Source of the DNA: a virus
Length of the DNA: 27,046 bases
Virus record (IMG/VR): IMGVR_UViG_3300046519_000202
Span: 1-27,046 of that record
Direction: 5' to 3' (one strand)
Shown here: positions 1 to 27,046 of the stretch, piece after piece
How positions within the stretch are numbered: the first letter of the stretch is position 1
Layout of the letters: every line of letters begins with the position of its first letter
Notes under the pieces: model-generated
What the model saw: the letters and a program-made list of their open reading frames with translations, nothing else
Databases searched by the model: none
What the model was told of the DNA's origin: nothing
Position numbers and translations under genes: made by a program

Positions 1-2
1 TG

Positions 3-230
3 CTGAACAAGCTGTTCGACGACGCCGGCCTGCTGCTGGTCGACTTCAAGCTGGAATTCGGCGTGTTCCACGGCCAGATCGTCCTGGGCGACGAGTTCAG
101 CCCCGACGGCTGCCGCCTGTGGGACAAGGAAACCCGCAAGAAAATGGACAAGGACCGCTTCCGCCAGGGCCTCGGTGACGTCATCGAAGCCTACGAAGAA
201 GTGGCCAACCGCCTGGGCGTGCCCCTCTAA
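3..230 (+). CDS. purC: PurC, phosphoribosylaminoimidazole-succinocarboxamide synthase (C-terminal end, partial)
   Basis: The reading frame is open from the left edge and ends at TAA (228-230), giving the last 75 residues of the protein. The segment [11 protein letters not shown] followed by [13 protein letters not shown] is the typical C-terminal part of SAICAR synthetase, which joins aspartate to CAIR in the de novo purine pathway in the cytoplasm. The family is about 236 residues long, so roughly two thirds lies outside the window. It is a chromosomal housekeeping gene and marks the left flank of the prophage. The gap to the tRNA gene that follows is 95 bases. Confidence 0.93.
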
Positions 231-286
231 AACGCCGCCGAAACGCGCAAGCGCCTGAATTGCGAAAGTTTTTTTGCAAAAAGGGC

Positions 287-315
287 TTCGCGTTTCACGA
301 TAACGCTGTTATCAT
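287..315 (+). promoter_or_regulatory. Candidate promoter of tRNA-Ser(CGA)
   Basis: A good -10 hexamer, TATCAT (310-315), is followed by a G+C-rich discriminator (GCGCGCC), as is usual for stringently controlled stable-RNA promoters, and ends about 10 bases before the mature tRNA. The -35 at 17-base spacing (TTCGCG, 287-292) is a poor match, so the call rests on the -10, the discriminator and the position. Confidence 0.4.
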
Positions 316-325
316 GCGCGCCGTT

Positions 326-415
326 GGAGAGATGCCAGAGTGGCCGAATGGGACGGATTCGAAATCCGTTGTACCTTCACCGGTACCTAGGGTTCGAATC
401 CCTATCTCTCCGCCA
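326..415 (+). tRNA. tRNA-Ser (anticodon CGA)
   Basis: A 90-base class II tRNA with an encoded CCA end. The acceptor arms GGAGAGA and TCTCTCC pair. The anticodon stem ACGGA/TCCGT encloses the loop TTCGAAA with anticodon CGA, reading UCG. A long variable arm is followed by the T-loop GGTTCGAATCC. The 3' end of the gene is intact next to a phage integrase, as expected when a phage carries a copy of the tRNA 3' end and restores it on integration. Confidence 0.97.
376..415. other. attL: Probable prophage attachment site (attL) in the tRNA-Ser 3' end
   Basis: Inference from position: a tyrosine integrase gene reads toward the 3' end of this tRNA gene, and everything to the right up to the window edge is phage. 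Phages with this layout recombine in the T-arm/acceptor part of the tRNA. The exact core cannot be fixed because the second copy (attR) lies outside the window. A repeat of this segment at the far right end of the prophage would confirm it. Confidence 0.55.
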
Positions 416-433
416 TTATTGTTTGACTTGAAG

Positions 434-467
434 CCCCTGAAAACGTTGAAGTTTTCGGGGGTTTTTT
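434..467 (+). terminator. Rho-independent terminator after tRNA-Ser
   Basis: CCCCTGAAAAC (434-444) pairs with GTTTTCGGGG (451-460), allowing one mismatch or wobble, and is followed by a run of T (462-467). It lies 19 bases after the tRNA CCA end and ends tRNA transcription. If the crossover is inside the tRNA gene, this terminator is phage-derived. Confidence 0.85.
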
Positions 468-483
468 GTTTCTGGCTCATTTC

Positions 484-505
484 TTTAGGGCAAATTTAGG
501 GCAAA
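484..505. repeat. Tandem 11-bp direct repeat, candidate integrase arm-type site
   Basis: TTTAGGGCAAA occurs twice back to back (484-494 and 495-505) between the tRNA and the integrase stop codon. Short direct repeats near the attachment core are typical binding sites for the N-terminal arm-binding domain of tyrosine integrases. The assignment is inferred from position. Confidence 0.5.
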
Positions 506-526
506 TATTACGACCTACAGGCCCGC

Positions 527-1747
527 TTAGGACCCGTTAGGCCCCCGAAATCCCATCATCTGCGAGACCATCCCGGCCATACTCTTCGTGTCGGATGGTA
601 TCCACCTCCCATAGTGCTTGCGCACCATCGTCGTGTCGCTGTGCCCGAGCTGGCGCGCTACCCACTCGACTGGCACGTAGCTCGACAAGGCCTGGCTGGC
701 GAATGTATGCCGACACTGGTTAACGCCTCGGTGCCTGACACCCGCCTTTTCCAAGTGCGCGGTAAACCACTTGCTGATATTCCTGCCTGTCCAGGCAACC
801 CCCTCCGATTGCGTCCGGAACAAAAACCTTAGTGTTTCCTTCTTCGTCGACACATTATCGCGCTGAACTACCGTTACAACTTCGGCAGGAGCGTCCACAG
901 AGTCGATCATTATCTGCTCAAGGATCTTAATAGCCGGGTCGATAAGTTCGACTGTGCGAATTCGCGCTCGCTCTTTTGGCACCTTGTATTCACCGACAAC
1001 ATACGCGCGGCGAACCTGCACCACGCCTCGGGCAAGGTCGACGTCCTCACGGGCCAAGGCAGCCATTTCCGATGACGAGAGCCCGGCCCAGCAGTTGAAC
1101 GCCACCATACGCGTGGCCGGGCTTGGGTCCGTTTCAGCGATCTGAGCAATTTCCTCGCGAGTGAAGGGGTCGGCGTGCTCCACGTCATGGTCAGATTCGA
1201 TGTTCTTTACGCGCTCCAGGGGATTCGTCTTCAGGATGCCGTCGCCGAATGCGTCAGCCCAAACCCCGCGGGCGATCGTGAATATGTCGTTCACGGTCTT
1301 GGCCGCCAGGCCTTGGCGGAGCAGCTTGGCCTGGAACAGTTCGAAATCGGACTTGCTGACGTCAACGATCTTCAATGGCCCGAAGTGCCCGTCCAGGTGA
1401 GTGGCCTTGCTCACGTAGTTGATGATCGTACTGGCGGCTTTCTTCGCGCGTTGCACCTCCAGCCAGCGGTCTATGCCTTGCGTCACGGTGCGTTTCATGG
1501 AAGGCCCACCGTGCCCCGAGAACAACACCGCCCTGGGCGAGTCCGGGAAGTGGGCTGCGTAGTCGAACCGGCCTTCCTTGATCTCGGCCAGGATCGTCCG
1601 GCGCTTGTTGTCCGCGTAGGCGATGGATGCCTTATTGATCTTGGCCACGCCAGATACCGGCTCGCGGCAACGCTTGCCGTTCAGCATGAACACGATCCTG
1701 AGCTGTTTACCGTTCAGCTCGACGCCGGTGGGCAGTTTCTCAGTCAT
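527..1747 (-). CDS. int: Tyrosine-recombinase phage integrase (attL-proximal)
   Basis: 406 residues starting at MTEKLPTG. A longer frame runs upstream, but this ATG overlaps the end of the excisionase-like gene by 8 bases, a normal coupled arrangement. Residues 1-60 look like an arm-binding domain (the LNGKQLRIVFMLNGKR segment), about 85-180 a core-binding SAM-like domain, and about 195-395 the catalytic domain. Box II ends with R346-H347-T, the later histidine is in LGH (H369), and the nucleophile is Y379 in KHYGRW. The usual first arginine (GLR) reads GLS (S224), and the box II histidine position is N343 (NQCR). It should carry out integration and excision at the tRNA-Ser site. It is the last gene of the leftward operon. 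Confidence 0.92.
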   Translation of the reverse strand: MTEKLPTGVELNGKQLRIVFMLNGKRCREPVSGVAKINKASIAYADNKRRTILAEIKEGRFDYAAHFPDSPRAVLFSGHGGPSMKRTVTQGIDRWLEVQRAKKAASTIINYVSKATHLDGHFGPLKIVDVSKSDFELFQAKLLRQGLAAKTVNDIFTIARGVWADAFGDGILKTNPLERVKNIESDHDVEHADPFTREEIAQIAETDPSPATRMVAFNCWAGLSSSEMAALAREDVDLARGVVQVRRAYVVGEYKVPKERARIRTVELIDPAIKILEQIMIDSVDAPAEVVTVVQRDNVSTKKETLRFLFRTQSEGVAWTGRNISKWFTAHLEKAGVRHRGVNQCRHTFASQALSSYVPVEWVARQLGHSDTTMVRKHYGRWIPSDTKSMAGMVSQMMGFRGPNGS

Positions 1748-1955
1748 TGCCGGCCATCCACGCCTCAATCGCCGCGCGGTTGTAGACGATCCGGTTAGCG
1801 GGGTCCTTGCGGTAGTGCTTGCCCTCGAGCCACAACCCCCGAATGCGGTACTTTTTCGCCGCATCCGAGGTGATGCCGAAGATCTGGGTCAACACTTCAA
1901 TGCGGAACCACGCGGCCGCGAGCGGCCGGTATTCCATTTTTTCTGCTGCTGCCAT
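1740..1955 (-). CDS. xis: Excisionase-like small DNA-binding protein
   Basis: 71 residues; the sequence EYRPLAAAWFRIEVLTQIFG leads into a winged-helix-like segment ending RIVYNRAAIEAWM. This resembles the short excisionases that pair with Pseudomonas phage integrases (family knowledge, not searched). An AGGAGG lies 7 bases before the ATG at 1955. An alternative ATG at 1961 is only one base from that AGGAGG and is less likely. The gene overlaps the integrase start by 8 bases and follows its upstream neighbour directly, so the two site-specific recombination proteins would be made together from PL. Its role would be to bend attachment-site DNA and favour excision. Confidence 0.75.
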   Translation of the reverse strand: MAAAEKMEYRPLAAAWFRIEVLTQIFGITSDAAKKYRIRGLWLEGKHYRKDPANRIVYNRAAIEAWMAGND

Positions 1956-1957
1956 GG

Positions 1958-2323
1958 TCATTCCTCCTGACGCGTCATGTTTTGCGCCTGCATCGAAATT
2001 GTCGCGTCACGGCTACGCGCCGCGTTGCGCCTCTTCAGGCATGCCTTGCACCGCTCCCAGCTCCCTATTCCGAACATCGGCGCCCTGTCGTGAGTGATCG
2101 CCTCAGCCCCGCATACCGCCCGCCAGGCGCGATACCGGCCGTGACGTCCAATCGCATCCGCTGATAGCTGGGTAAAGTAATGGGCGCGCTGGCCGTGGAA
2201 TGCTGGCTTGGCCCACCCCTCGGTCTGTTCGAGCTTCCCGTCGCTGATCTGCACGCCCTGAGCGGACAGTTCATCGAAGCGGCCGGCCTGGGCCAGCCTG
2301 ATTACTTCCTGCATTTCAGTCAT
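1958..2323 (-). CDS. Hypothetical phage protein with Cys/His pairs
   Basis: 121 residues, no family recognised. C71, H78 and a C92-x2-C95 pair (RCKACLKRR) could form a small zinc-binding knuckle, followed by a basic stretch, which would suit nucleic-acid binding; this is inference. The start ATG at 2323 lies behind AAGGGGT and overlaps the end of the preceding gene by 8 bases. The stop codon overlaps the start region of the excisionase-like gene, and its last codons supply that gene's ribosome binding site, so the two are translationally coupled. It is part of the PL operon. Confidence 0.7.
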   Translation of the reverse strand: MTEMQEVIRLAQAGRFDELSAQGVQISDGKLEQTEGWAKPAFHGQRAHYFTQLSADAIGRHGRYRAWRAVCGAEAITHDRAPMFGIGSWERCKACLKRRNAARSRDATISMQAQNMTRQEE

Positions 2324-2684
2324 CGCCCACCCCTTGGGCTGCCGGGATAGGCCCGCTCTTCACATCGGCTTCCCTCAGATCGCGGACTACTGAGTTGATC
2401 CCGCTGGCATAGCTGCCTGGCCGGCCAGCAGCAGCACCTTCCAGGCGTTCGATTACTACCTCTAACGGGCTGGCGCGAAGCGACTTCACCAGCTCCAGCG
2501 CCCAGGTGCGGCCCTCCCGGTACATCACCTGGTTGATGGGCCCGCAGATATCCACGCGGTACCCAGCCTGGCGTGCGGGAGGACTGTTGGTTTTTTCTGC
2601 CCTGGATGCAGGGCGGCGGGAGACCGTTTTGGACAGAAGGCCGGCACGGGCTCTGACCAAGGCCTGGTTAGCGAGGTTGCCCAT
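2316..2684 (-). CDS. Hypothetical phage protein
   Basis: 122 residues, not recognised. The first 45 residues are basic and rich in Ser/Arg/Lys and may be disordered. The second half (from about residue 60, TWALELVKSLRASPLEVV onward) looks helical. There is no signal peptide or membrane segment. CAGGAGG lies 6 bases before the ATG at 2684. The gene overlaps its upstream neighbour by 17 bases and its downstream neighbour by 8, so it belongs to the leftward operon. Confidence 0.65.
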   Translation of the reverse strand: MGNLANQALVRARAGLLSKTVSRRPASRAEKTNSPPARQAGYRVDICGPINQVMYREGRTWALELVKSLRASPLEVVIERLEGAAAGRPGSYASGINSVVRDLREADVKSGPIPAAQGVGDD

Positions 2685-2910
2685 GCTCGGCCTCCTGGGT
2701 GTGATCGACCGTCACCTCGATTTTCCAGCTGTGCTTGTAGCCGGTCGAGGTATCTTCGGCGCTGTGGTATCCCCGGCAGCGCACGTTGCTGGCGTCCAAA
2801 GTGAAGCCGTGCTGCTCTGCCAAGATTTGGCACAGTGCTGCGGTCACTTCGCTTTCAGGCACCGTCGCGCTGTAAGTGGTGGCGTTGGTACGGGTGGCGC
2901 TGGTTTTCAC
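2668..2910 (-). CDS. Hypothetical phage protein (GTG start)
   Basis: 80 residues starting MKTSATRTNATTY. The start codon is GTG at 2910 with TGGAGG 7 bases upstream; no ATG gives a comparable frame. The protein has a Ser/Thr-rich N-terminus, then a compact domain with two cysteines and an alternating segment near the end (HSWKIEVTVDHT) that suggests beta strands. No family is recognised. It overlaps the next gene by 17 bases and starts just after the 58-residue gene before it. Confidence 0.65.
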   Translation of the reverse strand: MKTSATRTNATTYSATVPESEVTAALCQILAEQHGFTLDASNVRCRGYHSAEDTSTGYKHSWKIEVTVDHTQEAEHGQPR

Positions 2911-2912
2911 GG

Positions 2913-3089
2913 CTAGGCCTCCAGGCTACCGACGATCACCGCCGGCGCCGCGAAGTGGTCAGCCAGCACCTGACGCCCGTCGATGCCGCATTCTGCGGAC
3001 AGGGCCAGGACTTCGCCGAACGTGGTGGTGGGCTGCTGGAGCATCTGCCACAGCAGCACCAGGCGCGCGCCCAGAGTTGATTTGTTCAT
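2913..3089 (-). CDS. Hypothetical small phage protein (58 aa)
   Basis: 58 residues, MNKSTLGARL to VIVGSLEA. The frame is open further upstream, but the ATG at 3089 starts 2 bases after the neighbouring stop codon, the close spacing seen throughout this operon. The protein is mainly helical and Leu/Gln-rich, has one cysteine, and has no membrane segment. The function is unknown; it is supported by its fit in a tightly packed gene string rather than by homology. Confidence 0.55.
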   Translation of the reverse strand: MNKSTLGARLVLLWQMLQQPTTTFGEVLALSAECGIDGRQVLADHFAAPAVIVGSLEA

Positions 3090-3091
3090 GG

Positions 3092-3505
3092 CTAAACCGC
3101 CCCCTGCCGAGCGAGGTAATGGTCCATCAGCGCGTCCAGGGCCTCGCCGCGGTACGGCTCGCCGATTCCACTGCGCACCATTGGCACGTTGGCGCTCCCG
3201 GTTTGCAGTGCGTGGTCGCGCAAGAACTCGTACCGGCGAGAATTCGCTACGGTGGCGATCCAGTCGTCGATGCGCAGGCCACACCCCGGGCGGACGCCGC
3301 GCTTGATGGCCGCTTCAGCGAGCGTCAGTTGATGCTCAAGCTGGTGAGCAACTTCATCACGGTCACCCTCATGGGCAGAAGCGATAACGGCCCCTGTGCG
3401 GCCGATCGCGACTGTAGAACCCAGACGAACGAAGGGCAGTAGATCGGCCAACTGCTCGCCTGGACGCGGCTTTAGCACGATTGTGATGCGATCAGGCGCT
3501 TGCAT
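3092..3505 (-). CDS. Hypothetical phage protein
   Basis: 137 residues starting MQAPDRITIVLKP. The start ATG at 3505 has GAGG 6 bases upstream and overlaps the end of the Arc-like gene by 14 bases. The N-terminal 45 residues alternate hydrophobic and polar residues (RITIVLKPRPGEQ, TVAIGRTGAVIAS), suggesting beta strands; the middle is helical and acidic/His-rich. No family is recognised. It is co-transcribed with its neighbours from PL. Confidence 0.65.
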   Translation of the reverse strand: MQAPDRITIVLKPRPGEQLADLLPFVRLGSTVAIGRTGAVIASAHEGDRDEVAHQLEHQLTLAEAAIKRGVRPGCGLRIDDWIATVANSRRYEFLRDHALQTGSANVPMVRSGIGEPYRGEALDALMDHYLARQGAV

Positions 3506-3722
3506 CAGCCACCTCTACCTTCTCAGCGGCTTGGGCCAACGCATCCAGCAGCAGCTGCTGGCGCTGCTGTCCATCCAAGTACTGTTTTACCGCCAGCACG
3601 AAAACGCTGTTCATGCTGGTATGAACCTCAGCCGCGTGCTGGTCGACCTGCTCGCGCAAGCCATCAGGAAGCCGAACGACAAATTTGTCAGCCAGGCGGC
3701 TGTCGTGGGTCTTGTTGCTCAT
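3492..3722 (-). CDS. Arc-like ribbon-helix-helix DNA-binding protein
   Basis: 76 residues. DKFVVRLPDGLREQVDQHAA is the beta strand and first helix of the Arc/Mnt ribbon-helix-helix fold, and TSMNSVFVLAVKQYLD the second helix with the usual S-M-N turn. The family binds operator DNA as dimers. AAGGAG lies 7 bases before the ATG at 3722. In the PL operon it may control early genes in the way P22 Arc acts in its immunity region, but no target can be named. The C-terminal 25 residues are a helical Gln/Ala-rich tail. About 130 bases upstream, to the next gene, hold no gene that I can support. Confidence 0.85.
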   Translation of the reverse strand: MSNKTHDSRLADKFVVRLPDGLREQVDQHAAEVHTSMNSVFVLAVKQYLDGQQRQQLLLDALAQAAEKVEVADASA

Positions 3723-3852
3723 GGTGCTACTCCTTAATGCCCCTTATTCGGGGCGAGCGGGGGCCCGCCGCGCTTTTTGGCTTTCGCAAATTTCAGTTGG
3801 GGTTGGTGGTTACATCACCGGACTGCGCCCGCGCACAGGCGCACGCCGTTGC

Positions 3853-4164
3853 TTACGCCACGAAGACACCACGGTGCTCTTCGCTGTCTTCCTGATCCTG
3901 AGGCGCTTGGGCTGGAGTAGATAGCGCAATCAGGCCTTGAGTAATCGATGCAACAACCAAATCTCGAAGGGTCCGGCAGCCCATCTTGAAGCGGGCGCTT
4001 TCCAATCCTTTTTCAACTGCCTTCGGAGTTACACCCATCTCGCGTGCAATCTCCTTTAGCGTCATGCCGCCTGCAGCCAGCAAGGTGGCCTCCATCTCTC
4101 GCAAGGCTAGACCACGACCAAGAAAGCCAGTCCAGGCGCCTTTACTGATTGTGGTGGTCATCAT
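3853..4164 (-). CDS. LuxR/GerE-type helix-turn-helix regulator, first gene of the PL operon
   Basis: 103 residues. Residues about 19-75 are a GerE-like HTH: LALREMEATLLAAGGMTLKEI is the first half, and MGVTPKAVEKGLESARFKMG contains the recognition helix. There is no receiver or ligand domain, so the protein is an isolated HTH. AAGGAG lies 7 bases before the ATG at 4164. It is the first gene after PL, the place of N in lambda, but it shows no N-like arginine-rich motif. It probably regulates phage or host promoters, as inferred from the domain only. Confidence 0.8.
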   Translation of the reverse strand: MMTTTISKGAWTGFLGRGLALREMEATLLAAGGMTLKEIAREMGVTPKAVEKGLESARFKMGCRTLRDLVVASITQGLIALSTPAQAPQDQEDSEEHRGVFVA

Positions 4165-4211
4165 GGTGAAGCTCCTTGCTGCTTGAGGGCGTCATCTACG
4201 CCGATGAACAT

Positions 4212-4240
4212 AATTTAGAAAACTAAACGGCCACTGTCAA
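4212..4240 (-). promoter_or_regulatory. PL, strong leftward early promoter
   Basis: On the minus strand TTGACA (4240-4235) is a perfect -35. A 17-base spacer and the -10 TAAATT (4217-4212) follow. Transcription would start near 4205 and read the whole 4164-527 operon. The -10 and spacer overlap one CI operator copy, and a second lies just upstream of the -35, so repression by CI is expected. Confidence 0.8.
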
Positions 4241-4262
4241 ATGTTTAGTTTAGAATTCTAAA
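4214..4262. promoter_or_regulatory. Left operator cluster (OL-like), two perfect palindromes
   Basis: TTTAGAAAACTAAA (4214-4227) and TTTAGAATTCTAAA (4249-4262) share the inverted-repeat arms TTTAG/CTAAA with a 4-base centre. An extra half-site GTTTAG (4243-4248) precedes the second. The same motif occurs three times beside cI, which identifies it as the phage repressor operator. The centres are 35 bases apart and bracket the PL -35. Confidence 0.85.
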
Positions 4263-4320
4263 TAATCGACTATCTCATTGGTGCTTCCTGTTCGCACACG
4301 AATGCGATAATCTCGCAATA

Positions 4321-4336
4321 CTGTACGGATATACAG
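4321..4336. promoter_or_regulatory. LexA (SOS) box
   Basis: CTGTACGGATATACAG fits CTG-N10-CAG and the Pseudomonas/E. coli consensus CTGTATATATATACAG at 13 of 16 positions, and it is preceded by TA as in the extended consensus. It lies 15 bases before the start codon of the DUF1654-like gene, where a bound repressor would block transcription. Confidence 0.8.
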
Positions 4337-4351
4337 CAAAAGGAGAGCGAG

Positions 4352-4669
4352 ATGGCAAAGGCACAGAAGAAACCTGCAGAGCGGATTGTTGTGAGCGGGA
4401 TCGAGCGTCTACGGCTCCGGGTGTCCAACATGATCAACCACCCTAATTCCCAGGAACGGAAGAGCGTTCGGATTCACCGGTTGGATACGGATGGAGACCG
4501 CGAGTGGGATGAGGTGATTGGTGCGCTGTCGGAGGTGGACGGTATTGAGATGACCTTCAACGACGAGGATGAGTCAATCAATCTGAGCTGGGAAGCCCCG
4601 TCAGATGATGACCCTAGGGCTGAGATCCATGAGGAGTTTGATGCGGTGGAGGAGGTTGCTCCTTTCTGA
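4352..4669 (+). CDS. DUF1654-like acidic protein under SOS control
   Basis: 105 residues. The core IERLRLRVSNMINHP and SVRIHRLDTDGDREWDEVIG matches the DUF1654 signature IHRLDTD-x-W known from Pseudomonas and its phages (from memory, not searched). The N-terminus is basic, while the last 60 residues are strongly acidic (many Asp/Glu), which is also seen in DNA-mimic proteins. AAGGAGAG precedes the ATG. A LexA box lies just upstream, so the gene should be expressed on DNA damage, independently of CI. It is the only rightward gene between PL and cI and converges on cI. Its function is not known to me; a role in SOS-dependent induction is inference. Confidence 0.8.
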   Translation: MAKAQKKPAERIVVSGIERLRLRVSNMINHPNSQERKSVRIHRLDTDGDREWDEVIGALSEVDGIEMTFNDEDESINLSWEAPSDDDPRAEIHEEFDAVEEVAPF

Positions 4670-4676
4670 CGCTCGT

Positions 4677-4701
4677 AAAACGGCCCGTTGGGTGGCGGGC
4701 C
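4677..4701 (-). terminator. Terminator for cI (hairpin between converging genes)
   Basis: GGCCCG (4682-4687) and CGGGCC (4696-4701) form a perfect 6-bp stem with an 8-base loop. Read leftward it is followed by GTTTT (4681-4677), suiting termination of cI. It may also limit rightward reading from the DUF1654-like gene, though no T run follows on that side. Confidence 0.55.
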
Positions 4702-4742
4702 TCAATGTTGGTCGGAAGAAACTAACGGCTGGAGGGCCCTAT

Positions 4743-5567
4743 TCAGGCTTTCCGTCCGTTCCAGATGTACAGAACCTTCGCATGCATCGTTACGTCTTCA
4801 ATCCGGGCGGTCTGGTTCTCGTAGTGCTGATTGTCCGAAATGAGTCTGTAGTGATCCTCGTCCAGCCGCATTACGCGTTTGATGTACAACTCGTGGTGCC
4901 ACGTCATCACGTAGATCCCTTCCCCTACGAAATCTTTGACCCCGCGATCAACTATCACCAGATCTTTGTCGTTGATCGTGCCTTCCATCGACTGCCCCCA
5001 GCCATTGATCATTGCTAGAGCTGAAGCTGACGTGTAGGTGACACCCTTTTCGCGTAGTAGCTCCTCGCGAACCACTAAGTTCCGGACTACCTCGGTGTAG
5101 TCCGGCGGTACTTGCCCGTGGCCCATGGCCGCGCGCACGTCGTATTGGGGGATGACAATTTCTTCGTTGCGGGGTCGAAGAAAACTATGCTCGGCAGGAA
5201 AAAATTCGGCTTGTGACGACTCGTCAGCCGCAGCCAATAGGCGATTACGCGTCACCTCGGCTATGCCTTTGCCGCTCTTGGCAAGCATATCCTTTACAAG
5301 ATCTGCAGCCGAAGAGCTTGTGGCTGAGGGCAATCTTTCCCCCTTGGCGCTGGTGAGATCGTCTACCTCGCCAACACCATCAGAAAGCCATCCTGGCGAG
5401 CATTTCAATGCGCTGGCCAAGGCAAGCAAATTTCTCCCCTTTGCACCGTTTGTTCCGTTCACCCAAAAGCTGACTGTTGCTTTGGACACGCCAGTCAGCT
5501 TGCTGATCTCGGTTGCACTGAGGTTGAGGTCCCTCATGCGGGCTATCACGCGGTCTTTGAATTCCAT
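4743..5567 (-). CDS. cI: CI-type phage repressor (HTH plus S24 peptidase)
   Basis: 274 residues from the ATG at 5567. Residues about 5-55 are an XRE-type HTH (ISKLTGVSKATVSFWVNG). Residues about 140-265 are an S24 LexA/CI C-terminal domain, with nucleophile S193 (GWGQSMEG) and general base K230 (LYIKRV). The self-cleavage loop reads VRAAMGHG, so the scissile bond would be Met148-Gly149 or next to it rather than the usual Ala-Gly. The protein should hold lysogeny by binding the TTTAG-N4-CTAAA operators, and RecA-stimulated self-cleavage would trigger induction. There is no Shine-Dalgarno sequence, and the -10 of its promoter ends 7 bases before the ATG, so the mRNA is probably leaderless like lambda cI. 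Confidence 0.93.
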   Translation of the reverse strand: MEFKDRVIARMRDLNLSATEISKLTGVSKATVSFWVNGTNGAKGRNLLALASALKCSPGWLSDGVGEVDDLTSAKGERLPSATSSSAADLVKDMLAKSGKGIAEVTRNRLLAAADESSQAEFFPAEHSFLRPRNEEIVIPQYDVRAAMGHGQVPPDYTEVVRNLVVREELLREKGVTYTSASALAMINGWGQSMEGTINDKDLVIVDRGVKDFVGEGIYVMTWHHELYIKRVMRLDEDHYRLISDNQHYENQTARIEDVTMHAKVLYIWNGRKA

Positions 5568-5568
5568 A

Positions 5569-5629
5569 TTTAGGATTCTAAACAAATGACTGTTTAGATA
5601 ACTTGCCTTGTCAGGTTTAGAACTCTAAA
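5569..5629. promoter_or_regulatory. Right operator cluster (OR3-OR2-OR1-like)
   Basis: Three 14-bp sites: TTTAGGATTCTAAA (5569-5582), the degenerate TTTAGATAACTTGC (5593-5606) and TTTAGAACTCTAAA (5616-5629). The centres are 24 and 23 bases apart, close to two DNA turns. The first covers the cI promoter -10, the middle overlaps the -35 regions of both promoters, and the last covers the cro promoter -10, as OR3, OR2 and OR1 do in lambda. Confidence 0.85.
5575..5603 (-). promoter_or_regulatory. PRM-like promoter of cI
   Basis: Reading leftward, TAGAAT (5580-5575) is a 5/6 -10 hexamer. The -35 at 17-base spacing (AGTTAT, 5603-5598) is very poor and lies in the OR2-like site, as expected for a promoter that needs CI as activator. 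The start of transcription would fall at or next to the A of the cI ATG. Confidence 0.6.
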
Positions 5630-5631
5630 CT
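5603..5631 (+). promoter_or_regulatory. PR-like promoter of cro and the rightward early operon
   Basis: TTGCCT (5603-5608), a 17-base spacer, and TAAACT (5626-5631). The -10 lies in the OR1-like operator and the -35 touches the OR2-like operator. The start would be near 5638, leaving a short leader before the cro ribosome binding site. Confidence 0.65.
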
Positions 5632-5655
5632 CGGCATAGATATCGGAGTTGAACC

Positions 5656-5865
5656 ATGACCTACGAAGAAGCGTTGAATCACTTCGGCACAGGCCGAGCC
5701 ATCGGAGACGCCCTAGGTGTAACGGGCAGTCGTGTTTCTCAGTGTCGCGCAGCTGGAGGTTTCTCATACCCGATGCAATGCGTTTTGGAAAAAGAATCCG
5801 CTGGCGCGCTGATCGCTTCGCGTGACGACGATCCTTTTCACGCCACCAAGTCGTCGGCAGCGTGA
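5656..5865 (+). CDS. cro: Cro-like repressor
   Basis: 69 residues. HFGTGRAIGDALGVTGSRVS is a helix-turn-helix strongly like P22 Cro (DHFGT-RAV-ALGIS pattern, from memory). CGGAG lies 7 bases before the ATG. It is divergent from cI across the operator cluster, the defining position of cro. It should repress cI and damp PR/PL during lytic growth by binding the same palindromes. The tail after residue 45 is short and has no recognised domain. Confidence 0.85.
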   Translation: MTYEEALNHFGTGRAIGDALGVTGSRVSQCRAAGGFSYPMQCVLEKESAGALIASRDDDPFHATKSSAA

Positions 5866-5890
5866 TTTCCGGTCGATTAGGAGAAGAAGC

Positions 5891-6043
5891 GTGCAGCCCC
5901 ATCCAAATACAACCGAAACCCTTGCCATGGGCCAGACACCAGTTGCCCCGACCATGAGCCAAATGATGCGCCTTTCCGTGCCGTCCGATAACTCGGACGA
6001 AACCTATGTGAATTCATCCAGCACCTGGCAGGTTCTCTCATGA
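5891..6043 (+). CDS. Hypothetical small protein after cro (GTG start)
   Basis: 50 residues. The GTG at 5891 is chosen because AGGAG lies 7 bases upstream; the first in-frame ATG starts 12 residues later with no ribosome binding site. The sequence is Ser/Thr/Asn-rich (VPSDNSDETYVNSSSTWQ) with no membrane segment. It is too short to be a CII-type regulator, and no family is recognised. It starts 25 bases after cro in the same transcript and is followed by the hairpins at 6071-6125. Confidence 0.55.
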   Translation: MQPHPNTTETLAMGQTPVAPTMSQMMRLSVPSDNSDETYVNSSSTWQVLS

Positions 6044-6070
6044 CGGCCTGCCAGCCATCCCAATTTTTGC

Positions 6071-6095
6071 TGTCCGGCTGATTTTCGACCGGACA
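6071..6095. repeat. Perfect inverted repeat in the early leader
   Basis: TGTCCGG (6071-6077) and CCGGACA (6089-6095) form a perfect 7-bp stem with an 11-base loop, followed by ACAAAAAA. It lies just before a terminator-like hairpin, so it may be part of an antitermination or pausing structure between cro and the delayed early genes. Confidence 0.5.
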
Positions 6096-6102
6096 CAAAA
6101 AA

Positions 6103-6125
6103 GCCCGACCTTAGTCGAGCCTTTT
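6103..6125 (+). terminator. tR1-like terminator hairpin (probably bidirectional)
   Basis: GCCCGAC (6103-6109) pairs with GTCGAGC (6114-6120) apart from one mismatch and is followed by C and four T; on the other strand six T follow. It sits between the cro unit and the next early genes, where lambda has tR1, so delayed early expression may need read-through or antitermination. Confidence 0.6.
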
Positions 6126-6180
6126 AGTCGGCACCCGCGCCAACGGGTGTCTCGGTATCACTTTGTCTAGAGAAAGCAAA

Positions 6181-6603
6181 ATGAGATCAGAAAATAGCAT
6201 CACTACCAAGCAACCGCAAGCATCTCCGTGCTGTTCTGCGGACGTGGAAATCCCACGCAGCTTCATTTGGTACACCGTTGACCAGGTGCATCCCTGCATT
6301 TACATCCAGGGCTTGCCGATCCTCAACGAGCAGCTGGCGTTTGAGCTGTGCGCCGCACTCGCTCAAGGGTCGCAAGACGTTCAAGTGATAACTCGGGCAC
6401 GCAGCGGCGATGACGAAGACTTCAAATGCGTTTCGATGCAGGCTGGTCGGCACCACGACCTAATCATCTCCTGCCGGTCTGCTGACCGACCAGGCCACGA
6501 ATACTTGGCGCGCCTCGGACAGTATGGCGCATACCACCCAAGGCACTCCGCGCCACAACCGACAATCTATGCAAATCGTGGCGCGCACGGGGGTGAGGTA
6601 TGA
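6181..6603 (+). CDS. Hypothetical early phage protein
   Basis: 140 residues starting MRSENSITTKQPQ. It has five cysteines (CC near residue 17, then about 38, 56, 82, 98), a central segment with beta/helix character (HPCIYIQGLPILNEQLAFEL), and a His/Arg-rich C-terminus. No family is recognised. The ribosome binding site is weak (AGAGAAAG). It is the first gene after the leader hairpins and overlaps the next gene by 4 bases (ATGA), beginning a string of coupled small genes. Confidence 0.6.
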   Translation: MRSENSITTKQPQASPCCSADVEIPRSFIWYTVDQVHPCIYIQGLPILNEQLAFELCAALAQGSQDVQVITRARSGDDEDFKCVSMQAGRHHDLIISCRSADRPGHEYLARLGQYGAYHPRHSAPQPTIYANRGAHGGEV

Positions 6604-6884
6604 ATACCACCAGCAGAGCTATCGCCCAAGTTGCAGAAGACGCGATCTTCGAACTGTCTGTCTGCCGCACCGCTCTTCAACAAGTTTACAGCCTGATCTC
6701 GCTGGCCAAACCAACCTTGGCGGCCAATTCGACGACGCTCCGGGCTCTGGAATTGGCGGAAACGCACATCGAGATGATCTCCAGCTGCGCAGAGGAAAAC
6801 GAAGGCACTCTTGAGAGCCGTTTGAAGGAACTCGCGCCACAAAACTCGAGTTCCGTAGGTAGTGGCGCGGAGACACCCCAATGA
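6600..6884 (+). CDS. Hypothetical early phage protein
   Basis: 94 residues, almost entirely helical by composition (repeated Leu/Ala/Glu, for example LRALELAETHIEMISSCAEE), with two cysteines and no membrane segment. The function is unknown. It starts at the ATGA overlap with the gene before it and ends at the ATGA overlap with the gene after it, so translation is coupled. Confidence 0.65.
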   Translation: MNTTSRAIAQVAEDAIFELSVCRTALQQVYSLISLAKPTLAANSTTLRALELAETHIEMISSCAEENEGTLESRLKELAPQNSSSVGSGAETPQ

Positions 6885-7174
6885 CAAGCCTTCGGAAACT
6901 CGGCCTCAAAAGCATCAACTTCGGTGGACTTGATCGGGACGTCTTCACGCTTCGCGAAGGCTTGGATCTTAGCCTGGCCCTCAACTTTGCTGTGGACCTC
7001 AATCTTGCCATCGGTAGCCTTTGCGATCGGCTGGATAACTGCATCAACAACAATGAAGACCCGGTCACATGTGCTGAGTTGCGGGCGCTCTCTCATCTTT
7101 CTGAGACCAGCGCCGCCCTGCTGCAGAGCATCCGTAGCGGCCTCCGTGCCGAGGGGGCGGGTAAAGATGAATAA
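6881..7174 (+). CDS. Hypothetical early phage protein
   Basis: 97 residues. The N-terminal 30 residues hold a short beta-like stretch (KSINFGGLDRDVFTL), then helical segments with a Leu/Asn-rich region (LALNFAVDLNLAIGSLCDRLDN). The middle resembles the helical proteins on either side in size and Leu/Ala-rich character, which may hint at duplication but is only an impression. No family is recognised. It overlaps both neighbours by 4-8 bases. Confidence 0.62.
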   Translation: MTSLRKLGLKSINFGGLDRDVFTLREGLDLSLALNFAVDLNLAIGSLCDRLDNCINNNEDPVTCAELRALSHLSETSAALLQSIRSGLRAEGAGKDE

Positions 7175-7406
7175 GCCCATGTTCACGCACACCGAAGTCT
7201 CGCTGCGCCTGGAAGATTCCCTCGACACGATCCGGATTTTGGCCGAGGTACTGGTGGCCAACGGCGGTTGCAAAGGCAATGCGGACGTAGCCGCGCAGAT
7301 TGACGAGCGGGGCGAGGAAGGCATTTACAAGGCAATTCTGCTACTCGCATCTGCTTCGCACCGCGATTTCTGCCAGTTGGCTACTGACCTGGAGATTCCG
7401 CAATGA
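7167..7406 (+). CDS. Hypothetical early phage protein
   Basis: 79 residues, MNKPMFTHTE to LEIPQ. The start ATG at 7167 overlaps the end of the preceding gene by 8 bases. It is helical and Leu/Ala-rich with two cysteines; the segment LRLEDSLDTIRILAEVLVANG is like the helical parts of its neighbours. The function is unknown. It ends in an ATGA overlap with the next gene. Confidence 0.62.
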   Translation: MNKPMFTHTEVSLRLEDSLDTIRILAEVLVANGGCKGNADVAAQIDERGEEGIYKAILLLASASHRDFCQLATDLEIPQ

Positions 7407-7654
7407 GCAGCCATCAGCCTTTGAGTTTCGATGACTTTGAATGCCTGGCCGAGCGGATGTTTGAGCAGGCATGCGAGCGGTCTACGTATACCGGCGCGCC
7501 AGTCGGCGCGGTTTTGGCTGGTGTGATTTTCCACCTAGCGATGGAAGCCCAGCTCAACGCCGTGCCCGAAGCAATGCTGCACCTGGTGCTCGCGCAGGCA
7601 GGTGAGGATTTCCGCGCGGCAGAAGCTAATGCACTTGCAGCGGAGGCGACCTAA
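7403..7654 (+). CDS. Hypothetical early phage protein
   Basis: 83 residues, helical and Ala/Glu-rich, with a hydrophobic stretch in the middle (GAPVGAVLAGVIFHLAMEA) that is short and interrupted by charged flanks, so it is more likely a buried helix than a membrane span. No family is recognised. It overlaps the next gene by one base (TAATG) and the previous one by 4. Confidence 0.62.
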   Translation: MSSHQPLSFDDFECLAERMFEQACERSTYTGAPVGAVLAGVIFHLAMEAQLNAVPEAMLHLVLAQAGEDFRAAEANALAAEAT

Positions 7655-8451
7655 TGAGCATTGTCATCATCAAAGACGGCGATGCCGTCACGACCACCGT
7701 CGTTGTTGCGGCTGGCACAGAGAACGAGCACGCCAGTGTCATCGCGCTTGTGCGAAAGTACCAAGCAGATTTCGAGGAGTTTGGAAGGGTGCGATTTGAA
7801 ATCGAACCCTTTGAAACCTCTGGTGGAATCCAGTCGCGCGAGATTGCCTTGCTGGATGAACCTCAGGCCTCTCTGCTGCTGACCTACATGCGCAACACCG
7901 AGATCGTTCGCGCGTTCAAGAAGAAGCTTGTCCGCGAATTCTGGGAAATGGTTCAACACCGTAACCGGACTCGACCGCTACTTCCCGAAGACCTACCGGG
8001 CGCGCTTCGCCTTGCTGCCGACCTTGCCGAGCAAAAGGCCGTGCTGGCACTGGAAAACCAGCAGCAGGCCGCGAAGATTGAGGCGCTTGAGCACCTTTTC
8101 ATGCCCGGCGAAACACCCACACAGTTCGCGAAGCGCCTGAACGGCGTTAATTCCCAACAAATCAACGCCTACCTCGTGGAATTGAAGTGGGTTTTCAACG
8201 CCGAGAGAAAGCCCAACAGCTCGCCCAAATACCGCGTTTACGCCATCGCGCGCGACAAGCATTGGCTTACTGAAAAGCCGGTCACCGTCGGCGGTGAGGG
8301 CACCACTTCCTTCATCCGTTATGCGCCGGTGATGCTGGAGGAGGGGACTAAGAAACTCTTCGACCTCTACATGGCGGAAAAGCTGCCCATGAAACAGACC
8401 TGGGACGGCCAGTTCTTTTACGAAAAATTCAATCCGGAGAAGCCCCTGTGA
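7654..8451 (+). CDS. Rha-family phage regulator with KilAC domain
   Basis: 265 residues. Residues about 20-100 match the phage regulatory protein Rha N-terminal domain (SREIALLDEPQASLLLTYMR, then FKKKLVREFWEM). Residues about 115-145 form a Gln/Ala-rich coiled linker. Residues about 150-235 match the KilAC antirepressor C-terminal domain (GVNSQQINAYLVELKWVFN, then YRVYAIARDKHWLTEK). Both domains are common in phage antirepressors and regulators, and Rha interferes with phage growth in some hosts. It may be an antirepressor acting on CI or a host regulator; the target is not visible. It is coupled to both neighbours. Confidence 0.85.
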   Translation: MSIVIIKDGDAVTTTVVVAAGTENEHASVIALVRKYQADFEEFGRVRFEIEPFETSGGIQSREIALLDEPQASLLLTYMRNTEIVRAFKKKLVREFWEMVQHRNRTRPLLPEDLPGALRLAADLAEQKAVLALENQQQAAKIEALEHLFMPGETPTQFAKRLNGVNSQQINAYLVELKWVFNAERKPNSSPKYRVYAIARDKHWLTEKPVTVGGEGTTSFIRYAPVMLEEGTKKLFDLYMAEKLPMKQTWDGQFFYEKFNPEKPL

Positions 8452-8759
8452 GCAAGAAAATCACCTACGAAGAACTCATGGGACAAATCGCCGAGGCAGC
8501 CGTTGCCTTCCAGCACGCCGAGATCCTGCGTAACTCTTTGAAGCGAGAGCTGAGCGCCATGTACGCGACCTACTTCCAGGCTCACGGCCGGCCAGGTGAT
8601 GGCGCGCGCAAGCGCTTCGATTTCGAGGATCCCGCTTATCGCGGCGTCGTCCAGTTCACCGAAGGCGCTTACAGCCGCTGGTTTGATCAGCGCGCTCTCA
8701 CCACGAAGCTCAAGCGCAAGTTGCGCAACCTGGTTGAGCGTCTGGAGCGTGCCGTATGA
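8448..8759 (+). CDS. Hypothetical early phage protein (GTG start)
   Basis: 103 residues starting MSKKITYEELMGQ; the start codon is GTG in a GTGA overlap with the preceding gene. It is basic and mainly helical, ending in a Lys/Arg-rich helix (LTTKLKRKLRNLVERLERAV), which could bind nucleic acid (inference). No family is recognised. Its stop overlaps the next start (ATGA). Confidence 0.62.
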   Translation: MSKKITYEELMGQIAEAAVAFQHAEILRNSLKRELSAMYATYFQAHGRPGDGARKRFDFEDPAYRGVVQFTEGAYSRWFDQRALTTKLKRKLRNLVERLERAV

Positions 8760-9355
8760 AAAATGTCATCAATTTTCCGGCGCCCCTGCCCATCGAGTTC
8801 ATTGACGAGGAACACATGGCCAAACATGGCGATGCGGCTCTACTGCTGCGGTGTTTCGAGATTGTGAAAGACACCTTGGAAGTGATCGACGACCCCGAGT
8901 ATCCCATCCAGAAAGAGGATGACACCCACATTGACCTCATTCGTGTGTTCTACGCGCTCAAGGTGCTGTTCAAGCGAAAGACTGGGCACGATGCTGCTCA
9001 GGTTGCCCTGGAGCATTGGGAAGCCATGGGGCGGCATTTGCTGGAAGGTGCGCCGATGCCGGCGCAGCACATCCCCATCGTCACCGTACCAGGCACTCCA
9101 CATCCGCCAAGCGCTTTCGAGGGTATGACGAACCTGCAATTGGCCACCGCCAGCCTCAGCTATGCCCGGCGAGTCAGCGAGTCGATCATGACCCATTCGC
9201 CGGAAGCCTTGGACATGGCGGAAGCCCGACTGCTGTCCATCGACGCCAATACCGCCATGCATGTCTTGAGACAGCGCTTGTCCGCGGCTTCGCCGACTGA
9301 CGATACGCCGGCAGCGGTGAAGCGCACTACGGCCAGCGAGGAGACTCTGCAATGA
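8756..9355 (+). CDS. Hypothetical early phage protein upstream of the replication genes
   Basis: 199 residues. The first half is acidic and helical (HIDLIRVFYALKVLFKRK), then comes a Pro-rich linker (about residues 100-118) and a second helical half (MTNLQLATASLSYARRVSES). It may consist of two small domains. There is no membrane segment or recognised motif. It overlaps the replication initiator gene by 4 bases, so it is made together with replication proteins and may assist them. Confidence 0.6.
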   Translation: MKNVINFPAPLPIEFIDEEHMAKHGDAALLLRCFEIVKDTLEVIDDPEYPIQKEDDTHIDLIRVFYALKVLFKRKTGHDAAQVALEHWEAMGRHLLEGAPMPAQHIPIVTVPGTPHPPSAFEGMTNLQLATASLSYARRVSESIMTHSPEALDMAEARLLSIDANTAMHVLRQRLSAASPTDDTPAAVKRTTASEETLQ

Positions 9356-10134
9356 CGGACTCACCGCGCAAGTTCCAAGGCGTCTGGATACCAGCGGAGC
9401 GCTGGCTGGATCGCAGCCTGTCGCCAAACGAAAAGGTAATGCTCGGCGAAATTTCGAGCCTCGATACCGGCCCCCGCGGCTGCTATGCGACAAACGCGCA
9501 CTTCGCCGAGTTCTTCAATCTGTCGATTTCCCGTGTCTCGGAGATCATCAGCGGCTTGGCCGATCGAGGGCTGATTCGAGTCGAGTTGATCCGCGAAGGA
9601 AAGCGCATTGTCGAGCGTCGAATTCGCCTTGCCACCCCCTTCGAATTTCCGAATACCCCTTCGGTAAACGCTGCGAACCCATTCGGAAAAGGCGGTGAAC
9701 CCCCTTCGGAAAACACGCAGGGGAGCAATACACCTATTAACAATACATTGAGCACTAAAAACCCTATGGGCGATGGTGCTCATAAGTCGCAGCTGCCCAA
9801 GGGCTTTGAGCAGTTCTGGAAGCTCTACCCGAAGAAGAAAAGCCGCAAGGACGCAGTGAGGGCTTGGGAGAAGTTGAATCCCGATGCCGAACTTCGCCAG
9901 GCCATGCTGACCGCCCTGGCTGCGCACTGCCTTTCCCGCGATTGGACCAAGGACGATGGGCAGTACGTGCCCAACGCCGCGACCTGGCTCAACGGGGAGA
10001 AGTGGCACGACGTGCTGAAGCCGGCAGCAACCACCAAGCTTTCCCGCCATACCGCCCTGGATCAGATCGACCACACGGCCGGCCTGGACCTGGACGAGCA
10101 CGGCAACTACCGCATTGGGGGGAGCCTGCAATGA
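9352..10134 (+). CDS. Phage replication initiator (lambda O-like)
   Basis: 260 residues. Residues about 5-90 are a winged-helix DNA-binding domain of the phage/plasmid replication type (GVWIPAERWLDRSLSPNEKV, FFNLSISRVSEIISGLADRGLI). Residues about 100-145 are an Asn/Ser/Pro-rich linker encoded by the iteron-like DNA. The C-terminal part (FEQFWKLYPKKKSRKDAVRAW to NAATWLNGEKWHD) is the segment often found in phage replication proteins and DnaT-like helicase-recruiting regions. It should bind the origin inside its own gene and recruit the DnaC-like/DnaB-like pair encoded next. It overlaps the loader gene by 4 bases. Confidence 0.85.
   Translation: MTDSPRKFQGVWIPAERWLDRSLSPNEKVMLGEISSLDTGPRGCYATNAHFAEFFNLSISRVSEIISGLADRGLIRVELIREGKRIVERRIRLATPFEFPNTPSVNAANPFGKGGEPPSENTQGSNTPINNTLSTKNPMGDGAHKSQLPKGFEQFWKLYPKKKSRKDAVRAWEKLNPDAELRQAMLTALAAHCLSRDWTKDDGQYVPNAATWLNGEKWHDVLKPAATTKLSRHTALDQIDHTAGLDLDEHGNYRIGGSLQ
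9640..9770. other. ori: Candidate replication origin: iteron-like repeats plus AT-rich stretch
   Basis: A repeat of the form ACCC(C)(C)TTCGGnAAA recurs with TTCG at 9640, 9660, 9682 and 9705, that is every 20-23 bases, close to two DNA turns; the last three are the clearest. It is followed by an A+T-rich stretch (about 9724-9770) in an otherwise G+C-rich gene. In lambda the origin has the same layout, iterons then an AT-rich segment, inside gene O. Confidence 0.65.
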
Positions 10135-10919
10135 CCACACGACCAAACTACACCCTGCAGGTCCGCCCGGGCGAATGCACTGAACACGGCCAGTACCCAG
10201 ACGCATTGGTCGAGCAATTCGGCGCTGAGCCTCTGTGGTACGGCTGCCCGCGCTGCCACTTCGACCGCCGGCACTCAGCCGACACGGCCGTTCGCGTTGA
10301 TGGGTTGCAGGAGCACGCCCGGCGCCGGGCGAATGAGCAACTGCTGGCCGCGGGCATCCCGCCGCGCTTCCAGCAGGCAACCCTCGACAACTGGGTGGCC
10401 GGCGATGAGCCAGGCAAGGCGAAGGCCTGGAACGTAGCCACCGGTTATGTCGAGGCCTTCAGCGAAAACTTCGGGATAGGCCGCTGCGCGATGCTGCTGG
10501 GCAAGGTGGGCACCGGCAAAACGCACTTGGCCGCGGCCATGCTGCAACAGGCTATCCGCTATTTCGGCACCCAGGGCGTGACCGGGCGGTACACCACGGC
10601 TGGCGGGATCATCCGCTCAATCAAGGACACGTTCGGCACCCAGGGCAAAACGGAATCGCAGGTCTACGCCAGCCTGATCGCGCCGCACCTGCTGGTCATC
10701 GATGAGGTGGGCGTGCAGAACGGCACCGACTTTGAGCGCAATGTGCTGTTCGAGGTCATCAATGGCCGGTATGAGCAGGTGCGCCCCACCATCGTCGTCT
10801 CCAACCTCGGCATTCTCGAGCTGCGCGAGTGCCTCGGCGACCGGGCGGTGGACCGCCTGCGCGACCGGGGCGGCCTGGTCGAATTGTTCCGCTGGGAATC
10901 CGCGCGGGGTGCTGTATGA
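10131..10919 (+). CDS. DnaC-like helicase loader ATPase
   Basis: 262 residues. The AAA+ module has Walker A at about 124-132 (GKVGTGKTH), Walker B at about 187-193 (LLVIDEVG), a sensor-type S/T-N (VVSNLG, near 223) and an arginine-finger-like RLRDRGG near 243. The N-terminus has C16 and a C39-x2-C42 pair that may bind zinc. The family loads DnaB helicase onto single-stranded DNA. The gene lies between the initiator and the helicase with 4-base overlaps on both sides, as expected for a P-like role. Confidence 0.9.
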   Translation: MTTRPNYTLQVRPGECTEHGQYPDALVEQFGAEPLWYGCPRCHFDRRHSADTAVRVDGLQEHARRRANEQLLAAGIPPRFQQATLDNWVAGDEPGKAKAWNVATGYVEAFSENFGIGRCAMLLGKVGTGKTHLAAAMLQQAIRYFGTQGVTGRYTTAGGIIRSIKDTFGTQGKTESQVYASLIAPHLLVIDEVGVQNGTDFERNVLFEVINGRYEQVRPTIVVSNLGILELRECLGDRAVDRLRDRGGLVELFRWESARGAV

Positions 10920-12301
10920 GGGAGCTATTCAGCATCGAGGCCGAGCACGGCCTGCTGGGCGCGCTGATGCTCGACGCGTCCCTGTTCGACGAGATCACCG
11001 GCAAAGTGAGCACGCGCGACTTCAGCGACCTGGAGAACGCCGCGCTGTACCAAGCCATCATTGATACCCACGCCGCGGGCATGCCGTTTGACCCGGTGAC
11101 CGTGGGCGTTGAGCACCCAATGCTGCCCAGTGGGGAAAAAACCATCGCCTACGCCAGCGAGATTGCCGCCAACACGCCCAGCGCTGCCAACTGGAAGGCC
11201 TATCAGCGGGTGGTGCTGGAGCGCGCCGCCTTGCGCAAGGTCGTCGAGGTGGCGGACGTGATTCGCGACAGTGCCAGCGAGAATAGGCCGGTGGCGGAGA
11301 TCATCGCGCTGGCTCAACAGGCCACAGCTGATCTGCGCGACCTGGACGACGGCGCGCCGAAGTACCGCCGCCTCGACCAGGTGATGGGGGATGCCAGCCA
11401 GATCGTCGACGACAAGTTCAGCGGCCGGGCGCCGAGTTGGCCGGCCACTGGCCTGGCCAAGCTCGATGAACTGATGCAGGGCATACGGCCGAAGAAGGTC
11501 ACCGTGATTGCCGGCCTGCCCGGTAGCGGCAAGACCACGCTCGGCCTGCAGATTGCCCAGTACAACGCGGTGAAGAAGCGCAAGCCGTGGCTGATCTTCT
11601 CCATCGAGATGCCGGGGGAGGAACTGGGCGTGCGGGCGATCGCTGCGCTGGGCGGGGTCGATCTGCGTCGGCTGGACAACCCGGAGCGCATGAACACCGA
11701 CGACTGGTCGAACATGGTCAACGCGGTGGCGATGGCGGTGGATGCCCCGTTGTTTATCTGCGACGACCCAGTGCAGACCCCCGCCACCATCCGGGCCACT
11801 GCGCGGCAATGCGAGCGCGAGCACGGCCTGGCCGGCGTGATGGTCGATTACCTGGGGTTGATCCAGTCGGAGAAGAAAGGGCGTACCCGCAGCGAGGAAG
11901 TGGGCGCGATCAGCAAGGCCCTGCTGCGCCTGGCCAAGGAAATGGATATCCCGGTCATCGAGCTGGCGCAGTTGAACCGCGATTCCACCAAGCGGGTGGG
12001 CAAGCGGCCCCAGTCCAGCGACCTGCGCGATTCTGGCGAAATCGAAGCGGATGCCAGCTGCATCCTCATGGTGCACCGCGACATGGATACCGAGGAAGGC
12101 CAGAACGGTGTCACCGAGCTGCTGATGACCAAGTGCAGGCACGCCAAGGTCGGCAGTTGCGTCGTGCAACAGCAGGGCGAGTACGGACGATTCGTCGACT
12201 TCGAGGGCAACCCGTACGCGTCTGACGAAGAGGTCGAGATGGGCCGCAGCTTTGCCGGCCGTTTCAGCCACAAGGGGGTAGGCAATGACACACGCTTCTA
12301 A
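10916..12301 (+). CDS. DnaB-like replicative helicase
   Basis: 461 residues from the ATGA overlap at 10916; the frame continues upstream but there without coding fit. Residues about 1-100 are the DnaB N-terminal helical domain (EAEHGLLGALMLD), and about 165-440 the RecA-like helicase core with Walker A at 200-208 (GLPGSGKTT), Walker B near 309-316 (MVDYLGLI), the AQLNR motif (351-355) and SSDLRDSGEIEADA (367-380). It is the 5'-3' fork helicase of the phage. With its own loader and initiator, the phage carries a complete initiation set. Confidence 0.93.
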   Translation: MRELFSIEAEHGLLGALMLDASLFDEITGKVSTRDFSDLENAALYQAIIDTHAAGMPFDPVTVGVEHPMLPSGEKTIAYASEIAANTPSAANWKAYQRVVLERAALRKVVEVADVIRDSASENRPVAEIIALAQQATADLRDLDDGAPKYRRLDQVMGDASQIVDDKFSGRAPSWPATGLAKLDELMQGIRPKKVTVIAGLPGSGKTTLGLQIAQYNAVKKRKPWLIFSIEMPGEELGVRAIAALGGVDLRRLDNPERMNTDDWSNMVNAVAMAVDAPLFICDDPVQTPATIRATARQCEREHGLAGVMVDYLGLIQSEKKGRTRSEEVGAISKALLRLAKEMDIPVIELAQLNRDSTKRVGKRPQSSDLRDSGEIEADASCILMVHRDMDTEEGQNGVTELLMTKCRHAKVGSCVVQQQGEYGRFVDFEGNPYASDEEVEMGRSFAGRFSHKGVGNDTRF

Positions 12302-13637
12302 GACGGCCACGGTGATGATCAGTGACGCCGAGATCCGCCGCAATGCCGCCGGCGACCTGCGCCAGTTGCGCGACACCCGCCACCGCGCACTGCGCTTTCG
12401 CTACTCCACCACCGACCGCGCCAGAGGCTCGTGGCACGTCGTCGTGGCGGGGCAGTGGGGCAAGGCCGGGAATTTCCCCGACATCAGCACCAAGACGATG
12501 CTGGCGGCCTTGCCGGATATCCTCGTGCGGCGAGGTGCCGACGCTGAGGCGAAGTCCACCACCACCAACTGGGTGACGGTGGGCGACCTGCTGGCCTGGT
12601 ATCAGGATCGGATGGGCCGGGACCGGGGCCTGTCCACCAAGCGCAAGGCCAGCGCCAAGTCGGCGCTGACTTGTCACCTGCTGCCGTGCCTGGGCGACCT
12701 GCCGCTGGCCGGGGTGAACAAGACCGAACTGGACAAGCGCCTCATGTGGCCCATGCAGGAGCGTTTTGCGCTGTCGTTCGTGCGCTCGGTCTATGGCGTG
12801 CTGGCGGTGGCATTCCGGCAGGCGGCGCGGCTGGACATGCTGGCGCGCAACCCGATGGCCGAGCTGAAGTACACCGATTTCGTGCGTACCCGGATCAAGC
12901 CCAAGCCGGCCCGGCTGCGCGCGGATGACCTGCCGCCGCTGTTGCAGGTGCTGGCCGAGCAGTTCGACGCCAGCCCGGTGGAATCCATGCTGCCGCTGAT
13001 GATGCTCTGTCACGGCTGCCGCCTGGGCGAAACCCGGCTGGCGCGCTGGAAAAACGTCAATCTGGTGAGCCGGCAATGGTTCATCCCCGCGGCCGACACC
13101 AAGACCAAGGCCGAGCACACCTTGCCGCTGACCGCCCAGGCCTGCGCCCTGCTGGCGCGCTACCGGGCCAAGCAAGCGGCGAACGGCTACACCGGGCCTT
13201 TCCTGTTCCCCGGCAGCACCGGGGCTGCATTGAGTGCCAGCAAGGCCTGCACGGTGTTCACCAGCGTGGCCAAAGGCGAGTGGTCCAGCCATGACCTGCG
13301 CAAGGTGGCCCGCACCGCCTGGACGGACCTGGGCGTCGACTACATGGTGGGGGAGCTGCTGCTCAACCATGCCATGAAGGACTTGGACGCCACCTACATC
13401 CACACCACGGCCGAGGGCCTGAAACGCCGGGCGCTGGAGGACTGGCACGCGCACCTGGATACGGTCGGTTTCGAGGTGCTGCATACCGGGACATTGCCGG
13501 GACAGAACGCAACTGCTAATCCCGCGCAAGCCACGAACGGCGAGGCTTACAGCGCGATCAAGCATCCATCCCAAGGGAGGATGCAAAACCAAATTTCAAA
13601 GGGCCAAGCGCCCAGCCAGGAGACCGGCCATGAGTAG
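12285..13637 (+). CDS. Second tyrosine recombinase, in the replication operon
   Basis: 450 residues; the ATG at 12285 overlaps the helicase end by 17 bases. Residues about 95-200 are the core-binding domain, and about 210-385 the catalytic domain with the full set R246 (CHGCRLGE), a lysine in the beta hairpin (KTKAEHTLPL), H336 and R339 (SHDLRKVA), H362 (LLNHAM) and Y371 (DATYIH). The tail after about 400 is Gln/Asn/Pro-rich and looks disordered. It is distinct from the attL integrase and complete in catalytic residues. Its job is unknown; genome dimer resolution, a second attachment system or accessory recombination are possible. Confidence 0.88.
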   Translation: MTHASKTATVMISDAEIRRNAAGDLRQLRDTRHRALRFRYSTTDRARGSWHVVVAGQWGKAGNFPDISTKTMLAALPDILVRRGADAEAKSTTTNWVTVGDLLAWYQDRMGRDRGLSTKRKASAKSALTCHLLPCLGDLPLAGVNKTELDKRLMWPMQERFALSFVRSVYGVLAVAFRQAARLDMLARNPMAELKYTDFVRTRIKPKPARLRADDLPPLLQVLAEQFDASPVESMLPLMMLCHGCRLGETRLARWKNVNLVSRQWFIPAADTKTKAEHTLPLTAQACALLARYRAKQAANGYTGPFLFPGSTGAALSASKACTVFTSVAKGEWSSHDLRKVARTAWTDLGVDYMVGELLLNHAMKDLDATYIHTTAEGLKRRALEDWHAHLDTVGFEVLHTGTLPGQNATANPAQATNGEAYSAIKHPSQGRMQNQISKGQAPSQETGHE

Positions 13638-13923
13638 AGTATCTGCGGCCCTGCCGCGTAAAAGCCTGCTGGAACACGAGCGCAAGTTTCTGAAGGTCGC
13701 CGGGCAGCATCTGGCGCAAGAGAAGGGTGGGGCAGGGGCCATGGCCGACCTGCTGGACATGGTTGCCAGCTGGCACTCGCTGCGCACCGACATTGAGTTC
13801 GGCGACTATTGCAAGCGCTGGGTGGCCGAGGGCAACGCCAAGACTCCGACTTCCGACAAGCTTCTGCGCAACCTGCTGGGCTTGGACGAGCCACCACCGC
13901 GGCGCATTCGGAGGGCTGCTTGA
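13630..13923 (+). CDS. Hypothetical early phage protein
   Basis: 97 residues, MSRVSAALPR onward. A basic N-terminus (KSLLEHERKFLKVAGQHLAQ) is helical, and the tail ends PPPRRIRRAA. The lone CKRWV has no partner cysteines. No family is recognised. It overlaps the recombinase end by 8 bases and the next gene by one base (TGATG), so it is co-expressed with both. Confidence 0.62.
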   Translation: MSRVSAALPRKSLLEHERKFLKVAGQHLAQEKGGAGAMADLLDMVASWHSLRTDIEFGDYCKRWVAEGNAKTPTSDKLLRNLLGLDEPPPRRIRRAA

Positions 13924-14471
13924 TGACGGTCTACCGCGATGTTGAACATGCCGTGATCCGCGCGATGACGCTGGATAGCATCTCGCTGCACAAGGGCGCG
14001 GCCTGGCAGAACAAGTACAAGCCTGATGGCTGGAAGCCGGGCAAGAGTGACAATCCGTGCCCGCTTGATCGCATGGAGCAACTGGCCCAGGACACAATGA
14101 CAAGGGCGCTCATCCGCCGGCTGATTCCGCCGCTGCACTGGAACCTGCTGGTGGCCTTCTACACCGTGTCCGAAACTGCAAGCCTGCAGCAGGAGCGTGC
14201 CCAGGCTATCCAGTATCTGGCCAGATCCGCGCCGGGCAAGTCCCATTCACTGTTCCGCATCAAGTGCGTTACCGCCTGGGCAGTTGAGAAGCTCCCCGAG
14301 GGCTTCATGCTGCTGCACACCTGGGACAATCTGGACAATCCCACACCGGAGAAGACACTGTACCGGTGGCGGTCGGATATGCGCCGGTGGCTGCGGCAAG
14401 AGACCGACAAAGCTTATGCCTGTGCCGGTGTTGTGTTGTTGCAGGCCGGCCTTATAGCAGAACGTCCTTGA
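13923..14471 (+). CDS. Hypothetical protein, last gene of the early operon; possible late regulator
   Basis: 182 residues from the TGATG overlap at 13923; the frame is open further upstream, but that part lies over the previous gene. It is helix-rich, with W-x(n)-W pairs (HWNLLVAFYTVSETASLQQE, LYRWRSDMRRWLRQETDKAY) and a basic C-terminal helix that could bind nucleic acid. I recognise no Q, NinX or RusA motif. It sits last in the early operon and just before a promoter-terminator pair, where lambda-like phages carry the late antiterminator, so a Q-like role is a positional inference only. Confidence 0.65.
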   Translation: MTVYRDVEHAVIRAMTLDSISLHKGAAWQNKYKPDGWKPGKSDNPCPLDRMEQLAQDTMTRALIRRLIPPLHWNLLVAFYTVSETASLQQERAQAIQYLARSAPGKSHSLFRIKCVTAWAVEKLPEGFMLLHTWDNLDNPTPEKTLYRWRSDMRRWLRQETDKAYACAGVVLLQAGLIAERP

Positions 14472-14488
14472 TCGAAATGTGAGCGACG

Positions 14489-14514
14489 ACGGAAAGCTCG
14501 ACGGAGCTTTCCGT
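14489..14514. repeat. Perfect 11-bp stem-loop at the end of the early operon
   Basis: ACGGAAAGCTC (14489-14499) and GAGCTTTCCGT (14504-14514) form a perfect stem with a 4-base loop (GACG). No T run follows on either side, so it is not a classic intrinsic terminator. It lies between two converging genes and may act as a two-way transcription block or an mRNA-stabilising end. Confidence 0.7.
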
Positions 14515-14546
14515 TCCGGGTGGTGAGGTGTTGCGTGGAGGGCAGG

Positions 14547-14888
14547 CTAGAGGCCCAGCTTCGAGATAGCGTAAAGACCACCTAGCCATAGGCGCCATCG
14601 GGCGCGGAAGCGGTCCAAGGGTTTGGGCCGCTGCCCTCCGCCCGCTATCCGTATCTCGGCCTTAACCTCGAATGCGGAGTAGCCCTTTTCTTGGAAATCG
14701 TTCCAGACATGCGGTGGATTAAATCCCACCAAGCGCTCCTCCGTGTTGAACTCTCTGCGCTCCTCCACGAGCTCAGATCCGATCCAATTGCGGGCGTTTT
14801 CGGGGATCAGCTCTACAGAACTATGGTCCGGTACTGCCAGAGCACGGCATCGCTGGTAGTTAAAATAGACCTTCGCTTCGAAGCGCAT
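14547..14888 (-). CDS. Hypothetical protein on the opposite strand (moron-like)
   Basis: 113 residues from the ATG at 14888, which has AAGGAGG 7 bases upstream; a TTG two codons earlier is too close to that site. It is basic, with an N-terminal beta-like stretch (MRFEAKVYFNYQRC), a middle acidic segment and a Trp/Arg-rich end (RFRARWRLWLGGLYAISKLGL) that could associate with membrane or nucleic acid. No family is recognised. It is a single leftward gene between rightward phage operons, with a strong ribosome binding site and no partner, which suits a lysogenic-conversion gene (inference). Confidence 0.6.
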   Translation of the reverse strand: MRFEAKVYFNYQRCRALAVPDHSSVELIPENARNWIGSELVEERREFNTEERLVGFNPPHVWNDFQEKGYSAFEVKAEIRIAGGGQRPKPLDRFRARWRLWLGGLYAISKLGL

Positions 14889-15047
14889 CCTCAATCCTCC
14901 TTACAGCACGCGGTGAAAGAAGAGCATAGCTGAGCGAACGATGGTTTGGCGGCCACCGTGCTGAGTTATCGCCAATGAAAGCGTTGGGTTGGTGAATAAC
15001 GGTGCGTTACGTCAGTCGCATAGCCCGCTTCCCTGCCAAGGTGTTTG

Positions 15048-15076
15048 TTGACAATGTGAGAAAATGAGAATCTAAT
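15048..15076 (+). promoter_or_regulatory. Strong rightward promoter, pR'-like
   Basis: TTGACA (15048-15053, perfect), a 17-base spacer, and TCTAAT (15071-15076, 5/6). A 7-bp inverted repeat CAATGTG (15052-15058) / CACATTG (15081-15087) brackets the -10 and could bind a regulator. Transcription would start near 15083 and meet a terminator at about 15144, giving a leader of about 60 bases. The rest of the 315-base gene-free stretch 14889-15203 shows nothing else that I can support. Confidence 0.8.
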
Positions 15077-15115
15077 TACCCACATTGCCATTCTGCGTCT
15101 ACAGGATGAGCACCC

Positions 15116-15144
15116 AAAAGCCCGGCCAATGTGTCGGGCTTTTT
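15116..15144 (+). terminator. Intrinsic terminator after the pR'-like promoter (tR'-like)
   Basis: AAAAGCCCG (15116-15124) pairs with CGGGCTTTTT (15135-15144) and ends in a T run; the loop is about 10 bases. It lies about 40 bases after the promoter -10 and before the first late gene, as tR' does in lambda. Confidence 0.82.
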
Positions 15145-15203
15145 GCATCTGGCGCAGGCTGGAGGGTTGTGGCAGTTTGCTATCTCCTACATCGGAGGTA
15201 GAC

Positions 15204-15674
15204 ATGACGATATTGCATGATGTGTTAACCCAGTACTCGCTGTTCCTCGAAGCAGAGGGAAAATACGTTTCCAAACTGTCTAGAACAGCCGCGCAACTCG
15301 CTGACGGCTTGGAGAAGTACCTCGCCGGAGCAGCAGTGGGACGTCGCGACGAGATTGTGCGCCTCGGGATTGGTACAGAATTCAACTTCCGAAAAGTTGA
15401 ATGGACTGAGCTGACCTGTACTGAAAAGGTCATCGATTTCTCGCTTGCTATCAAGCTCACGGATCCTAGCGACTACGGAAATACCACAGAAGTGGTTTTT
15501 CAGATGGCGGTCCGTGCCGATGATAACGTCTACACCTTTGGGCTAAAAAACATGGGTGGACAAATCAAGATCTCGGATGTCGAGGTTCAAGGTGGTCGTT
15601 TTGGCCCCGTATACGAGGCCATTGTGACGAGGCTCAAAGCTCAATTCGATCCGGGCTACTATGCACTGGGTTGA
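15204..15674 (+). CDS. Hypothetical protein (accessory gene)
   Basis: 156 residues from the ATG at 15204, preceded by GGAGG 6 bases upstream; a longer frame crosses the terminator and is rejected. An N-terminal helical half (TILHDVLTQYSLFLEAEGKY) is followed by an alpha/beta half (NTTEVVFQMAVRADDNVYTF). No signal peptide, membrane segment or known motif is seen. The DNA is less G+C-rich than the flanking phage genes, which suggests separate acquisition. It is the first gene after the pR'-tR'-like pair. Confidence 0.65.
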   Translation: MTILHDVLTQYSLFLEAEGKYVSKLSRTAAQLADGLEKYLAGAAVGRRDEIVRLGIGTEFNFRKVEWTELTCTEKVIDFSLAIKLTDPSDYGNTTEVVFQMAVRADDNVYTFGLKNMGGQIKISDVEVQGGRFGPVYEAIVTRLKAQFDPGYYALG

Positions 15675-15720
15675 TCCAAGCGCTCCAATCCCTCCGTCTG
15701 TGAGGGAGTTATAGGATTAA

Positions 15721-15745
15721 GGGCCTCGGTGTAGCGCAGAGGCCC
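15721..15745. terminator. Hairpin between converging genes
   Basis: GGGCCTC (15721-15727) and GAGGCCC (15739-15745) form a perfect 7-bp stem, 46 bases after the stop of the 15204 gene and 3 bases before the hicB stop. No clear T run follows, so the terminator call is tentative. Confidence 0.5.
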
Positions 15746-15748
15746 ACT

Positions 15749-16174
15749 TCACGCCGCCTCAACCGATACGCTTAAACGTTTGCCCAGAGCGGCCAGCGCG
15801 GACTCAATCTGCTCCATTTTCGAAGTGTGCAGGAAGTCCACCAGCCGATCACCCTGGACCTGGTGAACGCCCAGCAGCCGGCGCAGATCAGCTTTGCGCA
15901 TATCGCGTTCCATCATGGTGTTCCAGAGCACGATCTTGGCTACGGTCACGGCAGGTAGGTGGATGACCTGCTCGCCTTGCTGTGGTGCCGATGCCTGCGG
16001 AATCGGGCGGCGTTGGTCGACGTAGATCGACAAGGTTGTCTCAATCGCATCAATAGCTTGGCTGACCGCATGCTGTTCATCATCACCGTAGCTGTTCAGC
16101 TCTGGAAGATCCCGGCAGAAAACGGCCAGGCCTGGAGCGGTGTCCTTTTCGAAACGAATAGCAAAGCTGTACAT
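15749..16174 (-). CDS. hicB: HicB-type antitoxin
   Basis: 141 residues. The N-terminal half is the HicB partial RNase-H-like fold (YSFAIRFEKDTAPGLAVFCRDLPEL, then AVSQAIDAIETTLSIYV), and the C-terminal third an HTH (MRKADLRRLLGVHQVQGDRLVDF). It should neutralise HicA and bind DNA to repress the pair. CGGAG lies 9 bases before the ATG. It follows hicA with a gap of 51 bases, the usual hicA-hicB order. It is on the strand opposite the late genes. Confidence 0.9.
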   Translation of the reverse strand: MYSFAIRFEKDTAPGLAVFCRDLPELNSYGDDEQHAVSQAIDAIETTLSIYVDQRRPIPQASAPQQGEQVIHLPAVTVAKIVLWNTMMERDMRKADLRRLLGVHQVQGDRLVDFLHTSKMEQIESALAALGKRLSVSVEAA

Positions 16175-16225
16175 GGTTTCATTCTCCGGGTGATGGCCCA
16201 GCGTTCAGAAAGGCGAAGGGGGCTA

Positions 16226-16408
16226 TCAAAGCCCCAGTTGTTTAATGATCGCCTTGCGGGTCGGTTCGGGCATTTCTTTGCTCCCGTGATCCGCGAAGGT
16301 TGTTTGGTTGCCGTTCGGGGCGGTGATCTTGAAGTGGCTACCTCTTTTGCCTGCTTCGAAGGTCACCCCTTGGGCCTTCAACCATCGTCTGAACTCGCTG
16401 AACTTCAT
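16226..16408 (-). CDS. hicA: HicA-type toxin (mRNA interferase)
   Basis: 60 residues from the ATG at 16408, the normal length of HicA. The dsRBD-like fold is clear: KFSEFRRWLKAQGVTFEAG, then GSHFKI with the conserved catalytic histidine (G-S-H), then DHGSKEMPEPTRKAIIKQLGL. The family cuts mRNA and arrests growth when HicB is lost. The frame is open further upstream, but the promoter -10 at 16437-16442 puts those codons before or at the transcript start. GAGG lies just before the chosen ATG. Confidence 0.92.
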   Translation of the reverse strand: MKFSEFRRWLKAQGVTFEAGKRGSHFKITAPNGNQTTFADHGSKEMPEPTRKAIIKQLGL

Positions 16409-16436
16409 CACCTCGCCTCGTTGTGTTGGTGAGGCC

Positions 16437-16465
16437 ATAATACAACTCTTCTGTTTTATGCACAA
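16437..16465 (-). promoter_or_regulatory. Promoter of hicAB
   Basis: Reading leftward: TTGTGC (16465-16460), a 17-base spacer, and TATTAT (16442-16437, 5/6). The start would be near 16430, giving a leader of about 22 bases before hicA. Confidence 0.7.
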
Positions 16466-16483
16466 CACTTTTGTTTTGTTGTG
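16442..16483. promoter_or_regulatory. Probable HicB operator: direct and inverted repeats over the hicAB promoter
   Basis: ACAACTCTTCTGTTTT (16442-16457) and ACAACACTTTTGTTTT (16462-16477) agree at 14 of 16 bases and are exactly 20 bases apart, two DNA turns. CACAAC (16461-16466) and GTTGTG (16478-16483) form an inverted repeat over the -35. Autoregulation by HicB-HicA is usual in the family; the site assignment is inference. Confidence 0.6.
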
Positions 16484-16492
16484 AGTCCATAT

Positions 16493-16715
16493 CCGGGGTG
16501 GCCCTTCGGGGGGAGCCCGGACACGGTATCGCCGGTCGTCACGTGTTACGAAAGAACACCGGCAGTTGAAGAGCCCTCCACCTCAAGATTGCTCCAGGGC
16601 GGCTTCAATGGGCAGCGTGGGAAGACACGCATGTTATGCAGATGAGAGCGTAGGCTGATGCGCAGTAGCCGTGCACGGGCGATTAACCTGCACAACCCGG
16701 CCGATCAGCACCGGG
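16493..16715 (+). other. Gene-free stretch rich in potential stem-loops, candidate structured RNA
   Basis: No gene is supported here. Successive inverted repeats are: CCGGG-n4-CCC-TTCG-GGG-n4-CCCGG (16493-16520), GCCGGT/ACCGGC (16531-16563), a nested pair TTGAAG-GCCCT / AGGGC-CTTCAA (16566-16608), GCGTG/CACGC (16615-16630), the palindrome CCGTGCACGG (16669-16678) and CCCGG/CCGGG (16696-16715). A terminator follows at 16733-16758. Such stems arise by chance in G+C-rich DNA, but the UUCG-loop hairpin and the 11-pair nested stem stand out. Confidence 0.4.
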
Positions 16716-16732
16716 CGTCTGCACCTATTACA

Positions 16733-16758
16733 AGCCTCGGCATTTGCCGGGGCTTTTT
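16733..16758 (+). terminator. Intrinsic terminator before the membrane-protein genes
   Basis: AGCCTCGGC (16733-16741) pairs with GCCGGGGCT (16746-16754), including one G-T pair, around the loop ATTT, and runs into five T. It lies 17 bases before the next start codon. Its surroundings resemble the 15116 terminator leader, so it may be the original terminator in front of the late genes. Confidence 0.75.
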
Positions 16759-16774
16759 CATTTCTGGAGCACCA

Positions 16775-17146
16775 ATGGACCCGACCGACTTCGGCCCAGG
16801 CACGGCTACCTGGCTGGGCGGCACGGGCACCGTCTTGGTGGCCGGCTTTCTGTGGCTGCGCAAGTTCCTTTCTCGCGATGCAGCAGACCGCGCGATGGAC
16901 AATGCCGATATCGGCACCGTCCGGCGCCTGAACGAACTTCTCGATAGCGAACGCGCGGCACGGGCTGCTGCTGAAGCTCGAGCAGATCAATTTGCGAGGG
17001 AGCGCAATGAACTCGCAGCCGCAGTTGGCCGGATGGAGGGCAAGATTGAAGCCCTTACTAGTCAGGTCGCCCAACTCACGGCCCAGGTCACTAGCTCTAG
17101 TGCAGAAATTGCACGGCTCAGGTCCCAGCTCGGAGGCGTCAACTGA
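16775..17146 (+). CDS. Small membrane protein with coiled coil, holin-region gene
   Basis: 123 residues from the ATG at 16775 with GGAG 6 bases upstream; a longer frame crosses the terminator and is rejected. Residues about 10-31 (TATWLGGTGTVLVAGFLWLRKF) form one membrane segment, followed from about 50 to 120 by a long charged coiled coil (Ala/Glu/Arg heptads, ending QVTSSSAEIARLRSQLG). There is no signal-cleavage site. Its position after a late terminator is where lysis genes usually lie, but one transmembrane segment plus a coiled coil is not diagnostic of a holin. Confidence 0.65.
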   Translation: MDPTDFGPGTATWLGGTGTVLVAGFLWLRKFLSRDAADRAMDNADIGTVRRLNELLDSERAARAAAEARADQFARERNELAAAVGRMEGKIEALTSQVAQLTAQVTSSSAEIARLRSQLGGVN

Positions 17147-17463
17147 TGGACAGATGTGCAATGGAATTCATTGCGCGCCGATGGTGGCGTCGTGTGGAGG
17201 TTTGGGTTATCGCACTGCTGCTGATGATCGGGGGCGGATTCTTCGGCTTTCAAATTAGTCAGTGGTCGCTGGCCAAGTCATACCTTGAGCAGGTCGCGCA
17301 GATCCGGCGGGCTTATGACGAGGCGTCAAGTCAGCGTGATATTCGCCTGGACGAGCTGACCCGCAAGACTGGGACGGCAGCTGACAAGGCCTCAAAAGCT
17401 GCCGCTACAGCGACCCAGGCAGCAGATAAGGCGGATGAGGCCTTAAATCGGGTATCGCCGTAG
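17146..17463 (+). CDS. Small membrane protein with coiled coil, possible inner-membrane spanin
   Basis: 105 residues, starting in a TGATG overlap with the preceding gene. A basic N-terminus (RRWWRR) precedes one membrane segment (about 19-38, WVIALLLMIGGGFFGFQIS), then a periplasmic-type coiled coil to the end with Ala-rich heptads (AADKASKAAATATQAADKAD). The positive-inside rule puts the coiled coil outside the cytoplasm. This is the topology of Rz-like i-spanins, but no Rz1-like lipoprotein frame is evident within or after it, so the role remains open. Confidence 0.6.
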   Translation: MDRCAMEFIARRWWRRVEVWVIALLLMIGGGFFGFQISQWSLAKSYLEQVAQIRRAYDEASSQRDIRLDELTRKTGTAADKASKAAATATQAADKADEALNRVSP

Positions 17464-17481
17464 CAGCTGAAAAATGTTTGC

Positions 17482-17724
17482 TTACCCCTCGCTAGCGAGC
17501 ATCGGACATAAACGCCACTTTACGTCCGCTATGCCAAATCGCTCCGCCATAGGCTTGGTGAGCTTACGCACCTTGTCGTGGCGGTTCTTTGGAATCTGTG
17601 CAACGCCCACATCACAGCTCGCCCAATGCCACGCTTCGGCATTGTCCATCCGGTCTGCGCGGATGATGAAATGCTTCGGCTCGCCGTGGAGTGAGTATTC
17701 AATTTCATAGAGTGCAGTTGTCAT
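17482..17724 (-). CDS. DUF6555-like protein
   Basis: 80 residues from the ATG at 17724, which has GGAGGA just upstream. The pattern ALYEIEYSLHGEPKHFIIRAD, then NAEAWHWASCDVGVAQIP, then KPMAERFGI matches small Pseudomonas proteins that I recall as the DUF6555 family; the function is unknown to me. It is read against the late genes and stands alone, so it is probably an independently expressed accessory gene. No clear promoter was found upstream; the inverted repeat at 17787-17817 lies between it and the next rightward gene. Confidence 0.7.
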   Translation of the reverse strand: MTTALYEIEYSLHGEPKHFIIRADRMDNAEAWHWASCDVGVAQIPKNRHDKVRKLTKPMAERFGIADVKWRLCPMLASEG

Positions 17725-17786
17725 GGCTCCTCCAATTGACCGCACGGCCACTGTCGATAGTTGATTTCAAATGTTGCGACCATGGG

Positions 17787-17817
17787 CGCCTGCATTGGTT
17801 TGATCAAAATGCAGGCG
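17787..17817. repeat. Perfect 10-bp inverted repeat in the divergent gap
   Basis: CGCCTGCATT (17787-17796) and AATGCAGGCG (17808-17817) form a perfect stem with an 11-base loop, in the gap between the leftward DUF6555-like gene and the rightward 17881 gene. There is no T run. It may be an operator or an RNA hairpin. Confidence 0.65.
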
Positions 17818-17880
17818 TACTCGACAGCGACTGCACCACAGACTCGAGCCTGCCAATTCGTGGCGCGGAAGTGAGGGGTT

Positions 17881-18108
17881 ATGAAGGGCAGTGACAATAG
17901 CTTTAGGCGGTCTGCACCCCTTACGCCGCCCCCAACCACTGAGTATCACGGCCGGCCTGCGGGCTGGCAGCCGCCACCTGCACCGCCGCCCATGCGCGTC
18001 GCTGCGCGGGCAACGCTGCCAGATGGCTTTGTTTGGGCGCTGATGATGTTCGCGCTGGCCTTCGTGGCTGGCCTGGTATGCGGGATGGGCGCAGGGGGCG
18101 GATCATGA
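17881..18108 (+). CDS. Small proline-rich single-span membrane protein
   Basis: 75 residues. The N-terminal half is Pro-rich (TPPPTTEYHG, then PPPAPPPMRV) and the C-terminal part is one hydrophobic span (about 49-70, GFVWALMMFALAFVAGLVCGMG) ending in Gly/Ser. GAGGGG precedes the ATG. A tail-anchored protein of this size could belong to the lysis or entry-exclusion genes, but no family is recognised. It ends in an ATGA overlap with the gpZ-like gene. Confidence 0.6.
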   Translation: MKGSDNSFRRSAPLTPPPTTEYHGRPAGWQPPPAPPPMRVAARATLPDGFVWALMMFALAFVAGLVCGMGAGGGS

Positions 18109-18830
18109 TCAAGTTAGAGAGCCGTGGCCTTGCCGACGGTCTTGCAGAGCTGACTGATATTGAGCGCAACCAGATCCCCTATGCGACGGTGCTGGCACTT
18201 ACTGAGACAGCCAAGCTGGTCAAGGACAGGCTTGAGGGAGAGATGCGCACGGTGTTCGACCGGCCTACGCCGTACACCCTCGACAGCCTCCGGCTTATCC
18301 CGGCGACCAAGCAGCGTCTTGAAGCCCGGGTATGGATCAAGGACGAGGCCGACGGCGCCGCCCCTGCGACCCGCTGGCTGACACCCGAGGTGTATGGCGG
18401 GCCCCGCAACAACAAACGCAGCGAGGCATTGCTTCGCGCCCGTGGCGTTCTCCCTGAGGGCAAGTTCGTCGTGCCAGGCAACGGCATGCAGTTGGACAGC
18501 TACGGCAACATCGGGCGCGGCCAGTTGCAGAAGATCCTGTCGGGACTCGGCGCCCAGGGTGATCGGCTACAGAACAGCACGGACAGCAGGCGCAGCGCGG
18601 GCAACCGCACTCGCTACTTCGTCATGCGCAAAGGTCGCGCAGCAATAGGCATTGCCGAGCGCACAGGCACCAAGCGTTCCGATGTACGCATGGTGCTGGC
18701 ATTCGTGGGCAAGCCTGCCTATGCAAGGGCGCTGGACTTCTTCGGTATCGGTGAGCGGGTGGCAGATGAGCAGCTTTCAATCCAGTTCGAGCAGGCCTTC
18801 GCCAAGGCCATGGCTACGCAACGCCGATGA
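18105..18830 (+). CDS. Putative minor tail protein, gpZ-like
   Basis: 241 residues from the ATGA overlap at 18105. The opening SRGLADGLAELTDIERNQIP and the following helix ATVLALTETAKLVKDRL, then a long basic body with many Arg/Lys, resemble the lambda gpZ family (tail-completion protein). The similarity is in pattern only, so the call is tentative. In lambda, Z lies between FII and U; here that place is empty, and this gene sits just before the candidate cos region and terminase. A different tail-completion or assembly protein remains possible. Confidence 0.5.
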   Translation: MIKLESRGLADGLAELTDIERNQIPYATVLALTETAKLVKDRLEGEMRTVFDRPTPYTLDSLRLIPATKQRLEARVWIKDEADGAAPATRWLTPEVYGGPRNNKRSEALLRARGVLPEGKFVVPGNGMQLDSYGNIGRGQLQKILSGLGAQGDRLQNSTDSRRSAGNRTRYFVMRKGRAAIGIAERTGTKRSDVRMVLAFVGKPAYARALDFFGIGERVADEQLSIQFEQAFAKAMATQRR

Positions 18831-18974
18831 CGCACCAAAACGGTGCGATTTGGCGGTGCGGGGAGTTGGCGTGCCACAAAAGGTACTCCTGAGGGTACCC
18901 CCCACCGAGGGTAATTCGAGCCCCGATGGAAACACATATATGACTTTTTTCACGCAGTTGGTTGTTGTTTAGTC
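18831..18974. other. cos: Candidate cos (packaging) region
   Basis: 144 bases without a gene just before the Nu1-like small terminase, where cos lies in lambda. It contains an inverted repeat CGCACC/GGTGCG (18831-18847), a direct repeat CGGTGCG (18841-18847 and 18854-18860), and a near-palindrome GGTAC-n8-GTACC (18882-18899). The terminase belongs to the cos-cutting gpNu1/gpA type. The cut position cannot be named from sequence alone. Confidence 0.4.
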
Positions 18975-19520
18975 ATGGCCAAAATCGAAACAACCAAACA
19001 GCGCAGCTGGTTGAACAAATCCGACATGGCCGCCAGCCTCGGCATTTCCCCTCAAGCCTTTGAAAAATGGGGGGTAGAGGCAGTTGCGAAGATTGGCCGC
19101 GAGACCTTTTACCGGGTCCAAGACGTGCTCTCAAACCGCATTGCACACAGCTTGCGGAAGCAACAACCTGCGGACGTCGGCGAGGATGGGATAGACCCCC
19201 TAGTCGAATACAAATTGATGCAGGAGCGGCTTCGACTGACTGCTGCTCAGGCAGACTCACAAGAGAAGAAAAATCTTGTGCAGGACAAGCTGCTGGTGCC
19301 TGCCCCATTCATGACATTTGCCCTGGAAAAAATCTCCTCCAGGATCGCATCGAAGCTCGAGACCGTCGGCAAAACAGTAAGCCGGCATCATCCAGATATT
19401 GACCCGGTAATTCTTGAGGCCGTGGAACGGGAGATCGCCATAGCTCGCAATATCGCTGCTAAGTCCGGCGACAAAATACCGGGATTTCTCGATGAGTATC
19501 TTTCAACCTTGGATTCATGA
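18975..19520 (+). CDS. Terminase small subunit, Nu1-like
   Basis: 181 residues, the length of lambda gpNu1. Residues about 10-60 are a winged-helix-like DNA-binding domain (NKSDMAASLGISPQAFEKW). The later part RLRLTAAQADSQEKKN and the end KIPGFLDEYLSTL correspond to gpNu1 segments RLTRAQADAQELKN and IPGLLSEYIE. It recognises cos DNA and hands it to the large subunit. No strong ribosome binding site is visible before the ATG at 18975. It overlaps the large subunit gene by 29 bases. Confidence 0.9.
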   Translation: MAKIETTKQRSWLNKSDMAASLGISPQAFEKWGVEAVAKIGRETFYRVQDVLSNRIAHSLRKQQPADVGEDGIDPLVEYKLMQERLRLTAAQADSQEKKNLVQDKLLVPAPFMTFALEKISSRIASKLETVGKTVSRHHPDIDPVILEAVEREIAIARNIAAKSGDKIPGFLDEYLSTLDS

Positions 19521-21450
19521 CCTGTGCACAGCCGCAGAGTTAGGTTTGCTGGGGCTGTGCAAAGAACCGCCGATGACCGCCTCCCAGTGGGGGGACGAGC
19601 ATTTCTACATGTCTTCAGAATCCTCCTACCACGAGGGTGAATGGACAACCGATCATTTCCAGGTCGCCATCCTCAACGCGATGGGGAACGATCTAATCGC
19701 TGTTGTGAACTTCGTGAAGTCGGCGCGGATCGGTTACACCAAGCTGCTAATGGTCAACATCGGTTACAAGCTGCAGCACAAGCGGCGCAACATTGTCATG
19801 TGGAGCCCAACCGATACGGATGCCAAGGGCATTAGCAAGCGCCATGTCGATGGACTTGTTCGCGACGTACCTGTGGTCAAGGAGTTGGCTCCCTGGTTCG
19901 GGAAGAAGCACCGGGATAACACCCTTGACCAGAAGGTCTTTTCCAATCGGAAAACATTGTGGATTCGTGGTGGTACAGCGTCCGGCAATTACCGGGAGCT
20001 GTCGGCCGACGAGACAATCTACGACGAGTTGTCGAACTTCGATCCTGACATCGAGGGGGAAGGTGACGCCGTCACCCTGGGCGACAAGCGACTGAATGGC
20101 GCCACTTACCCGAAATCGATTCGAGGTTCGACCCCGAAGAAGGCGGGCAGCTGCCAGGTTAACAAGGCAGCGGAAGAGTCACCCATAAGGCTTCGCTTCC
20201 ATATTGCATGCCCTCACTGCCATCAGGAACAAACACTGAAGTTCGGCGGCAAGGATTGCGCCTACGGTTTGAAATGGGAGAAGGATGCCCTCGGCCAGGC
20301 CACTAAAGCCTGGTATGTCTGCGAGCACTGCTGCGCCTGTTTCTTTCACCCGGACATGGTTGCAGCCTCGCCGGAAGGTCGCTGGATCTGCGAAGCGACA
20401 GGTGTCTGGACGCGCGATTCTATGGACTGGTTCGACGCGAACGATGAACCGGTGCGGACCCCGAAGTCGGTGGCGTTCTACTGCTGGGCCATTTACAGCA
20501 CCTGGTCGGCGTGGCTGAAGATCGCGGAAGAGTGGCTAAAAATCAAAGGCGATCGCGAGAAGCTGATCACCTTCACCAACACCACGCTCGGCGAAATGTG
20601 GGAAGAAGACCAGGGCGAGAAAATCGACTGGGAAATTCTCTACGGCCGGCGTGAGGTTTACCCGGCTGTGCCTCTGGCCGGCCTGGTGCTCGTCGGTGGC
20701 ATCGACACCCAGGATGACCGGTACGAGCTTCGCGTCTGGGCGTTCGGCGTGGGTGAAGAGTCTTGGCTGGTGCACCGCTCGATTCTCACCGGTGACCCGG
20801 CCAGCGAGGAATTACGCCGCAAGGTCGGCATCGAGATCCATCGTACGTTCCTGCGCGAGGACGGCCTTCAAATGGAGGTCGAGCGCTGGTGCTGGGACGC
20901 CGGCGGCCACTACTCCGATGAAGTAGCAGCGGAGAGCCGGAAGCATGGCCCCCAATGGGTGGTGCCCGTGTTCGGCGCGTCGACCTACGGCAAGCCGATC
21001 GCCAACTTCCCCAAGCGCAAGAAGGACAAGGTCTACAAGACCGAGGTCGGTACCGACAACGCTAAGGAGATCATCTACAGCCGGCTGCGCATCCAGGTTC
21101 CGCAACCGTGGGTATCAACGCCTGGGTGCGTGCACTTCCCGCTCAACGACCTGATTTGCGACGAGGACGAGCTAAAGCAGATCACGGCGGAGAAGAAGAA
21201 ATCGGTCATCTCAAAGGGTAAGCGCGTGCTGCGCTGGGACGCAGGCGGCAAACGAAACGAGGCGCTCGACTGCTTTGTGTACGCCCTGGCGGCACTGCGG
21301 ATCAGCCAGCTCCGGTTCGGTCTTGACCTTGATGCCCTGGCGCTGGCCAGGCCCGCTGTGCAAAAGCAGGTGGAGAAGCCCACCCCCACAAATACACCGC
21401 AGCCGTCATCGGGTGATTGGCTCAAACCGAGGGAAGACCCATGGCTGTGA
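19492..21450 (+). CDS. Terminase large subunit, gpA-like
   Basis: 652 residues (lambda gpA 641). The motor ATPase has a variant Walker A at about 76-84 (KSARIGYTK, as in gpA KSARVGYSK) and an acidic Walker B region near 172-180 (ADETIYDEL). Cysteine pairs CPHC (240-243) and CEHCC (277-281) may bind zinc. The nuclease domain begins near 402 (GGIDTQDDRYELRVWAFG) and ends with the conserved RNEALDCFVYALAALRIS. The enzyme cuts cos and pumps DNA into the prohead. An in-frame ATG 27 codons later would remove conserved sequence, so the first ATG is kept. Confidence 0.96.
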   Translation: MSIFQPWIHDLCTAAELGLLGLCKEPPMTASQWGDEHFYMSSESSYHEGEWTTDHFQVAILNAMGNDLIAVVNFVKSARIGYTKLLMVNIGYKLQHKRRNIVMWSPTDTDAKGISKRHVDGLVRDVPVVKELAPWFGKKHRDNTLDQKVFSNRKTLWIRGGTASGNYRELSADETIYDELSNFDPDIEGEGDAVTLGDKRLNGATYPKSIRGSTPKKAGSCQVNKAAEESPIRLRFHIACPHCHQEQTLKFGGKDCAYGLKWEKDALGQATKAWYVCEHCCACFFHPDMVAASPEGRWICEATGVWTRDSMDWFDANDEPVRTPKSVAFYCWAIYSTWSAWLKIAEEWLKIKGDREKLITFTNTTLGEMWEEDQGEKIDWEILYGRREVYPAVPLAGLVLVGGIDTQDDRYELRVWAFGVGEESWLVHRSILTGDPASEELRRKVGIEIHRTFLREDGLQMEVERWCWDAGGHYSDEVAAESRKHGPQWVVPVFGASTYGKPIANFPKRKKDKVYKTEVGTDNAKEIIYSRLRIQVPQPWVSTPGCVHFPLNDLICDEDELKQITAEKKKSVISKGKRVLRWDAGGKRNEALDCFVYALAALRISQLRFGLDLDALALARPAVQKQVEKPTPTNTPQPSSGDWLKPREDPWL

Positions 21451-21659
21451 ACAGAAAACCAACTGCTGAAGACATGGTGCAGAGATACCTGCAGGCCGAA
21501 ATGGACGTGCTGGAAGGCAAGACCACGATTTTCGGCGGTCGCACGCTGACGATGGCCGACCTGCCAGACATTCGCGCGGGCCGGCTGGAGTGGGAGCGCC
21601 GGGTATCAGCAGCACGTTGTTTCCGGTCCCGCCCTTACTCTCTGGCGTCCTTCGAATGA
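21441..21659 (+). CDS. Head-tail joining protein, gpW-like
   Basis: 72 residues (lambda gpW 68). It is a helical protein with a short beta hairpin (TTIFGGRTLTMADLPDIRAG), in the gpW position between terminase and portal. It overlaps the terminase end by 10 bases and the portal start by 4 (ATGA). gpW closes the portal channel and lets the tail connector bind. The family match is by length, place and general pattern rather than strong motif identity. The C-terminal residues are basic and aromatic (ARCFRSRPYSLASF). Confidence 0.75.
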   Translation: MAVNRKPTAEDMVQRYLQAEMDVLEGKTTIFGGRTLTMADLPDIRAGRLEWERRVSAARCFRSRPYSLASFE

Positions 21660-23200
21660 AGAATTTTATCGACAAGATCCTCGAGCCGTTTGTGCCGAGA
21701 TTGGTCGCCAACCGGCTGGCCGCTCGGCTACAGATCAGGGCCTACGAAGCGGCCAAGACTACTCGCACTCACAAGGCCAAAGGCCAATCTCGCAGTGCTG
21801 ATGTTTCGCTGCAGGGTGACCTGCGCTCGCTTCGGGAGCAGTCCCGAAAGCTGGACGAGGACCATGACCTGGTCACCGGTATCTTTGACCGTCTTGAAGA
21901 GCGCGTGGTGGGTGGTAACGGGATCAGCGTGGAGCCGCTACCGCTTCGGTTAGACGGTTCGGTTCACCTCGAATTTGCCGCCCAGATCAAGGCAGAGTGG
22001 GCGGAGTGGTCGCTTCGTCCGGAAGTGTCCGGCGAGCTTTCCCGCCCGCAGATGGAACGGCAGGTGTGCCGGACCTGGCTGCGCGACGGCGAGATGCTGG
22101 CCCAAAAGATTCGGGGCAAGGTCGCCAATTACACGTTCCTGACTGACGTGCCATTTGCGCTCGAACTGCTCGAGCCAGACTTCTTGCCGCTCAACCTCAA
22201 CGACGATGCGAAGGGAATCGCTCAGGGCATCGAGCGGGATGCCTGGCGCCGCGTGCGGGCCTATCACCTGCTGAAGAAGCATCCCGGCAGCCTCACGGGC
22301 TTCGGGTTCTCGTTCGAAACGAAACGGGTCGACGCCGAAAAGATCATCCACATCGCCTATCGCAAGCGGATCGGCCAGAGCCGCGGTTTGCCGCTTTTGC
22401 ACGCTGTGCTGATCCGCCTGGCGGACATCAAGGATTACGAGGAAAGCGAGCGGGTTGCTGCGCGGATCAGCGCCGCGCTGGCCATGTATATCAAGAAGGG
22501 CAACCCGGACAACTGGAGCGATTACAAGAACGGTGAGCAGCCACCCGAGCGAACCTTCCCGATCGCGCCAGGAATGGTGATTGACACCCTGCTGCCGGGT
22601 GAAGACATCGGCATGATCGAGAGCAACCGCCCGAACCCGTTCCTTGAAGGTTTCCGGAATGGCCAGTTGCGCGCCATTGCGGCCGGTACCCGCGGCGCTT
22701 ACTCAACGGTGGCGCGCAGCTATGACGGTACCTACTCGGCGCAGCGCCAGGAACTGGTTGAGGCTCAACTGGGTTACGACGTACTCCAGCATGAGTTCAT
22801 CGACTATTGGAGCCGGCCGGTCTACCGCGAATTCATGAGCGTGGCGTTGCTCAGCGGCAAGCTGAAACCACCACCTGACATTGATCTCCGCACGCTTTAC
22901 GGCGCGGTTTACCAGGGACCGGTCATGCCGTGGATCAACCCCGTGCAGGAGGCCAATGCCTGGGAAACGCTGGTTAAGGCCGGCTTCGCAGATGAGGCAG
23001 AAGTCGCCAGGGCGCGCGGACGAAACCCGCAAGAGCTAAAACGCTCTCGCACCGCTGAAGTGAAAACAAACCGGGATGACGGGCTGGTCTTCAGCTCGGA
23101 TGCATTCCACCAGTTCTATGCCAAAAATGGAGCCGCCGATGCGCAGCCTACTGAAGCCGGCGCTGCTGGCGCCGCTCGCCGCACTGACCCAGCAGAATAA
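21656..23200 (+). CDS. Portal protein, lambda gpB family
   Basis: 514 residues from the ATGA overlap at 21656 (lambda gpB 533). Typical features are a basic N-terminal region, then RKLDEDHDLVTGIFDRLEER and VVGGNGISVEP, the long central helical part (RGLPLLHAVLIRLADIKDYEE), a segment near GTRGAYSTVARSYDGTYS, and SRPVYREFMSVALLSG. It forms the dodecameric DNA channel at the head vertex. The C-terminal 60 residues are variable. Its end overlaps the start of the protease/capsid gene by 62 bases. Confidence 0.94.
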   Translation: MKNFIDKILEPFVPRLVANRLAARLQIRAYEAAKTTRTHKAKGQSRSADVSLQGDLRSLREQSRKLDEDHDLVTGIFDRLEERVVGGNGISVEPLPLRLDGSVHLEFAAQIKAEWAEWSLRPEVSGELSRPQMERQVCRTWLRDGEMLAQKIRGKVANYTFLTDVPFALELLEPDFLPLNLNDDAKGIAQGIERDAWRRVRAYHLLKKHPGSLTGFGFSFETKRVDAEKIIHIAYRKRIGQSRGLPLLHAVLIRLADIKDYEESERVAARISAALAMYIKKGNPDNWSDYKNGEQPPERTFPIAPGMVIDTLLPGEDIGMIESNRPNPFLEGFRNGQLRAIAAGTRGAYSTVARSYDGTYSAQRQELVEAQLGYDVLQHEFIDYWSRPVYREFMSVALLSGKLKPPPDIDLRTLYGAVYQGPVMPWINPVQEANAWETLVKAGFADEAEVARARGRNPQELKRSRTAEVKTNRDDGLVFSSDAFHQFYAKNGAADAQPTEAGAAGAARRTDPAE

Positions 23201-25202
23201 GCCCAGCGAAAGCTGGTACAGCATCAATGCCCTCAGTCGTGGCCAGGTCGAAATCCTGCTCTACGACGAGATTGGCGCCTGGGGCATTACTGCCCAGCAG
23301 TTCGCCAAGGACTTGAAGGCAGTTGGCGATGTGGCGCTGATCAACCTACGGATTCACTCGCCGGGCGGTGATGTCTTCGAGGGCACCGCCATTTACAACC
23401 TGCTGAAGAATCACCCCGCCCGGGTTGACGTGTACATCGACGGCCTGGCCGCCTCGATGGGCTCGGTCATTGCCATGTCCGGCGACACCATCTACATGCC
23501 CGAGAACGCCATGATGATGGTGCACAAGCCCTGGGGCATTTCTGGCGGTGATGCCGACGACATGCGCCGCTACGCGGAGCTGCTCGACAAGGTCGAGGGC
23601 ACGCTGATCATGGCCTACGTCACCAAGACGGGGAAATCCGAAGACGAGATCAAGGGCTTGCTCAAGAGCGAGACCTGGATGAACGGCCGTGAGGCTGTCG
23701 AGGCCGGCTTTGCCGACCAACTTACCGAGCCGCTCGCTGCTGCAGCACAGCTCACCTCAAAACGCATGAAGGAGTTTGACCACATGCCAGAAGCACTGAA
23801 AGCCCTGTTGCAGCCGCAAGCAAACGCTACCCTGCCTGCTGCCGCACCAGCCACCCCAGCCCCATCGGCGGCTGCTCCTGCAGCGCCTGCCGCACCTGTC
23901 GCGCAGTCGGAAGATGCGATCCGCGCCCAGGTAATCGCCGCTGAAACCACCCGCCGAGCTGCGATCACTGCCGCCTTCGGCCCGTTCGCCACCAGCCACG
24001 CCGAGATACTGAACGCCTGCCTGCTGGATCACACCGTGACCGCTGAAGTAGCGGGCCAGAAACTGCTGGCCAAGCTGGGCGAGAACACCACCCCAGCGCC
24101 GCGTGCGCCTGGCCACATCTCCAACGGCAACCTGGTTGGCGACTCGGTCCGCAACTCGATCCTGGCCCGCGCCAAGCATGGCGAGGCCGAGAAGGATAAC
24201 GCCTATTTGCACATGAGCCTGCGTGAGCTGGCCCGTGCATCGTTGGTGGATCGCGGCGTAGGCATTGCCGGCCTGAACCCCATGCAGATGGTCGGCCTGG
24301 CGTTCACCCACACCTCCAGCGACTTTGGCGGCATCCTGCTGGACACCGCCAACAAATCGGTGCTGGCGGGTTGGGAGGACTCGGAAGAGACCTACCAGCT
24401 GTGGACCAAGCGCGGCGAGCTGAGCGACTTCAAGGTGGCCCGCCGGGTCGGCCTGAGCGAGTTCAGCTCCCTGCGCCAGGTGCGTGAGGGTGCTGAGTAC
24501 AAATACGTGACTCTCGGCGAAACCGGTGCGCAGATCGCCCTGGCCACCTACGGCGAACTGTTCAGCATCACCCGCCAGGCCATCATCAACGATGACCTCA
24601 GCATGCTGACTGACATCCCCTTCAAGATGGGGCAGGCCGCCAAGGGCACCATCGGTGACCTGGTCTACGCAGTGCTCACCGGCAACCCGCAGCTGAGCGA
24701 TGGCAAACCCCTGTTCCACGCTGATCATAAAAACCTGCTGACCGGCGCTGCGTCGGCCCTGTCGATCGACAGCCTGAGCAAGGCCAAGACTCAGATGGCC
24801 ACTCAGAAAACTGCGACCGAGGATGGCAAGGGTCGCAACCTGAACATCCGCCCAGCCTTCGTCCTGACGCCGGTGGCACTGGAAGACAAGGCCAACCAGA
24901 TCATCAACTCGGAGTCGGTCCCGGGCGCTGATGTGAACTCGGGGATCATCAACCCGATCCGCGGCTTTGCTCAGGTGATCGGCGAGCCGCGCCTCGATGA
25001 TGCCTCGGCCACCGCCTGGTACCTGGCTGCCAAGCAAGGTTCCGACACCATCGAGGTTTCCTACCTCAACGGCGTTGATGTTCCGTACCTGGAGCAGCAG
25101 CAGGGCTTCACCGTAGACGGCGTGGCCTCGAAGGTACGCATCGATGCCGGTGTGGCACCGCTCGACTACCGCGGCCTGCAGAAAGCCAACGGCGCGGCTT
25201 GA
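23139..25202 (+). CDS. Prohead protease / major capsid protein fusion
   Basis: 687 residues in one uninterrupted frame. Residues about 25-205 are a ClpP-like serine protease with S106 (GLAASMGS) and H129 (MMVHKPWG); the third triad position is a glutamate (KSETWM) where ClpP has aspartate. Residues about 232-255 are an Ala/Pro-rich linker, followed by a helical scaffold-like delta region to about 325. From about 335 to the end lies an HK97-fold capsid domain (SDFGGILLDTANKSVLAGWE, YGELFSITRQAIINDDLS). Cleavage by the protease part would release mature capsid protein. The ATG at 23139 is chosen for GGAG 6 bases upstream; upstream codons overlap the portal gene. Such fusions are known in some phages. 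Confidence 0.93.
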   Translation: MRSLLKPALLAPLAALTQQNKPSESWYSINALSRGQVEILLYDEIGAWGITAQQFAKDLKAVGDVALINLRIHSPGGDVFEGTAIYNLLKNHPARVDVYIDGLAASMGSVIAMSGDTIYMPENAMMMVHKPWGISGGDADDMRRYAELLDKVEGTLIMAYVTKTGKSEDEIKGLLKSETWMNGREAVEAGFADQLTEPLAAAAQLTSKRMKEFDHMPEALKALLQPQANATLPAAAPATPAPSAAAPAAPAAPVAQSEDAIRAQVIAAETTRRAAITAAFGPFATSHAEILNACLLDHTVTAEVAGQKLLAKLGENTTPAPRAPGHISNGNLVGDSVRNSILARAKHGEAEKDNAYLHMSLRELARASLVDRGVGIAGLNPMQMVGLAFTHTSSDFGGILLDTANKSVLAGWEDSEETYQLWTKRGELSDFKVARRVGLSEFSSLRQVREGAEYKYVTLGETGAQIALATYGELFSITRQAIINDDLSMLTDIPFKMGQAAKGTIGDLVYAVLTGNPQLSDGKPLFHADHKNLLTGAASALSIDSLSKAKTQMATQKTATEDGKGRNLNIRPAFVLTPVALEDKANQIINSESVPGADVNSGIINPIRGFAQVIGEPRLDDASATAWYLAAKQGSDTIEVSYLNGVDVPYLEQQQGFTVDGVASKVRIDAGVAPLDYRGLQKANGAA

Positions 25203-25218
25203 TCCCGACCGCCTGACC

Positions 25219-25241
25219 AACCCCGCTGATGCGGGGTTTTT
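25219..25241 (+). terminator. Intrinsic terminator or attenuator after the capsid gene
   Basis: AACCCCGC (25219-25226) pairs with GCGGGGTT (25231-25238) around the loop TGAT, with the T run to 25241. It lies 17 bases after the capsid stop and 28 bases before the decoration-protein start, so it probably lowers expression of the genes that follow or sets an mRNA end. Confidence 0.8.
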
Positions 25242-25268
25242 CGTTTATGCCATCTGGAGAAATCACCC

Positions 25269-25583
25269 ATGGCCAAGAATTACGTTGAAGACGGCGAAAG
25301 CCTCACCCTGATCGCGCCCGCTGGTGGCGTGGTGTCCGGCATTGCTTACGCCATTGGCACCCTGGCAGTTGTTGCCCTGGTCACCGCCGCTGAAGGTGAG
25401 CCATTCGCCGCCCGCGCCACTGGCGTGTTCAGCCTGCCGACCGCTGCTGGCCTGCTGGCCGGCGCCAAGGTGAGCTTGAAGGCTGGTGGCATGGTCGCCG
25501 ACGGGACCGCGGCATCCGTCGCCTTCGGCAAGCTAATCGCCGATGAGTCTGGCGGCTTCGCCCCTGTGCGGCTGTCCAACTGA
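25269..25583 (+). CDS. DUF2190-like capsid decoration protein
   Basis: 104 residues. The pattern NYVEDGESLTLIAPAGGVVSG, then YAIGTLAVVALVTAAEGEPF, then a Gly/Ala-rich beta-type body fits the DUF2190 (capsid cement-like) family, which stabilises heads in the way gpD does in lambda. GGAG lies 9 bases before the ATG. It is in the gpD-like position directly after the capsid gene, although lambda places D before the capsid gene. Its stop overlaps the next start (TGATG). Confidence 0.85.
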   Translation: MAKNYVEDGESLTLIAPAGGVVSGIAYAIGTLAVVALVTAAEGEPFAARATGVFSLPTAAGLLAGAKVSLKAGGMVADGTAASVAFGKLIADESGGFAPVRLSN

Positions 25584-25903
25584 TGCGTGGCCGGTTTGCG
25601 AAGGCTCAGGCGCGCCTGCACCGGGTCTGCGCGGACCGGCTCGCTGATTCCATCGGTTCGTTCCAGTCGCCCGGCTGCCAGCCGGTGCACGACTTGAAGC
25701 TGCTGATCGACCGTAACCTGCAATACGCGGGCGCTGACGGCACGTTCATGACTGACGCCATAGGCATCACCTTTTTCTGCACCGACCTAAAGTCTGCGGA
25801 CCGCGGCGACGTGTTCGAGGTGGGCTGCGAGCGCTTTCTTGTCGAGCGGGTTATCGAAGACGACGGCCATGCCATCACCGTTCAGGCCAGGGCGCACACA
25901 TGA
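25583..25903 (+). CDS. Head-tail joining protein, FII-like
   Basis: 106 residues. A basic N-terminal helix (MRGRFAKAQARLHRVCADRL) is followed by a beta-rich body (ITFFCTDLKSADRGDVFEVG, ERFLVERVIEDDGHAITVQA), the arrangement of gpFII-type joiners that bind the connector and receive the tail. It starts in the TGATG overlap and ends in an ATGA overlap with the gpU-like gene. The assignment is based on position, length and fold pattern. Confidence 0.75.
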   Translation: MRGRFAKAQARLHRVCADRLADSIGSFQSPGCQPVHDLKLLIDRNLQYAGADGTFMTDAIGITFFCTDLKSADRGDVFEVGCERFLVERVIEDDGHAITVQARAHT

Positions 25904-26376
25904 ACATGCTTACCCAGGGGCGCAAGGCCCTGATTCAACGGCTGGAGACGATCGCAGTTGACCGCGGCTACCAAACGGCAGCGGGCACCAACGTCAAGAC
26001 CGGCTGGTTCAACGAAGTCATCAAGGCCTCCGCCACCGGTTACCCACTGATCGTGGTGCAGATGGCCCGTGGCAAAGCCCCCGAGTCCGGCCCGCTTGCC
26101 ATGAAGGTCTTCCATGGCTTCAGCGTGATCGGCGCTGTGGATGCCGGCCTGGACGATTACGAGTCAGCGGTTGAGGACCTGGAGCAGGACCTCATTCAGT
26201 GCCTGATGCCCCGCAGCGGCGTGCTACCCGATTGGATGCCGCGGGGAATCACAGGGATCACCATCGGCGCGCCCGAAGTCTTCCCCCCTGCGGAAGGCCT
26301 CAAGGCCGCGACCGTGCTTGTTCCCGTCCAGCTTCACACCATCGTCCAGGAGTTACGCCATGACCGAAAAAACTGA
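25900..26376 (+). CDS. Tail terminator protein, gpU-like
   Basis: 158 residues (lambda gpU 131). The opening LTQGRKALIQRLETIAVDRG is a helix, then a beta region (GYPLIVVQMARGKAPESGP, HGFSVIGAVDAG) and a helix YESAVEDLEQDLIQCLMPR. This is the pattern of minor tail U proteins, which cap the tail tube at the head end and fix tail length. It lies between the FII-like gene and the tail-tube gene as in lambda. It overlaps the next gene by 17 bases. Confidence 0.78.
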   Translation: MNMLTQGRKALIQRLETIAVDRGYQTAAGTNVKTGWFNEVIKASATGYPLIVVQMARGKAPESGPLAMKVFHGFSVIGAVDAGLDDYESAVEDLEQDLIQCLMPRSGVLPDWMPRGITGITIGAPEVFPPAEGLKAATVLVPVQLHTIVQELRHDRKN

Positions 26377-26578
26377 AGTTGCAAAGCCGGCCGAGTCGGC
26401 CGGTGCCGCGACGACTACCGCCGAACGCGCCTCGCCGCGCTTCGAGGTAGAGCTGCTAAAGCCTCATACCCACGCGCGCAAGGACTACCAGCCTGGCGAC
26501 AAAATCAAAGTCACCGCTGAGCAGCGCACCTGGTTGAAAGGCCTGGGCGTCGTCGCTGGCGAAACCACGGAGAAGTAA
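26360..26578 (+). CDS. Small hypothetical protein before the tail-tube gene
   Basis: 72 residues from the ATG at 26360, preceded by AGGAG 7 bases upstream. The first 28 residues are Ala/Thr/Glu-rich and look disordered. The rest (FEVELLKPHTHARKDYQPGD, then KVTAEQRTWLKGLGV) is a compact domain like the short proteins that often stand next to tail-tube genes in siphophages; I recall this type as DUF7210, with low certainty. It may be a tail-assembly accessory protein. Confidence 0.65.
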   Translation: MTEKTEVAKPAESAGAATTTAERASPRFEVELLKPHTHARKDYQPGDKIKVTAEQRTWLKGLGVVAGETTEK

Positions 26579-26581
26579 AAC

Positions 26582-27046
26582 ATGGCACGCGAAATTGAAA
26601 CGTTCGTGGTCGGCGGCCTCGTCAAGATGCGCAAGTATGGCCTTGGCGGTGCATTTACCCCGGTCGGCCTGGTGTCGACCCTGACCCAGGCCATCGAGAA
26701 AACCGACATTACCCTGGCCGATACCACCACCCCGCAGGGCGGCGAGTATGACGCCTTGAGCCGGATCAGCAGCATGACGCTGACCATGAACTGGCGCGAG
26801 TTCTACAGTGGCAACATGGCGGCGATGTACTGGGGCGAGTTGGAGAAGGTTCCGGCCGCTACCGTCACTGACGAGGCCCACACAGCGACCAAAGGCGGCA
26901 CCATCCTCCTGGACAAAATGCCGCTCACCATCACCTCGGTCATGCCTGCCGCCGGCGGTGCCGCCTTCGTGGAAGGTGATGACTACCAGATGACCGGTTC
27001 GGGCATCGAGATCCTGGAAGCAGGCGCGATCGCAGCCGACGCTGAA
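26582..27046 (+). CDS. Major tail-tube-like protein (partial, cut by the window end)
   Basis: 155 residues are visible and the frame stays open at the edge. The ATG at 26582 has GGAG 10 bases upstream. The sequence is beta-rich with small polar residues (EIETFVVGGLVKMRKYGLGG, SRISSMTLTMNWREFYSGN, GDDYQMTGSGIEILE), as is usual for siphophage tail-tube subunits in the gpV place, directly after U. Chaperone, tape-measure and tip genes are expected beyond the edge. Confidence 0.8.
   Translation, partial: MAREIETFVVGGLVKMRKYGLGGAFTPVGLVSTLTQAIEKTDITLADTTTPQGGEYDALSRISSMTLTMNWREFYSGNMAAMYWGELEKVPAATVTDEAHTATKGGTILLDKMPLTITSVMPAAGGAAFVEGDDYQMTGSGIEILEAGAIAADAE

Follow-up and report, generated by a model that had tools for sequence, protein, structure and literature searches.

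A LexA-boxed DUF1654 gene in a Pseudomonas prophage immunity region encodes a candidate SOS-induced protein with a putative SSB-type C-terminal tip

LexA-controlled prophage genes are already known as a kind, and those located in the immunity region have precedents in the antirepressors 186 Tum, N15 AntC and Gifsy AntO. A second described system of relevance here is the C-terminal tip of bacterial SSB, whose interacting proteins include RecJ and RecQ. RecO, ExoI, PriA and the chi subunit are also named as SSB-interacting proteins in published papers. The RecO pocket is reported to hold the terminal Pro and Phe of SSB, with a K of ∼1.2e7 per M for a tail peptide of 15 residues (PMC7913777), and a phage SSB tail ending in NDYPPF is described as acting mainly through its last six residues (PMC5928155), so the full DDDIPF sequence is not needed. 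In Pseudomonas, the SSB end DSFDDDIPF has been published (PMC10711431). As for DUF1654, the one paper found in the literature searched assigns it no known function and suggests that it might bind protein or nucleic acid.

In this work we have analysed a virus record of 27,046 nucleotides (IMG/VR record IMGVR_UViG_3300046519_000202; hereafter the window), which shows a temperate-phage gene order according to its open reading frames and their Pfam and PHROGs profile matches. An integrase gene with a Phage_integrase domain (Pfam) is found at 527-1864 on the minus strand, and a second gene with the same domain lies at 12285-13637 on the plus strand, far inside the rightward region, so that there are two in one phage record. 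The leftward operon starts with a gene for a LuxR/sigma-like HTH protein (3853-4164, minus strand; phrog_3282 and Pfam). A motif scan detected the CI-operator-like palindrome TTTAG-N4-CTAAA at just four sites in the 27 kb (starting at 4214, 4249, 5569 and 5616), one pair at PL (4214-4262) and the other in the cI/Cro-like intergenic region (5569-5629), thus flanking the leftward promoter and the cI/cro intergenic region. The DUF1654 gene, of 105 codons, is located between these pairs on the plus strand (4352-4669, the end counting the stop codon) and is convergent with the gene for a CI-type repressor with HTH and Peptidase_S24 domains (4743-5567, minus strand; PF01381, E 2.3e-10, and PF00717, E 4.9e-20). 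The Cro-like regulator follows at 5656-5865 on the plus strand (phrog_409, E 3.3e-12; the P22_Cro match is weak and under the cut-off), and a Rha/Ant-type regulator is encoded apart from the LexA-boxed gene, as a rightward early gene at 7654-8451 (PF09669; phrog_63, 'anti-repressor Ant').

The stop codons of the DUF1654 and cI genes are 73 nt apart, with a GC-rich stem between them that is followed by TTTT, as read by eye, only on the strand that reads cI. None of the four operator-like palindromes overlaps the region directly before the DUF1654 gene. Hence the first-pass annotation, which had placed this gene between PL and cI and outside the CI-controlled transcripts, agrees with the position of the operator-like sites and with the convergent orientation of cI, and the gene is probably independent of those transcripts. 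Scanning for consensus promoters gave no sigma-70 pair before the gene on the plus strand; reading by eye, we noticed a −10-like GATAAT at 4306-4311 (plus strand) as a presumed promoter, whose transcription start would be overlain by a LexA (SOS) box at 4321-4336.

This box, CTGTACGGATATACAG on the plus strand, has no mismatches to CTGT-N8-ACAG, is the sole perfect site in the window, and leaves 15 nt between its end and the start codon at 4352. Taken alone it is weak evidence and could be due to chance: the window contains six SOS sites with at most one mismatch when 8.2 are expected by shuffling, and the looser CTG-N10-CAG occurs 13 times. However, it is more than chance because it is conserved at the same place in relatives. 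A CTG-N10-CAG box closely precedes the homologous gene in 158 of the 160 loci compared, a count that required at least four A or T inside the box, and the remaining two differ by one base. By column counts, 155 of those 158 boxes have the form CTG[T/G]-N8-ACAG and 103 are exact CTGT...ACAG, while the former pattern appears only 19 times in the other 1.1 Mb of these loci (0.0026 per 150 nt). The 160 loci comprise 80 IMG/VR contigs, the best 80 of 360 matches to search patterns that included the tail peptide, and 80 Pseudomonas contigs, the best 80 of 95 matches to core patterns only, both samples being biased toward relatives that are close to the window or full-length.

Furthermore, a second set that partly overlaps these loci comprised 56 DUF1654 reading frames, 44 of them from Pseudomonas genomes and the other 12 from a total of 11 phage records, and every one had a CTG-N10-CAG in the scanned stretch, at whatever distance from its true start. 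As positive controls, a CTG-N10-CAG box was present at recA in five of five Pseudomonas genomes (two of these boxes having the CTGG form) and at lexA in four of the five best LexA-family matches, the fifth not being located by the filter; within the LexA-family control, six of ten loci were not located (L241 and five weaker ones). The SOS box that had been noted 15 bases before the gene is therefore real, a perfect CTGT-N8-ACAG site of the same general type as the boxes of recA and lexA, and these comparisons indicate that the DUF1654 gene is very likely under LexA control. Side by side with the S24 repressor, whose self-cleavage is predicted from the presence of the domain, this would plausibly constitute a second SOS input. 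Two other observations concern SOS boxes and this family. Phage YMC11/07/P54 contains a divergent pair of DUF1654 genes (3668-3907, minus strand, and 4001-4315, plus strand), each with a CTG-N10-CAG box. PA0922, described as a LexA-regulon gene divergent from dinB (PMC8944484), was considered as a candidate chromosomal DUF1654 gene and not retained.

The encoded protein is a clear member of DUF1654, with a score of 68.8 bits to PF07867 against a gathering cut-off of 27 (E 3.3e-19, residues 16-84), and its phrog_2707 match (E 6.3e-30) covers residues 1-87. PF07867 was its sole Pfam match at E 0.1, no SSB or other domain being found. Two AlphaFold2 models with the same topology show a folded core at residues 16-80 (4397-4591, plus strand) arranged as alpha-alpha-beta-alpha-beta-beta, with pLDDT of 84-90 in the ten-residue blocks of residues 21-80 and whole-chain means of 73.5 and 73.7. 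When the core was compared with the PDB, one model matched 1ug8 (R3H; Z 6.5, rmsd 6.9, 76 aligned residues), and with the other the top match was the Smr structure 2zqe (Z 6.5, rmsd 3.0, 68 aligned), 1ug8 having a Z of 5.3. As the R3H, Smr and ribosomal S8 matches are tied at Z 5-6.5, a level common for this comparison, we abandoned as unproven the idea of a degenerate R3H domain. No Foldseek match to the core was obtained at E 0.001, and a profile search of solved-structure sequences with the core gave nothing below E 0.2. In BFVD, uncharacterised proteins of other phages (for instance, of Acinetobacter phage 133) match the core with E of at least 0.006, probabilities of up to 1.00 and, for the best of them, TM of ∼0.5-0.66.

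Beyond the core, residues 81-99 (4592-4648, plus strand) form an acidic linker with variable columns and predicted disorder, pLDDT being below 50 at residues 84-97 in one AlphaFold2 model and 84-99 in the other. The acidic C-terminal half, which had been recognised from the window sequence, holds across the tailed relatives: the mean net charge of the last 25 residues is −7.8 in 148 distinct proteins. The chain ends in E-E-V-A-P-F (4649-4666, plus strand), a conserved tip that we call SSB-type and whose typical form is E-E-x-A-P-F. The C-terminal residue is F in 147 of the 148 proteins and the last two are PF in 143, with A at −3 in 135, E at −5 in 135 and E at −6 in 139. Position −4, where P, A, V, E and L prevail, is variable, as are the majority of positions from −7 back to −25, with F present at −10 in 80 proteins and 100 having V, L, I or M at −7. 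As the DNA that encodes this end comprises 34 different last-nine-nucleotide strings and all three stop codons, selection acts on the protein. By comparison, only five of 5550 other reading frames of at least 80 aa in the same loci end in PF; one of them is a DUF1654 gene that had escaped the filter, and the ends of the remaining four are not acidic. In one locus, L143 (P. gessardii), the DUF1654 protein extends three residues beyond an APF tip, as if the stop codon had moved.

The tip resembles that of the host SSB. All ten genomes in which the host SSB was checked gave the C-terminus DSFDDDIPF; the check covered 14 SSB-family loci, with no SSB obtained at L221-L223 and L220 extending beyond the tip. 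Against this SSB tail, the last 12 residues of the DUF1654 proteins have a mean score of 16.7, compared with 6.8 (sd 7.6) when positions −3 to −12 are shuffled. Singly, 43 of 146 tails, a set that excludes the window and the L143 protein (which ends in A), outscore their own PF-kept shuffles at 5%, and most of the likeness is therefore PF plus general acidity. The best match to the SSB tail belongs to locus L019, with the end DEFDSIEEAIPF against ADFDSFDDDIPF, and the tail peptide of the window protein is EEFDAVEEVAPF. From these comparisons it is plausible that EEVAPF is a relaxed SSB-type tip.

A search with PF07867 matched 261 of 298 Pseudomonas genomes and none of 14 control genomes, and the family comprises a tailed branch, to which the window belongs, and a tail-less one. 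In the tailed branch the DUF1654 gene has a cI-type repressor gene downstream of it, oppositely oriented, in 73 of the 80 viral loci and in as many of the 80 genomic ones; the two genes are no more than 700 bp apart in 45 viral and 22 genomic cases, and phages F116, LESphi3, phi297 and PotUPM1 show the same gene order, with intervening genes in some. In 28 of the 80 viral loci and 51 of the 80 genomic ones (L138, for example) the gap between DUF1654 and cI reaches 0.7-3.7 kb and holds varied cargo, and the window has no cargo there. Five of ten scanned cargo proteins match PADLOC models: PDC-M53A at L064, PDC-S05/RhuM at L130, an RmrA-like protein at L029, a restriction-type helicase at L027 and, weakly, PDC-M24B at L108.

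The best-scoring DUF1654 copies in the genomes are short, consisting of the core only and most of them ending in ...PKED. This tail-less branch is mostly chromosomal and is also LexA-boxed. In 29 of 36 tail-less loci the DUF1654 gene is closely followed, on its own strand, by a gene that a two-motif pattern identified as endonuclease I, and the assignment was supported by PF04231 in the three cases tested. These 36 loci are made up of seven from a 15-gene set, some of whose members are the same genes as loci L086-L165, and 29 of the 30 best-scoring genome copies, the 30th being already among the seven; they are L166-L170, L175, L178 and L181-L209. Tail-less L178 adjoins an S24 repressor instead of endonuclease I. 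It is possible that tail-less DUF1654 and endonuclease I form an SOS-controlled nuclease operon in Pseudomonas, and in the literature searched we found no report on EndA with LexA in this genus. A tree was built from 45 of the 147 PF rows together with the full set of 47 tip-less or F-only ones. In it, the tail-less rows are split from the branch of the window by a long internal branch (length 3.14, support 93/88); the tree has few columns and some very long branches, so its details are unsure.

The tip is not present in every phage that has the gene. Eleven of 51 matched phage records were examined: three end in PF (VW-6S, SC_8_H2H8_2017 and R656), two have an acidic end in -TF or -AF, and six have no such tip. 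Those six are all P. aeruginosa phages (F116, phi297, P54, P52, LESphi3 and D14H) out of the seven of that species examined, R656 being the one with the tip. On the tree they are nested inside the tailed branch, and tip loss is therefore likelier than original absence; the PF label changes nine times, at least five of them forced by well-supported branches. Judging from these sequences, some phages retain the gene without needing the tip.

Taking these data together, we propose that the DUF1654 gene encodes an SOS-induced prophage protein that would dock onto the host partners of SSB through its SSB-type tip, a reading to which we assign a probability of about one half. In the lysogen, LexA bound to the box would hold the gene off independently of CI, and DNA damage, by removing LexA, would allow the protein to be made at once from a prophage that is still integrated. 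The globular core would then carry a flexible acidic tail whose E-E-x-A-P-F tip imitates the SSB tip DSFDDDIPF and, as we infer, docks in the pocket that receives the SSB tip in one or more host partners (RecO, ExoI, RecJ, RecQ, PriA, chi or similar). The protein could compete with SSB for these partners or could hold them at the target of the core, the direction being a guess, and in either case host repair, recombination or single-strand nuclease activity would be redirected during prophage excision and replication. If the tip docks in this way, the phage would act on the SSB hub, that is, on recombination, replication restart and repair, at the moment of the host damage signal. Furthermore, DUF1654, a family of unknown function in most Pseudomonas genomes, gains a regulator and a biochemical handle, for which the tailed and tail-less branches and the tip-less P. 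aeruginosa phages are natural controls.

Other explanations have to be weighed against this docking model. The first-pass annotation had viewed the gene as a possible Tum-like induction switch, that is, a LexA-controlled protein that binds CI and frees the operators, as a second route besides RecA-stimulated self-cleavage of CI. The LexA box and the immunity-region position on which that proposal was built are confirmed, and the constant place by a convergent cI in most viral and genomic loci, a gene outside the CI-operator-flanked promoters and the S24 repressor next to tail-less L178 all fit it, but nothing was found beyond position. No antirepressor family was matched in Pfam, PHROGs or NCBIfam (such proteins are diverse), the window already holds the separate Rha/Ant-type regulator, the same LexA-boxed core adjoins endonuclease I in the mostly chromosomal branch, and the conserved PF tip would be left unexplained. 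In addition, CI is usually the less conserved of the two proteins from locus to locus: among 560 pairs with DUF1654 at 70-80% identity, CI had a median identity of 53% and a 10th percentile of 22%, and was below 30% in 12% of pairs. This divergence test, drawn from 3000 sampled pairs in which the two identities correlate at 0.43, and with a CI model grown from window-like repressors, is soft and would argue only mildly against an antirepressor, a function that we consider quite improbable. The proposal that the acidic half is a DNA mimic did not hold up as well as the acidity itself. An acidic protein that blocks RecBCD, endonuclease I or a similar nuclease, or else a DNA-binding protein, protecting phage DNA after induction, would account for the strongly acidic tail, and the endonuclease I genes downstream of tail-less DUF1654 could represent pairs of a nuclease and its cytoplasmic guard; nevertheless, the acidic stretch varies while the E-E-x-A-P-F tip is kept, which is a better fit to an SSB-type docking tip, the endonuclease I-linked branch is precisely the one without the acidic tail, and the DUF1654 protein had no PADLOC match. 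For these reasons we regard the inhibitor as distinctly unlikely, and for the core itself a nuclease-related function is the best-supported alternative given its endonuclease I neighbours.

The tip could also act elsewhere: in cis on a nucleic-acid site of the core, on a phage-encoded partner or as a C-terminal protease signal. Acidic C-terminal tails regulate their own core in other proteins, as reported for Hfq, and the 14 N-terminal residues of the DUF1654 proteins, which have a mean charge of +2.1 (range −2 to +5) and are thus basic on average, could pair with the tail; however, a -PF end with acidic residues at −5 and −6 is what marks a known SSB tip, and simple charge pairing would not need it, and we think this option unlikely. 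Finally, the gene might be a plain SOS-regulated host-type gene, a passenger without a phage-specific role, as could be expected from the wide presence of DUF1654 in Pseudomonas genomes and from the boxes of the tail-less branch, but the long branch that separates the tailed proteins and the immunity-region place that they keep make this highly improbable.

With respect to novelty, we hold tentatively, and with less than even confidence, the more specific view that a LexA-triggered, CI-independent effector counterfeits the SSB tip on a non-SSB scaffold and, at the onset of SOS, captures or redirects SSB-interacting repair and replication proteins. If true, the target of the phage would be a hub, the SSB interactome, and not one enzyme. 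In the literature searched, outside of which most subscription papers fall, no description was found of a non-SSB phage protein with an SSB-type tip, and as far as searched a protein of this kind with an SSB-type docking tip has not been previously described.

The comparison with the described systems can be summarised as follows. The DUF1654 gene has in common with 186 Tum, N15 AntC and Gifsy AntO its LexA control in the immunity region, but its product, unlike theirs, has no antirepressor-family match. Relative to the descriptions of its own family, the Pfam match ends ahead of the tail, and neither SOS control nor the tip appears in them. With the bacterial SSB tip (DDDIPF/DSFDDDIPF) it shares a disordered acidic tail, a variable linker, the -PF end and acidic residues at −5 and −6, as well as, often, a hydrophobic −7, an acidic −9 and Phe at −10; it differs from SSB in having no SSB domain match, in that −3 is usually Ala and in that −4 is mostly not acidic, the third acidic residue being missing. 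Another parallel is found in phage SSBs with host-like tails, such as that of HK620 with its NDYPPF end, which shows that a phage protein can function with a relaxed tip in PPF (PMC5928155). However, the HK620 protein is a true SSB, whereas the DUF1654 protein would present its tip on a core with no SSB domain match.

Follow-up and report, generated by a model that had tools for sequence, protein, structure and literature searches.

We propose that the window, by which we mean the whole 27,046-nucleotide stretch of viral DNA analysed here, contains the switch by which a Pseudomonas prophage turns on its late genes, and that this switch very probably works by Q-type processive antitermination through the 13923 protein. 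The contig is viral and has a lambdoid prophage layout: integrase, CI-like repressor, replication genes, the small genes 13630 and 13923, the promoter-terminator module, a holin-like gene and terminase (features of the module are collected in Table 1). In the scheme that we infer for pausing, loading and read-through, RNA polymerase would start near 15083, the predicted transcription start, and pause at the -10-like element. Without the regulator, it would stop at the tR'-like terminator, and the product would be a leader RNA some 60 nt long. The 13923 protein, which would be made late in the early operon, would bind TGAGAA-N2-TGAGAA between the -35 and -10 elements through a helix containing K144, L146 and Y147 and load on the paused polymerase. 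The polymerase would then be resistant to both terminators of Table 1, and the lysis and structural genes would be expressed. The mechanism itself is known, but the protein family that would run it here had not been recognised.

Table 1. Features of the late-control region, in window positions
Feature	Positions	Strand	Evidence or remark
Predicted Q-type antiterminator gene, 182 aa	13923..14471	+	phrog_3412, E 1e-29; AlphaFold model match
Codons 143-149, start of putative recognition helix (E-K144-T145-L146-Y147-R-W)	14349..14369	+	Residues 144, 146 and 147 covary with the repeat
Accessory ORF, 115 aa, no family	14550..14894	-	Inside an insert of ~577 bp between antiterminator gene and promoter
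-35 element TTGACA	15048..15053	+	Nearly all relatives have TTGA(C) directly behind the gene
Putative binding-element repeat 1, TGAGAA	15057..15062	+	Lag-8 repeat; covariation with protein
Putative binding-element repeat 2, TGAGAA	15065..15070	+	Lag-8 repeat; covariation with protein
-10 element TCTAAT	15071..15076	+	TCTAAT, TATAGT or TTTAAT in closest relatives
-10-like element CACATT, predicted sigma-dependent pause	15081..15086	+	A2 in 77/77 and T6 in 76/77 family members
Leader hairpin before terminator	15086..15112	+	z -3.1 in the window
tR'-like intrinsic terminator	15116..15144	+	Hairpin 15116-15143, 11 bp, -16.7 kcal/mol, T run at end
Second intrinsic terminator	16732..16755	+	Just ahead of the holin-like gene

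The sequence-only reading had described TTGACA-N17-TCTAAT followed by an intrinsic terminator, and every one of these elements is present. With its 17-nt spacer, this is the sole TTGACA-N16..18 promoter in the window with at least 5/6 matches to TATAAT, and shuffled windows average 0.05 of them. A simple promoter scan missed it because its -10 has no A at position 2, a base that is usually critical; the relatives share this feature. Promoter and terminator recur among the relatives far above chance, and a strong terminator lies at the same early distance in 58 of 82 relatives and in none of 410 shuffles.

The 13923 protein is a member of phrog_3412, to which no function is assigned. We found this family in 88 of the 399 Pseudomonas genomes searched, in none of 368 other genomes of the class, and in 50 phage records; the phages include F10, JBD44 and PMG1, and the PMG1 copy is recorded as similar to D3 Orf84. 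The records examined annotate the protein as hypothetical, flanked by recombination or small early genes (NinG, RusA and Lar, among others) and by a holin. The same architecture lies 3' of the family gene in nearly all of the 82 collected loci. A TTG[AC] -35 with a terminator follows 65 of the 82 family genes but only 7 of the 821 other ORFs that these loci contain, and when the spacer repeat is included the counts are 54/82 and 0/821; this definition of the module was set after the family had been seen, so the counts measure specificity and are no blind test. Homologues are encoded in L002 (87% identity by tblastn), L003 (74%) and L029/L046 (86%), where the stop codon is followed at once by the core GAGAAAATGAGAATCTAATTACCCACATTGCCATTCTGCGTCT and the terminator. 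An exact 17-mer genome scan gave one true new locus, L029; the other matches were taken as chance, mostly by their host, and only L015 was read. For alignment, 4 of the 82 loci (L074, L106, L112 and L121) were set aside by eye, and 77 distinct modules were aligned.

The predicted regulator gene lies directly upstream of the late promoter and before the lysis genes, with an insert between gene and promoter in the window. Both in the window (14472-15047) and in L112, accessory DNA sits exactly at this junction; in L112 the leader hairpin lies ~520 nt past the gene, an insert like the window's 577-bp one. Similar sequence thus flanks the window's insert, TTGATCGAAATGTGAG following the gene and the like TTGACAATGTGAG standing at the promoter. 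The insert with its accessory ORF is absent from L002, L003 and L029. Gene 13630 (phrog_4935) was considered as an obligate partner and rejected, being near the antiterminator gene in only 12/82 loci. A second tyrosine-recombinase-like gene (12285-13637) lies in the replication/late-control region, besides the integrase (527-1864).

That the window has no gene of a recognised Q family, as the sequence-only reading had it, was borne out by searches of curated families and solved structures. The 13923 protein has no Pfam or NCBIfam match, a PDB sequence search gave no match at E up to 10 and hence no detectable sequence homology to AlpA, and comparison of the family with the PF06530/Q21 profile gave an hhalign probability of 0.3%. 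Because of this lack of detectable sequence similarity, we place the family in neither PF06530 nor the AlpA sequence family. Its predicted fold tells more. Two AlphaFold models, one for the window protein and one for L104, a distant member from a different clade, have pLDDT values of 81.5 and 81.9, and both show the AlpA fold: AlpA is the top match of each (Z 13.1 across 143 residues for the first, 12.9 across 139 for the second), lambda Q is next (Z 8.3 and 7.7), and Q21 is third at Z about 5 (5.0 for the window model), in a comparison with chains preselected by Foldseek from 350,542 PDB chains. The Foldseek E-value for AlpA is a modest 0.008, with a probability of 1.00. Helical models may get middling Z values by chance; here known antiterminators lead both lists, and AlpA stands well above the unrelated entries. 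The idea of a new type of regulator therefore holds at the level of sequence and fails for fold and layout, which are those of the known Q and AlpA antiterminators.

The regulator probably binds a tandem repeat of 8-bp period that lies between the -35 and -10 elements. Across the promoter spacers, identity at lag 8 is 0.518 against 0.267 (sd 0.014) after shuffling, and other lags are at background; a perfect run of at least 5 at lag 8 occurs in 83% of 65 unique spacers and in 2.8% of shuffled ones. These are two repeats and not the single element of the AlpA family. The repeat, TGAGAAAATGAGAA in the window, also covaries with the protein. When all protein columns were compared with all repeat positions, the strongest associations included residues 146, 147 and 144 with bases 6, 5 and 4 or 3, though some lineage-marking columns outside the helix also scored high. 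The association of R144 with C4 holds in 77/77 modules, with 7 changes of each on a tree built without the recognition-helix columns; that of Y/H/W147 with A5 holds in 76/77, with 7-8 changes; and that of R146 with G6 in 72/77, residue 146 changing too seldom on the tree for a test. Supported independent pairs differing in both traits were all concordant (5/5 for residue 144 and 5/5 for residue 147, p 0.06 each, the lowest value reachable with only 5-6 supported pairs per trait). Close relatives switch protein and DNA together, as in L107 (SRR with TGATCG) and L073 (RRR with TGGCCG); one locus, L078, goes against the code. The window combines K144, L146 and Y147 with TGAGAA, and T145 is invariant in the family. 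Judging from these sequence comparisons, the family protein appears to read the repeat through the helix that carries residues 144, 146 and 147.

What has been shown by computation is which elements are present, how far they are conserved and linked, which fold is predicted and how protein and DNA covary. Because structure matches (AlpA, lambda Q and Q21), conserved gene linkage and covariation with the repeat all point to the 13923 protein, the earlier suggestion that it might be the regulator is supported, and the same three lines of evidence uphold the module as pR'-tR'-like late control. The covariation shows DNA recognition only, and together with the weak -10 it would also suit a DNA-binding activator that recruits polymerase at the repeat, the terminator being incidental. 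We regard such an activator as very improbable: activators seldom bind between -35 and -10, and the terminator and the -10-like pause element are conserved next to a protein with a predicted antiterminator fold. In the aligned modules, the hexamer after the -10 keeps A at position 2 and T at position 6 (Table 1). These are the two key positions of a -10 element, and the hexamer is as predicted for a sigma-dependent pause element.

Ahead of the terminator, the transcript can form a further hairpin. It covaries in 15 register-matched members, in which 87% of cells are paired, compared with 37-55% when the register is slid. The covarying pairs come from other clades; the window's own clade folds a hairpin at this place (Table 1). 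RNAalifold found no structure in a first ungapped alignment, because loop lengths differ, but found one in the register-matched set. A covariance model built from the other clades failed to recognise the window's hairpin on the correct strand, and any relation to the hairpins of those clades is only putative.

Such a hairpin ahead of a terminator might also belong to an attenuator or riboswitch-like leader that controls the terminator in cis, with the promoter serving the single gene 15204-15674, which starts 60 nt behind the terminator with a good ribosome site. We give this explanation little credit, about as little as the activator. Among relatives the module is constant but the gene behind the terminator varies (tRNAs, holins, an HNH endonuclease, unrelated ORFs), a search of viral contigs gave no relative of the 15204 protein, and the spacer repeat covaries with the upstream protein. 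With its downstream gene unconserved, the single-gene attenuator was rejected, and we keep to antitermination by the 13923 protein.

Several features of the late leader deserve mention in their own right. The gene directly behind the terminator is an orphan (156 aa, no family match). A HicB/HicA pair lies on the minus strand at 15749-16432, with 76% DNA identity to the same position in phage LESphi3, and late read-through would be antisense to it. The Rfam Proteo-phage-1 RNA (RF03044) occurs at 16487-16567 in the window and in L002 (6458-6536), L003 (6061-6140) and L047 (2619-2698); in the window and several relatives it is found past the tR'-like terminator, within the untranslated late leader, and its function could be linked to late transcription. 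Between tR' and the lysis genes, phages of this group repeatedly carry tRNA genes or tRNA-like sequences (L002 5999-6072, L003 5934-6007, L053 2884-2956, L119 3355-3427, L120 3954-4026).

The weakest alternative, a repressor-controlled promoter with an ordinary operon-end terminator, takes the inverted repeat CAATGTG/CACATTG as its operator. The arms do exist (15052 and 15081) and flank the window's -10, but they mean little: inverted repeats of this kind (7-mer arms, gap up to 23 nt) number 96 in the window, and the nearest relatives L002, L003 and L029 lack the left arm. The proposal that this palindrome is the regulator site was therefore dropped as unconserved and frequent by chance, and a repressor here is less probable still than the activator or the attenuator. 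The other arm, CACATTG, partly coincides with the conserved -10-like element of the initially transcribed region.

Among known systems, Q/pR'/tR' of phage 21 (6JNX, 6P18) is similar in its tandem element of 8-bp period between -35 and -10, its -10-like pause element and its terminator. The phage 21 Q-binding element consists of two TGAGCA repeats with C at -21 and -13, one protomer on each (PMC6606751), and L052 carries TGAGCA twice. The base readers of Q21 are A124, R127 and R128 beside T125 (PMC6606751), spaced as residues 144, 147 and 148 beside T145 in our family, and R127 with C5 of TGAGCA fits the R147-C5 rule of the family; this correspondence is inferred from spacing and not from a residue-level structural alignment. 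Q21 differs in having no detectable sequence similarity to the family and a weaker fold match (Z 4-5). AlpA of Pseudomonas aeruginosa (7XYA, 7XYB), also a polymerase-bound antiterminator, is the best fold match and likewise has an element in the promoter spacer and a downstream terminator. However, it uses one element and one protomer (PMC9371919, PMC7969949), controls a cell-death pathway and has no sequence match to the 13923 protein. Lambda Q/pR'/tR' shares gene order, promoter-terminator logic and the fold match, whereas its Q belongs to another sequence family and lambda requires an additional -35-like element (PMC6606751). In the Caulobacter gene transfer agent, GafZ is an antiterminator with a sigma-like helix-turn-helix and an element between -35 and -10 (PMC11150451), but it acts with the activator GafY and IHF, and its element is inverted, not tandem.

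Annotated PF06530 Q genes of Pseudomonas, which served as an informal positive control, have the same compact gene-promoter-terminator layout, and their profile matches Q21. In L131, L132, L142, L143, L144 and L150, the DNA immediately behind such genes holds TTGAC, then a GC-rich spacer, a -10, a box conserved around ACTTTGCGG and finally a terminator; this second compact late module would merit similar analysis.

Systems of this kind are known; in the literature covered, mostly non-subscription papers, we found no description of the family, of its tandem-site code or of the leader hairpin. We tentatively suggest, as an idea somewhat less likely to be right than wrong, that the recognition code (residues 144, 146 and 147 to bases 4, 6 and 5) lets phage late switches diverge yet stay insulated, and also that the conserved hairpin in the 5' leader gives an additional RNA loading or arrest signal, which classical Q systems are without. 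Our analysis puts forward a candidate for the missing late regulator, with its DNA site and the residues that set its specificity, and gives a probable function to a family annotated as hypothetical in roughly a fifth of the sampled Pseudomonas genomes and in the laboratory phages F10, JBD44 and PMG1. By linking an AlpA-like fold with Q21-like tandem sites, it makes the evolution and insulation of antitermination testable with natural protein-promoter pairs.
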